From positions 145,521 through 209,520 of the forward strand of contig JANWHW010000028.1 in NCBI GenBank assembly GCA_025450195.1: 64,000 nucleotides of DNA. Direction: 5' to 3'. A model generated the notes under the pieces. It made no database searches. It had not been told where the DNA came from and worked only from the letters and a program-made list of their open reading frames with translations. Positions 1-64,000 of the stretch are shown here, in pieces (within the stretch, counting starts at the first letter, position 1; every line of letters starts with the position of its first letter). Made by a program: the position numbers and the translations under genes. This DNA comes from Solirubrobacterales bacterium (lineage in GTDB: Bacteria; Actinomycetota; Thermoleophilia; Solirubrobacterales; 70-9).

Positions 1-1
1 C

Positions 2-1090
2 GCCTCGCTCGTCGACATCCGGCGCGTCCACAACCTCGACGAGTTCCTGGGCCAGAAACTCGAGTGCAAAGTGATCGAGCTGAACCGCAGCCGCAACAAC
101 GTCGTGCTCTCCCGGCGAGCCGTGCTCGAGGAAGAGCGCAAGGAGGTCCGGGAGCAAATCCTCGGCCGGCTGGAGCCAGGTCAGATCGTCGACGGCAAGA
201 TCTCCAACATCGTCGACTTCGGCGCCTTCGTCGACCTCGACGGGATCGACGGCCTGATCCACATTTCCGAGCTTTCCTGGAGTCACGTCAACCACCCCTC
301 GGAGGTCGTCTCGATTGGGGACACGGTGCGGATCAAAGTGCTCGACATCGATCGCGATCGCCAGCGCATCTCACTCGGTCTCAAGCAGACGCAAGAGGAT
401 CCCTGGCAGCGGGTGATCAGCAGTCACCGCTCCGGCGATGTCTTGGAGGGGGCGGTGACGAAGGTCGTCGCCTTCGGCGCCTTCGTTGAGATCCTGCCTG
501 GGGTCGAGGGCTTGGTTCACATCTCGGAGCTGGCTGATCACCACGTTGAGAATCCGAGCGAGGTTGTCGAGCCAGGGTCCACGCTCAACGTCAAGATCCT
601 CGAGATCGACGAAGAGCGCCGCCGTCTTTCTCTCAGCATCAAGCGCGTTGAGGGTCAGAACATGCCGATGGGCGACCTCAGCGAACAGCTGCAGGACGCT
701 GCCGCCTCCGCAGAAGGAGAGGCACCTGCGGATGAGGACGGCTCCGAGCTCGCTGAGGAGCCACAGGCCGAGGAGGAGCCCCCGGTTGAGGAGGAGGACC
801 CCGTTGCGGAGGAGACTGCTGAGGATCCCGTAGCCGAAGAGGTTGCCGAGGACCCCGTAGCCGAGGAGGCGCCAAGCGAAGAGCCCTCGACAGAGGAGGC
901 TCCGGCTGAAGAGCCTGCTGCCGAGGAGGCAGAGCCCACCGTCGAGGAGCCACAAGCCGAAGAGCCTGCCGCTGCTGAGCCAGAGGCGGAGGAGTCTGCG
1001 GCTGAGGAAGTCGACGACGCCGAAGAGCCTGCCGCTGAGGAAGTCGCGGCCGACGGCGAGTCGCAGCCCGAGGCGTCGACCGAGTCTTAG
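2..1090 (+). CDS. rpsA: 30S ribosomal protein S1, 3' part
   Basis: This is the C-terminal part of ribosomal protein S1, which binds mRNA on the 30S subunit; the 5' end lies outside the window. The frame is open from base 2 and carries the end of one S1 repeat, then two complete S1 (OB-fold) repeats, each with the 'FGAFV...GLxHISEL' core. After them comes a tail of about 140 residues, almost all Glu, Ala and Pro, with repeated 'EDPVAEE' units. The family is certain; the tail is unusually long and acidic. The TAG stop lies inside a long inverted repeat that fills the gap to coaE. Confidence 0.96.
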   Translation, partial: ASLVDIRRVHNLDEFLGQKLECKVIELNRSRNNVVLSRRAVLEEERKEVREQILGRLEPGQIVDGKISNIVDFGAFVDLDGIDGLIHISELSWSHVNHPSEVVSIGDTVRIKVLDIDRDRQRISLGLKQTQEDPWQRVISSHRSGDVLEGAVTKVVAFGAFVEILPGVEGLVHISELADHHVENPSEVVEPGSTLNVKILEIDEERRRLSLSIKRVEGQNMPMGDLSEQLQDAAASAEGEAPADEDGSELAEEPQAEEEPPVEEEDPVAEETAEDPVAEEVAEDPVAEEAPSEEPSTEEAPAEEPAAEEAEPTVEEPQAEEPAAAEPEAEESAAEEVDDAEEPAAEEVAADGESQPEASTES

Positions 1091-1256
1091 ATGGTTGATT
1101 CCACGCCCCCGCACACCTGGATGGCGTGCGTGGCGCTTCGCATCTCTGCGTCCTCGGGCTTGCCTTTGGCGCCACCAAAGACTGCGCCCTGCGTCCTTGA
1201 TCTGCTTGGCCACGCACGCCCCCAGTCACACGCGGCCGTGGAATCAACCGTCTAGG
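1086..1256. repeat. Nested inverted repeat between rpsA and coaE
   Basis: The gap between rpsA and coaE folds back on itself. The outer arms (1086-1105 and 1237-1256) pair over 20 positions with two G-U pairs, around the core 'GGTTGATTCCACG'. A second perfect 11-bp stem lies inside (1123-1133 with 1210-1220, 'GGCGTGCGTGG'). The centre holds small hairpins such as CTTTGG..CCAAAG. The rpsA stop codon is in the left arm, and coaE starts 8 bases after the right arm. It could be a terminator or RNase III site, a structured RNA, or a small palindromic mobile element. Confidence 0.75.
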
Positions 1257-1264
1257 CGACCGAC

Positions 1265-1846
1265 GTGCCGCCGCTGACGATTGGCCTCACCGGCGGCATC
1301 GCGGCCGGGAAGTCTTCAGCGCTCGAAGCGTTCGCGCGCCTGGGGGCGGCGACCATCTCCAGCGACGCGGTCGTCCACGAGCTGCTCGATTCCGAGCCTC
1401 TGTTGAGTCGCCTAGCCGAGCGCTGGGGCCCGGATGTGGCACCGGAGGGAAGAGTGGAGCGAGCAAAGGTCGGCGAGATCGTCTTCGCAAACCCGGACGA
1501 GCTGAGCTGGCTGGAGGCCCAGATCCATCCACTGGTCGGTGAGCGCATCGCTACCTGGCTTGGATCGCTCCGGGAGGGCACCAGCATCGCCGTCGTCGAG
1601 GTGCCGCTGCTCTTCGAGTCGGGAATGGACGACGTTTTCGATACGACCGTCGCGGTGGTGACTTCGGATCCCGTGCGCCGGGCTCGCGCTGAGGCTCGGG
1701 GCCACGTCCTGGTCAATGAGCGAGAGGCCCGCCAGATGGACCAGGGCGAGAAGGCCTCCCGCGCCGAGCATGTGGTTGAGAACGATGGAACGGTTGAGGA
1801 TCTCGAGCGGGCCCTGTCCGGTCTGGTGGAGAAGTTGCGAACATGA
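1265..1846 (+). CDS. coaE: Dephospho-CoA kinase
   Basis: This enzyme phosphorylates the ribose 3'-OH of dephospho-CoA with ATP, the last step of CoA synthesis, in the cytosol. The 193-residue product is of normal length. It has the P-loop 'GLTGGIAAGKSS' at residues 6-17 and the family motif 'VEVPLLFESGMDD' near residue 115. The start is GTG, with no clear ribosome site, just after the inverted repeat that follows rpsA. The rpsA-coaE order is common in actinobacteria. The panCDB genes for the same pathway lie 11 kb downstream. Confidence 0.95.
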   Translation: MPPLTIGLTGGIAAGKSSALEAFARLGAATISSDAVVHELLDSEPLLSRLAERWGPDVAPEGRVERAKVGEIVFANPDELSWLEAQIHPLVGERIATWLGSLREGTSIAVVEVPLLFESGMDDVFDTTVAVVTSDPVRRARAEARGHVLVNEREARQMDQGEKASRAEHVVENDGTVEDLERALSGLVEKLRT

Positions 1847-1910
1847 GCGGAGCGGGTCCGGCAAGGCGCGTGTGGCAGCTCGCGCCGCGAACGGAGCGCG
1901 AGACAGCGCG

Positions 1911-2477
1911 ATGAAGCGCACGACCGGGCGGCGCCTGCTTCTCGGCGGGGCAGCCGCGGTGGCGGCGATCGTTGCTCTGGGCTTCGCAGGGAAGTTCGAT
2001 CATGTAATCCGGGAGCTGACGCTTCCCTTGCGTCATGAGGACATCATTCGCCAGCAGGCCGCCGAAAAGAACGTCGATGCCTCGCTGATTGCAGCCGTGA
2101 TCTACGCTGAGTCGCGCTTTCGCGACCAGACCTCACACGCAGGGGCGCGTGGACTGATGCAGATCACGCCGGCGACGGCCAACGAGATCGAGAGGCTGAG
2201 CGGCGGCACGACATTCAAGCTCGATGACCTCGGAGACCCCGACATCAACATTCGCTACGGGACCTTCTACCTGCGTGAACTGCTCGACCGGTTCGACGGC
2301 AACGAGCTCGCTGCACTGGCTGCCTACAACGCCGGGCCCACCCAGGTTGAGGAGTGGGGTGGAGCGGATTTGACTCTTGATGCGATCCCGCTCGACGAAA
2401 CCCGCGGATACGTCGCAGACGTACTGAGCAAGCGTCGCGTCTACCGTGAGACCTATCCCGAGGAGCTGGGCTACTGA
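1911..2477 (+). CDS. Membrane-anchored lytic transglycosylase (SLT domain)
   Basis: This probably cleaves peptidoglycan glycan strands outside the membrane. I placed the start at ATG 1911 (188 aa) because it gives an N-terminal signal or anchor ('RRLLLGGAAAVAAIVALGFAG'); the longer track ORF overlaps coaE. The SLT domain has the catalytic Glu in 'YAESRF', then 'GLMQITP' and 'AYNAGP', all canonical. It follows coaE by 64 bases and leads directly into the MFS gene, so these genes are probably co-transcribed. The paired arginines before the hydrophobic stretch resemble a Tat signal, but weakly. Confidence 0.88.
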   Translation: MKRTTGRRLLLGGAAAVAAIVALGFAGKFDHVIRELTLPLRHEDIIRQQAAEKNVDASLIAAVIYAESRFRDQTSHAGARGLMQITPATANEIERLSGGTTFKLDDLGDPDINIRYGTFYLRELLDRFDGNELAALAAYNAGPTQVEEWGGADLTLDAIPLDETRGYVADVLSKRRVYRETYPEELGY

Positions 2478-2506
2478 CCGCTTCCCGCAAGCCGGGTGTC
2501 GCCACC

Positions 2507-3844
2507 TTGGCGCTCGTCGTCGGTTTGGTTCTTGCCGACTCCTCGATCGTCGTCCTGGCGCTGCCGCAGATCTATCGCGAGCTCGACACCAGTGTGGCCG
2601 GGGTGACCTGGGTCCTGGTCTCGTTCAATCTCGTGATGGCCGTTGCTGCGGTGCCGGCGGCGCACCTCGCGCGTCGCATTGGCCCAGGCCGTGCCGCCGC
2701 GCTTGGCTTGGCGGTCTTCGCCGGCGCCAGTCTCGCCTGTGGTCTCTCGTCTGAGCTGAGCACGCTCATCGCCGCTCGTTGCGTGCAGGCCCTGGGAGGC
2801 GCCGCCGCAGTGACAGCGGTGCTGGAGCTTTTGCCTTCAACGGTCGGATCAGAGCAGCGTGCCGCCGCCATCTGGGCGATCGCGGGGGCAACCGGAGCCG
2901 CGTTGGGCCCGGCGATCGGCGGCTTGCTGACCGAGCTGGTCTCCTGGCAGTCGATCTTCCTGCTGCAGATGCCGGTGGCGATCGCTGCCGGAGTGCCGAT
3001 CCTTGCGGTGGCCAGGCACGAGGCGGCGACCAGCGTGCTGGCGGCGGAGCTGCGCCCCAGTGGCCGGCCTCACCTGCTGGCGAACCTGGCGCTGGCGATG
3101 GTCTCGGCAGCCATCGCGGCGGCTCTCTTCCTGCTTGTCCTTCTGCTGATCGAGGGCTGGAGGCTGACCCCGATTGGCGCCGCGATCGTGGTCAGCGTGA
3201 TGCCGCTTTCGGCCCTGTTCGGCGCCCGCTTGGACGTGGCGGTCCCCAGTGCCCGGGCTCGTGCTGCGGCCGGGGCCATCCTTGTATCCGGCGGGCTCGG
3301 CGGGCTCGCCCTGCTGCCGAAGGCAGAGGTGGTGCTGACGCTGCCGCCTCAGATCCTGGTCGGGGTCGGGCTTGCTCTGGTTCTCTCGGCTTTGACCGAA
3401 ACGGCCCTTGCCGGGCGGGCTCCGCAGGCGATCCACGGGGGTTGGACGATCTCGGCTCGCCACGCCGGCGTCGCAGTCGGCCTGGTTGCCTTGACGCCCC
3501 TTTTCACCGCTGACATAGCCCAGCAACGTCACGACGCGATCGATGCCGGCACGGCGGTGGTGCTCGACTCTGGAGTCAGCCCACTGCTCAAGCTTGAGCT
3601 GTCGCAGCGCATCGATGACCGGCTGGAGGACGAGCGCGGCAGGGTGCCTACGATCGGACCGGCCTTCGAGCCGCTTCCAGACGATCCCGAGGAGCGAGCG
3701 GAAGTGCTTCAGCTTCGCGAAGAACTGCAGGACCAGCTCGACCGCGGCGCCACCCATGCCTTCAGCCCCTCCTTCGGGTTGGGTGCGATGATCGGACTAC
3801 TTGCCCTGATACCCATCGGCCTGGCACGAAGGGTGGATCTATGA
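2507..3844 (+). CDS. MFS transporter, DHA2-like drug exporter
   Basis: This polytopic membrane protein of the major facilitator superfamily probably exports drugs or metabolites. The first helix carries 'LADSSIVVLALPQIYREL', close to EmrB/QacA-type proteins, followed by 'WVLVSFNLVMA' and 'ARRIGPGRAAALG'. A hydrophilic region of about 60 residues precedes the last helix. The listed TTG start lies very close to helix 1. The frame stays open upstream, and a CTG at 2474 overlapping the stop of the previous gene would add 'LTASRKPGVAT', so the true start is uncertain. The stop overlaps the next start as ATGA. The substrate cannot be told. Confidence 0.85.
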   Translation: MALVVGLVLADSSIVVLALPQIYRELDTSVAGVTWVLVSFNLVMAVAAVPAAHLARRIGPGRAAALGLAVFAGASLACGLSSELSTLIAARCVQALGGAAAVTAVLELLPSTVGSEQRAAAIWAIAGATGAALGPAIGGLLTELVSWQSIFLLQMPVAIAAGVPILAVARHEAATSVLAAELRPSGRPHLLANLALAMVSAAIAAALFLLVLLLIEGWRLTPIGAAIVVSVMPLSALFGARLDVAVPSARARAAAGAILVSGGLGGLALLPKAEVVLTLPPQILVGVGLALVLSALTETALAGRAPQAIHGGWTISARHAGVAVGLVALTPLFTADIAQQRHDAIDAGTAVVLDSGVSPLLKLELSQRIDDRLEDERGRVPTIGPAFEPLPDDPEERAEVLQLREELQDQLDRGATHAFSPSFGLGAMIGLLALIPIGLARRVDL

Positions 3845-3981
3845 GCGCGGAGCGACCAAGCGTGCCCCCGAACCCGGAGCGGAGGGAGCGTGCATATCTG
3901 GTTCTGCGCGACCGGAGCGAGGGTGAGGCCCTTGGCATCTGGTTCTTCGCGCCGGGAGCAAAGCGCGAGGCATTGCTATGA
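3841..3981 (+). CDS. Small coupled protein, 46 aa, unknown function
   Basis: This short frame is absent from the ORF track because of its size. It starts at ATG 3841, overlapping the MFS stop as ATGA, and its own TGA overlaps the next ATG (3978) in the same way. That double coupling is good evidence for translation. The product is soluble and charged, beginning MSAERPSVPPN and ending GAKREALL, with no motif I recognise. The next gene also begins MSAER, and the first 14 bases of the two genes are nearly identical, so a small local duplication is possible. Confidence 0.55.
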   Translation: MSAERPSVPPNPERRERAYLVLRDRSEGEALGIWFFAPGAKREALL

Positions 3982-4502
3982 GTGCGGAGCGGAAGGCTCA
4001 GCTGTTGGTGGCCTACGCGGTCCTCGCGTCACTTGCCCTGGTTGGGGCATACCTGCTGGCCGGAGGCTCCTCATACGCTCCCGCTAAGACCCAGGACCCA
4101 TGCGAGCCTCGGACATGGCGAGATCCCGGCAATCTCGAAGAGATCGCACAGCAGTTCTCACTCTCGGCACTCGACGGCGCCGCCTGCGAGTTGGGTGTGA
4201 CCAGGGAGAGGTTGGCGCAGGCGCTCGCCACTCCGGAGTCGCGAGAGCGCTTCATGGAGCGCTACGGAATCGACGAAATAGAGCTCGCGCGTGCGGTGCG
4301 GGCTGGGCTCCTGCGCGCGGTCGACGATGCCGAAGAAGCAGGGGCGATCAGCCCCCTGCTGGGAGTCCCCCTGCGCGAAGCGCTGCGTCAAATCCCGCTC
4401 GAAGAAGCGATCGAACTGATCGATGATGCGCGCACACTGCTCGACAACCTGCAGACCTTCCTCGGCCCGGCCCAGGGCCTGCTCGAACAGTTCCTCCGCT
4501 AG
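3978..4502 (+). CDS. Single-pass membrane protein of unknown function
   Basis: The protein has 174 residues. One hydrophobic helix lies near residues 8-30 ('LLVAYAVLASLALVGAYLLAGG'), followed by a helical, acidic domain rich in Ala, Arg and Glu that should be outside the membrane. I do not recognise the family. It is the last gene of the coaE-SLT-MFS series and is coupled by ATGA to the small gene before it. It is followed by an inverted repeat and by a convergent XRE regulator gene. Confidence 0.7.
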   Translation: MSAERKAQLLVAYAVLASLALVGAYLLAGGSSYAPAKTQDPCEPRTWRDPGNLEEIAQQFSLSALDGAACELGVTRERLAQALATPESRERFMERYGIDEIELARAVRAGLLRAVDDAEEAGAISPLLGVPLREALRQIPLEEAIELIDDARTLLDNLQTFLGPAQGLLEQFLR

Positions 4503-4516
4503 CTTCCTCGAGCAGG
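4478..4516. terminator. Hairpin between convergent genes
   Basis: A perfect 9-bp inverted repeat, CCTGCTCGA (4478-4486) and TCGAGCAGG (4508-4516), brackets the stop codon of the upstream gene. It lies ahead of the stop of the opposing XRE gene. It has no T-run, so it is a possible bidirectional terminator or 3'-end protector only. Confidence 0.4.
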
Positions 4517-4557
4517 TCTGCTTAGAGGATGGGCTCTCGCGCCGTATACTCGGGTTC

Positions 4558-4806
4558 TTACTTCTTGAACGTGAACTTGCTGGTCTTTGTGTTCCAGCGG
4601 ATACCGACGCAGAGCTGTTCGGGAGTTGTGTCGAGGGCGCTGGCGAGCTTGACGATCGTTCCCAGCCGCGGCTCGCGCCCGCCTCTCTCCAGCAGCGAGA
4701 TCTCAGTTCGGTGAAGGTCGCAAAGGCTTGCCAGCGCCTCCTGCGAGATGTCCCGCCTACGGCGCGCTTTTCGCAAATTGATCGCGAAACGGTCCCGTGG
4801 TTCCAT
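4558..4806 (-). CDS. XRE-family helix-turn-helix regulator
   Basis: This is a small Cro/CI-type DNA-binding protein of 82 residues. The HTH lies at about residues 8-62, with 'LRKARRRRDISQEALASL' as the first helices and 'RTEISLLERGGREPRLGTIVKLASAL' as the recognition and following helices. There is no extra sensor domain, only a short basic tail. It stands alone between convergent genes on the other strand, so its targets are unclear. The upstream DNA has two direct repeats and a -10-like box, which fits autoregulation. Confidence 0.88.
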   Translation of the reverse strand: MEPRDRFAINLRKARRRRDISQEALASLCDLHRTEISLLERGGREPRLGTIVKLASALDTTPEQLCVGIRWNTKTSKFTFKK

Positions 4807-4813
4807 GGCGGCG

Positions 4814-4867
4814 ATTATGCGGGCCTGAAGACAGAGAATCTACAGACAAAACGTCTAGAGACAAAAC
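4814..4867 (-). promoter_or_regulatory. XRE gene promoter with tandem operator-like repeats
   Basis: On the minus strand, CATAAT (4819-4814) lies 7 bases before the ATG, as in a leaderless promoter. Upstream, GTTTTGTCT occurs twice with 15-base spacing (4867-4859 and 4852-4844). This arrangement suits a repressor site but is unproven. Confidence 0.4.
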
Positions 4868-4901
4868 TCAGCGTTTATCCTGAACGGTCCGATCGGGAAG
4901 C

Positions 4902-5270
4902 TCAGGGGCGAGTCGCTCGCCAGACCCAGATCATGGCCAGCGGCTGAAGTGGCAGCCGCGCCCACAGCGCCCAGCGGGGCACTTGGTCAAGGTCGAGGCC
5001 TTTCACCTGGTCGGGGTTGACCGCCATGTGCACGTTTGCGGGAAAGACCGCGACGAGAAGGGCAAGCAGCCACCACCGCGCAAAGCGGCGAGTGCGGGGA
5101 GGGAAGACTGCCGCCCCACCGGCGATCTCGGCGATGCCGCTGACGATCACCGCCTCTCGGTGATGGGGGACCCAGGGGGGCATGATCGCCTCGAAGCTGC
5201 GCGGGGTGACGAAATGCATCGTCCCGACGAAGCCGAAGAAGCCAGCAAGGGCTTTCTGCGAGCTGCTCAT
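4902..5270 (-). CDS. DoxX-like membrane protein
   Basis: This is a small integral membrane protein of about 122 residues with four predicted hydrophobic segments. It resembles the DoxX/DoxD family in '[16 protein letters not shown]', '[14 protein letters not shown]' and the C-terminal '[12 protein letters not shown]'. I chose ATG 5270 ([10 protein letters not shown]) because the longer track ORF adds an unlikely charged stretch. Family members are linked to redox or terminal oxidase roles, but most have no known function. It is divergent from uvrB, and a palindrome lies between them. Confidence 0.75.
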
Positions 5271-5310
5271 GGACGGGGCAGTCTCCCAGGTCCGCGGGCC
5301 GGGCGATTTC

Positions 5311-5327
5311 CTCTCGCATAGCGAGAG
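5311..5327. promoter_or_regulatory. Palindrome between DoxX-like gene and uvrB
   Basis: CTCTCGC-ATA-GCGAGAG is a perfect 7-3-7 palindrome in the divergent gap. It resembles an operator for a dimeric regulator, but its position is also compatible with chance. It is not a LexA-type GAAC-N4-GTTC site. Confidence 0.35.
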
Positions 5328-5341
5328 CAACTCGCCCCGTT

Positions 5342-7408
5342 TTGCCGTCTGACGCCCCGGGGCGGCAGATCCTTCTGGCGGTCGACCCCCCTCGCTATCG
5401 TGATCTGGCCTTGTCTGAGTTCAAGCTGAATCCCGCCTACACGCCAACCGCCGACCAGCCGAAGGCGATCGCCGGTCTGGCGGAGGGGCTTGGGGCGGAG
5501 GAGAAGTTCCAGACGCTGCTGGGAGCGACGGGTACCGGGAAGACGTTCACGATGGCGGCGACGATCGAGGCGGTACAGCGCCCCTCTCTGGTGATCGCAC
5601 ACAACAAGACGCTTGCCGCCCAGCTCTGCAACGAGTTTCGGGAGTTCTTCCCCGACAACGCGGTCGAGTACTTCGTCTCCTACTACGACTACTACCAGCC
5701 CGAGGCCTACGTCCCCGCCCAGGACCTCTACATCGAGAAGGACTCTTCGATCAACGATGAGATCGATCGTCTGCGCCATGCCGCCACCGCGGCGTTGTTT
5801 GCCCGCCGCGACGTGATCATCGTCGCCTCGGTCTCCTGCATCTACGGGATCGGCTCGCCGCAGGTCTACAACGAAAAAATGCAGCTGTTCAAGGTCGGCC
5901 AAGAAATCGACCGCGACGAGGTGCTGCGCAAGCTGGTCAAGATGCAATACCAGCGAAACGACGCGACCCTGGGCCGTGGCACCTTCCGAGTGCGGGGCGA
6001 GGTGCTGGAGATCATGCCCTCCTACGCGGAGTCGGCCTATCGCATCTCGCTGTTCGGCGATGAGATCGAGGGGGTTCAGCACTTCGACCCACTGACCGGC
6101 GAGGTGCTCGACACGATCGACCACGTCTCGGTCTGGCCGGCCTCGCACTACGTGACCAAGGACGAGACGCTGGAGCGCGCGATCGAGGAAATACGTGCCG
6201 AACTGAGCTCCCGGACCGCCGAGCTGGAGGAGGAAGGCAAGCAGCTGGAGGCTCACAGGCTGCGCCAGCGCACCGCCTACGACATCGAGATGCTGAAGGA
6301 GCTGGGCTTCACCTCGGGGATCGAGAACTACTCGCGGATCCTCGACGGCCGCCCGGAGGGAAGCCCCCCACACACGCTGATCGACTACTTCCCCGACGAT
6401 TTCGTCGTCTTCGTCGACGAGTCCCATCAAACGATCCCTCAGATCGGAGGGATGTACGAGGGAGACAGATCGAGGAAGCAGACCTTGATCGACTACGGCT
6501 TCCGGCTACCGTCGGCGATCGACAACCGCCCACTCAAGTTCGACGAGTTCCTCGAGCGAGTCGATCGGCTGGTGATGGTCTCGGCGACGCCGGGCCCGTT
6601 CGAGCGGGCCGAGTCGACCCGGATCGTCGAGCAGATCGTCCGCCCGACCGGGATCGTCGACCCAGAGATCGACGTTCGCGAGACGAAGAACCAGATCGAC
6701 GACCTGATGAACGAGATCAAGGCTCGGGCGGAGGCTGGGGACAGGGTGCTGGTCACCACGCTGACCAAGAAGATGGCCGAGGACCTGACCGGGTACCTGC
6801 TCGAGTACGGGATCAAGGTCCGTTATCTGCACTCCGAGGTCGACACGCTGGAGCGGATCCAGATAATCCGCGACCTGCGGCTCGGGGAGTACGACGTCCT
6901 GGTCGGGGTCAACCTGCTGCGCGAGGGCCTCGACCTGCCCGAGGTTTCACTCGTCGCCATTCTCGATGCCGATAAGGAGGGCTTCCTGCGCGGCGAGACC
7001 AGCCTCGTGCAGACGATCGGCCGTGCCGCCAGAAACGTCAACGGGCGGGTACTGATGTACGCCGACAAGGAGACCGACTCAATGCGCGCCGCAATTCGCG
7101 AGACCGACCGCCGGCGCGCGATCCAGCTTGCCTATAACGCCGAGCACGGGATCACCCCGGAGACGGTCCGCAAGGGAATCTCCGAGATGACGGAGTTCCT
7201 CGCTATGGAGGACCGAGCCCCACGCAAGCGCCGTGCCAAGCGGTCGACGGATTTCGCCGACCCCGCGGAGCTGGAGCGCACGATCGTCGCCCTCGAGGAG
7301 GAGATGCTCGCCGCCGCGGACGACCTCCGCTTCGAGGAGGCCGCCCGCATCCGCGACGAGCTGAAGGAGCTGCGCCGGGATCTCGAGGGGATGAGGGCGG
7401 GCGCTTAG
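5342..7408 (+). CDS. uvrB: Excinuclease ABC subunit B
   Basis: UvrB is the damage-verifying helicase of nucleotide excision repair; it loads with UvrA and recruits UvrC. The 688-residue product has Walker A 'GATGTGKTF', the beta-hairpin region '[12 protein letters not shown]', helicase motif '[14 protein letters not shown]', 'SATPGP', and 'QTIGRAARN'. The C-terminal UvrC-binding UVR motif ends the protein. The listed TTG start adds about 23 residues ahead of '[17 protein letters not shown]'; the TTG at 5411 matches the usual family start and has TATCGT about 10 bases upstream, so that start may be the real one. The uvrA gene follows after one small opposing gene. Confidence 0.97.
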
Positions 7409-7782
7409 GCCAGCAGCTTCGCCGCCTTTGCACTGTCGGCGTGGAACTCGCCTCGGACAACCTTGCCGTCTTCGAACTTCATCAGGTGCAGGAAGGCCCC
7501 CTCGAAGTCGCCGTTGTCGTTGCTGGCGCGCTGCGTGCCGCGGATCACGACGTAGTCGCCCGCATCGATGAACTCCTCGGGCTCGACGCTGAACGACGAC
7601 CAGTAGTTCGGGATCTGGGCGAAATTCCCGAGGATTGCGTCGCGGCCACGGGTTTCGCCGCCGAGGGGCAGCTCGTCCGAGGTAACCCAGACGCCATCTT
7701 CAGCGAACATCTCCTTCAGCGATTCGAGATCGCCTCGCCCAAAAGCGTCGTAGGCAGACCGGGCAGTATCGACATTCGACAT
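7405..7782 (-). CDS. SnoaL/NTF2-like protein
   Basis: The 125-residue protein has the cone-shaped NTF2-like fold pattern: '[26 protein letters not shown]' at the start, then '[11 protein letters not shown]' and '[20 protein letters not shown]'. Relatives include ketosteroid isomerase-like and polyketide-cyclase-like enzymes and many proteins of unknown role, so no reaction can be assigned. A strong AGGAG site lies 5 bases before the ATG. Its 3' end overlaps the uvrB stop by 4 bases in convergent orientation. Confidence 0.8.
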
Positions 7783-7891
7783 CTCGTCTCCTTTTGTCGG
7801 ACTGGCCTCCCGCTCCGCACAAAGACCGTACGCCTTGAGTGCGCCTCTCGCAACTGTCCCCTAAGAGCCCGTTTGCAGGGTGCGCTCGAGG

Positions 7892-7916
7892 GAACATCTG
7901 TTCGCGTGCCTAGAAT
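7892..7916 (+). promoter_or_regulatory. LexA (SOS) box and -10 box of uvrA
   Basis: GAACATCTGTTC (7892-7903) fits the GAAC-N4-GTTC core of Gram-positive and actinobacterial LexA operators. It is followed after 7 bases by TAGAAT (7911-7916), a good -10 box, which lies 8 bases before the GTG of uvrA. The site overlaps the expected -35 to -10 region, so bound LexA would block uvrA transcription. The mRNA would be leaderless. Confidence 0.7.
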
Positions 7917-7924
7917 GCATCTGA

Positions 7925-10933
<3,009 letters not shown>

Positions 10934-10936
<3 letters not shown>

Positions 10937-11052
10937 TTAGAGATTCCGGCAGGGGCTCCGCTCAGCTTTTTTGCGATCGTTGGTTTGCTGACCGTGAACG
11001 GCGGCAGGCGAAAAAATGCAAGACGCTTCACCCCTGCCGGAATCTCTAATCA
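10934..11052. terminator. 22-bp perfect inverted repeat between convergent genes
   Basis: The arms 10934-10955 and 11031-11052 are perfect reverse complements over 22 bases ('GATTAGAGATTCCGGCAGGG' core). The left arm starts exactly at the uvrA stop codon; the right arm ends 5 bases before the ROK kinase stop on the other strand. The 75-base interior has a second stem joining T6 (10967-10972) and A6 (11011-11016). A bidirectional terminator is the simplest reading; a small palindromic element is the alternative. Confidence 0.7.
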
Positions 11053-11057
11053 GTCGG

Positions 11058-12017
11058 TCATCGCGCGAAGAGGAGGGAGGCGCCGATCGCCCCACCGAGG
11101 TCACCGAGCGAGGCGACGCGGACTGCGGGTGGGCGCTCGTCGACGAACAGGTGCTTGGCCATCTCTTTGGTCAGCGGCTCCATGTAGCGGTCGCCAAAGC
11201 GAATGCCGAGGCCTCCGCCGAGGATCACCGCCTCGGGATCGAGCAGGTTGACCGCTGAGGCGATCCCCGTGCCCAGAGCCTCGATTGCACGGTCGATCAG
11301 CTTCGCCGTGAGGTGGTCGCCATGGTCGAGCGCGCGCTCCCAGATGCCGCTCGTCAGCCGCGGTTTCTCGTGCTTGTGCATCAGCTTGAAGAGGTCGGTC
11401 TTCACTCCCTCTTCGTGCTGACGTCGCGCCTCGGCTTCCATTGCCGCTCTCCCCGCGTAGGCCTCCATGCATCCCTTGCGCCCGCAGGGGCACTTGGCCC
11501 CGCCGCGCTTCACCACCATGTGCCCGATCTCCCCGGCGGCGCCACGGCCCAACCACGGCTTGCCATCGAGCACGAGCCCGCCACCAACACCGGTGCCCCA
11601 GAAGACCCCGACCAGGCTGGAGAACTCGCGCCCGGCACCGAGGTGGAACTCGGCTTCGGTGGCAACCTGGACGTCGTTGCCGATCCGGACCTTGGTGCCG
11701 AGTGCCTCCGAGAGCGTGTTGCCGAGCGGGAAGCTGCCTTCCCACCCGGGAAGATTGCGAGCGCTGGAGACGACGCCGGTCTTCTCGTCGGCATCGCCGG
11801 GGGAACCGACGCCGACGCCGATCAGGTCTTCGGTCGAGACATCCGCCGCCGCGCAGGCCTCACGCATTGCGTCCGCCATGGTCTGAGCGACGTCCGCCGG
11901 CCCTCCAGAGATGGGGGTGGGATGGCGAGCCTCGCCTAGAACCTTGCCGCCAGGGTCGACGATCGCGGTTTGGATCTTGGTTCCACCGAGGTCGATGCCG
12001 CCGCGCAGGTCTGTCAC
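11058..12017 (-). CDS. ROK-family sugar kinase (glucokinase-like)
   Basis: This probably phosphorylates a hexose, most likely glucose, with ATP. From GTG 12017 the product is 319 residues, normal for ROK kinases; the track start adds 53 residues that run into the divergent gene. It has the phosphate motif 'GIDLGGTKI' at the N-terminus, 'GNDVQVATEAEFHLGAG', the ROK glycine motif 'GTGVGGGLVLDG', and the zinc motif 'CPCGRKGCMEAY'. It has no N-terminal DNA-binding domain, so it is a kinase and not a repressor. It is divergent from the acyltransferase gene, with 40 bases between the starts. Confidence 0.92.
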   Translation of the reverse strand: MTDLRGGIDLGGTKIQTAIVDPGGKVLGEARHPTPISGGPADVAQTMADAMREACAAADVSTEDLIGVGVGSPGDADEKTGVVSSARNLPGWEGSFPLGNTLSEALGTKVRIGNDVQVATEAEFHLGAGREFSSLVGVFWGTGVGGGLVLDGKPWLGRGAAGEIGHMVVKRGGAKCPCGRKGCMEAYAGRAAMEAEARRQHEEGVKTDLFKLMHKHEKPRLTSGIWERALDHGDHLTAKLIDRAIEALGTGIASAVNLLDPEAVILGGGLGIRFGDRYMEPLTKEMAKHLFVDERPPAVRVASLGDLGGAIGASLLFAR

Positions 12018-12057
12018 GCCGCGCAGTCTATGGGCGTCGGTCTGGAAAGCTAGGGAC

Positions 12058-12645
12058 ATGGATGACCAGAGGGGTTGGTGGACCTGGTGGCAGAAGCGAC
12101 GTTGGTATGAGCGCAATGGCCGGCTGCTGCGACGGATGCGGATCAACCGGCACGCGGCTCGCGGCGGCTTCTTCATCCGCTACCCGGTCGAGGGCGAGCT
12201 GTTGGAGGCGCTTGATGAGGGTCGGCTGCGGATTGGCGAGGGGACGCTGCTCGAGCCTGGGTGCTGGCTCACTCTGGCGCCGGAAGCCCAGATCGAGATC
12301 GGTGCCGGCTGCTTCCTCAACCGCAACACGATGCTCGCCGCGCACGAGCGGATCGAGATCGGCGATCACACGATGTTCGCCAACGGCTGCTTTGTCGGCG
12401 ACGCCGACCACCGCTTTGACGACCCAGACACTCCGGTTACCTGGCAGGGATTCAGCTCGAAGGGGCCAATCGAAATCGGCTCGAACTGCTGGTTCGGCGT
12501 CAACTGCGTTGTCACCAGCGGCGTGACGATCGGCGCGCGCTGCGTGATCGGCGCCAATTCCGTGGTCACAAAGGACCTGCCTCCGAGCACGATTGCCGCC
12601 GGTGCGCCGGCAACTGTGATCAAGGCCATAGAGTTCCGCCCCTAG
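12058..12645 (+). CDS. Hexapeptide-repeat acyltransferase
   Basis: The 195-residue protein has a left-handed beta-helix of hexapeptide repeats from about residue 60 ('IGEGTLLEPGCW', 'IEIGAGCFLNRNTMLAAHERIEIGDHT') and the typical C-terminus 'VTIGARCVIGANSVVTKDLPPSTIAAGAPA'. Such enzymes transfer acetyl or other acyl groups to sugars or small molecules. A basic, Trp-rich N-terminal stretch of about 40 residues precedes the domain. The start at ATG 12058 was chosen to avoid overlap with the divergent kinase. The acceptor is unknown. Confidence 0.87.
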   Translation: MDDQRGWWTWWQKRRWYERNGRLLRRMRINRHAARGGFFIRYPVEGELLEALDEGRLRIGEGTLLEPGCWLTLAPEAQIEIGAGCFLNRNTMLAAHERIEIGDHTMFANGCFVGDADHRFDDPDTPVTWQGFSSKGPIEIGSNCWFGVNCVVTSGVTIGARCVIGANSVVTKDLPPSTIAAGAPATVIKAIEFRP

Positions 12646-12650
12646 CTGCC

Positions 12651-12656
12651 TATAAT
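12651..12656 (+). promoter_or_regulatory. -10 box of the panCDB operon
   Basis: A perfect TATAAT lies 34 bases before the panC ATG, in the short gap after the acyltransferase stop. No good -35 box is visible. It probably drives panC-panD-panB. Confidence 0.55.
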
Positions 12657-12690
12657 CGTTGCTCGGCCGTGACCCCTAGGGCATGGACCC

Positions 12691-13578
12691 ATGAGCCTCT
12701 TACTGACCGATTCTTCACATGCCACAGGTGTGAATCTCGCTCGCGCCAAGTCCGAGCTGCGCTCTGCGCTGACCGAGGCGCGCGCCGGCGGCTGCTCGAT
12801 CGGCCTGGTGCCGACGATGGGCTCCCTTCACGATGGGCACCTCTCGCTGCTGCGTGCCGCCCGTGCCGAGTGCGAGGTGGTCGTGATGAGCCTCTTCGTC
12901 AATCCAACCCAGTTCGGCCCGGGGGAGGACCTGGATCGCTATCCGCGCGACGAGGAGCGCGACCTTGCGCTCGCCGCTGAAGCCGGGGTTGACCTGGTCT
13001 ATGCGCCTCCGGTCGAGGAGGTCTACTCCGAGGGCTTCGCGACTCACGTAGAGGTGGAGGGGCTGACCGAAGTCCTCTGCGGCGATCCGGCGCGGCGCGG
13101 TCCCGGGCACTTCCGCGGCGTCACCACCGTGGTGGCCAAGCTCTTCAACACGGTCCAGCCCGACGTCGCCTACTTTGGGCAGAAGGATGCCCAGCAGGTG
13201 GCTGTGCTCCGGCGCATGGTCCGCGATCTCGATTTCCCGGTGCGGATCGAGTCTCTTCCGATAGTGCGCGAGCCCGACGGCTTGGCGATGAGCTCTCGCA
13301 ACGCCTATCTCGCGGCTGGGGACCGCGAGCGGGCGACCGCGCTCTCGCGAGCGCTGCGCGCTGCCGCGCGTTCCGCTCGCGAGGAGTCGCTTGCCGCGGG
13401 GGTCGAGGCGGGTCGGCGCGAGCTCGAGGCGGCCGAGATCGACACCGAGTACTTCGAGTCTCGCGATGCCGAGAGCTTGGAGCCGGTCACCGAGCTGGAG
13501 AGCCGCCCGGTCCTGATTGCAGTAGCCGCCGAGATTGGCGGCGCGCGTTTGATCGACAACGTCTTGATCTGGCCATGA
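12691..13578 (+). CDS. panC: Pantothenate synthetase
   Basis: PanC joins pantoate and beta-alanine using ATP to make pantothenate in the cytosol. The protein has 295 residues with the ATP motif 'PTMGSLHDGHLSLLRAA' near residue 48, then 'VNPTQFGPGEDLDRYPR', 'GPGHFRGVTTVVAKLFN' and 'FGQKDAQQ', all diagnostic. It has about 25 residues of N-terminal extension; the exact start is uncertain. It is the first gene of panC-panD-panB, which together cover pantothenate synthesis except ketopantoate reductase, not seen in this window. Confidence 0.97.
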   Translation: MSLLLTDSSHATGVNLARAKSELRSALTEARAGGCSIGLVPTMGSLHDGHLSLLRAARAECEVVVMSLFVNPTQFGPGEDLDRYPRDEERDLALAAEAGVDLVYAPPVEEVYSEGFATHVEVEGLTEVLCGDPARRGPGHFRGVTTVVAKLFNTVQPDVAYFGQKDAQQVAVLRRMVRDLDFPVRIESLPIVREPDGLAMSSRNAYLAAGDRERATALSRALRAAARSAREESLAAGVEAGRRELEAAEIDTEYFESRDAESLEPVTELESRPVLIAVAAEIGGARLIDNVLIWP

Positions 13579-13609
13579 GGCCTGAAACACGTCAATAGGG
13601 GGAGAGTCA

Positions 13610-14062
13610 ATGCAAAGGCAGATGCTCAAGTCCAAGATTCACCGGGCGACGGTGACCGATTGCGACGTCGACTACATCGGCAGCATCACGATCGACACCG
13701 AGCTGATGGCCAGCGCCGACCTGATCACCAACGAGCAGGTCCATGTCTGGGACATCGACAACGGCGCCCGCTTCGTCACCTACGTGATCGATGGCGAGCC
13801 AGGCTCGCGGACGATGCAGGTGAACGGCGCAGCTGCCCACCTGACTCGGCCGGGGCACAAGATCATCGTCGCCTCCTTTGGCGCCTATGACGAGCGTGAC
13901 CTCACGTCCTATTCGCCGGTCGTCGTCCATGTCGACGACGAGAACGAGATCGTCGCGGTCGACAGCAACCCAGAGGTGCTGCTCAGCGGTCCGACGCTAA
14001 GCGGCATCGAAGACGTGCCCGGCAGCCTGACCCCTGGTTTCGACGGCAGTATCCCCTCATGA
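13610..14062 (+). CDS. panD: Aspartate 1-decarboxylase proenzyme
   Basis: PanD makes beta-alanine from aspartate, using a pyruvoyl group formed by self-cleavage. The cleavage site is Gly24-Ser25 in 'DYIGSITID', and Lys and Tyr residues of the family are present ('LKSKIHRATVTD', 'TYVIDGEPGS'). A strong GGGGGAGAG site supports ATG 13610. The protein is 150 residues, somewhat longer than most, through a C-terminal tail of about 25 residues rich in Ser, Gly and Pro. Its stop overlaps the panB start as ATGA. Confidence 0.97.
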   Translation: MQRQMLKSKIHRATVTDCDVDYIGSITIDTELMASADLITNEQVHVWDIDNGARFVTYVIDGEPGSRTMQVNGAAAHLTRPGHKIIVASFGAYDERDLTSYSPVVVHVDDENEIVAVDSNPEVLLSGPTLSGIEDVPGSLTPGFDGSIPS

Positions 14063-14964
14063 GCCAACCGGAGCGCCAGCCTGTCACCCTGCCGCGCCTA
14101 GCCGAGATGAAGGCGGCGGGCGAACCGATCGTGATGGTCACCGCCTACGACTACCCCTCGGCGAAGGTAGCGGAGGAGGCGGGGGTGGACATAGTCCTCG
14201 TGGGTGACACAGCGGCGATGGTCGTGCTCGGCTATCCGGGGACCGAGCCGGTCTCGATGGAGGAGATGGTGATGCTGGGCAAGGCGGTCCGCCGCGGCAT
14301 CCAGACGCCGCTGATGGTCGGCGACATGCCGATGGGCAGCTATGAGGCGAGCAACGAGCTTGCGGTCCAAAGCGCTCAGCGCCTGGTCAAGGAAACCGGT
14401 TGCCAGGTTGTCAAGCTCGAGGCGGGCGGCACCTCGGTGGAGCGGGCGCGGGCGATCGTTCGCTCCGGCATCCCGGTGATGGGGCACGTCGGGCTCACTC
14501 CGCAGACGGCTACGGCCCTGGGGGGATACAAGACGCAGGGAAAGACTGCCGAGGGCGCGATACGGCTCTGCGAGGACGCTTTGGCGCTGCAGTCGGTTGG
14601 CTGCTTCGCGATCGTCTTCGAGGCGATCCCGGCGGCGATCGCCGAGGCAATCGCGGCGAGGCTGGAGGTTCCGACGATCGGGATCGGGGCAGGGCCGGCG
14701 ACGGCCGGCCAGGTTCTCGTCTTCCACGATCTACTGGGGATCACCACAGGCCGCACCCCGAAATTCGTCAAGCGCTACGCCAACGTCCACGAGGCCATGG
14801 CGAGAGGGGTCGGCCAGTACGTCGAGGAGGTGCGCTCGCAGCGCTTCCCCGAGCCCGACCACGTCTACGGAGTGGAACCCGCCGAGCTGGCGGATTTCAG
14901 GAGGTATTTGGACCAGGAGAGCATTACCTCCCGCAAGGCATGGGACTGGGAGCCGCTCTCCTGA
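14059..14964 (+). CDS. panB: 3-methyl-2-oxobutanoate hydroxymethyltransferase
   Basis: PanB adds a hydroxymethyl group from methylene-tetrahydrofolate to ketoisovalerate, the first step of pantoate synthesis. The 301-residue protein has 'MVTAYDYPSAKVAEEAGVD', 'VGDTAAMVVLGY', 'GDMPMGSYE' and 'TIGIGAGPATAGQVLVFHDLLG', typical of the family. It is coupled to panD by an ATGA overlap. Its last 100 bases overlap an opposing ORF for a secreted protein. Confidence 0.97.
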   Translation: MSQPERQPVTLPRLAEMKAAGEPIVMVTAYDYPSAKVAEEAGVDIVLVGDTAAMVVLGYPGTEPVSMEEMVMLGKAVRRGIQTPLMVGDMPMGSYEASNELAVQSAQRLVKETGCQVVKLEAGGTSVERARAIVRSGIPVMGHVGLTPQTATALGGYKTQGKTAEGAIRLCEDALALQSVGCFAIVFEAIPAAIAEAIAARLEVPTIGIGAGPATAGQVLVFHDLLGITTGRTPKFVKRYANVHEAMARGVGQYVEEVRSQRFPEPDHVYGVEPAELADFRRYLDQESITSRKAWDWEPLS

Positions 14965-15938
14965 GCCATCTGGAAGTCTCGCTGTACCGTCGGGAATAGG
15001 TTGCAGCCGTCGCCCTTGAGCGATTGCCTGCAGAGGCTCGACGCGAACTTCGGCCCCGCCATGCGCACCCTTCCGGCGCCGGGAAGCCAAGCGGCTATCG
15101 AGCCACGCCAGCTGACCGAGAGGGGTTGGCTCCCCTGGAGGGGCTGGCTCTCCTGAAATACGCCGGTTCCGCTGAATGGCTTGGGTGGCTTCAGGGTTGC
15201 GGTGGCCGGGTGTTTGTCGACTCCAGTGCTTACAAAGGCGTTCTCCCCGCCGACCACCGTCGAGGCAACTCGGAAGATGTCCATCCTCGGGCGCCGTTCC
15301 TGGAGCGACGCACTGAGCGAGATCTGGTCGTCGTTGCCGAATCCAAATGCATCGAGCGAGAAGACCTTGCCGGCCTTCTTGGCAATCGCGGTTAGGTGAG
15401 TCGTGAGCCCGGTGAGGGGGAAGGCTGCGCTGGGTGCGGCGAATCTGGCGCTGCAGGCTTCTTGGCCGATCCCGAGTACCACGCCCCGTGCGCTGCCGGA
15501 GTCGACCTTCGTATACCCCTGCTCTCCCCTGAACTTGATCGTTCCACGGAACGTGCCTTTTGCCCCGATCAGGTCGATCGGTCCACCGCACTGGGACTGC
15601 GATCCCTTGTCACGGGGAGGCGACGAGGGCACAAAGCGAACGGATATGCGCCCCAGGCTTCCGAACCGCGCCTTGATCCGATTGGCGGAGAACTTTCCCC
15701 GGACCGCGTAGGAGGCGGCAACCTGCCCCTTGGAGGCCCCCAGCAGCGCGAATTGGCGACCAACCGTCAGGACCTGAATCCGATAGCCGTTGCTGCCCCT
15801 GAGCTCGAACCCGGTGAGGATGCTGTTGCCGATGATTCCATCCGGCTTTGCGACTGCTGCTGCCGGCAGGATGGCCAGCACGAGGGCCATTGCGCATGTC
15901 GCCACCGATCCGCAACTGCGCAGCCACCTCATCCACAC
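14865..15938 (-). CDS. Secreted protein of unknown function
   Basis: The 357-residue product begins with a signal peptide ('MALVLAILPAAAVAKP') and continues as a Ser/Gly/Phe-rich protein with scattered basic residues and a few Cys. I do not recognise a domain; similar secreted proteins occur in Thermoleophilia, which is my recollection and was not checked. Codon use fits a real gene over most of its length. The 3' end overlaps panB by 100 bases because no earlier stop exists. The last part (after 'LFPTVQRDFQ') may be translated but not conserved. Confidence 0.6.
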   Translation of the reverse strand: MWMRWLRSCGSVATCAMALVLAILPAAAVAKPDGIIGNSILTGFELRGSNGYRIQVLTVGRQFALLGASKGQVAASYAVRGKFSANRIKARFGSLGRISVRFVPSSPPRDKGSQSQCGGPIDLIGAKGTFRGTIKFRGEQGYTKVDSGSARGVVLGIGQEACSARFAAPSAAFPLTGLTTHLTAIAKKAGKVFSLDAFGFGNDDQISLSASLQERRPRMDIFRVASTVVGGENAFVSTGVDKHPATATLKPPKPFSGTGVFQESQPLQGSQPLSVSWRGSIAAWLPGAGRVRMAGPKFASSLCRQSLKGDGCNLFPTVQRDFQMAQESGSQSHALREVMLSWSKYLLKSASSAGSTP

Positions 15939-15991
15939 AGACTATTCGAGACCCATCGCGACTTGCGGTCGAACTACCATTGGCTTGGGAG

Positions 15992-16249
15992 ATGCCCATC
16001 TACGAGTTTGAGTGCGAGGCCTGCGGGGGCCGCTTCGAGGAGCTGGTTCAGCACGAGGCGTCCAGCCCTGCCTGTTTGCAGTGTGGGTCGCCTCGGACTA
16101 GACGAAGGTTCTCGCCGCTTTCACCACCCTCGCGACAGCCTCGAGGGCCTCGAGCTCGCGAAGGCGAATCGAAGCGTCGCGAGCGCGAAGCCGCGCGGGG
16201 AGAGCGCCTTGCGGACACGAAGCGCAAACGAGCCGCGGGGGAGATGTGA
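15992..16249 (+). CDS. FmdB-like zinc ribbon protein
   Basis: The 85-residue protein starts '[19 protein letters not shown]', the standard FmdB opening, with two Cys pairs (CEAC and CLQC) that should bind zinc. The tail is basic and charged. Such proteins are called regulatory but have no firm role. The start at ATG 15992 matches the family; the track ORF extends into the divergent gene. A TACCAT box lies 10 bases upstream. Its stop overlaps the next start (TGATG). Confidence 0.85.
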
Positions 16250-16947
16250 TGGGACAGTCGGCGGAGGAGCGTCGGGCTGCGCTGGTCGAGCTGTTCAAAG
16301 AAGTTCGTGCGTGCACCAAATGCCCCCTGCATGAGACCCGAACCAACGCTGTCTTTGGCGCGGGGGACGCGGACGCGGGCCTGATGTTCGTCGGGGAGGC
16401 CCCCGGCGCAGAAGAGGACCGGCAGGGGCTGCCGTTCGTGGGTCGCGCGGGGCAGCTCCTCAATGAGCTGCTCGAAGGGATTGGGATGACCCGTGAGGAC
16501 GTTTTCATCGCCAACGTCCTGAAGAGCCGACCGCCTGGCAATCGAGACCCCCAACCGCTTGAGATCGAGGCCTGTCGCCCCTACCTGTTCGACCAGGTGC
16601 GGTTGATCGAGCCGAGGGTGATTTGCACTCTTGGGAACTTCGCCACCAAGCTGCTGAGCGGCAACCCAGCGGGGATCACGAAGGTGCGAGGCGTGCCTCA
16701 GGTGCATGAGCTGGGTGGCCATACGGTCTTCCTGCTGCCGCTCTTCCATCCCGCTGCCGCATTGCGAACGCCTGCCGTCAAGGAAACTCTGCGCAGCGAT
16801 TTCGAGTTGCTGCCGGACCTCCTCGAGGGCCCGCCGCCGGCTGGGATCGCGCTCGATGACACGCTTGAGCTTGCAGGAGATGCCGAGGGGCAAGAGGCCG
16901 CCTCCTCGCCGCATCCCGCGGCCGACCAGCTCGACCTGTTCGGTTGA
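16249..16947 (+). CDS. Uracil-DNA glycosylase, family 4
   Basis: This Fe-S enzyme removes uracil from DNA to start base excision repair. The four cluster cysteines are Cys22, Cys25, Cys109 and Cys126, with family spacing. Motif '[20 protein letters not shown]' (49-68) forms the uracil pocket, and 'HPAAALR' lies near the second active-site motif. ATG 16249 is preferred to GTG 16246 because GGGGGAG lies upstream at a good distance. After an acidic linker the protein ends in 'QLDLFG', which matches the bacterial sliding-clamp binding motif. The tsaE start overlaps its stop. Confidence 0.94.
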
Positions 16948-17378
16948 CGCGAACGCTGATCAGCCAGTCGGCGGCCGAGACCGAAGCGTTGGGGGCTGAG
17001 CTTGCGGCAAGCCTCGGTCCCGGCGACGTGGTCGTCGTCGTGGGTGAGGTGGGGGCGGGGAAGACGACGCTGATCCGCGGCGCCTGTCGCGCGCTTGGAG
17101 TCAAGGAGCCTGTGACGTCGCCGACCTTCACGATTGGCCATCGCTATCGCGGTCGCCTCCCGATCTCACACCTCGACCTCTACCGGTTGAACGACCTGGA
17201 GAACGAGGACCCAGGGCTCCTGGCCGACTATCTCGCCCCCGGCTCCGTTGCCTTCATCGAGTGGCCCGCGTTGGCTGAGCCACAGCTCGCAGGGCGCACT
17301 CCACGAGAGGTCCGGCTTTCTCATCGCGGTGGCGATTCACGAGCGATCGAGATCTCGGCCGCACCTAGCCGCAAATAG
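16944..17378 (+). CDS. tsaE: t6A synthesis ATPase TsaE
   Basis: TsaE is the ATPase partner of TsaB-TsaD in making N6-threonylcarbamoyladenosine at tRNA position 37. The 144-residue protein has Walker A 'GEVGAGKTTLIRG' and the family motifs 'VTSPTFTIGHRY' and 'HLDLYRL'. It starts at TTG 16944, overlapping the UDG stop. The partner genes tsaB and tsaD follow, separated from it by one gene for a secreted protein. Confidence 0.95.
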   Translation: MTRTLISQSAAETEALGAELAASLGPGDVVVVVGEVGAGKTTLIRGACRALGVKEPVTSPTFTIGHRYRGRLPISHLDLYRLNDLENEDPGLLADYLAPGSVAFIEWPALAEPQLAGRTPREVRLSHRGGDSRAIEISAAPSRK

Positions 17379-17404
17379 CCGTGTTTTGGGAGAACGCTGC
17401 CGTG

Positions 17405-17410
17405 TAGCAT
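17405..17410 (+). promoter_or_regulatory. -10-like box upstream of secreted protein gene
   Basis: TAGCAT lies 39 bases before the ATG of the secreted protein gene, in the 71-base gap after tsaE. The -35 region is weak. It suggests that the gene has its own promoter inside the t6A cluster. Confidence 0.35.
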
Positions 17411-17449
17411 CGCCCAGGTGACTCTTATGCTCGAAAAGAAAAGCGCCCG

Positions 17450-17863
17450 ATGAAGCGACTGATGACCCTGATTGCGACCTTGCTTGGGGCTCTGCTGCTG
17501 GCGAGTGCGGCACCTGCCGCCAAGGGGCCTGTAGCGAAAGACCCCACTCCGGAGGAGCCTGCGGCGTACAGGCACTACGTCGCCTGCGGTCTTTCCCAAA
17601 AAGCGAAACCTGCGCATGTCTGCCGGAAGCGCCGCGACAAGGGCGCTTTCTTTCGCAGCAACCAAGCCGATGTCGTGTACACGGTCTGCGTCAAGTTCCC
17701 CACCAAACGGCAGCTCTGCGCATCCAAGCAGGAAGCGAAAAAGGGAACTCTGTACGTGAACGAAATCACCTCCAACATCGCGGGCAGGCACAGAGTGACC
17801 TGGTTCGTGAAAGGACAGAAAGTCGGAGCGTTCGAGTTCGTTGTCCTCGACCAGGGCGGCTAG
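17450..17863 (+). CDS. Small secreted protein with four cysteines
   Basis: The 137-residue product starts with a clear signal peptide ('LIATLLGALLLASAAPAAKG'). The mature part is basic and has four Cys ('VACGLSQ', 'HVCRKRR', 'YTVCVKFP', 'QLCASKQ') that could form two disulfides, followed by a beta-rich C-terminus ending 'AFEFVVLDQGG'. I do not recognise the family. It sits between tsaE and tsaB and overlaps the TTG start of tsaB by 23 bases, so it may be co-transcribed, although nothing links it to tRNA modification. Confidence 0.72.
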   Translation: MKRLMTLIATLLGALLLASAAPAAKGPVAKDPTPEEPAAYRHYVACGLSQKAKPAHVCRKRRDKGAFFRSNQADVVYTVCVKFPTKRQLCASKQEAKKGTLYVNEITSNIAGRHRVTWFVKGQKVGAFEFVVLDQGG

Positions 17864-18596
17864 CTCCACGCCGGAGGGCGGCTCTAGGCCGGCCGTCATC
17901 GGCTTCGATACCGCGACCGAGGACACAGCAGTCTGTGCCGCCCGGCGTGGCGAGGTCCTCTACGAGTCGCAGCTTGGCCTGTCCGAGAAGGGCAGCCCGC
18001 TGCACACGACGGCGCTCCTCGAAGAGGTCGATCGCGCGGCGACGGCGGCCGGCGGATGGGAGGCGATTGAAGCGATCGCGGTGGGGGTGGGCCCCGGTTC
18101 GTTCACCGGCCTCCGGGTGGGGCTGTCGACGGCCAGGGCGCTCGGCTTGAGCTGTGAAATGCCCGTCAGGGGGGTGTGCACCCTGGATGCGCTTGGCCGT
18201 GGCCTGGGCCAGGTTGCCGGCGGTGCGAGCCGACTAGCCGTCATCGACGCGAAGCGGGGCGAGGCTTTTGCCGCGCTCTACACGGCAAACGGCGAGCGGC
18301 TCTGGGAGCCGCTGGTCGACTCCCCCTCTGGCCTCGCCGAGCGGGTGGGGGCTCTTGGGGAGAATCCGGTTGGAGCCGGGTCGGGAGCGGTACGATTTCG
18401 TGATGAGTTGGCGAGTCGCGGCGTTGAGATTCCGGATGACGTCGACCCCGTTCACCGCGTCGCGGCGCGGCACATTTGCGCCCTCGCGACGAGCGGGCAA
18501 AGCGATGACGAGTCTGGACCCGTCGCTCCGATCTACCTAAGACCCCCCGATGCACAACGCTGGCGTGAGCGAGACACTTCCCAAGCAGGCCGGTGA
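17841..18596 (+). CDS. tsaB: t6A synthesis protein TsaB
   Basis: TsaB is the non-catalytic ASKHA-fold partner that binds TsaD in the t6A complex. The 251-residue protein has 'VIGFDTATEDTAVC' at the start and the signature 'VGVGPGSFTGLRVGLSTARAL' near residue 85. The TTG start is the only start codon in frame before the conserved region, and it overlaps the preceding stop. The C-terminal half is less conserved, as usual. Its 3' end overlaps the rimI start by 47 bases. Confidence 0.93.
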   Translation: MSSTRAASSTPEGGSRPAVIGFDTATEDTAVCAARRGEVLYESQLGLSEKGSPLHTTALLEEVDRAATAAGGWEAIEAIAVGVGPGSFTGLRVGLSTARALGLSCEMPVRGVCTLDALGRGLGQVAGGASRLAVIDAKRGEAFAALYTANGERLWEPLVDSPSGLAERVGALGENPVGAGSGAVRFRDELASRGVEIPDDVDPVHRVAARHICALATSGQSDDESGPVAPIYLRPPDAQRWRERDTSQAGR

Positions 18597-19035
18597 GGCA
18601 ACCGGCGCGCCGCGCACGCGACGGCTCGCCTACAGCGACTTGCCTGCCGTCATCTCGATCGAGCGGCGCTCCTTCCCGACCCCTTGGTCGTTGGCGATGT
18701 TCGTGCTCGAGCTCTCCAAGCCGTCTGGGATCTGCCTTGCCGCAATCGATGGAGATGATCTGCTCGGCTATCTGGTGTGCTCGCGCTACGACCAGGTCTG
18801 GCACCTGATGAACGTCGCAGTGATTCCGGAGCGACGCCGGATGGGCATTGCCAGTCGCCTGATTTCACAGCTCCTCGAGGAGGCAGGGAGGGATCTGCCG
18901 TTCACGCTCGAGGTGCGCGTCTCCAATCGCGATGCGATCGCCATGTATGAGGGGCTCGGGTTTCGCTCAGCCGGCGTACGCCCTCGCTACTACCAGGACA
19001 ACGGCGAGGACGCCCTGATCATGTGGCTCGATTGA
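18550..19035 (+). CDS. rimI: GNAT acetyltransferase, RimI-like
   Basis: RimI-type enzymes acetylate the N-terminal amino group of ribosomal protein S18 or other proteins. The 161-residue protein has the GNAT pattern: 'RLAYSDLPAVISIERRSFPTPWS', the acetyl-CoA motif 'VIPERRRMGIASRLI' and 'LEVRVSNRDAIAMYEGLGF'. The position between tsaB and tsaD is classic for rimI. The N-terminal 20 residues are not conserved, so the true start may be later. Confidence 0.9.
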   Translation: MHNAGVSETLPKQAGEATGAPRTRRLAYSDLPAVISIERRSFPTPWSLAMFVLELSKPSGICLAAIDGDDLLGYLVCSRYDQVWHLMNVAVIPERRRMGIASRLISQLLEEAGRDLPFTLEVRVSNRDAIAMYEGLGFRSAGVRPRYYQDNGEDALIMWLD

Positions 19036-19040
19036 CAATT

Positions 19041-19125
19041 CCGCCCGCGTGCTCTGCTCCCGCTTCGCTCGCATTCGTGATCACCGGTGACCTTGCTCGC
19101 CCGCTTCCGCGTCCGCCGCGGGCGG
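19041..19125. repeat. Inverted repeat between rimI and tsaD
   Basis: CCGCCCGCG (19041-19049) pairs with CGCGGGCGG (19117-19125). Inside is the perfect palindrome TCACCGGTGA (19081-19090). The 109-base gap has no gene. It may be a terminator or processing site. Confidence 0.4.
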
Positions 19126-19144
19126 GTGTGCCAGGGATGGGCGC

Positions 19145-20152
19145 ATGCTGATCCTCGCGATCGAGACGTCCTGTGACGACACCTGCGTGGCGGTCGTCGA
19201 CGGGTCGCGAATCCTCGCTAACACGATCTCCTCCCAAACGGCTCATGCGCACTTTGGCGGGGTCGTGCCGGAGGTCGCTGCACGGCACCATCTGGATCTG
19301 GCCGTGCCGGTCGTCGAGGCGGCACTGGCAGAGGCCGGCGTCTCGCTGGATGACGTGGAGGCGATTGCCGTGACAACCGGGCCGGGGTTGATCGGAGCCC
19401 TCTTGGTCGGCGTCAGTACCGCCAAGGCGATTGCCGCACCGCGCCGGTTGCCGTTGATCCCGGTCAATCACCTGCAGGGGCACGTCGCGGCCAACTTCCT
19501 GGACCCCGATCCGCTGCAGCCCCCGTTCCTCTGTTTGGTGGCGAGCGGTGGCCACACCTTGCTGGGGGCGGTTCGCGATCGGTTCGGCCACGAGGTTCTG
19601 GGGCAGACCCTCGACGATGCCGCGGGCGAGGCATTCGACAAGGTCGCACGGCTGCTTGGGCTTGGTTATCCAGGAGGCCCGGCTTTGGAGCGGCTCGCGG
19701 CGGAGGGAGACCCCGAGGCATTCGAGCTGCCGGTGGCGATGAGTCGCGAGCCGGGGCTCAACTTCAGCTTTAGCGGATTGAAGACGGCGCTGGTCTATCT
19801 CTGCCGCGATTTGGGCCCCGACGGCGTTCAGGAGCGCCGCGCGGACCTCGCGGCAAGCTTCCAAGCGGCTGCCGTGGGGCAGCTGGTGGCGAAGTTGAGG
19901 CGAGCTCTGAAGAAAGGCGACTGGGAGGCGGTCGCGTTGGGAGGGGGGGTCGCCGCCAACGGGAGCCTGCGTGAGGCGGTTGCCGCACTCTGTCGGCAGC
20001 AAGGCCTGCGGCTGAAGCTGGTTGCGCCGGAGCTGTGCACAGACAATGCGGCGATGATCGCCTCTGCCGCCCGCTTCGCACCCCATCTGCCTTACCCGGA
20101 CTACCTCTCTTATGACGCCTTTGCCACCGGCGAAGCGCCGGTGGTGGCGTGA
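19145..20152 (+). CDS. tsaD: tRNA threonylcarbamoyladenosine transferase TsaD
   Basis: TsaD transfers the threonylcarbamoyl group to A37 of tRNAs that read ANN codons. The 335-residue protein has the metal site 'HAHFGGVVPEVAARHHLD', which includes two of the His ligands, and 'VASGGHTLL', 'LGLGYPGGPALERLA', 'FSFSGLKTAL' and 'GGGVAANGSLRE'. The length is normal. ATG 19145 has a GGGATGG stretch just upstream. Its stop overlaps the start of the glutaredoxin-like gene. Confidence 0.97.
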   Translation: MLILAIETSCDDTCVAVVDGSRILANTISSQTAHAHFGGVVPEVAARHHLDLAVPVVEAALAEAGVSLDDVEAIAVTTGPGLIGALLVGVSTAKAIAAPRRLPLIPVNHLQGHVAANFLDPDPLQPPFLCLVASGGHTLLGAVRDRFGHEVLGQTLDDAAGEAFDKVARLLGLGYPGGPALERLAAEGDPEAFELPVAMSREPGLNFSFSGLKTALVYLCRDLGPDGVQERRADLAASFQAAAVGQLVAKLRRALKKGDWEAVALGGGVAANGSLREAVAALCRQQGLRLKLVAPELCTDNAAMIASAARFAPHLPYPDYLSYDAFATGEAPVVA

Positions 20153-20424
20153 GCGAAGTCATCCTCTACTCCCGCCCGGGCTGCCACCTGTGCGTTGAGG
20201 CGCTCGAGGCGATCGCCGCTCTCCATGCAGAGGGCTACCGCTTTTCGCTGCGCGAGGTCGATATCGAGAGCGACGATCTTCTGCTGCGTCGACTGCTCGA
20301 GCGGATTCCAGTGGTCGAGATGGATGGCGAGGTCGTCTCGGAGCTGGTCTTCGACGCAGGCGCTCTTCGGGCCCGGCTCGATACTGTGGGGGCCGATGAT
20401 CGAGCAGGCGGTGGAGAGGCATGA
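20149..20424 (+). CDS. Glutaredoxin-like protein (DUF836 type)
   Basis: This small thioredoxin-fold protein of 91 residues has the redox motif CHLC in 'YSRPGCHLCVEA' and the cis-Pro region 'RIPVVEMDGE'. It resembles the DUF836 group, which act as small thiol-disulfide carriers or are uncharacterised. It starts at GTG 20149, overlapping the tsaD stop, and overlaps the rex start by 29 bases. Neighbouring rex and a glutamate-cysteine-ligase-like gene suggest a redox theme, which is inference. Confidence 0.8.
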   Translation: MSEVILYSRPGCHLCVEALEAIAALHAEGYRFSLREVDIESDDLLLRRLLERIPVVEMDGEVVSELVFDAGALRARLDTVGADDRAGGGEA

Positions 20425-21067
20425 CGTATCCGACGAGCTGATCGTGGACGGCGAGCGGCTCTCGCTCGGCGTTGCGGCACGTCTGTCGCGCTATCTCCAG
20501 GTCCTCACTCAGGCTCGCAAGATGGGGCGGGAGACGATCTCTTCCCAGGAACTGTCGGACTACACACACATCAATCCGACTCAGATTCGGCGCGACCTGT
20601 CGGGCTTCGGCAAGTTCGGCAAGCGAGGGGTGGGCTACAACGTCGACTCTCTGGTCTCGGAGATCCGCAAGATCCTCCGCACCGCCGGCCAGCACAACAT
20701 CGCCCTGTTCGGCGCCGGCAACCTCGGACTGGCGATTGCAAGCTCCGACATCTTCGCCGATCACGGCTTCCAAATCGTCGCCATGTTCGATGTCGATCCC
20801 AGCGTGGTTGGGACTCAGGTCGGCAGCCTCGCTGTCCGCGATTTCGGCGAGCTGGGGAAGGTCGTCGCGGAGCAGGAGGTGGTCGTCGGCGTCATTGCCG
20901 TTCCGGCCACGGCGGCCCAGGCGGTGGCCGACCGCCTCGTCGATGCAGGCGTCAAGATCATCTTCAACTACTCCGAGCAACTGCTCCAGGTGCCGCCTGA
21001 GGTGACCGTGCATACCTCGAGCCCGGCGGTCGACCTCCTCTACGCGCTCTACTTCTACCTGACCTAG
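20396..21067 (+). CDS. rex: Redox-sensing repressor Rex
   Basis: Rex senses the NADH/NAD+ ratio and represses respiratory and fermentative genes when NAD+ is high. The 223-residue protein has an N-terminal winged helix ('LSRYLQVL...ETISSQELSDYTHINPTQIRRDLSGFGKFGKRGVGY' as spaced conserved parts) and a Rossmann domain with 'LFGAGNLGLAI'. The C-terminal helix ends 'LLYALYFYLT'. I chose ATG 20396 (MIEQAVERH), preceded by a GGGGG stretch. No convincing Rex operator (TTGTGAAN4TTCACAA-like) was found in the window. Confidence 0.95.
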   Translation: MIEQAVERHDVSDELIVDGERLSLGVAARLSRYLQVLTQARKMGRETISSQELSDYTHINPTQIRRDLSGFGKFGKRGVGYNVDSLVSEIRKILRTAGQHNIALFGAGNLGLAIASSDIFADHGFQIVAMFDVDPSVVGTQVGSLAVRDFGELGKVVAEQEVVVGVIAVPATAAQAVADRLVDAGVKIIFNYSEQLLQVPPEVTVHTSSPAVDLLYALYFYLT

Positions 21068-21071
21068 GCAC

Positions 21072-22229
21072 TTGTCCCTGGACCTCGACCTCGCTCGGGA
21101 GAGATTCGAGACCTCCACCGATTTCACGATTGGTTTGGAGGAGGAGTTCGCGATCCTCGATCCGCAGACGCTCGAGTTGGGGCACCGCTTCGAGGAGGTC
21201 TACGCCGCCTGCCAGCGCGACGAGGTTCTGGCCGACTCCGCGGCTGGCGAGCTGATCGCGGCGGAGATCGAGATTCGCTCGGGGCGTGCAGAGAGCTTTG
21301 CCGAAGCCGTTTCGCTGCAGCGCGAGCGCCGCGACAGGCTCTTTGGCATGGTCGAAGGGATGGGCCTCGCGCTGGGAGCCATGGGCACCCATCCCTGGGC
21401 GAGCTATCTCGATCAGCGGATTATCGACACGCCGCACTACAACCGGCTCAGAGAGGAACTCGGCTGGGTCGCTCAGCGAAACAACACCTGGAGCATGCAT
21501 GTCCACATGGGGGTGCGCGGAGCGGACCGCGCGATCGCAGTATGCGACTGGATGCGCGAGCTGCTGCCCCTGCTGCTGGCTGTCTCCGCCAACTCGCCTT
21601 TCCTCGACCACCGCGACACCGGCCTGCACACCGTGCGCACCGAGATCTTCACCCGCACGTTCCCTCGCTGCGGCGTCCCGAGCCCATTCGGCGATTGGTC
21701 CCGGTATGCCGACTTCGTTGGGATGCTGGAGCGGGCCGGCTCAGTGGTCGAATCGACCCAGCTCTGGTGGAGCGTTCGCCCTCACCACGCCTTTGGCACG
21801 GTTGAGGTCCGCATCTGCGATGCGCAGACCCGAGGCGACGAGTCATTTGCCCTGGCTGCTCTGATCGCCGCCTGCATTGCGCAGACGGCGCTGGAATACG
21901 ACAAGCATGGCTATGACCGCGCTGGGAGCCCGCTCGAAGACCGTGAGATCGAGGAGAACCTGTGGCGGGCGATTCGACACGGGATGAGTGGCCGCTTGAT
22001 CGATTTTCGTGGGGGTGAGGAGGTGGAAGCACAGGCGGCGCTGGAGGCGCTGATTGCCTGGTGCGAGCCGGCTCGCGAGAGTCTCGGCATCGAGGTGGAT
22101 CTTCCAGCGCGGAACGGCGCCCAGCGCGCTCGCGAGGCACTCGACTCCGGCGTGGCGATTGAGGACATCTATCGCGACGCAGTGGCTGAGACCAAGCGGA
22201 CCTACACCGAAGCACAGCCCGCCGCCTGA
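21072..22229 (+). CDS. Carboxylate-amine ligase, GCS2 (YbdK) family
   Basis: The 385-residue protein belongs to the glutamate-cysteine ligase type 2 family, which includes weak gamma-glutamylcysteine ligases such as YbdK and also EgtA-like enzymes. Motifs seen are 'TIGLEEEFAILDPQTLEL', 'GMGTHPWASY'-like 'GAMGTHPWASYLDQR', 'HVHMGVRGADRAI' and 'VEVRICDAQT'. The start is TTG 21072, four bases after rex. The true substrate cannot be told; in actinobacteria ergothioneine or other thiol routes are possible. Confidence 0.88.
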   Translation: MSLDLDLARERFETSTDFTIGLEEEFAILDPQTLELGHRFEEVYAACQRDEVLADSAAGELIAAEIEIRSGRAESFAEAVSLQRERRDRLFGMVEGMGLALGAMGTHPWASYLDQRIIDTPHYNRLREELGWVAQRNNTWSMHVHMGVRGADRAIAVCDWMRELLPLLLAVSANSPFLDHRDTGLHTVRTEIFTRTFPRCGVPSPFGDWSRYADFVGMLERAGSVVESTQLWWSVRPHHAFGTVEVRICDAQTRGDESFALAALIAACIAQTALEYDKHGYDRAGSPLEDREIEENLWRAIRHGMSGRLIDFRGGEEVEAQAALEALIAWCEPARESLGIEVDLPARNGAQRAREALDSGVAIEDIYRDAVAETKRTYTEAQPAA

Positions 22230-22334
22230 GAACCTGACTCAAATGCGGATCGCGCAGCAGGCTGAGGCTTGGCCCCGGTCGCGAGGCGCTTTCGCCGTGC
22301 CCCCATATAGACTCCCGCGCCGCTAAAACCAGCC

Positions 22335-22340
22335 GGAGGA
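22335..22340 (+). promoter_or_regulatory. Strong ribosome binding site deciding the hppA start
   Basis: GGAGGA lies 7 bases before the TTG at 22348. It is among the strongest sites in the window and supports TTG as the hppA start. A weak TATAGA (22304-22309) upstream could be the -10 box. Confidence 0.6.
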
Positions 22341-22347
22341 ACGGAAC

Positions 22348-24435
22348 TTGACCAGTTTTTTGACCGACTATGGAGTCGTCGTCGCGCTTGTATGCGCGGG
22401 GGCGGCTGTTATCTACGGACTTCTAATCACCCAGCGTCTTCTTTCCAAGTCGCCTGGCAACGAGCGCATGCAGGAAATCTCGGGCGCCGTGCAGGAAGGC
22501 GCCAGCGCCTACCTGAACCGCCAGTACACGATCATCGCGGTGGTCGCGATCCCAATCGCGATCGCGCTCTTGCTCCTGCAGAACTGGGAGACGGCGGTCG
22601 GCTTCGTGATCGGAGGCACCCTCTCCGGTGCGGCTGGCTTCATCGGCATGAACCTCTCGGTGCGGGCCAACGCCCGCGTCGCTGAGGCGGCTCGGGGCGG
22701 TGTGCCGCCGGCGCTGGATGTCGCCTTCAAGGGCGGCTCGGTGACCGGCATGCTCGTCGTCGGGTTGGCGCTACTCGGCGTCGCCGGCTACTTCGGCATC
22801 CTCATCGCCACCGGTAGCTCTGACAAGGAGGCGGTCGACGCCCTGATCGGCCTTGGCTTTGGCGGCTCGCTGATCTCCGTCTTCGCCCGGCTCGGTGGCG
22901 GCATCTTCACCAAGGCCGCCGATGTCGGCGCCGACTTGGTGGGCAAGGTCGAGGCCGGCATCCCCGAGGACGATCCACGCAACCCTGCCGTGATTGCCGA
23001 CAACGTCGGTGACAACGTCGGCGATTGCGCCGGCATGGCCGCCGACCTGTTCGAGACCTACGCGGTCACCTCGGTTGCCGTGATGCTGCTCGGTGTCCTC
23101 ACCTTCACCGGCGCCGGTGGCGACTACCTGCGCGAGGTGGCTATCTACCCGCTGGTCCTCGGCGGCGTCGCGATCATCGCCTCGATCATCGGAGCGCTCT
23201 TGGTGCGGACCAGCTCGGACCGTGTCGAGGGGGCGCTCTACCAGGGGCTGATCGTCTCCGGGATCCTCTCGATGGCGGCGTTCTATCCGATCACCGATTG
23301 GCTGATGAGCGACGCGGTGCAGTACGGCCTCAGCGCCGGTGCAGACGCCGTGAGCACCACCGATCTCTGGCTATGCGCCGTGATCGGCATCGCGGTCACC
23401 GCGCTCCTGTTTGTGATTACCGAATTTTATACGTCGACCCGTTTCCGCCCGGTGAAGACAATCGCCCAGGCTTCGGAGACGGGGCACGCGACGAACATCA
23501 TCCAGGGGCTTGCCCAGGGCTTTCAGTCGACCGCCGCACCGGCGCTCGTGCTGGCGCTGGCGATCTTCGGCGCCAACGAGCTGGCCGGGATCTACGGCAT
23601 CGGCGTTGCTGTGGTGGCCCAGCTTTCCCTCTGTGGGCTGATCGTCGCCCTCGACGCTTTCGGGCCGATCACCGACAACGCGGGCGGGATCGCAGAGATG
23701 GCTGATCTGCCAGAGGAGGTGCGCAACGTCACCGATCCGCTCGACGCGGTCGGCAACACCACCAAGGCGGTCACCAAGGGCTACGCGATCGGCTCTGCCG
23801 CGCTCGCCGCACTGGTGCTGTTCGCCGCGTTCAAGAGCGAGCTTGCCGACGAGAAGCCGGCCGGGTTTGACCTCAACAGCCTCTTCAACCTCAGCGAACC
23901 GGCGGTCCTGATCGGGCTGATCATCGGCGGCATGATGGTCTACCTCTTTGCGGCCTTCGCGATCGAGGCGGTCGGTCGTGCCGGCGGGCAGGTCGTCGAA
24001 CAGGTCCGCGAGCAGTTCCGCGAGCACCCGGGAATCATGGAGGGCACCGAAAAGCCCGACTACGCCAAGACGGTCTCGATCGTCACCCTGGCGGCGCAGA
24101 AAGAGATGATCCTCCCGTCGCTGATCCCGATCGTCGTTCCGGTCATCGTCGGCGTGCTCAGCGTCGACGCGCTCGGCGGCCTGCTGATTGGCGTCATCGT
24201 CGTCGGTCTTTTCGCGGCGATCTCGATGACCGCCGGCGGCGGCGCTTGGGACAACGCGAAGAAGCTGATCGAGGACGGCGCTCACGGCGGCAAGGGCTCG
24301 CCGGCTCACGAAGCATCGGTCACCGGCGACACCGTCGGCGATCCCTACAAGGACACGGCCGGCCCGGCGATCAACCCGATGATCAAGGTCGCCAACATCG
24401 TCGCGATCCTGATCATCCCAATCGTCCACTTCTAA
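22348..24435 (+). CDS. hppA: Membrane-bound proton-pumping pyrophosphatase
   Basis: This integral membrane enzyme couples pyrophosphate hydrolysis to proton transport. The 695-residue protein has about 16 membrane helices and the substrate-site motifs '[23 protein letters not shown]' and '[13 protein letters not shown]', plus the third Asp-rich region '[10 protein letters not shown]' and '[18 protein letters not shown]'. In '[16 protein letters not shown]' a Lys occupies the position that marks K+-independent enzymes, whereas K+-dependent ones have Ala. It has a strong ribosome site and is apparently a single-gene unit, followed by a structured 3' region. Confidence 0.96.
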
Positions 24436-24565
24436 GCGAGGCGGAAGGACTCTCACGCGTCTGTAGCACCGCCGCGACGACTGCAAAGCAGCGTCCGGCG
24501 GTGTTCTCGCCCGCCTGAATAGCGCCGCTATTCAGGTGGGCTGCGTCCTTGCCGGACTCGCTTTT
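24434..24565 (+). terminator. Branched hairpin region after hppA, ending in T4
   Basis: A closing stem, AAGCGAG (24434-24440) with CTCGCTT (24557-24563), starts within the hppA stop codon, and AAGGAC (24445-24450) pairs with GTCCTT (24545-24550). Inside are a CACCGCCG/CGGCGGTG stem and a strong CCTGAATAGCG/CGCTATTCAGG hairpin. The region ends in TTTT. It looks like a multi-hairpin terminator. Confidence 0.55.
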
Positions 24566-24620
24566 CGCGCGTCGGGGCGGCACCCGCATCCACGAGAGCG
24601 CCCTTCCACCTCGCGAGGGA

Positions 24621-24626
24621 TAAGGT
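24621..24626 (+). promoter_or_regulatory. -10 box of the hydroxyacid oxidase gene
   Basis: TAAGGT lies 8 bases before ATG 24635, the spacing expected for a leaderless transcript. No clear -35 box is seen. Confidence 0.4.
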
Positions 24627-24634
24627 CGCCGTCG

Positions 24635-25720
24635 ATGGATAACTTGATCAACGTCGCGGACTTCGAGCAGGCTGCTGCTGAGAAGCTCGATGCCGGGGTC
24701 CGCGGCTATTTCGCCGGTGGCGCGGGGGACGAGGTGACGCTTGGCGAAAACGTCGCTGCCTGGAGACGATGGCGGCTGCGCCCGCGGATGCTTGCCGGTC
24801 ACGCCCAGTGGCGGACGGCCACGGAGGTGCTGGGAGCTGAGGTGTCGATGCCGATCCTGGTTGCACCGGTGGCGTATCAGCGCCTGGTTGATGAGGAAGG
24901 GGAGATCGGGATGGCCCAAGCGACCGCCGAAGCCGGGACCGTGATGTGCCTATCGACCCTGGCGACGACGCGTCCCAGCGAGGTGGCGGCCGCTGTCCCC
25001 GAGGGGCGCCGCTGGTTTCAGCTCTATTGCTTCAAGGATGAGATGGTCACGCGGGCGCTGATGGATGAGGCCATCGACTCCGGCTTCGAGGCCCTTGTCG
25101 TCACCGTGGACGCGCCGCGGGGCGGCAAACGTGAGCGTGACCTGCGCACGGGGTTCAGGATCCCTGAGGGGCTTGGGGTGCCCAGCGTCGAAGCGGCACT
25201 GGGATCGGAGCGTGCGGTGACGATCGAGGAAACGTTCGGCTTGATGGAACCGGCACTGAGCTGGACGCACCTGGAGGAACTGGCTTCGGACACCGCTTTG
25301 CCGATTCTCGTCAAGGGGGTGCTGACCGCTGAGGACGCTGCTCTTGCTGTGGAGCACGGGGCCGCCGGGATCGTCGTCTCCAACCATGGCGGACGTCAGC
25401 TCGACTGTGTGCAGGCGACCGCCGACGTGCTCTCCGAAGCAGTTGATGCGGTCGAAGGGCGCGGGGCGGTCCTCGTCGACGGTGGCATCCGCCGTGGGAC
25501 CGATGTGGCGATCGCGCTTGCGCTTGGGGCCGATGCGGTCTTGGTCGGCCGCCCGGTTCTCTGGGGCCTGGCAGCTGGTGGAGCGGAGGGAGCCCGGCGG
25601 GTGCTGGAGCTGTTGCGCGGCGAGTTGGAGCTGGCGCTTTCTCTCTGCGGATGCGCGTCGCCGGCTGAGCTCACTCGCGCCCACGTGATACGGGCACCGG
25701 CGCCCGTATATTCGGCGTAG
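24635..25720 (+). CDS. FMN-dependent 2-hydroxyacid oxidase/dehydrogenase
   Basis: This TIM-barrel flavoprotein oxidises a 2-hydroxyacid such as lactate or glycolate. The 361-residue protein opens with 'FEQAAAEKLDAGVRGYFAGGAGDEVTL', and has 'ILVAPVAYQRLV', the active-site stretch 'LYCFKDEMV', and the catalytic 'SNHGGRQLD' with the downstream FMN-phosphate motif 'VDGGIRRGTDVAIALALGADAVLVGRP'. The ATG at 24635 fits the family start; the track ORF begins in the upstream hairpin region. The exact substrate is not decided by sequence reading. The hairpin ATACGGGC/GCCCGTAT covers its last codons. Confidence 0.92.
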   Translation: MDNLINVADFEQAAAEKLDAGVRGYFAGGAGDEVTLGENVAAWRRWRLRPRMLAGHAQWRTATEVLGAEVSMPILVAPVAYQRLVDEEGEIGMAQATAEAGTVMCLSTLATTRPSEVAAAVPEGRRWFQLYCFKDEMVTRALMDEAIDSGFEALVVTVDAPRGGKRERDLRTGFRIPEGLGVPSVEAALGSERAVTIEETFGLMEPALSWTHLEELASDTALPILVKGVLTAEDAALAVEHGAAGIVVSNHGGRQLDCVQATADVLSEAVDAVEGRGAVLVDGGIRRGTDVAIALALGADAVLVGRPVLWGLAAGGAEGARRVLELLRGELELALSLCGCASPAELTRAHVIRAPAPVYSA

Positions 25721-25773
25721 ATGTCAGCTTCGATATCGCACTTGGTCCACAGGGCCGCTCAGCGGGGCGCCTA

Positions 25774-27669
25774 GTGGCCCAACGGGTTCCCAGGGACGAA
25801 TCGCTGAGCCGGGTCCACGGGGTGGGCGCGCTGTTCGCGGCCGCATACGGCAATGTCGGCTCCTCGATCTACTACGCCCTCGGGGTCACCGCCGCCTTCG
25901 CGCTTGGCCTCACCCCGGTCGCCTTCGTCATCTCGGGGCTGATCTTTGCCGCGACTGCCGCCACCTACGCCGAGGCGACCGTGATGTACCCCGAGGCGGG
26001 CGGGTCCTCGAGCTTCGCCCGCCACGCCTTCAACGAGCTGGTCAGCTTCATTGCCGCCTGGGGGCAGATGCTCAACTACACGATCACGGTCGCGATCTCG
26101 GCTTACTTCGTCCCTCACTACCTCGCGGTCTTCTGGGAGCCGCTTGGGGAAGCACCGGGCGACATCATCGGCGGCGCTGTACTGATTGTCGCCCTCGCTC
26201 TGATCAACATCCGCGGCACCGAGGAGTCGGCAAAACTCAATCTGGTTCTCGCGGTTGCCGACCTCGCCACCCAGGTCATCCTGGTCGCGATCGGAGTGGT
26301 GCTGGTCTTCAGCCCCGAGGTTCTGATCGACAACGTCCACCTCGGAGTCGCCCCGACCTGGAGCGATTTCGCCTTGGGGATCGCCGTCGGGATGATCGCC
26401 TACACCGGCATCGAGACGATCTCCAACATGGCGGAGGAGGCGCGCGACGCGGCACGGACCGTTCCGCGTGCCGCCGGGCTCGTCGTCGCTGCGGTGCTCG
26501 GGCTCTACCTGCTGATCCCGTTGGTCGCTCTCTCGGCGATGCCGGTCACCCAGGACGCCGCCGGCCACTTCACGACCGCGCTGGGCAGCGAGTTCGCCAA
26601 CGACCCGATCCTCGGCATCGTCGAGAACCTCGGCTTGGGACACGGGCTGACTGAAGCGCTGCGCTTCTACGTCGGTGTCCTGGCGGCAGTGATCCTGCTG
26701 ATCGCCACCAACGCTGGCCTGATCGGGGTCTCCCGCCTCACCTACTCGATGGGCCAGCACCGCCAGCTCCCCGAGGGCCTGCGCCAAGTCCATCCCAAGT
26801 ACCGCACGCCCTACATCGCGATCCTGGTCTTTGCCGGCATCGCGATGCTCACGCTGATCCCCGGGCAGACTGACTTCCTGGCGACGCTGTACTCGTTTGG
26901 CGCGATGCTCTCTTTCACGATCGCCCATGTTTCGGTGATCCAGCTGCGCCGCCGCCACGCCGACTCGGAGCGCCCCTGGAAGCCGCCACTGAACTTCCGC
27001 GCCTTTGGCACGCTGGTCCCGCTCAGCGCGGTGTTGGGTGGGCTCGGCACCTTCGCGGCCTGGATCGTGGTGATGGCGCTCAACCCGCGCACCCTCGCGG
27101 TCGGCCTGGGCTGGATGGCGCTCGGCATCGCCGTCTACGTCCTTTACCGCCGCAACCAGAAGCTGCCGCTGACCGAGACGGTCAAGGTGGTGACGCCGGA
27201 GCCACTCGGGGTGGAGGAGATCGAGTACCGCAGCGTTTTGGTCGCCTTCGAGGACAGCGAGCCCTTCTCGGAGGAGATGGTCGCCACCGCGGTCAAGCTC
27301 GCCTCGAAGCGGCGGCGCGGCATTCACATCCACTCGATGCTCACCGTGCCCACCCACCTCTCGCTTGACGCGGAGCTGCGTGAGGCCGAAGCGGAGGCGC
27401 AGAGCAAGATCGAGCAGGCGAAGTTGATTGGCGGGCAACGCGTCACCGGGCACGTCGACCGCGTCCGCCCCGACCAGGCGGGGTACTCGATCGCCGATGA
27501 GGCGAAGCTGATCAACGCGGCGGCGGTCGTGGTTGGCCTGCGCTACCGAAACGGAACGCCGCTCTACGACAAGACCCTGCAGACGGTGCTGGGCGAGCGC
27601 CCCTGCAGGGTGATCGTCGTCTCCGACCGCGCGGTCCATCCCGTGGACGCGGTGCCCGCGCCGACCTAG
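25774..27669 (+). CDS. APC-superfamily permease with C-terminal USP-like domain (copy 1)
   Basis: The 631-residue protein has about 12 membrane helices in the first 470 residues, with APC features 'AAAYGNVGSSIYYALGV' in helix 1 and 'GGSSSFARHAFNEL'. After about residue 485 follows a soluble domain resembling universal stress proteins ('YRSVLVAFEDSEP', '...AAVVVGLRYRNG', 'CRVIVVS'). It probably imports amino acids or another cation-linked solute. KimA-type potassium uptake is an alternative, given the TrkA genes downstream. It starts at GTG 25774. It is paralogous to the gene at 27898, so tandem duplication is likely. Confidence 0.85.
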   Translation: MAQRVPRDESLSRVHGVGALFAAAYGNVGSSIYYALGVTAAFALGLTPVAFVISGLIFAATAATYAEATVMYPEAGGSSSFARHAFNELVSFIAAWGQMLNYTITVAISAYFVPHYLAVFWEPLGEAPGDIIGGAVLIVALALINIRGTEESAKLNLVLAVADLATQVILVAIGVVLVFSPEVLIDNVHLGVAPTWSDFALGIAVGMIAYTGIETISNMAEEARDAARTVPRAAGLVVAAVLGLYLLIPLVALSAMPVTQDAAGHFTTALGSEFANDPILGIVENLGLGHGLTEALRFYVGVLAAVILLIATNAGLIGVSRLTYSMGQHRQLPEGLRQVHPKYRTPYIAILVFAGIAMLTLIPGQTDFLATLYSFGAMLSFTIAHVSVIQLRRRHADSERPWKPPLNFRAFGTLVPLSAVLGGLGTFAAWIVVMALNPRTLAVGLGWMALGIAVYVLYRRNQKLPLTETVKVVTPEPLGVEEIEYRSVLVAFEDSEPFSEEMVATAVKLASKRRRGIHIHSMLTVPTHLSLDAELREAEAEAQSKIEQAKLIGGQRVTGHVDRVRPDQAGYSIADEAKLINAAAVVVGLRYRNGTPLYDKTLQTVLGERPCRVIVVSDRAVHPVDAVPAPT

Positions 27670-27689
27670 ACCCACCTAGAATCGCCGCG

Positions 27690-27890
27690 ATGACAACGGG
27701 GGCGGGAAGGCGGATGTATCACGGCTCGGTCCGGTTCTTCTCGTTGACGATGATCGTCATCGGCGTGGTGATCCTCGCCAGCACTCTGATCGGCGGCGGC
27801 GGGCCGACCTCGGTAGGGGTCTTTCTGGGCATTGCCTTCATCGTCGTCGGCGGCGGGCGTCTCTGGCTGTCGGTGCGGATGAGCGGGTGA
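27690..27890 (+). CDS. Small two-helix membrane protein
   Basis: The 66-residue protein has two hydrophobic segments ('FFSLTMIVIGVVILASTLIG' and 'GVFLGIAFIVVGGGRLWLSV') joined by a Gly-rich turn. It lies between the two APC-USP genes, 20 bases after the first and 7 before the second, so it is probably in the same transcript. It could be an accessory subunit, but no family is recognised. Confidence 0.65.
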   Translation: MTTGAGRRMYHGSVRFFSLTMIVIGVVILASTLIGGGGPTSVGVFLGIAFIVVGGGRLWLSVRMSG

Positions 27891-27897
27891 GCTCGAC

Positions 27898-29901
27898 ATG
27901 AGTGCTCCAGAGCGATCTGGGCGCTCGCGCCTGCAGCCGCTGCTGCAGCGCGGCCTCGGTGTGCCCGGCCTCTTCGTCGCCGTCTATTCGGCGGTTGGGT
28001 TCTCGATCTACTTCTCGTTGGGCGTGGTCGCCGACCGTGGCCTCGGCTTGACGCCCCTGATCTTCCTCGCCGCCGGTCTACTCTTCGTACTCGCGACGCT
28101 TAGCTACGTAGAGGGCGGCGCGATGTTCCGGGAACGCGGCGGGTCCTCCAGCTTCGCGCGCCACGCTTTCAACGAGCTGATCGCCTTCATCGCCGGCTGG
28201 GCGATCCTGATCGACTACCTGATCGTGGTGGCGCTGGCGGCGATCTCGGTGCCGCACTACCTGGAGCCTGTCTCGTCGCACCTGTCTCAGCCCGGATGGG
28301 AGATCGGGGTTGCCGCTGCGGTGATCGCCGCAGCCTGTCTGCTCAATGTCCTCAACGTGACCGGTCGGGGCAGGGAGCGCACGCTCTCGGTGCTCGCGCT
28401 TGCCGACATCGCTCTCCAGCTTGCGGTGATCGTGGTTGGGGTCTTCGCCGTCTTCCATCTGGACCGGCTCACCGCCCAGCTCGATCTCTTTACCGACCCC
28501 AGCCTCACCGACGCCGCCTACGCGGCGGTCGTTGCGATGCTCGCCTACGCGGGGATCGAGGCTGCATCCGACCTGGCTCCGGACATCGAGGTCAGGCGGC
28601 GCGATCTGAGGCGGATCGTCTCGGTGGGGGCGGTGGCGGTGCCGCTGGTCTATGCGGGCATGGCGGCGATTGCGCTGATGGCCGTCCCGGTGGTCGCGGG
28701 CCCCGACGGGCCACAGACGGCACTCGGCAACGAATTCGTCGAGGCACCGTTGCTCGGCGTCGTGTCCGCCTTCCAGCCCGCCTGGGTGGCGGACTCGATG
28801 CGCTGGATCGTCGCGCTGGTCGCCACGCCGATCCTGTTTTGGGCGGCCACCACGTCGATGCTTGGAGTCTCCCGGCATATCTACACGCTGGCGATCAACC
28901 GCCAGATCCCCAGCTGGCTCGGAAAGCTCAATGCGCGCCACGCGACCCCTCATGTGGCGATCGCGATCTCCGGCTTGATCGCGATCGGCCTGGCCATACC
29001 CACCGACGTGAAGCTGCTCGCCGGCATCTACGCGTTTGGGGCCACGCTGGCGATCACGATCGCGCATCTCTCGATCCTGCGCCTCCGGGTGCGAGACCCC
29101 GATCGCCTACGCCCCTTCCGAGTGCCCTTGAACATTGGGTGGCGTGGGGCGCGCCTGCCGGTCCCGTCGATTGTCGCAGCGCTCCTGACGGGGCTCGCGT
29201 TCCTCAGCGTCCTCGCCTTCCACGACACCGCTCGCTGGGTTGGCGGCGGCTGGATGGCGTTTGGCCTTGTGGCCTACGTCATCTACAGGAAGTTCGTTGA
29301 GGGAACCTCGCTGACGCAGCGGGTGTCGGTCACCGAGAAGGCGCTTACCAAGCAGGTGCGCGGAGTCGAATACCGCAACATCCTCGTGCCGGTCTTCGGC
29401 ACTGAGCTCGACGACGACATCGTCGCCACAGCCGGCCGCCTGGCTGCCGCTGACGAGGACACCAACGACGACGATTGCACCAGGCTCGACTTGGTCTACG
29501 TGATCGAGGTGCCGCTTACGCTGCCGCTCGACGCGGAGCTCCCGCCCGAGCGAGAGGCCGAAGCCCAGCGCGCGGTGGCGCGCGCCCGAGACGTAGCGGA
29601 GGAGTACGCAGACGTGCGGGTCAGTGCCGAAGTGCTGCGGGCCCGCGACGTTGGGGCGGGGATAGTGGATGCCGCGAGGCAAAGCGGAGCCGAGGCGATC
29701 GTCGTCGGCGCCGAGCCGCCGAGCAAGATCAGAGGTGGCGCCACCCTGGGTGGAATCGGCGCGGCCAGGCCCGCTGAGGTCGGAGCGGCGACCGAGTATG
29801 TCCTGAAGAAGGCTCCCTGCCGGGTCCTGCTGACCGCTCCGCCCGAAACTGCCCTCAAAGCCTCGGCTGAGCCGGGCGCCGAGCAGTCCTCTGCCGACTA
29901 G
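27898..29901 (+). CDS. APC-superfamily permease with C-terminal USP-like domain (copy 2)
   Basis: The 667-residue protein repeats the layout of the gene at 25774: about 12 helices, with the shared 'GGSSSFARHAFNEL' and 'FIAGWAILIDYLIVVALAA', then a USP-like domain from about residue 495 ('YRNILVPVFGTELDDDIVATAGRLAA', 'AEAIVVGAEPPS', 'CRVLLT'). The USP part is more acidic than in copy 1 and keeps the late 'VGA' nucleotide-site residues. The two copies have diverged clearly, so they probably differ in substrate or control. Two TrkA-type genes follow directly. Confidence 0.85.
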   Translation: MSAPERSGRSRLQPLLQRGLGVPGLFVAVYSAVGFSIYFSLGVVADRGLGLTPLIFLAAGLLFVLATLSYVEGGAMFRERGGSSSFARHAFNELIAFIAGWAILIDYLIVVALAAISVPHYLEPVSSHLSQPGWEIGVAAAVIAAACLLNVLNVTGRGRERTLSVLALADIALQLAVIVVGVFAVFHLDRLTAQLDLFTDPSLTDAAYAAVVAMLAYAGIEAASDLAPDIEVRRRDLRRIVSVGAVAVPLVYAGMAAIALMAVPVVAGPDGPQTALGNEFVEAPLLGVVSAFQPAWVADSMRWIVALVATPILFWAATTSMLGVSRHIYTLAINRQIPSWLGKLNARHATPHVAIAISGLIAIGLAIPTDVKLLAGIYAFGATLAITIAHLSILRLRVRDPDRLRPFRVPLNIGWRGARLPVPSIVAALLTGLAFLSVLAFHDTARWVGGGWMAFGLVAYVIYRKFVEGTSLTQRVSVTEKALTKQVRGVEYRNILVPVFGTELDDDIVATAGRLAAADEDTNDDDCTRLDLVYVIEVPLTLPLDAELPPEREAEAQRAVARARDVAEEYADVRVSAEVLRARDVGAGIVDAARQSGAEAIVVGAEPPSKIRGGATLGGIGAARPAEVGAATEYVLKKAPCRVLLTAPPETALKASAEPGAEQSSAD

Positions 29902-29922
29902 TATCCACCGCGTGGTGATGAA

Positions 29923-30390
29923 GTGTTCATCCTGATCGTCGGCTGTGGTCGCGTCGGCTCCTCCGTGGCCCGGACCATGTTGCGTGAAGGCCACGAAGTC
30001 TCCTGCCTGGACGAGGACCCGGAGTCTCACTCACGGCTGGAGGTCGGACTAGAGAAGGGTTGGGAGGACCTGGGCGGCCAGTTCACGGTTGGCACCGGCC
30101 TGGAGACCGATGCGCTGCTCGCCGCCGGAATCGAAAAAGCGGACGCCTTCATCGCGTCAACCGACGGGGACAACACGAACATTGTGATCTCGCAAATCGC
30201 GCAACGCCGCTACGAGGTGCCGACGGTCATCGCAAGGATCCTCGACCCTCTTCGCGCCGAGTGGTACCAGCAGCAGGGGTTGCACACGATCTGCCCGACC
30301 CGGGTTGCGATCGACATGCTGGAGAGCGCCGTGCTCGAGGGTGGGCAGCGAGACGGCGACCAGCCGGACGGCTCTGCCAACGTCGCCTAA
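29923..30390 (+). CDS. TrkA-N (RCK) domain protein, short form
   Basis: This is a cytosolic RCK/TrkA-N Rossmann protein of 155 residues that binds NAD(H) or a nucleotide and gates an ion transporter. The motif 'VGCGRVGSSVA' lies at residues 6-16 and 'AFIASTDGDNTNIVISQIA' in the middle. It lacks the C-terminal RCK-C domain. It starts at GTG 29923, 21 bases after copy 2 of the permease, and is followed by a full-length TrkA. No TrkH/KtrB membrane subunit lies in the window. Confidence 0.88.
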   Translation: MFILIVGCGRVGSSVARTMLREGHEVSCLDEDPESHSRLEVGLEKGWEDLGGQFTVGTGLETDALLAAGIEKADAFIASTDGDNTNIVISQIAQRRYEVPTVIARILDPLRAEWYQQQGLHTICPTRVAIDMLESAVLEGGQRDGDQPDGSANVA

Positions 30391-30409
30391 CGAGGAGATA
30401 CCGGACCCG

Positions 30410-31090
30410 ATGTACATCATCGTCGTTGGCGCAGGAAAGGTCGGTTGGAACCTGGCTCGCGAGCTGCTCGAAAAGAACCATGAGGTGACGGTGATCGAGA
30501 GCAACCGCCGCCGTTACTTGACGGTGGAGCAGGAGCTGGAGCACAACGTCACCTACGGCGATGCTTCCGAGCTCTGGGTCTTGGAGCGGGCGGGGATCCA
30601 GCGCGCAGACATGGTGATCGCCGTGACCGGCGACGACGAGGACAACATGTTGATCTGCCAGGTTGCCCGCGAGAAGTACAACGTCGAGAGGATCATCGCC
30701 CGGGTCAACAACCCCCGCAATCGGGAGCATTTCGACCTGCTTGGCGTCAAACCGTCAGTCTCCGCGACGGACCTGATCTTGCGCCTGCTCGAGCACGAGG
30801 TGCCTGAGTACGGCTTGGTCCACCTCCTCGACCTGACCGAGGAGCGACTCGAGATCATCGAGATTCTGCTCGGTAAGGACTCGCGTGTAATTGGCAACCG
30901 TGTGGGGGACCTGTCGATGCCCGAAGGCAGCCTCTTGATCTCCGTCCTGCGGGAGGGCCGGGGCTTCGTTCCCAACGCAGACACGGTGCTCGAACCCGGC
31001 GACGAGGTGTTGGCGGTGCTCGATCCGGGTAAAGAGGACGACCTCAAGGTGCTCTTTGGCCCAGCGGACAACGGCGCCAGTGGCGGATAG
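30410..31090 (+). CDS. TrkA protein with RCK-N and RCK-C domains
   Basis: The 226-residue regulatory subunit has the RCK-N motif 'VVGAGKVGWNLARELLEKNHEVTVIE' (spaced, residues 5-30), 'AVTGDDEDNMLICQVAREKY', and an RCK-C domain from about residue 140 ('SLLISVLREGRGFVPNADTVLEPGDEVLAVLDP'). ATG 30410 has AGGAG upstream; the track start is too early. It pairs with the short TrkA-N gene before it, as in two-subunit RCK gates of K+ transporters. The partner channel could lie outside the window, or the APC permeases could be the targets. Confidence 0.92.
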   Translation: MYIIVVGAGKVGWNLARELLEKNHEVTVIESNRRRYLTVEQELEHNVTYGDASELWVLERAGIQRADMVIAVTGDDEDNMLICQVAREKYNVERIIARVNNPRNREHFDLLGVKPSVSATDLILRLLEHEVPEYGLVHLLDLTEERLEIIEILLGKDSRVIGNRVGDLSMPEGSLLISVLREGRGFVPNADTVLEPGDEVLAVLDPGKEDDLKVLFGPADNGASGG

Positions 31091-32312
31091 GGAGGTCGAC
31101 TTCCTTCTGATCGGAGGCGGCCTCGCCTCGGCGCACTGCGCCGCGGAGCTGCGAAAGCGCGGGACGGAGGGGTCGATCCTGCTGGTCGGGCGGGAGCCCG
31201 AGCTGCCCTACGAACGCCCACCGCTCTCCAAGGAGTACCTGCGTGGCGACGCTGGGCGCGAGGACGCCCACGTCAACACGGCTGGGTGGTATGAGGAGAA
31301 CGGCATCGAGCTGTTGACCGGCGTCAACGTGATGTCGCTTGACCCGGAGGCACGGACGGCGAAGCTGCAGGGTGGCGATGAGGTGGCGTTCGGCAAGGCG
31401 CTGCTCGGGACCGGCGCGATGGTCAACATCCTGCGGGTCGAGGGCGCTGAGAACGAGGGGATTCACTATCTGCGCGCCTTCGGCAACTCCGATGCGATCC
31501 GCGCCGATGCCGAAGCGGCCGAGCATGTAGTGCTGATCGGTGGCAGCTACATTGGCACCGAGGTCGCGGCTTCGCTGGCCGCCAAGGGGATCAAGTGCAC
31601 GATCGGGATGATGGAGGAGGTGGCGCTGTCGCGGACCTTCGGCGAGGACGCCGGGCGCTGGTTCCAGGACAAGCTCGAGGCGAACGGCGTGACCGTCCAC
31701 GGTGGCGAGGAGCTGGAGGCCTTCGAGGGCGACGGACGGGTGAGGGCCGTCGTGACCAAGAGCGGGCTGGCCATAGAGTGCGACACGGCTGTCGTCGGCG
31801 CCGGAGTCCGTGCCGACGCAATGCTCGCGCAGCGTGCTGGGCTCGAGGTCGATGACGGTGTCGTCTGCGACTCGAAGCTGCAGACGTCGGTCGAGGGCAT
31901 CTACGCGGCCGGCGATTGCTGCTCATACGACAGCGTGGTCCATGGGCGGCGGCTGCGAGTCGAGCACTGGGACGTGGCGATGCAGCAGGGAATGCACGCC
32001 GCGCGCAACATGCTCGGCGAGGAGCTCGATTACACGGTCGTCCCATACTTCTTCAGTGATCTAGCCGACTGGGCGAGCCTCGAGTACGTGGGCCCCGCGC
32101 ATGGTTGGGATGAGGAGATTTGGCGTGGCGACCGCGACGCCGGCGAGTTTTCAGTCTGGTACCTGAAGGACGGGCACGTCGCCGGTGCGCTCAGTGTCGA
32201 GCGCTCCGAAGACCTCGCCGAAGCGCGGCGCATGCTCGCCGATCGGGTCGACGTATCCGACGCCCGGGACCGCCTTGCCGATCCCGACAGCAATCTCGCC
32301 GAGATCGCCTAA
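31080..32312 (+). CDS. FAD-dependent NAD(P) oxidoreductase, ferredoxin reductase-like
   Basis: This two-dinucleotide-fold flavoprotein resembles ferredoxin/rubredoxin reductases and AIF-type enzymes. It has the FAD motif 'LLIGGGLASAHCAAELR', 'YERPPLSKEYL', the NAD(P) motif 'VVLIGGSYIGTEVAASLA' and the second FAD motif 'GIYAAGDCCSYDS'. The C-terminal reductase domain contains 'VPYFFSDLADWASLEYVG'. From GTG 31080 it has 410 residues and overlaps the TrkA stop by 11 bases; the TTG at 31056 is an alternative. The redox partner is unknown. It is followed by a 515-base non-coding tract. Confidence 0.9.
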   Translation: MADREVDFLLIGGGLASAHCAAELRKRGTEGSILLVGREPELPYERPPLSKEYLRGDAGREDAHVNTAGWYEENGIELLTGVNVMSLDPEARTAKLQGGDEVAFGKALLGTGAMVNILRVEGAENEGIHYLRAFGNSDAIRADAEAAEHVVLIGGSYIGTEVAASLAAKGIKCTIGMMEEVALSRTFGEDAGRWFQDKLEANGVTVHGGEELEAFEGDGRVRAVVTKSGLAIECDTAVVGAGVRADAMLAQRAGLEVDDGVVCDSKLQTSVEGIYAAGDCCSYDSVVHGRRLRVEHWDVAMQQGMHAARNMLGEELDYTVVPYFFSDLADWASLEYVGPAHGWDEEIWRGDRDAGEFSVWYLKDGHVAGALSVERSEDLAEARRMLADRVDVSDARDRLADPDSNLAEIA

Positions 32313-32361
32313 GACCCAAATGATCGATCCCACGGCGGGATCCCTCATCCCAGACGGTCAA

Positions 32362-32513
32362 GAGGGATGCCGGCACCCCTCCCCGGGAATTGAGGTCGCA
32401 CGCGCCTACAGCGCGTGCGACTAATGAGGAGCGCGGCCTGCGGCCGCGCAATCATCGGATTGCATATCGCCGCCTTCGGCGACATTCCCGGAGAGAGGCA
32501 CCGGCATCCCCTC
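32362..32513 (+). repeat. Structured element, copy 1
   Basis: An outer stem GGGATGCCGG/CCGGCATCCC (32364-32373, 32501-32510) and an inner stem CCGGGAAT/ATTCCCGG (32383-32390, 32484-32491) close a branched region. Inside are three hairpins: GTCGCACGCG/CGCGTGCGAC, GCGCGGCC/GGCCGCGC and TCGCCG/CGGCGA, and the block GATTGCATAT. A diverged copy lies at 32632-32785 in the opposite orientation. Conserved single-stranded blocks with different but paired stems suggest a selected RNA fold or a palindromic mobile element. Confidence 0.65.
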
Positions 32514-32631
32514 AAAGCACCACGAGCTTCGAGAGCTCCACCGCCCAAGCGCCTTCCCCTCCCGAAGCTTCTTCTCAGCTTGGGGAGCCTCGGCTCCGAC
32601 CCTTGAAGCTTTGGTTGCCCAGAGACGTGTT
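32514..32631. other. Hairpin-rich spacer between the two structured copies
   Basis: No gene is seen here. The spacer has GAGCT/AGCTC and GGAGCC/GGCTCC hairpins and a longer stem CCCGAAGCT/AGCTTGGGG with one mismatch. Together with the two copies it makes 32313-32827 a non-coding, fold-rich tract between the FAD reductase and an opposing lipoprotein gene. Confidence 0.5.
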
Positions 32632-32785
32632 GAGAGAGGAGCCTGTTCGCCCTCCAGGCGAATGTCGCGAAGCGGCTATATGCAATCTGGCTCTTTGGCG
32701 CGGCAAAGCCGCGCAGTAGCTTCGGCGCTAAGGCCGAAGGCCTTGCGCCATCAATTCGACTGGAGGGCGGACAGGCTTCTCTCTC
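32632..32785 (-). repeat. Structured element, copy 2 (inverted)
   Basis: The outer stem pairs 32632-32656 with 32761-32785 over 25 positions with no mismatch and only two G-U pairs ('GAGCCTGTTCGCCCTCCA' core). An inner CGAAT/ATTCG stem follows. Read on the minus strand, it has the blocks GAATTGA, GCGCGGC..GCCGCGC, GATTGCATAT and GCGACATTC in the same order as copy 1. The hairpin GGCGC..GCGCC replaces a different stem in copy 1 at the same place. Confidence 0.65.
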
Positions 32786-32827
32786 CACCGGTGTGGGGTC
32801 GAGCGTCTAGGGCGGTCTGGCTTCTGG

Positions 32828-33451
32828 CTAGTCGAAGACCGCGGCCTGTGCGCTCGAGACCTTGCCACCCCTGCAGGTATGCGGCCCATTGCCGGGAGGG
32901 GGGAGGATCTGGAAATTGGTCACCGAGTGGTAGGGCGTTGCCGCACCGTTGTTCTGCGCCAGCGCGATGACTAGCCGGTAGAACCCGGCCCGGAGGTCCT
33001 GGTAGTAGATCTCTGGCCGGGTCGCCGGGGAGTAGCTGCCGCTGGAGCCGACTCGGGCCGCGAGGACGCCGTTTGGGCCCGCGTAGTGCGGGAAGTCAAA
33101 GGACGCACCGATCAAGCGCCCCCGACCAACGGGACTTTGCTCAGCGCGCTGCAGCTTCACGGGATCAACGCAATCGGGGACTCGGTTCAGCGAGAAGTGC
33201 AGGTGGCCCTCTCGGAGTCGCGGTTCGCCGCCGAAGCGCTCTGGTGCAATCCGGAAGTTGCGAACCTTCACCTTGACGACCACCGCTCCGCTCGTCTGGC
33301 GAGCGCCGTTACGCGGAGAAACTATGACGATGCTCGGCTTCCCAGAGGCTGATTCGGCAGGAGCTGAGTCATCGCCGCCACCGCAGCCGGTAAGTGGGAG
33401 CATGGCGGCAGCCGCGGCGACCGTGGCAAGGATGGCGACTCGGACCCCCAT
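32828..33451 (-). CDS. Putative lipoprotein of unknown function
   Basis: The 207-residue protein has a lipoprotein signal ending in the lipobox 'LTGC', then a Gly/Asp/Ser linker. The mature domain looks like an all-beta fold ('SIVIVSPRNGARQTSGAVVVKVKVRNF') and has 'EGHLHFSLN', which recalls DUF4399-type domains, but I cannot confirm this. It is divergent from gtrA and has a -10 box (TAATGT) close to its ATG, suggesting a leaderless mRNA. Confidence 0.75.
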   Translation of the reverse strand: MGVRVAILATVAAAAAMLPLTGCGGGDDSAPAESASGKPSIVIVSPRNGARQTSGAVVVKVKVRNFRIAPERFGGEPRLREGHLHFSLNRVPDCVDPVKLQRAEQSPVGRGRLIGASFDFPHYAGPNGVLAARVGSSGSYSPATRPEIYYQDLRAGFYRLVIALAQNNGAATPYHSVTNFQILPPPGNGPHTCRGGKVSSAQAAVFD

Positions 33452-33461
33452 TCGAAGCGGA

Positions 33462-33488
33462 ACATTACGCCCAGCCAGCGCGTAATCT
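33462..33488. promoter_or_regulatory. Divergent leaderless promoters with shared inverted repeat
   Basis: ATTACGC (33464-33470) and GCGTAAT (33480-33486) form an inverted repeat. Each arm overlaps a -10 box: TAATGT on the minus strand for the lipoprotein gene and TAATCT (33483-33488) on the plus strand, 9 bases before the gtrA-type ATG. Confidence 0.45.
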
Positions 33489-33497
33489 TTCGCGCCT

Positions 33498-33932
33498 ATG
33501 AGTCCAGCCAGTGAACTTGCCTATCGGATCGGCGCGGCCGCGCGCCGGCCGGCCAGTTGGATGCAGCTGCTCAAATTCGGCGTGGTCGGCGGCTCGGGCT
33601 ATCTGGTCAACCTCGCCGTCTTCTCGATCCTGGAGACGAGCCTGGGAATGCACCACACGGTCGCGGCGGTCGGCGCATTCTGCGTCGCTGTGTCGAACAA
33701 CTTCATCTGGAATCGCCATTGGACCTTTGGGCCTGGGGACGACCACCCGGCCTTCCAAGCGGTGCGTTTCTTTGCGGTGAGCATCGCGGCGCTGGTAATC
33801 AACCTGGTCGTGCTCGAGGCCCTCGTCGCCGGAACCACCCTGGGTCCCCTTACGGCCCAGGCAATCGCGGTGGCGGTGGCGATGCCCTTTAACTTCGTGG
33901 GCAACAAGCTTTGGACATTTTCTGATCCTTGA
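33498..33932 (+). CDS. GtrA-family membrane protein
   Basis: The 144-residue protein has four hydrophobic helices, typical of GtrA proteins that move or support lipid-linked sugars. The family motif is seen in 'LLKFGVVGGSGYLVNLAVFSIL', 'SNNFIWNRHWTFG' and 'PFNFVGNKLWTF'. It starts at ATG 33498 with TAATCT 9 bases upstream. No glycosyltransferase gene is next to it, so the substrate is unknown. Confidence 0.9.
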   Translation: MSPASELAYRIGAAARRPASWMQLLKFGVVGGSGYLVNLAVFSILETSLGMHHTVAAVGAFCVAVSNNFIWNRHWTFGPGDDHPAFQAVRFFAVSIAALVINLVVLEALVAGTTLGPLTAQAIAVAVAMPFNFVGNKLWTFSDP

Positions 33933-33999
33933 CGATGTCTGTGCTATACACGAGCGAGTCATGATCAGGAGGCAGTCAGGAAAGCGCAGGGGAAGATTT

Positions 34000-34024
34000 G
34001 CGAAGGCGGGAGGTTTGCCTTCGC
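34000..34024 (+). promoter_or_regulatory. Hairpin in the thrC leader
   Basis: GCGAAGGC (34000-34007) and GCCTTCGC (34017-34024) form a perfect 8-bp stem 22 bases before the thrC ATG. It has no T-run after it. It could affect translation or be a weak attenuator. Confidence 0.35.
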
Positions 34025-34046
34025 GATCTCACGGTGAGCAGAGGCG

Positions 34047-35342
34047 ATGAGCCTCGCGGTGGACCAGCCAACCCGTTCTTGCGCGACCGAGCTGGTCTGC
34101 CACGACTGCGGGCTTCGCCTGCCCCTTCTCGACACGACTTTCAAGTGCCTGGGCTGCGGCCAGGGGCTCGACATCGACTACGACTATGAGCTGGCGAAGA
34201 CGCGCCTTGCCGAGCTCCCTACCGCGGAGCGCGCGATCAACATCTGGCGCTTCGAGGAGCTGTTGCCGATCATCGACTCGCGAGCGCAGAGCAGGGTTGG
34301 GATCAATAGTGGCCGCACGCCGCTGATCCACGCCGACCGCCTCGGCGCCGAGCTGGGCCTGCGCAAGCTTTACCTCAAGGACGACAGCACGCAGCGCCCG
34401 TCCCTCTCCTACAAGGACCGCGTCGTCTCGATGGCGGTCGCCCGGCTGCTCGAGCTCGGGAAAGAGGAGATCGGCTGCGTGTCGACCGGCAACGTCGGCA
34501 CAGCGGTCTCCTCGCTGGCCGCAAAGGCCGGTGTGAGCGCCTACGTCTTCTACCCAAGCAACCTCGAGCGGGGCAAGGCGCGCGCCTGCCGCGCCCTCGG
34601 CGCCGCGGTGATCCAGCTCGATGGCAACTACGACCAGGCAAATCGCGCCTGCCGCGAGCTCGCTCTGGCCAGTGGCGTCCAGTTCGCCAACATAACCCTG
34701 CGGCCGTTCTACGCCGAGGGAGCGAAGACCGTCGCCTATGAGGTCGTCGAGAAACTCGACTGGCGCTCGCCGGATCACTTTGTCATCCCCGCTGCCGGCG
34801 GGACCCTCTCTTCGCGGGTGCACAAGGGCCTTGGCGAGCTTGAAAAGGTCGGCCTAGCGGAGACCGCCGCGACCAAGATCCATGCCGCGCAGCCTCAGGG
34901 TTGCGGCCCGATCGCTACCGCGATCCTCGACGGCAGCGGCGAGATCGAGCCGCAGACCCCGCACACGGTGGCCCACTCGCTGGCAATCGGAGCCCCAGGC
35001 GATGGCGCGCTGGTCGTCGATGCGGTGATGTCGCGCGGGGGCTCTGCCGCGACCGCAACCGATACCGAGATATTCGAGGCGATCGACCTGCTCGGCGCTA
35101 CCGAGGGCATCCTCACCGAGCCCGCGGGAGGCACGACGATCGCTTGCACCGCCAAGCTGGCGAACGAAGGCAAGCTCGGCCCCGACGACACGGTGGTCGC
35201 GGTGATCAGCGGCAACGGCTACAAGACCCTTGACGAGCATCCCGACAAGCCCTGGCCCGAAATGGTCGCCTGCGAAGTCGAGGCGATGGAAAAGGTCCTG
35301 ACAGGCTTTCGCCGCGAGGGCGCCGCTTCGCCCTTGCACTGA
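34047..35342 (+). CDS. thrC: Threonine synthase
   Basis: This PLP enzyme turns O-phosphohomoserine into threonine. The 431-residue protein has an N-terminal zinc-ribbon-like segment (CHDC..CLGC), 'GRTPLIHADRLGAELGLRKLYLKDDS' (spaced parts) and the PLP Lys in 'PSLSYKDRVVSMA'. The phosphate loop is 'STGNVGTAVSSLAAKAG', followed by 'PAAGGTLSSRVHKGL'. The length fits the actinobacterial and archaeal-type enzymes. It heads a run of genes with tight spacing (M29 peptidase, formiminotransferase). A related PLP enzyme of the same fold is the only alternative. Confidence 0.9.
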   Translation: MSLAVDQPTRSCATELVCHDCGLRLPLLDTTFKCLGCGQGLDIDYDYELAKTRLAELPTAERAINIWRFEELLPIIDSRAQSRVGINSGRTPLIHADRLGAELGLRKLYLKDDSTQRPSLSYKDRVVSMAVARLLELGKEEIGCVSTGNVGTAVSSLAAKAGVSAYVFYPSNLERGKARACRALGAAVIQLDGNYDQANRACRELALASGVQFANITLRPFYAEGAKTVAYEVVEKLDWRSPDHFVIPAAGGTLSSRVHKGLGELEKVGLAETAATKIHAAQPQGCGPIATAILDGSGEIEPQTPHTVAHSLAIGAPGDGALVVDAVMSRGGSAATATDTEIFEAIDLLGATEGILTEPAGGTTIACTAKLANEGKLGPDDTVVAVISGNGYKTLDEHPDKPWPEMVACEVEAMEKVLTGFRREGAASPLH

Positions 35343-35363
35343 GCCTGCCGAAGCCTTTGATCC

Positions 35364-36326
35364 GTGACCGCTGAGGCGCTGAGCAACGCGATCGGCACCG
35401 TGATCCGCGACTGCCTTGGCGTGGTCGCCGGTGAGGAGGTGCTGGTGATCTGCAATCCGGCGACTGAGGAGCTGGGTGCGCTGTTTCGAAACGCCGCCCA
35501 GGACAGTGGAGGCGAGGCGACGCTGGCGATCATCGCGGAACGCGAGTCACACGCGGCGGAGCCTCCCGCGACCCTCGCGGCGGCGATGCTCCAGGCAGAC
35601 GTGATCGTCGCGCCGACGATTCAGTCGCTCTCGCACACGGCCGCCCGCAAGGCTGCCACCGAGGCCGGGGTCCGGGTCGCCTCGATGCCCGGGGTAACTG
35701 GGGAGATGCTGGCGCGGGTGATGGGGGCCGACATGGCCAAGCTCAGGGAGCGAGGGGAGCTGGTGAGCCAAGCGCTCAGCGAGGGCGCCGAGGTGCGAAT
35801 CACCTGCCCGCATGGAAGCGACCTGCGGTTGGGCCTCGAGGGTCGTACGGCAATTCCCGATGCGGGTGTGCTCACCGAGCCAGGGGCCTTCGGCAATCTG
35901 CCTTGTGGCGAGGGCTTCATCGCCCCCGTTGAGGGGACCGCCGAGGGAACCCTGGTCATCGATGGCTCAATTGCCGGCGTTGGCAAGGTCGAGGCGCCGG
36001 TGTCGCTGACGATCCGCGACGGCCACCTGGCCGAGGCAACGAATGCCGAGGGAGTGCGGCTCCTCGAGTTGCTCGGTGCGCATGGCCCGGACGGGACCAA
36101 TGTCGCGGAGTTGGGGATCGGGACCAACGAAGCGGCGACGCTCACCGGCAACATCCTCGAGGACGAGAAGATCCTCGGGTCCGCCCACGTTGCGTTTGGC
36201 GCTTCGGCCGCAATCGGCGGGACGGTGCAGGTCCCGGTCCATCTCGACTGCGTCATACGGGAGCCGACGGTTGAGGTCGACGGCACCCTGCTTGTTCGGT
36301 CCGGCGAGCTCCTCACCGGAACGTGA
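35364..36326 (+). CDS. M29-family (thermophilic) aminopeptidase
   Basis: The 320-residue protein resembles M29 metallo-aminopeptidases, cytosolic enzymes with a two-metal site. Seen motifs are 'ELGIGTNEAATLTGNILEDEK', which carries a Glu ligand, 'HVAFGASAAIGGTVQ' and 'HLDCVIREPTVEVDG', supplying His and Asp ligands. It is shorter than the usual 400 residues, mainly at the N-terminal domain, so activity on peptides is not assured. Related 2,5-dihydroxypyridine dioxygenase-like proteins share this fold. It starts at GTG 35364 and overlaps the next gene by 4 bases. Confidence 0.8.
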   Translation: MTAEALSNAIGTVIRDCLGVVAGEEVLVICNPATEELGALFRNAAQDSGGEATLAIIAERESHAAEPPATLAAAMLQADVIVAPTIQSLSHTAARKAATEAGVRVASMPGVTGEMLARVMGADMAKLRERGELVSQALSEGAEVRITCPHGSDLRLGLEGRTAIPDAGVLTEPGAFGNLPCGEGFIAPVEGTAEGTLVIDGSIAGVGKVEAPVSLTIRDGHLAEATNAEGVRLLELLGAHGPDGTNVAELGIGTNEAATLTGNILEDEKILGSAHVAFGASAAIGGTVQVPVHLDCVIREPTVEVDGTLLVRSGELLTGT

Positions 36327-37213
36327 CGCCTCTTCTCGCCGTTCCCAATGTTTCCGAGGGGCGCGATCAGGCTGGGATCGAGGTCATGGAACGGTCTTTC
36401 GCCAGTGGCGTTTCCGCTTTGGACCGCCATTCCGATGCCGAGCACAACAGGACCGTCTTCACGCTTGCCGGCAACCCCGCAGCGCTGACCGAGGCGCTGG
36501 CGCTTGGCGTCAGAGCGGCGATCGAGGCGATAGACATGGCGCGGCACGAGGGGCTTCACCCGGCGATCGGGGCGCTGGACGTCTGCCCGCTGGTTTGGCT
36601 TGACCCTGCCGATCGAGATACGGCTGCCGCCGCGGCGATCGAGGTGGCGGATCGAATTGGCGCGCTCGGGGTCCCGGTCTTCTTCTACGGCGCGCTGGCC
36701 AGTGGCCCAGAGCACGCCGAGCGCGCTTACTTTCGCAACGGCGGGCTCGCCGAGCTGTGGTTGCGCATGGAGGCTGGGGAGCTGCGGCCCGACCGCGGCC
36801 CCTCCCTTCCACACCTAAGTGCCGGCGCGACGCTGGTTACGGCGCGCCCGCCGCTGGCTGCCTTCAATATCGAGCTCGACAGCGCAGACCCTGACATTGC
36901 ACGTGCTGTGGCCGCCGGGTTGCGCGAGTCAGGAGGCGGCCTCTCCGGGGTGCGGGCCATTGGGTTGCCTCTTGCAAGCGGTCGCAGCCAGATCTCGACC
37001 AACGTCCACGATCCGTCGGCGACGACCTTGGGCGAGCTGATTGACCGGACGCGCAAGATCGCTGCGCCTCTAGGCGCACGCCCGGTCGAGGCGGAGCTGG
37101 TGGGCCTTGTGCCTGAAGCAGCGCTCGCCGCATACCCAGACGATGTGCCGATCCGCGGCTTCGATCCAGCCAGAGACACGATCGAGCGACGGCTTGGAGC
37201 CTCAACCGATTAG
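36323..37213 (+). CDS. Glutamate formiminotransferase
   Basis: The enzyme transfers the formimino (or formyl) group between glutamate and tetrahydrofolate. The 296-residue protein has the N-terminal signature 'AVPNVSEGRD', 'DRHSDAEHNRTVFTLAG', 'HEGLHPAIGALDVCPLVWL' and 'FFYGALASGPEHAERAYFRNGG'. It lacks the cyclodeaminase domain found in fused forms. It starts at GTG 36323 within the previous gene's end (4-base overlap). No histidine-utilisation genes are next to it, so its role may be in one-carbon metabolism. Confidence 0.9.
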   Translation: MTPLLAVPNVSEGRDQAGIEVMERSFASGVSALDRHSDAEHNRTVFTLAGNPAALTEALALGVRAAIEAIDMARHEGLHPAIGALDVCPLVWLDPADRDTAAAAAIEVADRIGALGVPVFFYGALASGPEHAERAYFRNGGLAELWLRMEAGELRPDRGPSLPHLSAGATLVTARPPLAAFNIELDSADPDIARAVAAGLRESGGGLSGVRAIGLPLASGRSQISTNVHDPSATTLGELIDRTRKIAAPLGARPVEAELVGLVPEAALAAYPDDVPIRGFDPARDTIERRLGASTD

Positions 37214-37222
37214 ATTTGAGTC

Positions 37223-37588
37223 GTGGCCCAGACGAAGAAAAAGCGCCGTCGCAAGCACCGCGGAACCCAGGGGGGGCGCATCAATCCCAGCCGCCCGACC
37301 GGCCGCCCTCAGAGTCGCGAGGAGGCGAGGGCTAGAGCGCGATCCCGCGGGAAACGGGCTCCTCGCACCGATCAGCCGCCCACCTGGGCAAGTGCGATCA
37401 CGCGCGGCGTGATCGCCTCCGTCGTCTTCACCGTTCTGCTGATCTTGCTCTTCGGCCGCACGATTGGCCAGGGCCTTGCGCTCGGCGCATTCATGCTCGT
37501 TTTCTACATCCCCGCCGGCTACTTCATCGACACGATGATGTGGCGGCGGCGCGAGCGGGCTCGCATACGGGGCACGGAGAGAAAGTGA
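37223..37588 (+). CDS. Small membrane protein with basic N-terminus
   Basis: The 121-residue protein has a strongly basic, Arg/Lys-rich N-terminal 50 residues ('KKKRRRKHRGTQGG') and two helices ('GVIASVVFTVLLILLF' and 'GLALGAFMLVFYIPAGYFIDTMMW'). The family is not recognised; the basic part may touch membrane lipid or RNA. It starts at GTG 37223, and the next gene starts at GTG 37585, overlapping its stop. Confidence 0.72.
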   Translation: MAQTKKKRRRKHRGTQGGRINPSRPTGRPQSREEARARARSRGKRAPRTDQPPTWASAITRGVIASVVFTVLLILLFGRTIGQGLALGAFMLVFYIPAGYFIDTMMWRRRERARIRGTERK

Positions 37589-38232
37589 GCGGGCTCGATG
37601 TCGAGATGCTCACGGTTGGCCCGGTTTCGGAGAATTGCTTTGTGCTTCGCCAGGCGGGAGCCGAACAGGTGCTGATTGTCGATCCGGGCGAGGAGCCGGA
37701 TCGGATCCTGGCCGCGGTGGAGGAGATGGGAGCAAAGGTCGAGGCGATCCTCATCACGCACTGTCATTTCGATCACATCGGTGCGGTTGAGCCGGTGGCG
37801 AAAGCAACCGGAGCCCCGGTCTATTGCCCGGAGATCGAGGCCCCCGTGCTGGCCAACATCATGGCGTTCGTTCCCTGGGATGGATTTGGCCCCTTTGAGA
37901 GCTATGAGGCCGATGAGACCTTGAAAGGCGGGGAGGTTCTGGAGCTGGCCGGGCTCACCCTGGATGTGGTCTTCACTCCCGGCCATAGCCCCGGCCACGT
38001 CACCTACTCGGTGCGGGACGAGAGCGCGATCTTCTCCGGCGACGTCCTCTTCCAGGGGTCGGTCGGTCGTGTCGACCTTCCTGGAGGGGACGGTCCGACA
38101 CTGCTGCAGTCGATTCACACCTTGGTGGAGTCCCACCTGCCCGAGACCACGGTCTACCCGGGGCATATGGGAACTACGACGCTGGCAGCCGAGCGTGCCA
38201 CCAATCCCTTTCTTTCAGAGCTGGCGCTTTAG
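37585..38232 (+). CDS. MBL-fold hydrolase, glyoxalase II-like
   Basis: The 215-residue metallo-beta-lactamase-fold protein has metal motif 'THCHFDHIG', then 'TPGHSPGHVTYSV', 'FSGDVLFQGSVGRVD' and the late 'YPGHMG'. This is the YcbL or glyoxalase II-like group, which hydrolyses thioesters. The C-terminal extension of true glyoxalase II is absent. GTG 37585 was chosen over the track ATG because it gives the family N-terminus 'VSENCFVL' and a 4-base overlap. Confidence 0.9.
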   Translation: MSGLDVEMLTVGPVSENCFVLRQAGAEQVLIVDPGEEPDRILAAVEEMGAKVEAILITHCHFDHIGAVEPVAKATGAPVYCPEIEAPVLANIMAFVPWDGFGPFESYEADETLKGGEVLELAGLTLDVVFTPGHSPGHVTYSVRDESAIFSGDVLFQGSVGRVDLPGGDGPTLLQSIHTLVESHLPETTVYPGHMGTTTLAAERATNPFLSELAL

Positions 38233-38282
38233 GCGTCGCCCGCGCCCCGATAGGGTCGCGTCATCGTGAGGCACGAGCACTG

Positions 38283-39521
38283 ATGGCTGCGAGCAAATAC
38301 CAGGCACCCCGAGGGACCTTCGACATCCTGCCGGATGCAGCTCGCATCAGGGCGCGGATCGAACGCACCGCCGCGGAGATCTTCGTCCGCGCCGGCTACG
38401 AGCCGGTCTCGACGCCGGCCTTTGAGGACACCGAGCTGTTCGAGCGCGGCGTCGGTCGCTCCACCGACATCGTGCGCAAGGAGATGTTCACTTTCGAGGA
38501 CAAGGGGGGGCGCAGCATCACCCTGCGCCCCGAGGGCACGGCGCCGATCTGCCGCGCCTATCTCGAGCATGGCATGCACAAGCTGGCGCAGCCCGTGAAG
38601 CTCTTCTATGCAGGCCCCTTTTTTCGTCACGAGCGCCCGCAGGCGGGCCGCTATCGCCAGTTCCACCAGCTTGGCCTCGAGGCGATCGGGACCGACTCGC
38701 CTCTGGCGGACGCCGAGGCGATCATGCTGCTCGCCGAGCTGCTCGCCGAGCTTGGGGTCCCTGGTGTTCAGCTGCGGTTGGGAAGCCTGGGGTCTCCCGA
38801 TGCGCGGCGCGACTACCTAGAGGAGCTGAAGGCCCACCTGCGTGCTCACGAGGCAGAGCTCTCCAAGGACGTCCGCGAGCGCATCGAGCTAAACCCATTG
38901 CGGGCCTTTGACTCCAGCGACGAGGGGACCCGTGGCGTCATGGAGAACGCCCCGACCATCGTCGAGCGACTCAACGAAGAGGATGCGGCGCACTTCGCCG
39001 AGGTGTGCTCGCTGCTCGACGCCTCAGGCATCGACTATGAGATCGATCCCACCCTGGTGCGGGGGCTCGATTACTACACCCGGACGATCTTCTCCTTCGT
39101 GTGCTCGGAGCTGGGGGCCCAGTCCGAGGTCGGCGGTGGAGGCAGGTACGACGGCCTGATCGAGCAATTGGGCGGGCCGCCCACGCCGGCGATCGGGTGG
39201 GCAGCCGGCGTCGAGCGAATCATGTTGGCTCTGGGGGAGAAAGCCGAGGCGACCGACCGTGACGCGTTCGTTGCGGTGGCCGATGATGGCCAGAGGCAGC
39301 GGGCACTGGCCTTGACAGGTGAGCTTCGCCATGCCGGGCTTGCGGTGGAGGTCGATCTGGCCGGCCGTAGCCTCAAGGGCCAGCTGAAGCATGCCGACAG
39401 GATCCGCGCCCGCCGCGCTGTGATTCTGGAGGCCGATGGGACGATGCAGCTGCGCGACATGCAGACCGGAGACCAGCACCCCGTCGAGCCGGGTGCGGTT
39501 GCCGACGAGCTGAGCAAGTAG
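38283..39521 (+). CDS. hisS: Histidine-tRNA ligase
   Basis: This class II synthetase charges tRNA-His. The 412-residue protein has motif 1 and 2 regions ('LRPEGTAPICRAYLEHG', 'FFRHERPQAGRYRQFHQ') and the HisRS signatures 'LVRGLDYYTRTIF' and 'GGGGRYDGLIEQLGG', then the C-terminal anticodon-binding domain. It starts at ATG 38283 and is followed by aspS after 26 bases, as in many bacteria. Confidence 0.97.
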   Translation: MAASKYQAPRGTFDILPDAARIRARIERTAAEIFVRAGYEPVSTPAFEDTELFERGVGRSTDIVRKEMFTFEDKGGRSITLRPEGTAPICRAYLEHGMHKLAQPVKLFYAGPFFRHERPQAGRYRQFHQLGLEAIGTDSPLADAEAIMLLAELLAELGVPGVQLRLGSLGSPDARRDYLEELKAHLRAHEAELSKDVRERIELNPLRAFDSSDEGTRGVMENAPTIVERLNEEDAAHFAEVCSLLDASGIDYEIDPTLVRGLDYYTRTIFSFVCSELGAQSEVGGGGRYDGLIEQLGGPPTPAIGWAAGVERIMLALGEKAEATDRDAFVAVADDGQRQRALALTGELRHAGLAVEVDLAGRSLKGQLKHADRIRARRAVILEADGTMQLRDMQTGDQHPVEPGAVADELSK

Positions 39522-39547
39522 GCAGCGGTGAAAGACTGCCGACCCCG

Positions 39548-41347
39548 ATGAGCGAATCGTTCCCAGCCCTTCGACCGAATGCATTTCGCGATGCCTGGTG
39601 TGGCCAGGTGCTCGGCGATCGTGTGGATTCCGAGGTGCGGGTGGCAGGCTGGGTGCACCGTCGCCGCGATCACGGCGGCCTCGTCTTCATCGACCTGCGC
39701 GACCGCACTGGAATCGTCCAGCTCGTCTTTCACCCGGACTCCTCCGGTGATGCATTCGAGCTGGCCCACAAACTGCGGGCTGAGGACGTCCTGAGCGCCG
39801 CGGGGAGAGTCGTTCGCCGCTCCGAGGAGACGGTCAACGCTGAGTTGCCGACCGGCGAGTTCGAGCTGGCGGTGGCCAGTGCCGAGCTGCTCTCCGATGC
39901 AGACACGCCCCCCTTCCAGATCGAGGGCTTCTCTGGGGATGTGGGTGAGGACGCTCGCCTACGTCATCGCTATCTCGATCTGCGTCGCGAGCAGATGCGC
40001 GACGCGCTCGTCCTCCGCCATCGGGTGAGCGCCGCAATGCGCGACTTCCTGGACGGCGACGGCTTCCTCGACATCGAGACCCCGGTCCTGACCCGCTCCA
40101 CACCGGAGGGCGCTCGCGACTTCCTCGTCCCCAGTCGACTCCAGCAGGGCTCCTTCTACGCGCTGCCTCAGTCGCCGCAGCTGTTCAAGCAGCTGTTGAT
40201 GGTTGCCGGGTTCGAGCGCTACTACCAGATAGCCCGCTGCTTTCGCGACGAGGACCTGCGCGCCGATCGCCAGCCAGACTTCACCCAGCTCGACATCGAG
40301 ATGTCGTTCGTCGACGTCGACGACGTGATCGCGATCAACGAACGCCTGCTTGTCCACGTCTTCGACCGGGTGGGCGGGCCGGCACTCGATCTGCCGATGC
40401 GGCGCCTTCCCTACGACGAGGCGATCGCCCGCTACGGCACCGACCGGCCCGACACCCGCTTCGGGCTCGAGCTGGTCGATCTCGCAGACGATCTGGCGCA
40501 GACCGAGTTCAAGGTCTTCCGCTCGATGATCGACTCCGGTGGCGCGGTGCGAGGCATCAACGTGGGTGCTCGCGAGATGCCGCGCTCGGCCCTCGATGGG
40601 CTCATCTCCCGCGCCCAAGAGCTGGGTGCGAAGGGGCTCGTTTGGGCTTTCCGCGAGGGCGAGGGGTGGCGTTCGCCGACCGCAAAGTTCCTCTCCGCCG
40701 ATGAGCTGAAGGGATTGAACGAGCGGCTTGGCGCCGAGGAGGGCGACCTCCTCATCGTCGTCGCCGATCGACCCAAGATCGCCAATGCGGTTCTCGGGCA
40801 GCTTCGCCTCGAGCTTGCTGCGGAGTTCGGTTTGATTCCGGAGGGCTCCGATGACCTGCTGTGGATAGTCGATTGGCCCTTGCTGGAGGCAAATGACGAG
40901 GGTGGCTGGGACCCCCTGCATCACCCGTTCACGGCCCCAGCCGCGGATTTCGATCCTGATGACCCCGGCGCGACGAGGGCGCTTGCCTACGACGTCGTCT
41001 GGAATGGCCAGGAGATGGGGGGCGGCTCGATCAGGATCAGCGACTCGGCGGTCCAGCGTGATGTGTTTGCGGCGCTGGGAATCGACGAAGCCGAAGCCGA
41101 GTCGCGCTTCGGCTTCCTGCTGGAGGCACTCCGATACGGCGCCCCTCCGCATGGGGGCATTGCCTATGGCCTGGATCGGATCGTGCAGCGCCTTGCCGGT
41201 GCGGAGTCGATCCGGGACGTGATCGCCTTCCCGAAGACGGCGTCGGGCACCGACGCCTTGACCGGAGCGCCGGCGCCGATTGACGATGGCCAACTGCGCG
41301 AGGTTGGCCTCAAGCTGCGAGCGCAGCCCCCGCCCAGCCGACCATGA
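39548..41347 (+). CDS. aspS: Aspartate-tRNA ligase
   Basis: This class II synthetase of 599 residues has the N-terminal OB anticodon domain ('VHRRRDHGGLVFIDLRDR'), motif 2 'RCFRDEDLRADRQPDFTQLD', a GAD insertion, and motif 3 in 'GGIAYGLDRIVQRLAGAESIRDVIAFPK'. The His in 'RRDHGG' is the residue seen in non-discriminating enzymes that also charge tRNA-Asn, which would need GatCAB; discriminating ones have Leu there. That part is inference. Its stop overlaps the next gene as ATGA. Confidence 0.96.
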   Translation: MSESFPALRPNAFRDAWCGQVLGDRVDSEVRVAGWVHRRRDHGGLVFIDLRDRTGIVQLVFHPDSSGDAFELAHKLRAEDVLSAAGRVVRRSEETVNAELPTGEFELAVASAELLSDADTPPFQIEGFSGDVGEDARLRHRYLDLRREQMRDALVLRHRVSAAMRDFLDGDGFLDIETPVLTRSTPEGARDFLVPSRLQQGSFYALPQSPQLFKQLLMVAGFERYYQIARCFRDEDLRADRQPDFTQLDIEMSFVDVDDVIAINERLLVHVFDRVGGPALDLPMRRLPYDEAIARYGTDRPDTRFGLELVDLADDLAQTEFKVFRSMIDSGGAVRGINVGAREMPRSALDGLISRAQELGAKGLVWAFREGEGWRSPTAKFLSADELKGLNERLGAEEGDLLIVVADRPKIANAVLGQLRLELAAEFGLIPEGSDDLLWIVDWPLLEANDEGGWDPLHHPFTAPAADFDPDDPGATRALAYDVVWNGQEMGGGSIRISDSAVQRDVFAALGIDEAEAESRFGFLLEALRYGAPPHGGIAYGLDRIVQRLAGAESIRDVIAFPKTASGTDALTGAPAPIDDGQLREVGLKLRAQPPPSRP

Positions 41348-41637
41348 GCCTCTTCGACAGATTGCGCGGCTCACGTGCGAACCGCAAGCCCAGCCCCGGG
41401 AAGACTCCGATTCACATCGCTGACCCGCGCTTCGAGAGCTGGGAGGCGGTGCGGGAGTTTGGCGACGTGAAGACGGCCCGAGCGTGGCATCAGGCTCTGC
41501 AGGAGGCGGGGATTGAGACCGCCCTCACCGCGGATTGGCCGATCGATCGCTTCGGCCGTGGCGAAATCTGGCTTTGTGTGCAGCCCGATGACTGGAGCGA
41601 GGCCGAGCTCCTGCTTGCAAACCTGGATCTCGACTGA
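41344..41637 (+). CDS. Small protein, possibly DUF2007-like
   Basis: The 97-residue soluble protein has a short alpha/beta pattern in 'FESWEAVREFGDVKTARAWHQALQEAGIETAL' and 'GEIWLCVQPDDWSEAELLLANLD', which resembles small DUF2007 'putative signal-transducing' proteins. It starts at ATG 41344, coupled to aspS by an ATGA overlap. No function can be assigned. A probable 6S RNA gene follows. Confidence 0.7.
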   Translation: MSLFDRLRGSRANRKPSPGKTPIHIADPRFESWEAVREFGDVKTARAWHQALQEAGIETALTADWPIDRFGRGEIWLCVQPDDWSEAELLLANLDLD

Positions 41638-41730
41638 CCCTTCCCCATTGCCTGCAGTTGAGCTGCCAGGGGCTGCGCCAAATCTGCACGAAAACGCTCG
41701 CCACGGCCCCCTCCGGGTGGTACGGTAGCC

Positions 41731-41890
41731 CCGAGGCTCGAGCCCGCTCGAGAGCCGTCTCACCGTTTGACCCAACACAAACGGCGCGGGAGCTGATCTC
41801 TCTCAACCCCGTGGGGTTGCGAGGAGGCGCCCACCCTTCACTTCAAGGGATCAAAGCCAGAGGCGGTACCGGCGGGCTGGGGCCTCTTTT
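41731..41890 (+). ncRNA. ssrS: Probable 6S RNA
   Basis: This 160-base gap region folds like 6S RNA, the RNA that mimics an open promoter and binds housekeeping RNA polymerase. The ends pair as GAGGC/GCCTC, AGCCCGC/GCGGGCT and GCCGTC/GGCGGT. A central bubble has a hairpin on each side (CCGTTTG/CAAACGG and CCCTT/AAGGG), and a terminal CAACCC/GGGTTG hairpin closes the other end. The 3' strand resembles E. coli 6S ('AAGGGATCAAAGCC..GGCGG'). A TACGGT box lies just upstream and TTTT follows. In Bacillus, 6S-1 RNA also lies between aspS and mnmA. Confidence 0.72.
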
Positions 41891-41979
41891 CTCTGGCGGG
41901 TGATCAGGTTGACCTGGCGTCAGGTCCGCGACGACGCGGCCGAGATCGCAGGGGACCTGCGAAGGCTGCTCATGCCTCC

Positions 41980-41985
41980 TACTCT
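41980..41985 (+). promoter_or_regulatory. -10-like box of the mnmA fusion gene
   Basis: TACTCT ends 6 bases before ATG 41992, which fits a leaderless transcript. No ribosome site is seen ahead of the ATG. Confidence 0.35.
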
Positions 41986-41991
41986 TTAGCG

Positions 41992-43464
41992 ATGGAACGG
42001 GAGTCGTTCGAGCACTACCTACGGGATGAGGCGCGGCGCGGTCCGGCCGATCCGGACGCCTACACCGGCGCCGCCGGCGGGGCTGCCTGCGGTGACCTGT
42101 CGCGGATATCCCTCGTCCTGGACGAGGGTCGAATCGATTCGGTCACCTTCGACGCTGAGGGATGTGGGGCGATGCGAGCGGCGACTGCAGCGACGGCCGA
42201 GATGGTCGAGGGCGAGGCAGTGCTGAGCGCCGCGCGGATCGGGATGGACGAGATCGACACCGCCCTAGGAGGGCTGACGCCGGCCAAGCGGCATGCCGCA
42301 CAACTCGCCGCCGATGCCCTGCACCGGGCCTTGGCCACCGCGGCCGCCTCAAGCGATCAATTGGCGCCGGAAGCTCCTTCAAGTGGATCTTCACCGACCA
42401 CCCCGCAGCGGGTCCTGGTCGCGATGTCGGGGGGTGTCGACAGCGCCGTAGCCGCCTTGTTGGAACGGGAGCAGGGGATGGAGGTGATCGGGGTGACCCT
42501 GAAGCTCTGGGCCGACCCCGAGACCGACGGCGCCAAGGCGTGCTGTTCGCCGGAGGCCGTGCTCGGCGCCCGTGCGGTCGCGCACTCACTCGACGTTCCC
42601 CACCTGACGCTCGACCTCGAGGAGGATTTCCGGCGCCGGGTCGTTGGCGCCTTCGTCTCGGGTTATACGGCGGGTGCGACGCCAAACCCATGCATCGTCT
42701 GCAACGGGGAGGTTCGCATTGCGGCGATGGTCGATCTCGCCGAACGGCTCGGGGCCGACTATCTCGTCACCGGCCACTACGCGCGGATCGTCGAGGATGG
42801 CGACGGGCCCCTGCTGGCGGCTGCTTCTGACCGGAACAAGGACCAGAGCTACATGCTGGCCGCCTTGCCCCCGGCGATGCTGACCAAGCTGCGATTCCCC
42901 CTGACCGACATCTCCAAGCCTGAAGTGCGTGACGTGGCTGCTCGTCACGGGCTCTCGGTCGCCCACAAGCCAGAGAGTCAGGACCTCTGTTTCCTTGCCG
43001 GTCAGGGCAAGCAGAAGTTCCTAAGCCGCCACGGCGGGCTCGGGGAGCGTGAGGGCGACGTGCTCGACCGCTCCGGGCAGCCAATTGGGCGCCACCGCGG
43101 CCATCACAACTTCACGGTCGGGCAGCGGCGAGGGCTTGGGGTATCGGCCCCCGAGCCCCTCTATGTGCTTTCCACCGATGCGGCTGCGAACACCGTCACC
43201 GTCGGTGGCCGCGAGGATCTGGCGACGAAGCGGATCAAGGTTCGCGACGCGGTCCTGCATCGCGACGGCGGGATAGTCGATGCCGTGAAGCTCCGCTACC
43301 GGGCGATCGCCGTTCCTGCGGTTTGTGGAGCGCAGGCGGGCCACCACGCAGAGTTGGGCATCGACCTCGAAGAGGCGTTCGATGCGGCCTCGCCGGGACA
43401 GGCCGCCATTCTGTTGGCCGGCGAGACGATCGTCGGTCACGGCACGATCGCGACTGCGGTCTAG
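41992..43464 (+). CDS. mnmA: IscU-like domain fused to tRNA 2-thiouridylase MnmA
   Basis: The C-terminal 350 residues are MnmA, which thiolates U34 of Lys, Glu and Gln tRNAs: P-loop 'AMSGGVDSAVAALL', catalytic Cys in 'CCSPEAV' and 'NPCIVCN', and 'FLAGQGKQKFL'. The first 112 residues look like an IscU/NifU-N scaffold: 'ACGDLS' (Cys33, Asp35), 'GCGAMRAATAATAEMVEG' (Cys58) and 'KRHAAQLAADAL' (His101), where the third scaffold Cys is Ala102. A Ser/Pro/Ala linker joins them. The stop codon lies in a long inverted repeat. The fusion suggests Fe-S or sulfur delivery in cis. No iscS is in the window. Confidence 0.93.
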   Translation: MERESFEHYLRDEARRGPADPDAYTGAAGGAACGDLSRISLVLDEGRIDSVTFDAEGCGAMRAATAATAEMVEGEAVLSAARIGMDEIDTALGGLTPAKRHAAQLAADALHRALATAAASSDQLAPEAPSSGSSPTTPQRVLVAMSGGVDSAVAALLEREQGMEVIGVTLKLWADPETDGAKACCSPEAVLGARAVAHSLDVPHLTLDLEEDFRRRVVGAFVSGYTAGATPNPCIVCNGEVRIAAMVDLAERLGADYLVTGHYARIVEDGDGPLLAAASDRNKDQSYMLAALPPAMLTKLRFPLTDISKPEVRDVAARHGLSVAHKPESQDLCFLAGQGKQKFLSRHGGLGEREGDVLDRSGQPIGRHRGHHNFTVGQRRGLGVSAPEPLYVLSTDAAANTVTVGGREDLATKRIKVRDAVLHRDGGIVDAVKLRYRAIAVPAVCGAQAGHHAELGIDLEEAFDAASPGQAAILLAGETIVGHGTIATAV

Positions 43465-43624
43465 TGTCGTGAGTCGGAGTTTCGCGGCCACCTCGCGGCG
43501 CCCGGGCGCGCATGGACCCACCCGCACGGCACAGGTACTTCAGTACCTGTCTGCCGTGCGTGCGGCCCCAGCCACACCCGGTCACTCGCGACGTTGCACC
43601 CAAAATTCCGACTCACGACACTAG
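43461..43624. repeat. Long inverted repeat between mnmA and alaS (MITE-like)
   Basis: The arms 43461-43482 and 43603-43624 pair over 22 positions with one G-U pair ('TAGTGTCGTGAGTCGGA' core), and both ends are CTAG. The left arm contains the mnmA stop codon. A second, strong hairpin lies inside (CGCACGGCA CAGGTAC / GTACCTG TGCCGTGCG, with a 2-base bulge). The size and end structure suit a small non-autonomous mobile element; a terminator or ncRNA is also possible. Confidence 0.65.
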
Positions 43625-43678
43625 GCTCTTTGACCAACCCCGCGGCCTTCTCGCCCGTGAATATTTAGGCTCCCTCAC

Positions 43679-46303
43679 ATGAAGGCGCAGGAGATTCGCG
43701 ACACCTACCTCTCGTTTTTCGAAGAGCGGGGGCATAAGGTCGTACCCTCGGCCTCGCTGGTGCCCTCTGTGCACGACCCGTCGGTCCTGCTCACCACTGC
43801 GGGGATGCAGCCCTTCAAGCCGTACTTCCTAGGCCTCGAGCGGCCACCTGCGCCTCGCCTGGCCGATGTGCAGAAGTGCTTCCGGACCACCGACATCGAA
43901 GAGGTGGGAAACACCGCTCGCCACATGACCTTCTTCGAGATGCTCGGCAATTGGAGCTTTGGCGACTACTTCAAGGAAGAGTCGATCCCCTGGGGCTGGG
44001 AGCTCTCGACGCAGGGGTTCGGGATGGACCCGGAGCGGATCTGGGTCACCGTCTTCGGCGGCGATGAGGAGCTCCGGCTTGGTCCCGATCAGGAAGCGAT
44101 AGAGATTTGGCGGCGGGTCGGTGTCCCCGACGAGCGGATCGTCCAGCTCGGCCGCGGCGACAATTTTTGGCAGGCCGGCCCGACCGGTCCGTGCGGCCCA
44201 TGTTCAGAGCTCTACCTCGACCGCGGCGAGGAGTTCGGCGCCGCCGACGAGCGTCCCGGAGACGACACCGATCGCTTCCTCGAGTTCTGGAACCACGTCT
44301 TCATGAGCTACGACCTCGCCGAGGACGGCAGCGTGACCGAGCTGCCGACCCGCAACATCGATACCGGCATGGGCTTGGATCGGATGGCTGCCATCCTCCA
44401 GGACGTTCCCTCGGTCTTCGAGACCGACCACGTGCGGCCGCTGGTTGACCTCGCCGAGGAGCTGTCGGGCCGCCGCTACGAGGAGGGAGGGGAGGTGACC
44501 CGTGCGATGCGGATCGTCGCCGACCACTCTCGCGGCGCTGCCTTCCTGATCGCCGACGGCGTCGTTCCCTCCAACGAGGACCGCGGCTACATCCTGCGCC
44601 GAATCATGCGGAGGGCGATCCAGCAGGGCCGCACGCTGGGCCTTGAGTCGCCCTGGTTGGGACGCTTCGCCGAGCGCACGATCGAGCTGATGGGGGATGC
44701 CTACCCGGAGCTGGCCGTCGAGCGCGAGACGATCGCCCGCTGGGTCGGCGATGAGGAGGAGAGCTTCGGCCGCACGCTGGAGCGCGGCACCGAGCTGCTG
44801 GAGCGCTTGATGGCCGACGCGAAGGACTCCCAAACCTCCTGGATCGACGCCTCCGAGGCCTTCAAGCTGCACGACACCTACGGCTTTCCCTACGACCTCA
44901 CCAAGGAGCTGCTGTCCGAGCAGGGGCTCTCGGTCGATGACGGTGGTTTTGAAGAGCTGATGGAGGAGCAGCGCCAGCGGGCGCGGATGGGCGTCGCCAC
45001 CGCGCACGGCTCAGAGGATCGCCACGGCAAGGTGATGGCCTTCGCCTCAGATGCGGCGCCAAGCCGTTTCGTCGGCTACGAGACCCTGCGCACGACGACC
45101 GGCGTCGCCGCAGTCGAGGTCGAAGACGGGAAGGCGCTGGTCAAGCTGGAGCAGAGCCCGTTCTACGCCGAGGGCGGGGGCCAGGTCGCCGACTCGGGGA
45201 TATTGCGCAAGGGCGACGAGGAGGTCAGGGTGCTCGACGTTTACCGGGTCGGCGATGACCAGGCGCTCGAGGTAGAGCCGGCGAGCGACTGGGTGGCGTC
45301 TGGAGTGGCGGTCGAGGCCGAGGTGGATCACGAGGCTCGCTACGCCACGATGCGCAATCACACCGCGACCCATCTGCTGCACGCCGCCCTGCGGCAGCGG
45401 CTTGGTGACCACGTCCGGCAGGCCGGATCGGCCGTTCGCCCGGACAAGCTGCGTTTCGACTTCACCCATGGGCAGGCGCTGGGCGGCGAGGAGCTTGGCG
45501 CGATCGAGGATCAGGTCAACGAGTGGATCAAGGAGAGTCACCCCGTGCGCTGGCTCGAGATGGCGCGGGAGGAGGCCGAAGGGCTCGGGGCGATGGCGCT
45601 GTTCGGAGAGAAATACGGCGAGTGGGTTCGCGTCGTGGAGGTCGACGGCGTATCGAGGGAGCTGTGTGGAGGAACGCACATCGCCAACACAGCCGAGGTC
45701 GGGATCTTCAAGATCGTCTCTGAGGGGTCGAGCGCCGCGAACGTGCGCCGAATCGAGGCGCTCAGCGGCCCCGCCGCGATCGATTGGTTTCGAGCTCAGG
45801 AGCAGAGCCTGCGCGAGGTCGGAGAGCTGCTGGGCAGCCCACAGGACCCACTGACCGGGGCTAGCCGCGCAGCTGAGCGCCTTCGCGAGGCGGGGGAGGG
45901 GGCCAGGGAGGCCGAGAAGCAGCAGCTGGCCGAGGAAGCGGACCGCCTCGCCTCCGATGCGGCCAAGGTGGGTGGGGTGGCGTTGGTTTGCGCACGCACG
46001 GGGCTTGCCGACCAAAAGCAGCTGCTTGACCTCGGAAGCAGAGTTCGATCGAAGCTGCCCGAGGAGTCGGCTGTTGTCTTGGGTGGTGCCGACGGTGGCA
46101 AGGTCGGGCTGGTGGTTTTGGCCTCCAAGGCCGCGGTGGCACGCGGGCTCTCGGCCGCGGCGATCGTTCGCGAGGCAGCGCCGGTCATCGGAGGCGGTGG
46201 GGGCGGTCGGGACGACATGGCGCAGGCCGGCGGCAAGGATGCCGCCAAGTTGGACGAGGCCCTTGCGGTCGCGCGGCAGGCCGTCGAGCGAGGCATGGGC
46301 TAG
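43679..46303 (+). CDS. alaS: Alanine-tRNA ligase
   Basis: This class II synthetase charges tRNA-Ala and edits Ser- and Gly-tRNA. The 874-residue protein has 'FEMLGNWSFGDYFKEESI', 'WNHVFMSYDL'-type motif 3, the editing site 'HTATHLLHAALRQRLG' and 'CGGTHIANTAEVG', and a C-terminal Gly-rich DHHA1 domain ('GGGGGGRDDMAQAGG'). The length is normal. It follows mnmA and precedes ruvX and mltG, as in Bacillus. No T-box leader is seen in the short gap. Confidence 0.98.
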   Translation: MKAQEIRDTYLSFFEERGHKVVPSASLVPSVHDPSVLLTTAGMQPFKPYFLGLERPPAPRLADVQKCFRTTDIEEVGNTARHMTFFEMLGNWSFGDYFKEESIPWGWELSTQGFGMDPERIWVTVFGGDEELRLGPDQEAIEIWRRVGVPDERIVQLGRGDNFWQAGPTGPCGPCSELYLDRGEEFGAADERPGDDTDRFLEFWNHVFMSYDLAEDGSVTELPTRNIDTGMGLDRMAAILQDVPSVFETDHVRPLVDLAEELSGRRYEEGGEVTRAMRIVADHSRGAAFLIADGVVPSNEDRGYILRRIMRRAIQQGRTLGLESPWLGRFAERTIELMGDAYPELAVERETIARWVGDEEESFGRTLERGTELLERLMADAKDSQTSWIDASEAFKLHDTYGFPYDLTKELLSEQGLSVDDGGFEELMEEQRQRARMGVATAHGSEDRHGKVMAFASDAAPSRFVGYETLRTTTGVAAVEVEDGKALVKLEQSPFYAEGGGQVADSGILRKGDEEVRVLDVYRVGDDQALEVEPASDWVASGVAVEAEVDHEARYATMRNHTATHLLHAALRQRLGDHVRQAGSAVRPDKLRFDFTHGQALGGEELGAIEDQVNEWIKESHPVRWLEMAREEAEGLGAMALFGEKYGEWVRVVEVDGVSRELCGGTHIANTAEVGIFKIVSEGSSAANVRRIEALSGPAAIDWFRAQEQSLREVGELLGSPQDPLTGASRAAERLREAGEGAREAEKQQLAEEADRLASDAAKVGGVALVCARTGLADQKQLLDLGSRVRSKLPEESAVVLGGADGGKVGLVVLASKAAVARGLSAAAIVREAAPVIGGGGGGRDDMAQAGGKDAAKLDEALAVARQAVERGMG

Positions 46304-46326
46304 CCGTGGGGAAGGCGAACGCCTAG

Positions 46327-46731
46327 ATGCGCGTGCTTGCCCTTGACCACGGCACAGCTCGAATCGGCTGTGCGATATCCGACCCAAGCGGCACGCTTGC
46401 GACTCCGTTGCCGACGATCGAACCACCCGAGCCTCGCTCTGTGGCTGAGCTGGTCGATGCGTATGACGTCAAGTGCGTCGTCGTCGGGCTGCCACTTCAC
46501 CTCGGCGGCGAGGAGGGCGCCCAGGCAGAACTGGCGCGAACCTTTTGCGGCGAACTGAAGGCGATGCTCGAAGTGCCTGTCGAGACCTATGACGAGCGCT
46601 TGACCTCCAAGATGGCTGAGGCCAGCCGCCGCGCGGGCGCCACGGCACCGCCCGACTCGCTCGCCGCCGCGCATCTTCTCGAGAGCTATCTGGCCGGTCG
46701 CGTGGCGGCTGAGGGAGACGGCGATGAGTGA
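46327..46731 (+). CDS. ruvX: Holliday junction resolvase-like RuvX (YqgF)
   Basis: This small RNase H-fold nuclease is linked to 16S rRNA 5' processing and possibly to Holliday junctions. The 134-residue protein has 'ALDHGTARIGCAISD', 'VVVGLPLHLGGEEG' and 'YDERLTSKMAEA', with the catalytic Asp and Glu residues kept. It starts at ATG 46327 and overlaps mltG by 8 bases. The alaS-ruvX-mltG order is widespread. Confidence 0.94.
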   Translation: MRVLALDHGTARIGCAISDPSGTLATPLPTIEPPEPRSVAELVDAYDVKCVVVGLPLHLGGEEGAQAELARTFCGELKAMLEVPVETYDERLTSKMAEASRRAGATAPPDSLAAAHLLESYLAGRVAAEGDGDE

Positions 46732-48049
46732 TGAGCCCAAGGACTGGTTCTCCGATGACTCGCTCCTCGACTCCGGCGACCCCGCTGCCGTAGAGCGGGA
46801 GCGGCGCAGGCAGGAGCGCGAGGAGCGGCGGCGCGAACGAGAGACGAAGCGAGCCGAGCAGGAGGCGGCACTTCCAGCAGCAGAGGCCCCGGTGCCGCCA
46901 TCGCAGCCCCGCAGCCCCGAGGCGGAGTTCTGGAACGACCCTCCAGCCGAGCCCTTGCCTCCGCCCACATCCCCACCACGCAGCCCCCGCGAAGGCGCAG
47001 GTGTCCTGGCCGCGGCACGCCGCCATCCGCTGCGGATCGTCGGGGCTCTCGCCGCGGCAGTAGCCATCTTGCTCCTCGTGGCTCTCTTCCAGCCCTTCCA
47101 CGGCGATGGCTCGGGCCGCGTCACGGTCAGCATCCCGAAGGGGGCGAGCGTCGCCGAGGTGGGCGATCTGCTCGACCGAGAGGGCGTTGTTTCGAACTCG
47201 ACGCTGTTTCAGCTTCGAGTCACCCTGGCGGGTAAGCGGTCCGAGCTTTACCCCGGCCAGTACGTCCTGGCCAGTGGGATGAGCTACGGCGCGGCGATCG
47301 ATGCGCTCTCGACGGCCCCCCTCAAAACGACGACCACCGTGACCGTCCCAGAGGGCTACAGCCGCGCAGAGGCGGCGCAGGTGGCGAGAGAGGTTGGGTT
47401 GACCGGCGACTATCTGGAGGACAGCGTCCACTCGAAGTACCTCGATCCAGCCGATTACGGCGGTAAGAGTGCCAAGGACCTGGAGGGGTTCCTCTTCCCG
47501 GACACCTTCGAGCTGAAGGCAAAAGCGCCGGCGGCTGACCTCGTCCAACTTCAGCTGCAGGACTTCAAGCGACGAATCAAGGGCGTCAACATGCGCTACG
47601 CGCACTCCAAGAACCTCACGGTCTACGACGTGGTGACGATCGCCTCGATGGTTGAGCGCGAGGCCCAGCTCGATAGCGAGCGCCCCCTTGTCGCCGCCGT
47701 CATCTACAACCGCCTTCACGAAGGCATGCCGCTGGGAATCGACGCGACGATCCGCTTTGCGACCGGCAACTACGACCAACCGCTGACCGAATCCGAGCTG
47801 GCCGTCGACTCCCCTTACAACACGCGGCTCAGGGCCGGTCTGCCGCCGGGGCCGATCGGCAGCCCGGGGCTTGCTTCGATCGAAGCCGCCGCTCATCCGG
47901 CGAAGGTCGACTACCTCTACTACGTCGTCAAGCCCGGCACCTGCGGAGAGCACTCCTTCTCCTCCACGGACGCGGAGTTCCAGGCCGACGTCGCTCGCTA
48001 CAATGAAGCCCGCGAAGCGGCGGGCGGCGAATCCCCGGATTCCTGCTAG
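46724..48049 (+). CDS. mltG: Endolytic murein transglycosylase MltG
   Basis: MltG cuts nascent glycan strands at the inner membrane, ending peptidoglycan chains. The 441-residue protein has a charged cytosolic N-terminus (many Arg/Glu, residues 20-50), one membrane helix near residues 103-123 ('IVGALAAAVAILLLVALF'), a LysM-like region, and the YceG catalytic motif 'IASMVEREAQLDSERPLVAAVIYNRL' (spaced parts) with the active Glu. It ends in 'YVVKPGTCGEHSFS'. The N-terminal cytosolic part is longer than in E. coli. Confidence 0.95.
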   Translation: MSDEPKDWFSDDSLLDSGDPAAVERERRRQEREERRRERETKRAEQEAALPAAEAPVPPSQPRSPEAEFWNDPPAEPLPPPTSPPRSPREGAGVLAAARRHPLRIVGALAAAVAILLLVALFQPFHGDGSGRVTVSIPKGASVAEVGDLLDREGVVSNSTLFQLRVTLAGKRSELYPGQYVLASGMSYGAAIDALSTAPLKTTTTVTVPEGYSRAEAAQVAREVGLTGDYLEDSVHSKYLDPADYGGKSAKDLEGFLFPDTFELKAKAPAADLVQLQLQDFKRRIKGVNMRYAHSKNLTVYDVVTIASMVEREAQLDSERPLVAAVIYNRLHEGMPLGIDATIRFATGNYDQPLTESELAVDSPYNTRLRAGLPPGPIGSPGLASIEAAAHPAKVDYLYYVVKPGTCGEHSFSSTDAEFQADVARYNEAREAAGGESPDSC

Positions 48050-48844
48050 ATGCCTCGGCTCGCCGTCCTCGGACACCCGGTAAGCCACTCTCGCTCCCCC
48101 GCCATGCACAACGCCGCGTTCGCCCTGCTTGGGATGGCGGAGGAATGGGGCTATGAGGCAATCGACGTCGCGCCCGATGAGTTCGAGAGGCGGGTGCAGG
48201 CGATGCTGGGGGAAGGGTTCGCCGGGGCAAATGTCACGGTTCCCCACAAGGGCGCGGCGCTGGCGCTTGCCGACACGGTTTCCGAGACGGCGCGCGAGAT
48301 CGGAGCCGCTAATACGCTGAGCTTCGTCGCGGGCGAAGTGCATGCCGACAACACCGACGCCCAAGGCCTGCTGGATGCTCTCCCCGAGTCGGTTCAGGGC
48401 ATCCGGGCCCTCGTTCTCGGCGCCGGCGGCGCGGCACGGGCGGTGGTTTGGGCCCTAACGCGAGAGGGCGCCGAGGTCGAGGTTTGGAACCGCACTGAGC
48501 TGCGTTCGGCCAACCTCTGCCAGGAGCTTGGCGGCCGGCCGGCCGGGCCCTCGCCCGACCCAGGCGCATTTGGCCTGATCGTCAACTCAACCGCCGTCGG
48601 GTTGCGCGGCGAGGACCCGTTTGTCGATTTGCCGCTCACACGGAGCGGGTTCGCTTCCGGGCAGACCGTCGTTGACATGGTCTATGGGGAAGGACGAACG
48701 CCGCTGCTCGCCGCTGCGATCGAGGCCGGGGCGAGGGTCGTCGACGGGATCGAGGTGCTGGTCCATCAGGGTGGCCTCTCGTTTGGCATCTGGACGGGGC
48801 GCGAGGCGCCGCTCGATGCGATGCGCGCGGCGGCGCGCGGCTGA
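48050..48844 (+). CDS. aroE: Shikimate dehydrogenase
   Basis: AroE reduces 3-dehydroshikimate to shikimate with NADPH. The 264-residue protein has 'GHPVSHSRSPAMHNAAFALLGM' (shikimate-binding Ser residues), 'NVTVPHKG' with the catalytic Lys, 'DNTDAQGLLDAL' with the Asp, and the NADP loop 'VLGAGGAARAVV'. Its start abuts the mltG stop. It opens the aroE-aroC-aroKB-aroQ run. Confidence 0.97.
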   Translation: MPRLAVLGHPVSHSRSPAMHNAAFALLGMAEEWGYEAIDVAPDEFERRVQAMLGEGFAGANVTVPHKGAALALADTVSETAREIGAANTLSFVAGEVHADNTDAQGLLDALPESVQGIRALVLGAGGAARAVVWALTREGAEVEVWNRTELRSANLCQELGGRPAGPSPDPGAFGLIVNSTAVGLRGEDPFVDLPLTRSGFASGQTVVDMVYGEGRTPLLAAAIEAGARVVDGIEVLVHQGGLSFGIWTGREAPLDAMRAAARG

Positions 48845-48869
48845 CTGCGCCTATAGCCTCTTGGCACCT

Positions 48870-50036
48870 ATGACCGCTTTTCGCTTCACCACCGCAGGCG
48901 AGTCGCATGGCCCCGGCCTGGTCGCGATCGTCGAGGGAATGCCGGCAGGGCTCGAGTTGGACCGCGAGGCACTCGATCGGGACATGGCGCGCCGCCAGCT
49001 CGGTCACGGGCGCGGCGGGCGGATGAGAATCGAGACCGACACGGTCGAGATCCGCTCCGGGGTTCGGCACGGCCGTACGCTTGGCAGTCCGATTGCGGTG
49101 CTGGTGGCCAACCGCGACTACGCCAACTGGGAGGACCGGATGAACCCCTGGCCGGTCGAGGCCGCGGTTGACGAGGTTCACCTGCCACGACCCGGGCACG
49201 CTGACCTGGTCGGAGCTCAGAAGTACGGACATACCGACATCCGCAACGTCCTCGAGCGGGCAAGTGCGCGAGAGACGGCGGCACGCGTTGCCGCCGGGGG
49301 CCTCGCCCGAAGCTTCCTGGCCGCACTGGGCGTCAGCGTCCACAGCCATGTGATCCAGGTCGCCTCGGTGAAGGCGCCGGAGCGCTCTGGCCTTGCACCG
49401 GACGACTTCGCGAGCGTGGATGAGGACCCCGTGCGCTGCCTCGACTCCGAGGCAAGTGCCGAGATGGTCGAGGAGATCAATCGCCTGCGCAAGGCCAATG
49501 AGAGCCTTGGGGGAAGCTTCGAGGTGCTCGCATTCGGCCTCGTTCCCGGGCTGGGGTCGCATATCTCTTGGGAAGACCGGTTGGACGGCCGGTTGGCGGG
49601 AGCCGTGGCTTCGATCCAGTCGGTGAAGGGGGTCGCGATCGGCGAAGCATGGGACGTCGCCGGGCGCCCCGGCTCAGATGCCCATGACGAGATCTTCTGG
49701 TCTGAGGAGCGCGGCTACTTCCGCGAGACCAATCATGCCGGTGGTCTTGAGGGCGGGATGACCAATGGCCTGCCACTCTCGGTGCGCGCCGCGATCAAGC
49801 CGATCTCGACCCTGACGAAGCCACTGCGCTCCGTCGACACCGAGACCAAGGAGCCCGCGCAGGCTCTGCGCGAGCGCACCGATTCGACCGTGGTGCCCGC
49901 GGCGGCGGTGGTTGCCGAGGCAATGGTTTGCCTGGCTCTGGCGCGCTGTTACCGCGAGAAGTTCGGAGGCGACCACATCGACGACGTCCTCGCCGCCGTC
50001 GAGGCTTATAAGAAGCGCATCGACTTCCGGGGATGA
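48870..50036 (+). CDS. aroC: Chorismate synthase
   Basis: AroC makes chorismate from EPSP with reduced FMN. The 388-residue protein has the signatures 'TAGESHGPGLVAIVEGMPAGL' (spaced), 'GRGGRMRIETDTVEI', 'RASARETAARVAAGGLARSFL' and the late 'VRAAIKPISTLTKP'. I chose ATG 48870 because it gives the family start 'MTAFRFTTAGESHG'; the track ORF reads through aroE. A TATAGC or TAGCCT box lies 10-12 bases upstream. Confidence 0.97.
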   Translation: MTAFRFTTAGESHGPGLVAIVEGMPAGLELDREALDRDMARRQLGHGRGGRMRIETDTVEIRSGVRHGRTLGSPIAVLVANRDYANWEDRMNPWPVEAAVDEVHLPRPGHADLVGAQKYGHTDIRNVLERASARETAARVAAGGLARSFLAALGVSVHSHVIQVASVKAPERSGLAPDDFASVDEDPVRCLDSEASAEMVEEINRLRKANESLGGSFEVLAFGLVPGLGSHISWEDRLDGRLAGAVASIQSVKGVAIGEAWDVAGRPGSDAHDEIFWSEERGYFRETNHAGGLEGGMTNGLPLSVRAAIKPISTLTKPLRSVDTETKEPAQALRERTDSTVVPAAAVVAEAMVCLALARCYREKFGGDHIDDVLAAVEAYKKRIDFRG

Positions 50037-50040
50037 GACC

Positions 50041-50070
50041 CCCTTTTTCCACGTCATGGATGAAAAAGGG
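50041..50070. terminator. Hairpin after aroC
   Basis: CCCTTTTTC (50041-50049) and GAAAAAGGG (50062-50070) form a perfect 9-bp stem starting 5 bases after the aroC stop. It lies just before the aroKB GTG at 50083. Without a following T-run it may act as a weak terminator or translation control. Confidence 0.4.
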
Positions 50071-50082
50071 AGGGCGGGTGCC

Positions 50083-51615
50083 GTGAGCCGTCCCGCCTTG
50101 GTCTTCATCGGCTTCATGGGGGCGGGGAAGACCGCCGCGCTTGTCGCCGCCCGCGAAGCTGGGCTGGAGACGACCGAGGTCGACGACCTGATGGAGCGTG
50201 CGCTCGAAATGCCGATCAAGGAGGCATTCGAGCATCACGGCGAGGAGGCGTTCCGCCAGCGCGAGGCCGAGATCGTCGGCTCCCTCCTCGAGGGCGCAGA
50301 CGGTGGGGCGATCGCGCTGGGCGGAGGGAGCGTCCTCTCCGAGCGGGTCCGAGAGGCCCTCGATCGCCACACGGTTGTCTGGCTCCGGGTGGACGCCGAG
50401 GAGGCCTGGAGGCGAATCGCTCATTCCGATCGCCCGCTTGCCACGAGCGCCGATGATGTTGCCCGGCTGATGGAGGCGCGCGAGCCGCTCTACCGGCAAC
50501 TTGCCGATGTCGTTCTGCTGTCGAGAGAACGTGACCAGACGGCACGAGCGCTCCCCTCGGCGATGGCGCTCGCCGACCTTCCCCAGGGGGCGAAGATGCT
50601 CTGGGCCTCGAGTGCCTCCGGCGAGTACCCGGTCTTCGTCGGACCCGGGCTGCTGGATGCCGATTGCTGGCCGATGACAAGGCGGCGCTTTTGCGTGACT
50701 GACGCGGCGGTCGGCCCCCTCTATGCAGCCCGGGCCGAGCCTCTGGAGGCGCGGGTGGAGGTTGAGCCGGGAGAGAGCGCGAAGAGCATGGCTGAGGCAG
50801 AGCGCGTGCTGCGCGAGCTGGCCAATGCCGGGATGACGCGAGAGGACCTCTTGATTGCGCTGGGCGGCGGGGTTGTTGGCGACCTTGCTGGGTTCTGCGC
50901 CCATACCTATCAGCGGGGTGTGCCGATCGTGCAGGTGCCGACCTCGCTGGTGGCCCAGGTCGACTCCGCCTATGGAGGGAAGACCGGAGTCGATTTGCCC
51001 GAGGGCAAGAACTATGTTGGCGCTTATCACCTGCCGGAGGCGGTGATCGCCGATACCTCGACTCTGGTGAGCCTGCCGCGAGAGGAGCTGGTTGCCGGCT
51101 TCGTCGAGGTGGTGAAGACGGGGCTGCTGGCGGGTGGCGATCTCTGGGAGCAGGTGCGCTCGATCGAGTCGCTGGATCCGAGCCATCTCGACGAGATCGT
51201 CTTCGCCTGCGCTGGCTATAAGTGCGAAGTGGTCGCGGCAGACGAGCGCGATACTGGCCTTCGCGCCGCGCTCAACCTTGGCCACACGGTCGGCCATGCG
51301 ATCGAGGCGGCCAGCGGCTACAAGCGCTATCGTCACGGCGAGGCTGTGGGGCTGGGCTTGCTTTCCGCGCTTCGCCTCTCTGAAGCCCCCGATCTTCACG
51401 ACGAGGTCGAAGCGATCTTGAGCCGCCATGGCCTGCCCGTCGTCTTGGCGTCGGAGGTTGACGTCGACGAGGTCCTGAGCGCTCTGCAGCGCGACAAGAA
51501 GCGCACGGCGGAGGGCGTGGGCTTCGTCTTGCTCTCGGAGCCTGGCGAGCCGCGGGTTGGGCAGATTCTCGATCCGGCTAAGGTCAGGACGGCTGTGGAG
51601 GAGCTTCGCAAATGA
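50083..51615 (+). CDS. aroKB: Bifunctional shikimate kinase / 3-dehydroquinate synthase
   Basis: The 510-residue protein joins two shikimate enzymes. Residues 1-165 are AroK, with P-loop 'GFMGAGKTAALVAA' and 'ALGGGSVLSERVREAL'. Residues 175-510 are AroB, with the NAD site 'IALGGGVVGDLAGFCAHTYQRG', 'VPTSLVAQVDSAYGGKTGVD' and the zinc ligands in 'NLGHTVGHAIE' and 'YRHGEAVGLGLL'. GTG 50083 follows a GGGAGGGCGGG stretch and gives the family start 'RPALVFIGFMG'; the ATG at 50056 lies in a hairpin. Such fusions are known in a few bacterial groups. Confidence 0.95.
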   Translation: MSRPALVFIGFMGAGKTAALVAAREAGLETTEVDDLMERALEMPIKEAFEHHGEEAFRQREAEIVGSLLEGADGGAIALGGGSVLSERVREALDRHTVVWLRVDAEEAWRRIAHSDRPLATSADDVARLMEAREPLYRQLADVVLLSRERDQTARALPSAMALADLPQGAKMLWASSASGEYPVFVGPGLLDADCWPMTRRRFCVTDAAVGPLYAARAEPLEARVEVEPGESAKSMAEAERVLRELANAGMTREDLLIALGGGVVGDLAGFCAHTYQRGVPIVQVPTSLVAQVDSAYGGKTGVDLPEGKNYVGAYHLPEAVIADTSTLVSLPREELVAGFVEVVKTGLLAGGDLWEQVRSIESLDPSHLDEIVFACAGYKCEVVAADERDTGLRAALNLGHTVGHAIEAASGYKRYRHGEAVGLGLLSALRLSEAPDLHDEVEAILSRHGLPVVLASEVDVDEVLSALQRDKKRTAEGVGFVLLSEPGEPRVGQILDPAKVRTAVEELRK

Positions 51616-52073
51616 CCAGTGCGCACAACCGCGTCGCCGTCCTTCATGGCGTCAACTTCGACGTGCTGGAGCGACGCGATGCCGACGTGTACGGGGGCCT
51701 CTCGTTGCGCCAGCTGGAGACGAAGATCCAGGACTGGGGCCGCGAGCTGGGGCTGGAGACGATCTTCTTTCAGACGAACTCCGAGGGCGAGTTCGTCGAG
51801 TACCTGCACCGGCTGCCGGAGCTCTCCGACGCCGCGGTGATCAACGCCGGAGCTTGGAGCCACTACAGCAGAGCTATTGCCGATGCCCTCGGCATCGCCG
51901 AGCTGCCCGCGGTCGAGGTCCATCTCTCTGACGTCGAGGCGCGAGATGCCTGGCGCCGGGTATCTGTCTTCGACGGCCTGGTGCTGGAGAAGATCTTCGG
52001 CAAGGGCCCAGACGGATATCGCGAGGCCCTCGCACTGCTGGCTCGCGAGCTGGGCACGCGCAACGACCGATGA
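51612..52073 (+). CDS. aroQ: Type II 3-dehydroquinate dehydratase (divergent)
   Basis: AroQ removes water from 3-dehydroquinate. The 153-residue protein matches the family in position and pattern but differs at usual sites: 'HGVNFDVLERRDADVYGG' in place of GPNLNLLGxRxPxxYG, 'QTNSEGEFVEYLH' in place of QSNHEGELID, and 'INAGAWSHYSRAIADAL'. The key Tyr and the catalytic His appear kept, as is the Arg before the Tyr. It is probably active. It overlaps aroKB and the following peptidase gene by 4 bases each. Confidence 0.88.
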   Translation: MTSAHNRVAVLHGVNFDVLERRDADVYGGLSLRQLETKIQDWGRELGLETIFFQTNSEGEFVEYLHRLPELSDAAVINAGAWSHYSRAIADALGIAELPAVEVHLSDVEARDAWRRVSVFDGLVLEKIFGKGPDGYREALALLARELGTRNDR

Positions 52074-53128
52074 GCAGCAGGGGGGACCGTCTTGCGGCCT
52101 TGGTGGCCGAGTCGGAGCTCGACTTCCTGCTGGTCACCAACCTCGTCAACGTTCGCTATCTGACCGGCTTCACTGGCACCAATGGGGCCTGCGTCTGCGG
52201 TCCGGAGGCCCGTATCTTCCTCACCGACTTCCGCTATACCCAGCGCGCCAAAGAAGAGGTCGATGGCTGGGACGTGGTCACCGTCGCCGACGATTGGCTG
52301 GGTGAGATCGCCGAGCGCCTCGCTGGGAAGACCGGGTTTGAGGACGACCACATGTCGGTCCGCACTCTGGAACGGTTGAAGGGGAAGCTCCCGGAGGGGG
52401 TCGAGCCCGTCGCCGCCGGGGGCAAGGTCGAGCAGCTGCGTCGGGTCAAGGACGAGAGAGAGCTGCAGGCGATCGCTGCCGCCTCGAAGCTGGCGGACGA
52501 GGTTTGGGCTTGGAGCCTGGAGCGGGGGCTGGCGGGACGCACCGAGCGCGATGTTGCGGGCGCCGCGGAAGCACGAATACGCGAGCTGGGTGCCAAGCCT
52601 TCGTTTCCCGCGATCGTCGCCGCTGGGCCAAACGGCGCTTTGCCTCACGCCGAGCCGGGAGAGCGAGAGATCGGCAGGGGGGAGCTGGTCGTCTTCGACA
52701 TGGGGGCGGAGCTGGATGGGTACTGCTCAGACGGGACTCGCACTTTCGCAACGGGCGAGCCCGGCGAGCATGCCCGCGAGGTCTATGGGCTTGTTCAAGC
52801 CGCGCAGGCGGCCGCGCTGGAGGAGGTGACGGCGGGGGTTGCGGGGGAGGCTGTGGATGCCGTCGCTCGCAAGGCGATAGAGGCAGGGGGGCACGGTGAT
52901 CGATTCGGTCATGGGCTCGGTCACGGGGTCGGCCTCGAGGTGCACGAGGCGCCCCGTCTGTCGCATCGCTCCGAGGATGTGTTGATGTCGGGGGAGGTCG
53001 TCACGGTAGAGCCCGGTGTGTATCTGCCCGAGGAGCTCGGAGTCCGGATCGAGGACCTCGTCGTTGTCACCGAGGGGCGCTGCCGCAATCTCAGCGGTCT
53101 GCCGAAGGACCTTCAGATCGTCGAGTAG
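52070..53128 (+). CDS. Xaa-Pro peptidase, M24B family
   Basis: This two-metal cytosolic peptidase cleaves peptides with proline in the second position (aminopeptidase P or prolidase type). The 352-residue protein has a creatinase-like N-terminal domain and the ligands in '[19 protein letters not shown]' (two Asp), '[17 protein letters not shown]' (His), '[10 protein letters not shown]' (Glu) and '[10 protein letters not shown]' (Glu). The aroQ-peptidase-efp order is common in Gram-positives; here efp lies 3.7 kb further on. Confidence 0.94.
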
Positions 53129-53225
53129 GTGCGTCGTCTCATCAATAGAGGCGCCGTTTCCCCAAATAACAAGTAGAAGCAGCTGCATCCTCAAGTCCCT
53201 CTCCGTGCTGGTCGATGCGCACTCA

Positions 53226-54338
53226 ATGAGAAGTGCCAACGGAACGATGCGTCCGACGCGGGAGATGCCCAGGACCGGCGATTTGGCGCCGCACAAAGAG
53301 TCGCTGGCCGCGATCCGCGAAGACACGCGCCGCGAACGCCTGCTGGACATGGAGCGCCGCATGCGGCGCTATCGCGCAGGCTGTTTCGCGATCCTCGCGG
53401 TCGCTCTGGCATCGGTCGCCCCGCAGGTTGGGTGGGGATGGCTGGCGCCTCTCGCGGTCGGCTTTTGTGGATTCCCACTCGCCGACCGCTTCATGCGCAA
53501 CAGCAAACAGCCTTGGCGCTGGATCGCCGGCGCCTGGGGCGCACTGCCGTTGCTGATTGCGGCATCGGTGGTGGCGACCGGCGGCCCGGCCAGTCCGGCG
53601 ATCATGCTGTTCAGTCTGCCCGCCGTGACCCTCGGCGCCCGCTTCGACCCCTGGGGCATGGCGGTGGGGACGGTCTACATCCTGGCGCTGTTTCTGGCCA
53701 GCACGGTCGCGATCGATCCGGCCTCGGCTGCCGAGTACAGCCAGTGGCTGGTCGCCGGCGTTGCTCTGATCCTCAGCACGGTGATCCTCTCCGGCGCCCT
53801 CGTCGAGTCAGACCGGGCCCATCGTCGCCGTTCGACGCTCGATCCCCTCACCGGCCTCTTCAATCGCAACGCGCTCGAGCAGCGCCTCGGCGAGCTCGAC
53901 GGTCAGCCTTGTAACGCGGAGATCGGCCCCTCGCACGCTCTATTGCTCTGCGACCTCGACCACTTCAAGCGGGTCAACGACGAGCTCGGTCACGCGGCCG
54001 GCGACATCGTCCTGCAGGAGGTTGCCTACACGATGCGCGCGGCTTTGCGCGCTGGCGATTCGATCTACCGGGTCGGCGGCGAGGAGATCCTCGCGGTCTT
54101 GCCCGGGGCCAATGAAGCCGACGCCGTTGAAATAGCGGAGCGTCTGCGCAACGAGGTTCGGGATCGGCGCCCGACGGGCACGGCGGTAACGGTCAGCATT
54201 GGAGTCGCGGTCTCTCGGTCGGGTGTGGTCGACACCGACGAACTGGTCAGCAAGGCGGATGCCGCGCTCTACACCGCCAAGGCCACCGGCCGCGACAGAG
54301 TCGTCGTCGGCAACGCCGCAGCAACAGCCAACGCTTAG
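53226..54338 (+). CDS. Membrane GGDEF diguanylate cyclase
   Basis: This is a signalling enzyme that makes c-di-GMP. From ATG 53226 the 370-residue protein has four or more hydrophobic helices (about residues 48-185) and a C-terminal GGDEF domain ('TLDPLTGLFNRNALEQRL', 'LLLCDLDHFKRVNDELGHAAGD'). The active-site motif is GGEEI rather than GGDEF, a variant that keeps the acidic residues. An inhibitory RxxD site (RAGD) lies five residues before it. The track ORF runs into the peptidase gene. It begins a 3.7 kb insert between the peptidase gene and efp. Confidence 0.9.
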   Translation: MRSANGTMRPTREMPRTGDLAPHKESLAAIREDTRRERLLDMERRMRRYRAGCFAILAVALASVAPQVGWGWLAPLAVGFCGFPLADRFMRNSKQPWRWIAGAWGALPLLIAASVVATGGPASPAIMLFSLPAVTLGARFDPWGMAVGTVYILALFLASTVAIDPASAAEYSQWLVAGVALILSTVILSGALVESDRAHRRRSTLDPLTGLFNRNALEQRLGELDGQPCNAEIGPSHALLLCDLDHFKRVNDELGHAAGDIVLQEVAYTMRAALRAGDSIYRVGGEEILAVLPGANEADAVEIAERLRNEVRDRRPTGTAVTVSIGVAVSRSGVVDTDELVSKADAALYTAKATGRDRVVVGNAAATANA

Positions 54339-54356
54339 AACCGCGGGCCTCGGTCC

Positions 54357-55406
54357 TCAGCGGCTCAAGTCGATGTCACCGTCCAGCCGCTCGGCGAAGG
54401 CGGCGATCAGCTCTACGGTTGCCTCGACATCGGCAAGATCGACCAGCTCGACCGGGGAGTGCATGTAGCGCAGCGGGATCGAGACGAGGCCGGTGGGAAT
54501 GCCCGAGCGGGAAATCTGAATCGCGTCGGCATCGGTGCCCGTGCTTCGCCCACTGGCATTGATCGTGTAGTCGATTCCGGCCTCCTCTGCGGTTTCCACC
54601 AACAGCTCGAAGACCTTGGGGGAGAGAGTCGACCCGCGCCCGATCGCGGGCCCGGAGCCAAGCGGGTGGCTTCCGATCTCCTTCTCATCCACTCCGGGGG
54701 CATCGGTTGCGTGCGTCACGTCCACGGCCACGGCGAGGTCCGGTCGCACCTCAAAGGCGGCGGTCCGTGCACCGAAGAGGCCGATCTCCTCCTGTACTGC
54801 GGCAACAGCCGCAAAGCTGCCTCTCAGGGCTTTGCGCTGAGCACAGCGGCGCAACGCTTCGAGGGCTACGTAGGCGCCGAGCCGATTGTCCATCGCACGA
54901 GAGAGAAGCCGGCTACCGGCAAGCTTCACTGGCTCGGCTGCGATGACCACGGGATCGCCGACCCGAACCAGTGCCGCCGCCTCGTCGCGGTTGGCGGCTC
55001 CGATGTCGATGTGGAGGCCTTTCAACTCGACGACCTTTTTGCGCTGATCGCCATCGAGGAGGTGGAGTGGCTTGCGCCCAGCCGCGCCTATCACGACTCC
55101 ATCGCGAGCCAGCACTTCGACCCGCTGGCCGACCAGGATCTGAGGGTCCCAGCCGCCGATCGATGTGAAGTAGAGGAACCCCTTCTCATCGATGTGGGTG
55201 ATGGCGAGGCCGATCTCGTCGATATGGCCGACCACGGCAAGCAGTGGTTGGCTCTCCCCGATGCGGGCAATCGAAGAGCCGATCCCATCGGCCGAGAGAG
55301 AGGCGAAAGCGGCTTCCTCCCGCCATGCGGCGGCAGCCGGCCCCTCGTGGCCAGATGGCGCTCCAATGCGGAGCAGCTTGTCCAGAAGTACTGGGGTTGC
55401 GGTCAT
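54357..55406 (-). CDS. M42-family metallopeptidase (glutamyl aminopeptidase-like)
   Basis: The 349-residue protein belongs to the M42 family of large tetrahedral aminopeptidases. Ligands are seen in 'VVGHIDEIGLAI' (His), 'RAMDNRLGAYVALEAL' (Asp), 'AVQEEIGLFGARTAAF' (Glu pair), 'VDVTHATD' (Asp) and 'YMHSPVE' (His). All catalytic positions are kept. It is on the minus strand, convergent with the GGDEF gene and divergent from the SDR gene. Confidence 0.93.
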   Translation of the reverse strand: MTATPVLLDKLLRIGAPSGHEGPAAAAWREEAAFASLSADGIGSSIARIGESQPLLAVVGHIDEIGLAITHIDEKGFLYFTSIGGWDPQILVGQRVEVLARDGVVIGAAGRKPLHLLDGDQRKKVVELKGLHIDIGAANRDEAAALVRVGDPVVIAAEPVKLAGSRLLSRAMDNRLGAYVALEALRRCAQRKALRGSFAAVAAVQEEIGLFGARTAAFEVRPDLAVAVDVTHATDAPGVDEKEIGSHPLGSGPAIGRGSTLSPKVFELLVETAEEAGIDYTINASGRSTGTDADAIQISRSGIPTGLVSIPLRYMHSPVELVDLADVEATVELIAAFAERLDGDIDLSR

Positions 55407-55471
55407 GGCGGTCTTGGTCCGGCCAGGCAGTATGTCTGGTCTGGCTCACGCCGGGGGCTTGGCAATTCGAA

Positions 55472-55477
55472 TAGCTT
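55472..55477 (+). promoter_or_regulatory. -10-like box of the SDR gene
   Basis: TAGCTT ends 7 bases before ATG 55485 in the divergent gap with the M42 peptidase gene, consistent with leaderless transcription. Confidence 0.35.
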
Positions 55478-55484
55478 TTCTCGC

Positions 55485-56291
55485 ATGGCCGAGATGGCGA
55501 TCAGAGCGCTGATCACCGGTGCATCCAGTGGAATCGGAGAGTCGGCCGCAAGGCGATTGGCTCGTGAGCCGGGCGCCGAGCTGGTGCTCGTCGCTCGTCG
55601 CGAGGAGCGATTGCGGGCCCTAGCCGAGTCGCTCCCATGTGAGGCGACCTATGTCGCCGCCGACCTCACCGAGCCCGATGCGCCGGAGCGGATTCGCGCC
55701 CACGTCTCCGAGCGCTTTGGCGGACTCACCCTGCTCGTGAACAACGCCGGCGCCGCCTGGCGAGGCACCTTTGCCGATGGCGGCTATGCCAACGTCCAGC
55801 GTCACATCGAGCTCAATTTCAGCGCGGTCGTCCGCCTGACCGAGTCGCTGCTGCCGATCCTACGATCCTCCGCGCCGAGCGCCATCGTCAACGTCGCCAG
55901 TACCGCGGGCCGTGTCTCCCGAGCCGGAACCGGCTCCTACTCGGCGAGCAAGTTCGCGCTGATTGGGTGGAGCGATGCCCTCTATGCGGAGGAGCGTCCG
56001 CATGGCGTTCACATTGGCCTCGTTCTCCCCGGCTTCATCGCCACCGAGGGCTTCCCGGCCACCGAGCTGCGCGAGAGAGCGCTCACTCGTTGGATTGTGT
56101 CCACGCCCGAGAGGGTCGCGGAGGCGATCGTCGAGACGGGCTTGCGAGGCAAGGCGGAGCGCTATGTCCCGCGTCCTTACGCTCTGGCGGCAACCGCCCG
56201 CATCCTGATGCCGGGACTGGTTCGGCGTGTCCTCTCGGGTGGCTCTGCAGCGGCGTTGACCACCTCCACGGCTGCCGAATCTCGAGACTGA
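55485..56291 (+). CDS. Short-chain dehydrogenase/reductase
   Basis: The 268-residue classical SDR has the NAD(P) motif 'ALITGASSGIGESAARRLA', the 'NNAGAAW' motif, catalytic Ser in 'VNVASTAGRVS' and the 'YSASKFALIG' Tyr-Lys pair, followed by 'LVLPGFIATEGFP'. The basic residues after the glycine motif suggest NADPH. The track ORF begins in the opposing gene; ATG 55485 fits the family. The substrate is unknown. It ends in a hairpin shared with a convergent gene. Confidence 0.92.
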   Translation: MAEMAIRALITGASSGIGESAARRLAREPGAELVLVARREERLRALAESLPCEATYVAADLTEPDAPERIRAHVSERFGGLTLLVNNAGAAWRGTFADGGYANVQRHIELNFSAVVRLTESLLPILRSSAPSAIVNVASTAGRVSRAGTGSYSASKFALIGWSDALYAEERPHGVHIGLVLPGFIATEGFPATELRERALTRWIVSTPERVAEAIVETGLRGKAERYVPRPYALAATARILMPGLVRRVLSGGSAAALTTSTAAESRD

Positions 56292-56357
56292 GCTGCCGAG
56301 TCGAAGGGAGCGGCACCGCCTCGCTCACCTGAACTGCGAGCGGGTGAGTCGGCAGCT
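56291..56357. terminator. Inverted repeat between convergent genes
   Basis: AGCTGCCGA (56291-56299) pairs with TCGGCAGCT (56349-56357), starting at the last base of the SDR stop. Inside, CTCACC (56324-56329) pairs with GGTGAG (56343-56348). It overlaps the end of the opposing secreted-protein gene and probably acts in both directions. Confidence 0.45.
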
Positions 56358-56813
56358 GCGGAATTCGAAGACAAAACCGACGTTGTTGGTGGCGTTGCCG
56401 CTCTGTTCGGCTCGGATCGATTCGTGCTCGGCCCTGATCCGGTCCTCTTCCCTCAACGCCTTCCCAATGTTCGCCACGCGCGTTTTTACGATTCGCAGGA
56501 ATTTGAGCCACTTGAGCAGGCGTGCGTCGTCGGCGGGTGGCCTTGGGATCGCGGCGATCTGTTGGATCGCGCTCCCGAAAGCGGCGGAGGCGCGTATGAA
56601 CTGCCTCCCGGCGGGAGGCAGCCGATCGTCATCGACCTTCTCTTTCGCCCCCTCGAGGATTCCCTTGACGAGGCGGGTACTCCGCTCGCAGATCGGCTCG
56701 GCCTGCGCGACGAAGCTCTCTCGGGTTGGCTCTTCGGCGCCATGGGCGGCCGGCGCCAACGCGACGAGCACGGCGATTGCTGTCGCGACAGACGTCCAAA
56801 GGGATTGCTTCAT
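56325..56813 (-). CDS. Small secreted helical protein
   Basis: From ATG 56813 the product has 162 residues with a signal peptide ('VATAIAVLVALAPAAHGAEE') and a helical, basic mature part with two Cys ('EPICERST' and 'FRSCRL'). Most of the chain looks amphipathic ('LLKWLKFLRIVKTRVANIGKALRE' in spaced parts). The family is not recognised. It is convergent with the SDR gene and divergent from efp. Confidence 0.7.
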   Translation of the reverse strand: MKQSLWTSVATAIAVLVALAPAAHGAEEPTRESFVAQAEPICERSTRLVKGILEGAKEKVDDDRLPPAGRQFIRASAAFGSAIQQIAAIPRPPADDARLLKWLKFLRIVKTRVANIGKALREEDRIRAEHESIRAEQSGNATNNVGFVFEFRSCRLTRSQFR

Positions 56814-56867
56814 CGGATCCAAGGGTACGAATAGCGAGCCGCCTCCGCCGGTTAGTCTTTCCGGCTC

Positions 56868-57428
56868 GTGATCTCCACCAACGAATTCAAGAACGGCTCG
56901 CACATCGAGCTCGACGGCGGGATCTACAGGATCGTCGAGTTCCAGCACGTCAAGCCGGGCAAGGGCGGGGCGTTCGTGCGCACGAAGCTGCGCAAGATCG
57001 ACGACGGGACCGTGCACGACAAGACCTTTCGCGCCGGGGAGAAGTTCCGGCCGGTTCGCACCGAGTCGCGGAAGATGCAGTACCTCTATGACTCCGGAGA
57101 CGCAGCCGTCTTCATGGACAGCCAGGACTACGAGCAGATCGAGATCTCCCGCGAGGCGCTGGGCGAGGCAATGCAGTGGGTGCTGGCCAACGACGAGGTC
57201 GATGTGCTCTTCGTCGATGAGCGGCCCAGTGACGTCCAGGTTCCCAGCGCGGTTGAGATGAAGGTGACCCAGACAGAACCGGGCGTGAAGGGCGACACCG
57301 CATCGGGTGGCGGGAGCAAGTCGGCGACACTCGAGTCGGGTGTGATCGTCCAGGTGCCCCTGTTCATCGAGGAGGGGGAGACCATTCGCGTCGACACCCG
57401 CAACGGCGAGTACGTGTCACGCGCCTGA
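56868..57428 (+). CDS. efp: Elongation factor P
   Basis: EF-P enters the E site and relieves ribosome stalling at proline runs. The 186-residue protein has the three-domain EF-P pattern; the tip loop is 'KPGKGGAFVRTKL', close to the PGKGPA-type loop known from actinobacteria, where Lys can work unmodified. It starts at GTG with TAGTCT 9 bases upstream, probably leaderless. No epmA/epmB-type modification genes are seen. The nusB gene follows. Confidence 0.97.
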   Translation: MISTNEFKNGSHIELDGGIYRIVEFQHVKPGKGGAFVRTKLRKIDDGTVHDKTFRAGEKFRPVRTESRKMQYLYDSGDAAVFMDSQDYEQIEISREALGEAMQWVLANDEVDVLFVDERPSDVQVPSAVEMKVTQTEPGVKGDTASGGGSKSATLESGVIVQVPLFIEEGETIRVDTRNGEYVSRA

Positions 57429-57503
57429 GCCCTCGCGCCGAGTGCTTTCGAGCGGAGGCCTGCAGATGCTGTCGGGCTGGGGAAAGCGCGAGAATAGACG
57501 CCA

Positions 57504-57887
57504 ATGCGCCGATCGGATCAACGTCGCGACGCCGTCTTCGCCTGTTACCAGCGCGATGTCACTGGGCATCCCCTGGAGGAGCTGGTGGCTGAGTCGCGGC
57601 CGTTCACTCGTGAGCTGGCCGAAGGCGTAGAGGAAAAGCGGGACGAGTTGGATGCGGCAATCGCGCGTCACGCAAGAGGCTGGGAGTTGGAGCGGATCGC
57701 TCCGCTGGAGCGCAATGTGATGCGGGTGGCTCTGTATGAGATTGAGCATGCAGAGGACGTGCCGTCGGAGGTCGCCATCGACGAGGCGGTCAATCTCGCC
57801 AAGGAGTACTGCGGGGCCGATGCCCCTGGCTTCGTCAACGGAATTCTCGGTGCGGCCCTGCGAGATAGGGAAGGCACCAGATCGTGA
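57504..57887 (+). CDS. nusB: Transcription antitermination factor NusB
   Basis: NusB binds boxA RNA with S10 in rRNA antitermination. The 127-residue all-helical protein shows 'RDAVFACYQRDVTGHPLEELV', 'LERIAPLERNVMRVALYEI' and 'EVAIDEAVNLAKEYCGADAPGFVNGILGA' (spaced), all typical. It starts at ATG 57504, 75 bases after efp, and overlaps the next small gene by 4 bases (GTGA). Confidence 0.96.
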   Translation: MRRSDQRRDAVFACYQRDVTGHPLEELVAESRPFTRELAEGVEEKRDELDAAIARHARGWELERIAPLERNVMRVALYEIEHAEDVPSEVAIDEAVNLAKEYCGADAPGFVNGILGAALRDREGTRS

Positions 57888-58060
57888 CTCGGCTGCGGGA
57901 GATATCGACCCGCCTCGACGCGATCGCTGCTGAGCTCGAGGGCGCCGACGTGGGGGACGAGCGCGCCGCGGAGCTGGCGCGCGAGGCAGCGGAGCTGTCC
58001 AGCGAGGCGGTCGAGGAGGCCAATCGCCGGATTCGCGAAGCAGAGAAGACCTCCGAGTGA
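57884..58060 (+). CDS. Small coiled-coil protein, probable XseB-like
   Basis: This 58-residue frame is too short for the ORF track. GTG 57884 overlaps the nusB stop. The product is a charged helix ('LREISTRLDAIAAELE' then 'AAELAREAAELSSEAVEEAN') with the spacing of the exonuclease VII small subunit. Its position between nusB and a prenyl synthase is where xseB usually lies. The large subunit xseA is not in the window, and the protein is shorter than usual (70-80), so the call is tentative. Confidence 0.5.
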   Translation: MTRLREISTRLDAIAAELEGADVGDERAAELAREAAELSSEAVEEANRRIREAEKTSE

Positions 58061-58079
58061 GCGGCGCCCCAGGGCTCTG

Positions 58080-58940
58080 ATGTACCCCGAGGACCTGCGT
58101 TCGACGGTAGACGCTGCGCTGGAGCGCTTGCGGTTTTCCTCCGATGCCGCCACCGCCGGCCTAGAGGAGGCGATGCGCTACTCGCTGCTCGCCGGCGGCA
58201 AGCGAGTCAGGCCGGTTCTCACGCTGGCGACCGCCCGCGCCCTTGGCGCTGACCCTGAGGGTTTCCTGTCGGTGGCCTGCGCCATCGAGTTGATCCACAC
58301 CTATTCCCTGATCCACGACGACCTGCCGGCAATGGACGATGACGAATTGCGCCGCGGCGTCCCGACGGCGCACGTCAAGTTCGGCGAGGACGTCGCGATC
58401 TTGGCGGGCGACGGTCTCTTCGCAGAGGCGATCCGGCTCTTTTGCGGTCAGCCGTCCCCGCCCTCGAATGTCCTAGCGGCCCTGGGCCTGTTGAGTGCCG
58501 CAACCGGGGTGGACGGGATGGTCGGCGGGCAATACGTAGACGTCGCGGGAGAGGCGACCGATAGCCGAGGGCTCCGCAACCTGCACGAGCTGAAGACCGG
58601 ACGTCTGATCGCCGCCAGCGTGGAGGTGGTCTTGGCCCTCGAAGGACTGGAGGAACCTGAGACAATCCCGTATCAGCGGTTCGCTGGCGAGCTTGGCGTC
58701 CTGTTCCAGATCGTCGATGACATCCTCGATGTGACCGGAACCGAGGAGCAGCTTGGAAAGCCTCGGGGAAGCGACGAAAGACATGGCAAACTCACCTATG
58801 TCAGCCTCTTCGGCCTCGAGCGAGCGCGAGAGCTCGCGGTCGAGTCCCACGCGAATGCGGCCAAGGCGCTGGCGGAAGCGAGCGGCGACACCGGCGACCT
58901 GAAGCGGGTCGCCGACTACATCTTCACCAGGAACGAATGA
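58080..58940 (+). CDS. Short-chain polyprenyl diphosphate synthase
   Basis: This enzyme condenses isopentenyl units to farnesyl or geranylgeranyl diphosphate. The 286-residue protein has the first Asp-rich motif in 'LIHDDLPAMDDDELRRG' and the second in 'QIVDDILDVTG', with 'GGKRVRPVL' near the start. This pattern fits bacterial FPP/GGPP synthases (IspA-like); product length cannot be decided. It overlaps dxs by 4 bases, the usual xseB-ispA-dxs order. Confidence 0.95.
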   Translation: MYPEDLRSTVDAALERLRFSSDAATAGLEEAMRYSLLAGGKRVRPVLTLATARALGADPEGFLSVACAIELIHTYSLIHDDLPAMDDDELRRGVPTAHVKFGEDVAILAGDGLFAEAIRLFCGQPSPPSNVLAALGLLSAATGVDGMVGGQYVDVAGEATDSRGLRNLHELKTGRLIAASVEVVLALEGLEEPETIPYQRFAGELGVLFQIVDDILDVTGTEEQLGKPRGSDERHGKLTYVSLFGLERARELAVESHANAAKALAEASGDTGDLKRVADYIFTRNE

Positions 58941-60976
58941 GCAAGAGCAAACAGACGCCGGGGAACGCAGACCCGTCCAGCCTGTCGTTGTTGGCGGAGG
59001 TCGACGCCCCGACAGACCTCCACGGCCTCGACGACGAGCAGCTGCAGCAGGTTGCGCAGGAGATGCGCACCTACATCATCGACACGATCGGCGAGATCGG
59101 CGGCCACTTCGGCGCCAACCTGGGAACGTGCGAGCTGGCGGTTGCGCTGCACAGCCTGCTCGATTCTCCACGCGACAAGATTCTCTGGGACGTCGGCCAC
59201 CAGGCCTACCCGCACAAGATCCTCACTGGCCGCCGCGAGCAGCTGTCGACCATTCGCAAGTACGACGGGCTCGCCCCGTTCTGCTCGATCTTCGAGTCCG
59301 AGCACGACATCATGGGCGCCGGGCACGCCTCGACCTCCGTGGGCTACGCGGTTGGGCTGAAGGAGGCGATGCGCAAGGGGATCGGCGAGGACGGAAAGGT
59401 CGCTGCGGTGATCGGCGATGGAGCGTTGACCGGCGGCGTGGCCTACGAGGCGATGCATGCTGCCGGTGGTCTTCAGACCCCGATCGTGATCGTCCTCAAT
59501 GACAACGGAATGTCGATCTCACCCAATGTCGGGGCGCTTTCGCGCTACTTCAACCGAGCACGCCTCAATCGTCGCCTCTACCACGCTCGCGAGGGAGTCG
59601 AGGATCGGCTAACGAAACTGCCGCTGGGGCTCGGCAAGCGAATCGAACGGCTTGGCCCGGAGATCAAGTCGGCGATCAAGGCCTACTGGGCGCCTGGGCT
59701 CCTATTCGAGGAGCTCGACCTTGCCTATATGGGCGTGATCGACGGCCACGATGTGCATGCCCTGCGCGAGGCCCTGCGCGAGGCCTTCGCCGCCGATCGA
59801 CCGGTGGTCGTCCACATCCACACCGTCAAGGGCAAGGGTTTTGCCCCGGCGGAGGAGGGTGGCCTGGAGGGGATGGAGAAGTGGCATGCGGCAAAGCCGA
59901 ACTCGATCGTGAATGGGCAACCCGCCGCCTCTAAGCCGGTCCCCGTGAAGGAGTCGGACTCACCGGAGTCGATTGCGCCGGAGCGGTTGGAGTCACCGCC
60001 TCCACCGAGCGCGCCGCCCCAGTACACGCAGGTCTTTGCCGATGCGATCGTCGCCGAAGCCGAGCGCGACAGCCGTGTGGTTGGGATCACCGCCGCGATG
60101 GCGGGGGGGACCGGCTTGCAGAAGCTTGCAGACGAGGTCCCCGACCAGTACTACGACGTCGGCATCGCCGAGCAGAACGCCGTGCTCCTGGCCTCCGGCT
60201 TGGCGCTCCAGGGCGCGAAGCCGGTCTGCGGGATCTACTCGACCTTCCTGCAGCGCGCCTACGACCAGATCATTCACGATGTTTGCCTGCAGAGCCTCGA
60301 CGTCACCTTTGCGATGGACCGGGCTGGGCTCGTGGGCGATGACGGGCCGACCCATCACGGGGCATTCGACGTTTCCTACTTTCGCCCTATACCCAACGTC
60401 GTAGTGATGGCGCCTCGCGATGAGGCGATGCTCGTGCACATGCTGCGTACGGCAATTGCCCACGACGGCCCGGCGGCGCTGCGCTATCCGCGCGGCGCGG
60501 CGGAGGGTGTCGAATTGCCGGTGGTGCCAGAGGAGATCTCAATCGGGACTGGAGAGCTTCTGGCGAGTGGCGAGCGCGTGGCGTTGCTCGGCTACGGCTA
60601 CGGCGTTTCGGTGGCTCTCCAGGCGGCGGAGATTCTCGCCGGCCACGATCTCGCACCCACCGTCGCCGATGCGCGCTTTGCCAAGCCGCTCGATACCGAG
60701 TTGCTGGAGCGCCTAGCAATCGGCCATGACCTGGTGGTGACGATTGAGGAGAACGTGCTGCCCGGTGGTTTCGGCTCAGCCGTGCTCGAGCATCTAGAGG
60801 ATGCCTTCGGGGACCACCCGCAGGAGCGGGCTCGCATCTTGCGGATCGGCCTGCCCGATCGCTATGTCACCCACGGCAAGCCATCGCTCCTGCGTGAGGA
60901 GGTCGGTTTGACCGGGGAGTCGGTGGCCGAGCGAGTCCTGGTGGCGCTTCGCCGCAGAGAGCCGGCGTTGCGCTGA
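58937..60976 (+). CDS. dxs: 1-deoxy-D-xylulose-5-phosphate synthase
   Basis: DXS makes DXP from pyruvate and glyceraldehyde 3-phosphate with thiamine diphosphate, the entry to the MEP isoprenoid route. The 679-residue protein has 'DVGHQAYPHKILTGR', the ThDP motif 'GDGALTGGVAYEAMHAAGG...NDNGMSISPNVGALS' (spaced), 'HVHTVKGKGFAPAE'-like 'IHTVKGKGFAPAEE', and 'MDRAGLVGDDGPTHHGAFD'. A Pro/Ser/Glu-rich linker near residues 325-355 makes it longer than most. No second MEP gene is near. Confidence 0.97.
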   Translation: MSKSKQTPGNADPSSLSLLAEVDAPTDLHGLDDEQLQQVAQEMRTYIIDTIGEIGGHFGANLGTCELAVALHSLLDSPRDKILWDVGHQAYPHKILTGRREQLSTIRKYDGLAPFCSIFESEHDIMGAGHASTSVGYAVGLKEAMRKGIGEDGKVAAVIGDGALTGGVAYEAMHAAGGLQTPIVIVLNDNGMSISPNVGALSRYFNRARLNRRLYHAREGVEDRLTKLPLGLGKRIERLGPEIKSAIKAYWAPGLLFEELDLAYMGVIDGHDVHALREALREAFAADRPVVVHIHTVKGKGFAPAEEGGLEGMEKWHAAKPNSIVNGQPAASKPVPVKESDSPESIAPERLESPPPPSAPPQYTQVFADAIVAEAERDSRVVGITAAMAGGTGLQKLADEVPDQYYDVGIAEQNAVLLASGLALQGAKPVCGIYSTFLQRAYDQIIHDVCLQSLDVTFAMDRAGLVGDDGPTHHGAFDVSYFRPIPNVVVMAPRDEAMLVHMLRTAIAHDGPAALRYPRGAAEGVELPVVPEEISIGTGELLASGERVALLGYGYGVSVALQAAEILAGHDLAPTVADARFAKPLDTELLERLAIGHDLVVTIEENVLPGGFGSAVLEHLEDAFGDHPQERARILRIGLPDRYVTHGKPSLLREEVGLTGESVAERVLVALRRREPALR

Positions 60977-61182
60977 GCTTGCGGCAATTGGCGCAATCGG
61001 CTAGCCTTCCGGCGCCTCTTTGGTGGCACAGGACGCGCCGCATTTGCGAGAAGCGCTTCTGGGGTTACTACAGGGAAAGAGGCTGCTACCCGTATGGCGA
61101 CTCCGCTGGGCAAGCGGATCGCTGTCGGGTGGCTGCCCCGGAACGATGGGACTCTGTGCAGCTCGCTGCCGTCTTGGCTGCA

Positions 61183-61740
61183 ATGGGAGCTCTATCCGAG
61201 GCCTCCGTGCGAGAAGATTTGTTTGACCCTCTGGCGTGGAGCACAGAGACCCACGAGCGGAACATGAGGCTGGCCATCAAGGCCGCACGCGTTTCGGTCG
61301 GACTCGGCGGTGCCCCGATTGGAGCCGTGCTTGTCGACGACGCCGGCGCTGCCGTTGCCAAGGGGTACAGCCTCGTCGCGCCCCGGCGCGATCCCACCGC
61401 ACACGCGGAGATGAGCGCCATCCGTCTGGCCGCCGGCAGACGTGGGCGATTTCATCTCTCGGATCTGGTTCTGTATTCGACGCTTGAGCCATGCTCCATG
61501 TGTCTCGGCGCATGTGCGTGGGCGAGTCTTGGGGCCGTCGTTTTCGGGGCCGATGGAAATGCCGCGCCTGCCGAGTACTACGATCGCGTCGACTACTGCG
61601 CGGTGTGCCACGCTGAGGGTGCGCTTAGAGACGGTGTGCGAACACCCCTTCCGATCCGCGGCCGGGTTCTCTTTGGCGAGACGGCGACTCTGCTGCGCCG
61701 TTTCGGCGGAGCCTCTTCGAGCGGGGTCCGGTCGCGATGA
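61183..61740 (+). CDS. Cytidine/deoxycytidylate deaminase-family protein
   Basis: The 185-residue zinc deaminase has the HAE motif in 'DPTAHAEMSAIRLAA' and the PCxxC motif in 'TLEPCSMCLGAC', with 'GAPIGAVLVDDAG' upstream. It resembles guanine or tRNA-adenosine deaminase types, and a TadA role is not excluded. I chose ATG 61183, since the track ORF adds 68 residues of unlike composition. The 205-base gap after dxs holds no recognised gene. The next gene overlaps by 4 bases (ATGA). Confidence 0.86.
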   Translation: MGALSEASVREDLFDPLAWSTETHERNMRLAIKAARVSVGLGGAPIGAVLVDDAGAAVAKGYSLVAPRRDPTAHAEMSAIRLAAGRRGRFHLSDLVLYSTLEPCSMCLGACAWASLGAVVFGADGNAAPAEYYDRVDYCAVCHAEGALRDGVRTPLPIRGRVLFGETATLLRRFGGASSSGVRSR

Positions 61741-62177
61741 AAATCGAGTGGGTCATTCCCTGTCGTTATGTGGAGATTCGCGACAACATCGCGACGATCG
61801 TCGGTGCCGGCGGCGACAGCTTCATGGTCACCGAAGAGCCATGGACAATCGAGATCATGCTCGCGATTCGCATCAGCGCACTGGTCGAGGAGCTTGGCCC
61901 GGACAAGGTCTACTCAGTGGAGAACAACATTCGCGACCCAAATGGCAAAGTGATTCAGGAGGAGGTCGGCAGCTTCAGCGCCATGGCACGCGGCGAGCTG
62001 GCGGATCCGAATTGGTTACAGGGGGTTTGGGTGCCGGCTGAGGCCAAGTTCTCTGCGGAGATCGAGGGGACATACACGGTCACCCACAAGTTCGGAGATT
62101 CAGAGCACCTGCTCCCCCTGCATGTGGCCCACGGGCCAGAGCCGGGCGATAGCCCCGAGCTCTTTGAGGGCGATTGA
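61737..62177 (+). CDS. DUF6941-like protein of unknown function
   Basis: The 146-residue soluble beta-rich protein starts 'MKIEWVIPCRYVEIRDN' and has 'EPWTIEIMLAIRISAL' and 'GTYTVTHKFGDSEHLLPLHV'. This pattern resembles the DUF6941 group, which I name with caution. It is coupled to the deaminase gene by an ATGA overlap. It ends before a terminator-like hairpin. Confidence 0.7.
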   Translation: MKIEWVIPCRYVEIRDNIATIVGAGGDSFMVTEEPWTIEIMLAIRISALVEELGPDKVYSVENNIRDPNGKVIQEEVGSFSAMARGELADPNWLQGVWVPAEAKFSAEIEGTYTVTHKFGDSEHLLPLHVAHGPEPGDSPELFEGD

Positions 62178-62191
62178 GTCGGCGCTGCCCA

Positions 62192-62218
62192 TAAAGGGCA
62201 TGCTCACACTGCCCTTTA
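62192..62218 (+). terminator. Hairpin terminator after the DUF6941-like gene
   Basis: TAAAGGGCA (62192-62200) and TGCCCTTTA (62210-62218) form a perfect 9-bp stem with a 9-base loop, 15 bases after the stop codon. The stem holds its own T-run. The following DNA to about 62340 is visibly AT-richer than the rest of the window. Confidence 0.6.
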
Positions 62219-62367
62219 CACAGAGACCGCCGCTCGCTAGGCTTCAATACACACCAGAGTATTTAAGGCTGAAAAAGCTGACGAATTGAGTTAGTGAGTC
62301 AAGGCTTTGAATCGCTGGTCCGCATAGCGCGCCATATACGGCAAGCGAACTCGATCCCGGAGGTCCC

Positions 62368-64000
62368 GTGATTAGGACTGCTGATGCCAATGCGCTAAGG
62401 GGAGGCTGCCAGGGTTGGAAGCGGGCGTCCCTTGGGGGAAACGTCGCTACGGCGTCGGGCCCCGCTTCTCTTTCGGTCTTTCCCTTGCCGCTCGTATTAC
62501 GCAGGCCTCGGGCGAGGCTTTGGCGGAAGGTGGCCATCATTGCGATGGGGTTGGTCGTGGTCTGGAGCGCCTGGCCGGTCGCGTCGGCTCAGGGCGAAGG
62601 GGCTTCTCGGACTCGCTCGTTTCTTTCCGGCCGGATTGATTCCAACTTCACCCACAGCTGCGCCATCGCGGCCGATGGCACATTGCATTGCTGGGGCGAA
62701 GGCATTCATGGAGAGCTCGGCTACGGCAACAAAAACAGTATTGGCGACAACGAGCTGCCCAGCGCGGCGGGGGCTGTCAACCTTGGGGGCCACACCGCTA
62801 TTGCAGTTTCGGCCGGCGATAATCACACCTGCGCCATCCTTGATGATCACACCGTACGCTGCTGGGGGGGCAACGAATTCGGCCAGCTCGGCTACGGAAA
62901 CACGGAAGACCGCCTGACTCCAGGCTCGGTCGGACCTGTCGACCTGGGCGCTGGCCGCACGGCGGTAGAAATATCGGTGGGAGGCGACCACACCTGCGCC
63001 ATCCTCGATAACGGCACGGTGCGCTGCTGGGGCGTGGGAAGTGCCGGCCAGCTGGGCTACGGCACCCCCATCAACATCCTTGGAGACAATGAGACTCCAG
63101 GCTCATTTGGACCTGTCGATCTAGGTGCAGGCCGCACTGCGGTTGCGATTTCTACTGGCCGCAGCCACACCTGCGCCATCCTCGACAACGGCACGGTGCG
63201 CTGCTGGGGGCATGGCATAGCGCTTGGCTACGGAATCTCCCCCAACATTGGCGACAACGAGACTCCTGGATCGGTCGGTCCGGTGAACCTCGGCGGCCAC
63301 AGTGCGGTGGCGATCACGGCTGGCATTTCGTACACCTGCGCCATCCTCGACAACGGCACGGTGCACTGCTGGGGCGTGGGAACCAACGGCCAGCTGGGTT
63401 ACGGGAACACAGCGGAAAGTTCTACGCCTGGGGGCGATGTCGACCTAGGTGTCGGCCGCAAGGCTGTGGCGATCACGGCGAGCGGCACGGCGGAAGTCAA
63501 CCATACCTGCGCCCTGCTCGACAACGGCACGGTGCGCTGCTGGGGCAGCGGCGCAAACGGTCGGCTCGGCTATGGGAACACTGCGACCATTGGGGACAAT
63601 GAGACTCCGGGATCGGTAGGTCCCGTTAATTTGGGTACCGGTCGCAACGCTATAGGCGTTTCCGCCGGAGAAGGCTTTACCTGCGCCCTGCTCGACAACG
63701 GCACGGTGCGCTGCTGGGGTAGCGGCGCAAACGGTCGGCTCGGCTATGGGAACACTACGGCCATCGGTGACAACGAGGCTCCTGGATCAGTCGGCCCGGT
63801 GGCCCTGGGAGTGGCAACAGTAGGCCGCTTCGCGACAGCGGTCTCCAGCAGTGGCAGCCACGCCTGCGCCATCCTCGACAACGGCACGGTGCGCTGTTGG
63901 GGCAGCGGCGCAAACGGTCGGCTTGGCTATGGGAACACTACGACCATCGGCGACAACGAGGCTCCTGGATCAGTCGGCCCGGTCGACCTAGACTCTGGCC
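62368..64000 (+). CDS. Secreted RCC1-repeat protein, 3' end outside window
   Basis: The open frame runs off the window end, which is why the track omits it. It has a signal peptide ('LWRKVAIIAMGLVVVWSAWP', then 'VASAQG') and eight RCC1-type repeats of about 57 residues, each with 'TCAILDNGTVRCWG' and 'GQLGYG'. RCC1 blades form a beta-propeller, and this one should be exported. GTG 62368 has a GGAGG site but gives a long N-terminus; a start near TTG 62485 is possible. Ligand and role are unknown. Confidence 0.8.
   Translation, partial: MIRTADANALRGGCQGWKRASLGGNVATASGPASLSVFPLPLVLRRPRARLWRKVAIIAMGLVVVWSAWPVASAQGEGASRTRSFLSGRIDSNFTHSCAIAADGTLHCWGEGIHGELGYGNKNSIGDNELPSAAGAVNLGGHTAIAVSAGDNHTCAILDDHTVRCWGGNEFGQLGYGNTEDRLTPGSVGPVDLGAGRTAVEISVGGDHTCAILDNGTVRCWGVGSAGQLGYGTPINILGDNETPGSFGPVDLGAGRTAVAISTGRSHTCAILDNGTVRCWGHGIALGYGISPNIGDNETPGSVGPVNLGGHSAVAITAGISYTCAILDNGTVHCWGVGTNGQLGYGNTAESSTPGGDVDLGVGRKAVAITASGTAEVNHTCALLDNGTVRCWGSGANGRLGYGNTATIGDNETPGSVGPVNLGTGRNAIGVSAGEGFTCALLDNGTVRCWGSGANGRLGYGNTTAIGDNEAPGSVGPVALGVATVGRFATAVSSSGSHACAILDNGTVRCWGSGANGRLGYGNTTTIGDNEAPGSVGPVDLDSG
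63498..64000 (+). repeat. Near-identical tandem DNA repeats in the RCC1 gene
   Basis: The last three repeats in the window (about 63498, 63671 and 63856 onward) are nearly identical over more than 60 bases, including 'GGCACGGTGCGCTGCTGGGG'. Earlier repeats are more diverged. This suggests recent expansion or gene conversion, and the region may be hard to assemble. Confidence 0.75.

What the first reader, a model, noticed from the sequence alone, without database searches (positions are those of the whole stretch)
41992..43464. IscU-like scaffold domain fused to MnmA, with the third scaffold cysteine lost
The first 112 residues keep IscU Cys33/Asp35, Cys58 and His101, but the third Cys is Ala102. 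Fusion to the U34 thiolase suggests that the domain hands sulfur or an Fe-S cluster directly to MnmA, which bears on the proposal that some MnmA enzymes use an Fe-S cluster. Loss of one ligand suggests a transfer role rather than full scaffold activity.
Basis: partly seen in the sequence, partly recalled or inferred. Interest (0 to 1): 0.75.

Follow-up and report, generated by a model that had tools for sequence, protein, structure and literature searches.

The report
tRNA-thiolating enzyme carrying a broken iron-sulfur scaffold
In a deep branch of soil and heat-loving actinobacteria, the enzyme that puts sulfur on a tRNA wobble base has been joined to a copy of the cell's iron-sulfur scaffold protein whose metal site has always lost its fifth residue, which suggests the copy now serves as a built-in sulfur-donor dock rather than a scaffold.

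Summary
Observation confirmed. ORF 41992-43464 (490 aa) is an IscU-like domain (NifU_N, residues 15-115) joined by a fast-evolving linker to a complete MnmA. C33, D35, C58 and H101 are present and the third Cys is Ala102. The MnmA is the "C-type" (CC-CxxC-C), the subtype with a [4Fe-4S] cluster in Thermus.

The fusion is not an oddity of one genome: it runs through Thermoleophilia and Rubrobacter, with two further separate fusions in Actinomycetota. Elsewhere, iscS-iscU-mnmA are separate neighbouring genes.

None of 82 fused domains keeps the full IscU site (C,D,C,H,C). They keep either C,D,C,H (window's lineage, Rubrobacter), or C,D,C,-,C (the SufU set), or are decayed. In one family all Cys are gone. 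In human ISCU2, C,D,C,H is the resting metal site and the missing Cys is the persulfide receptor. So "one ligand lost" really means that the acceptor is lost while a four-ligand metal site is kept under purifying selection.

Genomes of the window's order lack IscS and a second IscU, and mostly TusA. Their only complete cysteine desulfurase is SufS. Best reading: a tethered desulfurase-docking/sulfur-relay module for MnmA, not a scaffold. Function is untested; Fe-S delivery or a structural role remain possible.

The parts
41992..42345 (+). IscU-like (NifU_N) domain, residues 1-118
   Evidence: Pfam PF01592 71.7 bits; IscU fold in AF2 model, target TM 0.84 to ISCU2; dN/dS 0.11-0.28
42088..42090 (+). 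Cys33 codon (CGD motif; equals IscU first Cys, ISCU2 Cys69, SufU Cys40/41)
   Evidence: alignment, invariant in 41/41 of the window's order
42094..42096 (+). Asp35 codon (ISCU2 Asp71)
42163..42165 (+). Cys58 codon (ISCU2 Cys95)
42292..42294 (+). His101 codon (ISCU2 His137)
42295..42297 (+). Ala102 codon, in place of the third Cys (ISCU2 Cys138, the persulfide receptor)
   Evidence: never Cys in 58 C,D,C,H-type fused sequences; role of Cys138 from PMC11021402
42346..42402 (+). interdomain linker, residues 119-137, fast evolving
   Evidence: low pLDDT block (71-77) in the model; high dN in the linker
42403..43455 (+). MnmA (tRNA 2-thiouridine(34) synthase), residues 138-488
   Evidence: NF001138 348.8 bits, over cut-off; fold match to 2hma/2det
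42427..42444 (+). PP-loop SGGVDS of MnmA, residues 146-151
   Evidence: sequence; invariant
42541..42546 (+). CC motif (Cys184-Cys185) of C-type MnmA
   Evidence: invariant in the fused set
42691..42702 (+). CxxC (Cys234, Cys237) of the MnmA active site
   Evidence: invariant
42988..42990 (+). Cys333, third catalytic Cys of MnmA
   Evidence: invariant
39548..41347 (+). upstream neighbour aspS; no iscS lies between it and the fusion
   Evidence: gene order hisS-aspS-fusion-alaS-ruvX-mltG-aroE kept in relatives; some families carry iscS directly before the fusion
43679..46303 (+). downstream neighbour alaS

Best explanation
The IscU-like domain is a tethered sulfur-donor module for MnmA, derived from an iscS-iscU-mnmA operon. 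It keeps a mononuclear metal site (C33, D35, C58, H101; Zn or Fe). It uses that site to dock the cysteine desulfurase (here necessarily SufS, the only complete one found) and to bring the persulfide next to the MnmA active site (Cys234/Cys237/Cys333, presumably with its [4Fe-4S] cluster). The sulfur would pass either through C33, as in SufU, or directly from the desulfurase. It is no longer an Fe-S assembly scaffold, because the fifth residue has been lost. Shown here: homology, fold, fusion, residue pattern, selection, gene content. Inferred: metal binding, docking, and sulfur transfer to MnmA.
For: (1) The four residues of the resting IscU metal site are 100% conserved in 41 sequences of the window's order, in a domain with only 14 columns of 119 conserved at 95% or more. 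The third Cys is never there. (2) The domain is under purifying selection about as strong as MnmA's. (3) Among 82 fused domains none has C,D,C,H,C; 58 have C,D,C,H and 11 have C,D,C,-,C. Each of these is a complete four-ligand metal site known from free IscU or SufU (PMC11021402; PMC10216065). (4) The genome has no IscS-type desulfurase and no second IscU, only SufS with SufU. The same holds in the other genomes of the order that were tested, and TusA is absent in this genome and 8 other genomes of 13 tested. Its SufS has the HAHD motif that contains the His which swaps onto the SufU zinc (by position relative to the catalytic Cys). (5) The ancestral order is iscS-iscU-mnmA as separate genes in Bacillota, Chloroflexota and other Actinomycetota; iscS still sits directly upstream of the fusion in Rubrobacter and two Thermoleophilia families. 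(6) In SufU the acceptor is the Cys of the CGD motif, which is kept here.
Against: In human ISCU2 no persulfide forms when the third Cys is replaced (PMC11021402), so transfer by the ISC mechanism should fail. B. subtilis MnmA is served directly by a desulfurase with no adaptor (PMC5372745). One family (f7) has a shortened, Cys-free version yet keeps an intact MnmA, so the role is dispensable or different there. The genome also has a normal SufU as SufS partner. The domain evolves about twice as fast relative to MnmA as free IscU does.
Confidence: 0.45

Rival explanations
1. Structural or regulatory leftover: the domain is kept because it packs against MnmA and stabilises it or helps tRNA binding; the metal site is only a folding element.
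For: A whole family (f7) keeps a short conserved Cys-free remnant, nested inside the fused clade (SH-aLRT 99), still recognisable by profile (7-16 bits against a shuffle maximum of 6.4) and predicted as folded. Further decayed sites in f9, f15 and part of f8. Faster evolution than free IscU. The high pTM (0.92) suggests a defined domain placement.
Against: In the window's order, f5 and Rubrobacter all four metal residues are invariant in a domain that otherwise diverges freely. The repeated either/or loss at His-Cys, with the rest of the site kept, is more ordered than plain decay.
Confidence: 0.3
2. Fe-S delivery: the domain binds a [2Fe-2S] (or Fe) through C,D,C,H and loads the [4Fe-4S] cluster of the C-type MnmA.
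For: MnmA is CC-CxxC-C, the type with a [4Fe-4S] in Thermus (PMC8584467, PMC11784392). The domain descends from an IscU scaffold.
Against: Loss of the third Cys removes the persulfide receptor, and the N-terminal Tyr that serves ISCU2 dimerisation is missing in the window's order. Genomes with the decayed or Cys-free domain keep the same MnmA cysteines. C-type MnmA elsewhere works without any fused scaffold.
Confidence: 0.18
3. Chance or annotation artefact (read-through of two genes or misassembly).
For: Two families and many other phyla do have two separate adjacent genes.
Against: Open fused frame in dozens of genomes of several families, in complete single-contig genomes too; purifying selection across the domain.
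Confidence: 0.01

Closest known systems
IscU / NifU N-terminal scaffold (PF01592; M. thermoacetophila IscU 7c8m, human ISCU2)
   Same: fold and three-dimensional match; C33, D35, C58, H101 in place
   Different: third Cys (persulfide receptor) lost; N-terminal Tyr absent in this order; not free-standing; fails the NifU_clost and IscU curated cut-offs (65.8 of 187.9 and 51.7 of 192.4 bits)
SufU zinc sulfurtransferase
   Same: four-ligand mononuclear site; the CGD cysteine that serves as acceptor is kept; SufS is the only complete desulfurase found in the genome
   Different: lacks the SufU insertion; fourth ligand is His, not Cys, in the window's lineage (Cys in f10, f11, f54 and part of f8); weak SufU profile score (31.1 of 92.5 bits)
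C-type MnmA (T. thermophilus, M. tuberculosis)
   Same: PP-loop, CC, CxxC and third Cys all kept; scores over the MnmA equivalog cut-off
   Different: carries the N-terminal IscU-like domain
YrvO-MnmA of B. subtilis (dedicated desulfurase next to mnmA)
   Same: abridged sulfur route without the Tus relay
   Different: here no desulfurase next to mnmA and no IscS in the genome; instead an IscU-like domain on MnmA

Membership tests
IscU scaffold | five assembly-site residues C,D,C,H,C | tested here: not met
   C33,D35,C58,H101,Ala102; none of 82 fused domains has all five; 14 of 14 aligned unfused IscU do
IscU scaffold | IscU fold | tested here: met
   target TM 0.84, 1.5 A to ISCU2
IscU scaffold | N-terminal Tyr | tested here: not met
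   canonical rows start MYSEKV; window starts MERESFEHY
IscU scaffold | curated equivalog score (NifU_clost, IscU) | tested here: not met
   65.8 of 187.9 and 51.7 of 192.4 bits
IscU scaffold | binds and transfers a [2Fe-2S] cluster | not testable with these tools
   needs protein
SufU | Zn ligands C,D,C,C | tested here: not met
   C,D,C,H in the window; C,D,C,-,C in f10, f11, f54, part of f8
SufU | SufU profile cut-off | tested here: not met
   31.1 of 92.5 bits
SufU | accepts persulfide from SufS on the CGD Cys | not testable with these tools
   C33 is present, activity unknown
MnmA, C-type | PP-loop SGGVDS, CC, CxxC and third Cys | tested here: met
   all invariant in the fused alignment
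MnmA, C-type | MnmA equivalog cut-off | tested here: met
   348.8 bits against 284
MnmA, C-type | [4Fe-4S] cluster | not testable with these tools
   reported for T. thermophilus MnmA (PMC8584467); not shown here

The most novel reading that the evidence does not exclude
An IscU relative has been turned, at least three times by fusion to MnmA, into a dedicated four-ligand metal-site sulfur dock that lets the desulfurase at hand (SufS in the window's order) feed tRNA thiolation without IscS, IscU or Tus proteins, with loss of the fifth residue selected so that it cannot build clusters.
Probability: 0.25. Interest if true: 0.72.

Novelty: new variant of a known kind. Interest (0 to 1): 0.52.

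Why it matters
Whether MnmA works with a persulfide or an Fe-S cluster, and how sulfur reaches it where IscS and Tus proteins are absent, is an open dispute (PMC11784392). A single polypeptide that covalently joins a partly disabled IscU to an Fe-S-type MnmA is a ready test case: removing or mutating the domain asks directly whether the donor side is persulfide, metal or cluster. The repeated either/or loss of His or Cys is also a natural mutagenesis of the IscU site.

Tried and rejected
Centring whole-genome searches on Bacillota or Chloroflexota: not possible. Matches reported across residues 1-487 in Bacillota and Chloroflexota looked like fusions but are two separate adjacent ORFs. My first statement that f5 also lacks IscS was wrong: with an IscS-type profile an unlinked IscS next to TusA appears there. 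The Foldseek search with the Cys-free f7 remnant gave no IscU match among the best 50. Model coordinates and PAE were not available, so no distance between C33 and the MnmA site could be measured. No held paper describes the fusion.

Full report
What is there. Window 41992-43464 (+) encodes one intact 490-residue protein. Residues 15-115 are a NifU_N/IscU domain (71.7 bits, cut-off 22, when scanned alone) and residues 140-486 a full MnmA (348.8 bits, cut-off 284). By sequence the best solved structure for the N-terminal part is an archaeal IscU (7c8m, E 3e-18). An AlphaFold2 model built only from window and named-locus sequences has mean pLDDT 94.7 and pTM 0.92. Its two parts match MnmA crystal structures (2hma, target TM 0.87) and human ISCU2 (7rtk_D, target TM 0.84, 1.5 A). 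The MnmA part has Cys184-Cys185, Cys234xxCys237 and Cys333, the CC-CxxC-C pattern of C-type MnmA, for which a [4Fe-4S] cluster is reported in Thermus thermophilus (PMC8584467; PMC11784392).

How widespread. Of 199 genomes of the class, 193 have a match to the whole protein. Across families f1-f5 and f8-f11 the match reaches into the N-terminal domain; family f7 has MnmA with a shortened N-terminal extension. Named records place the window's relatives in Solirubrobacterales/Thermoleophilaceae, and the second large group (f22) with Rubrobacter. Further fusions occur in families f54, f72 and f15 of the same phylum. In Bacillota, Chloroflexota and other Actinomycetota the genes iscS, iscU and mnmA are separate neighbours. 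A MnmA tree puts Rubrobacter and Thermoleophilia in one clade (SH-aLRT 99) in which all members are fused or carry the remnant, with two exceptions: one Rubrobacter relative with a stop codon between the parts (L090), and one Thermoleophilia MAG with overlapping separate genes (L211). f54+f72 and f15 lie elsewhere, so there are probably at least three fusion events (quick tree, moderate supports inside the clade).

The residue pattern. Across 82 fused domains (one truncated), 58 have C,D,C,H followed by Ala, Gly or Val; 11 have C,D,C,x,C; one is D,D,C,D,C; 11 are decayed (f9, f15, part of f8); none has C,D,C,H,C. All 14 aligned unfused IscU proteins have the full set; the split protein of L090 has lost the third Cys like its fused relatives. 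On the tree the two kinds are interleaved, so several separate losses are likely, though the inner supports (83-94) do not fix the number. In human ISCU2, Cys69, Asp71, Cys95 and His137 bind the metal in the free protein and Cys138 is the persulfide receptor; no persulfide is seen in C138S (PMC11021402). In SufU, zinc is held by C,D,C,C and the acceptor is the Cys of the CGD motif (PMC10216065). Both fused kinds therefore keep a complete four-ligand site and drop the fifth residue. This reading of the pattern is my inference.

Is the domain alive. In 41 sequences of the window's order, C33, D35, C58 and H101 are each invariant, within 14 of 119 columns conserved at 95% or more (chance of all four landing there about 1e-4; the sequences are related, so this number is only a guide). 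Between the window's protein and close relatives, dN/dS of the domain is 0.11-0.28, like that of MnmA (0.16-0.33), while the linker changes fast. On the other hand the domain diverges about 1.3-1.6 times as fast as MnmA, whereas free IscU diverges 0.6 times as fast. In f7 the Cys residues are all gone and a helix is missing; the remnant is still found by a profile (7-16 bits, 232 shuffles reach at most 6.4) and predicted as folded, nested inside the fused clade.

Gene content. The genome (91% complete) has two NifU_N proteins, this one and a SufU beside SufS. SufS is the only complete cysteine desulfurase found. The other genomes of f1-f4 that were tested also have no IscS-type enzyme (the related proteins seen at lower scores were not all classified), and TusA is absent in 9 of 13 of them, including this genome. 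f5 has an unlinked IscS next to TusA; f22, f10 and f11 have iscS directly upstream of the fusion; f8 and f9 have a separate iscS-iscU pair. The neighbourhood hisS-aspS-fusion-alaS-ruvX-mltG-aroE is shared.

Mechanism. I favour a tethered desulfurase dock and sulfur relay: the metal site binds the desulfurase, and persulfide sulfur reaches the MnmA cysteines directly or through C33. Shown: fusion, fold, conserved four residues, missing receptor Cys, purifying selection, absence of other relay parts. Not shown: metal, docking, transfer. Two rivals remain serious: a structural leftover, favoured by f7 and the decayed families, and cluster delivery, which I rate lower because the receptor Cys and the N-terminal Tyr are gone and because C-type MnmA works elsewhere without such a domain.

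Verdict. A real, class-wide and apparently undescribed domain fusion (none in the held literature) of two well-known families: a new variant of a known kind, of moderate to good interest because it makes the MnmA sulfur-donor question testable in one protein.

Noticed in passing
window 43461-43624: Near-perfect 164-base palindrome starting at the mnmA stop codon, between mnmA and alaS (24-base outer arms, inner hairpin); DNA fold z-score -7.1; single copy in this genome, no full-length match in 40 other genomes of the family.
   Followed up: partly
L090 1247-2750: A Rubrobacter-family genome with the IscU-like part and mnmA separated by one TAA stop, with the third Cys already lost: probably a secondary split.
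   Followed up: partly
L211 2524-5075: Thermoleophilia MAG with iscS, a canonical IscU (C,D,C,H,C) and a slightly overlapping mnmA: looks like the pre-fusion state, but its tree position is uncertain.
   Followed up: partly
L268 and L272 (G122:C1:1262690-1264056; G007:C1:2209452-2210797): Family f5 keeps an IscS-type desulfurase next to a TusA-like gene, away from the fusion.
   Followed up: no
L100, L101: Family f15 fusions in which the otherwise constant CC motif region of MnmA is replaced (DSAAPT, MYQVNS at the aligned place), while CxxC is kept.
   Followed up: no
L102: A family f33 MnmA with a divergent N-terminal extension that still scores 19.4 bits with the fused-domain profile: possibly another decayed fusion.
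   Followed up: no
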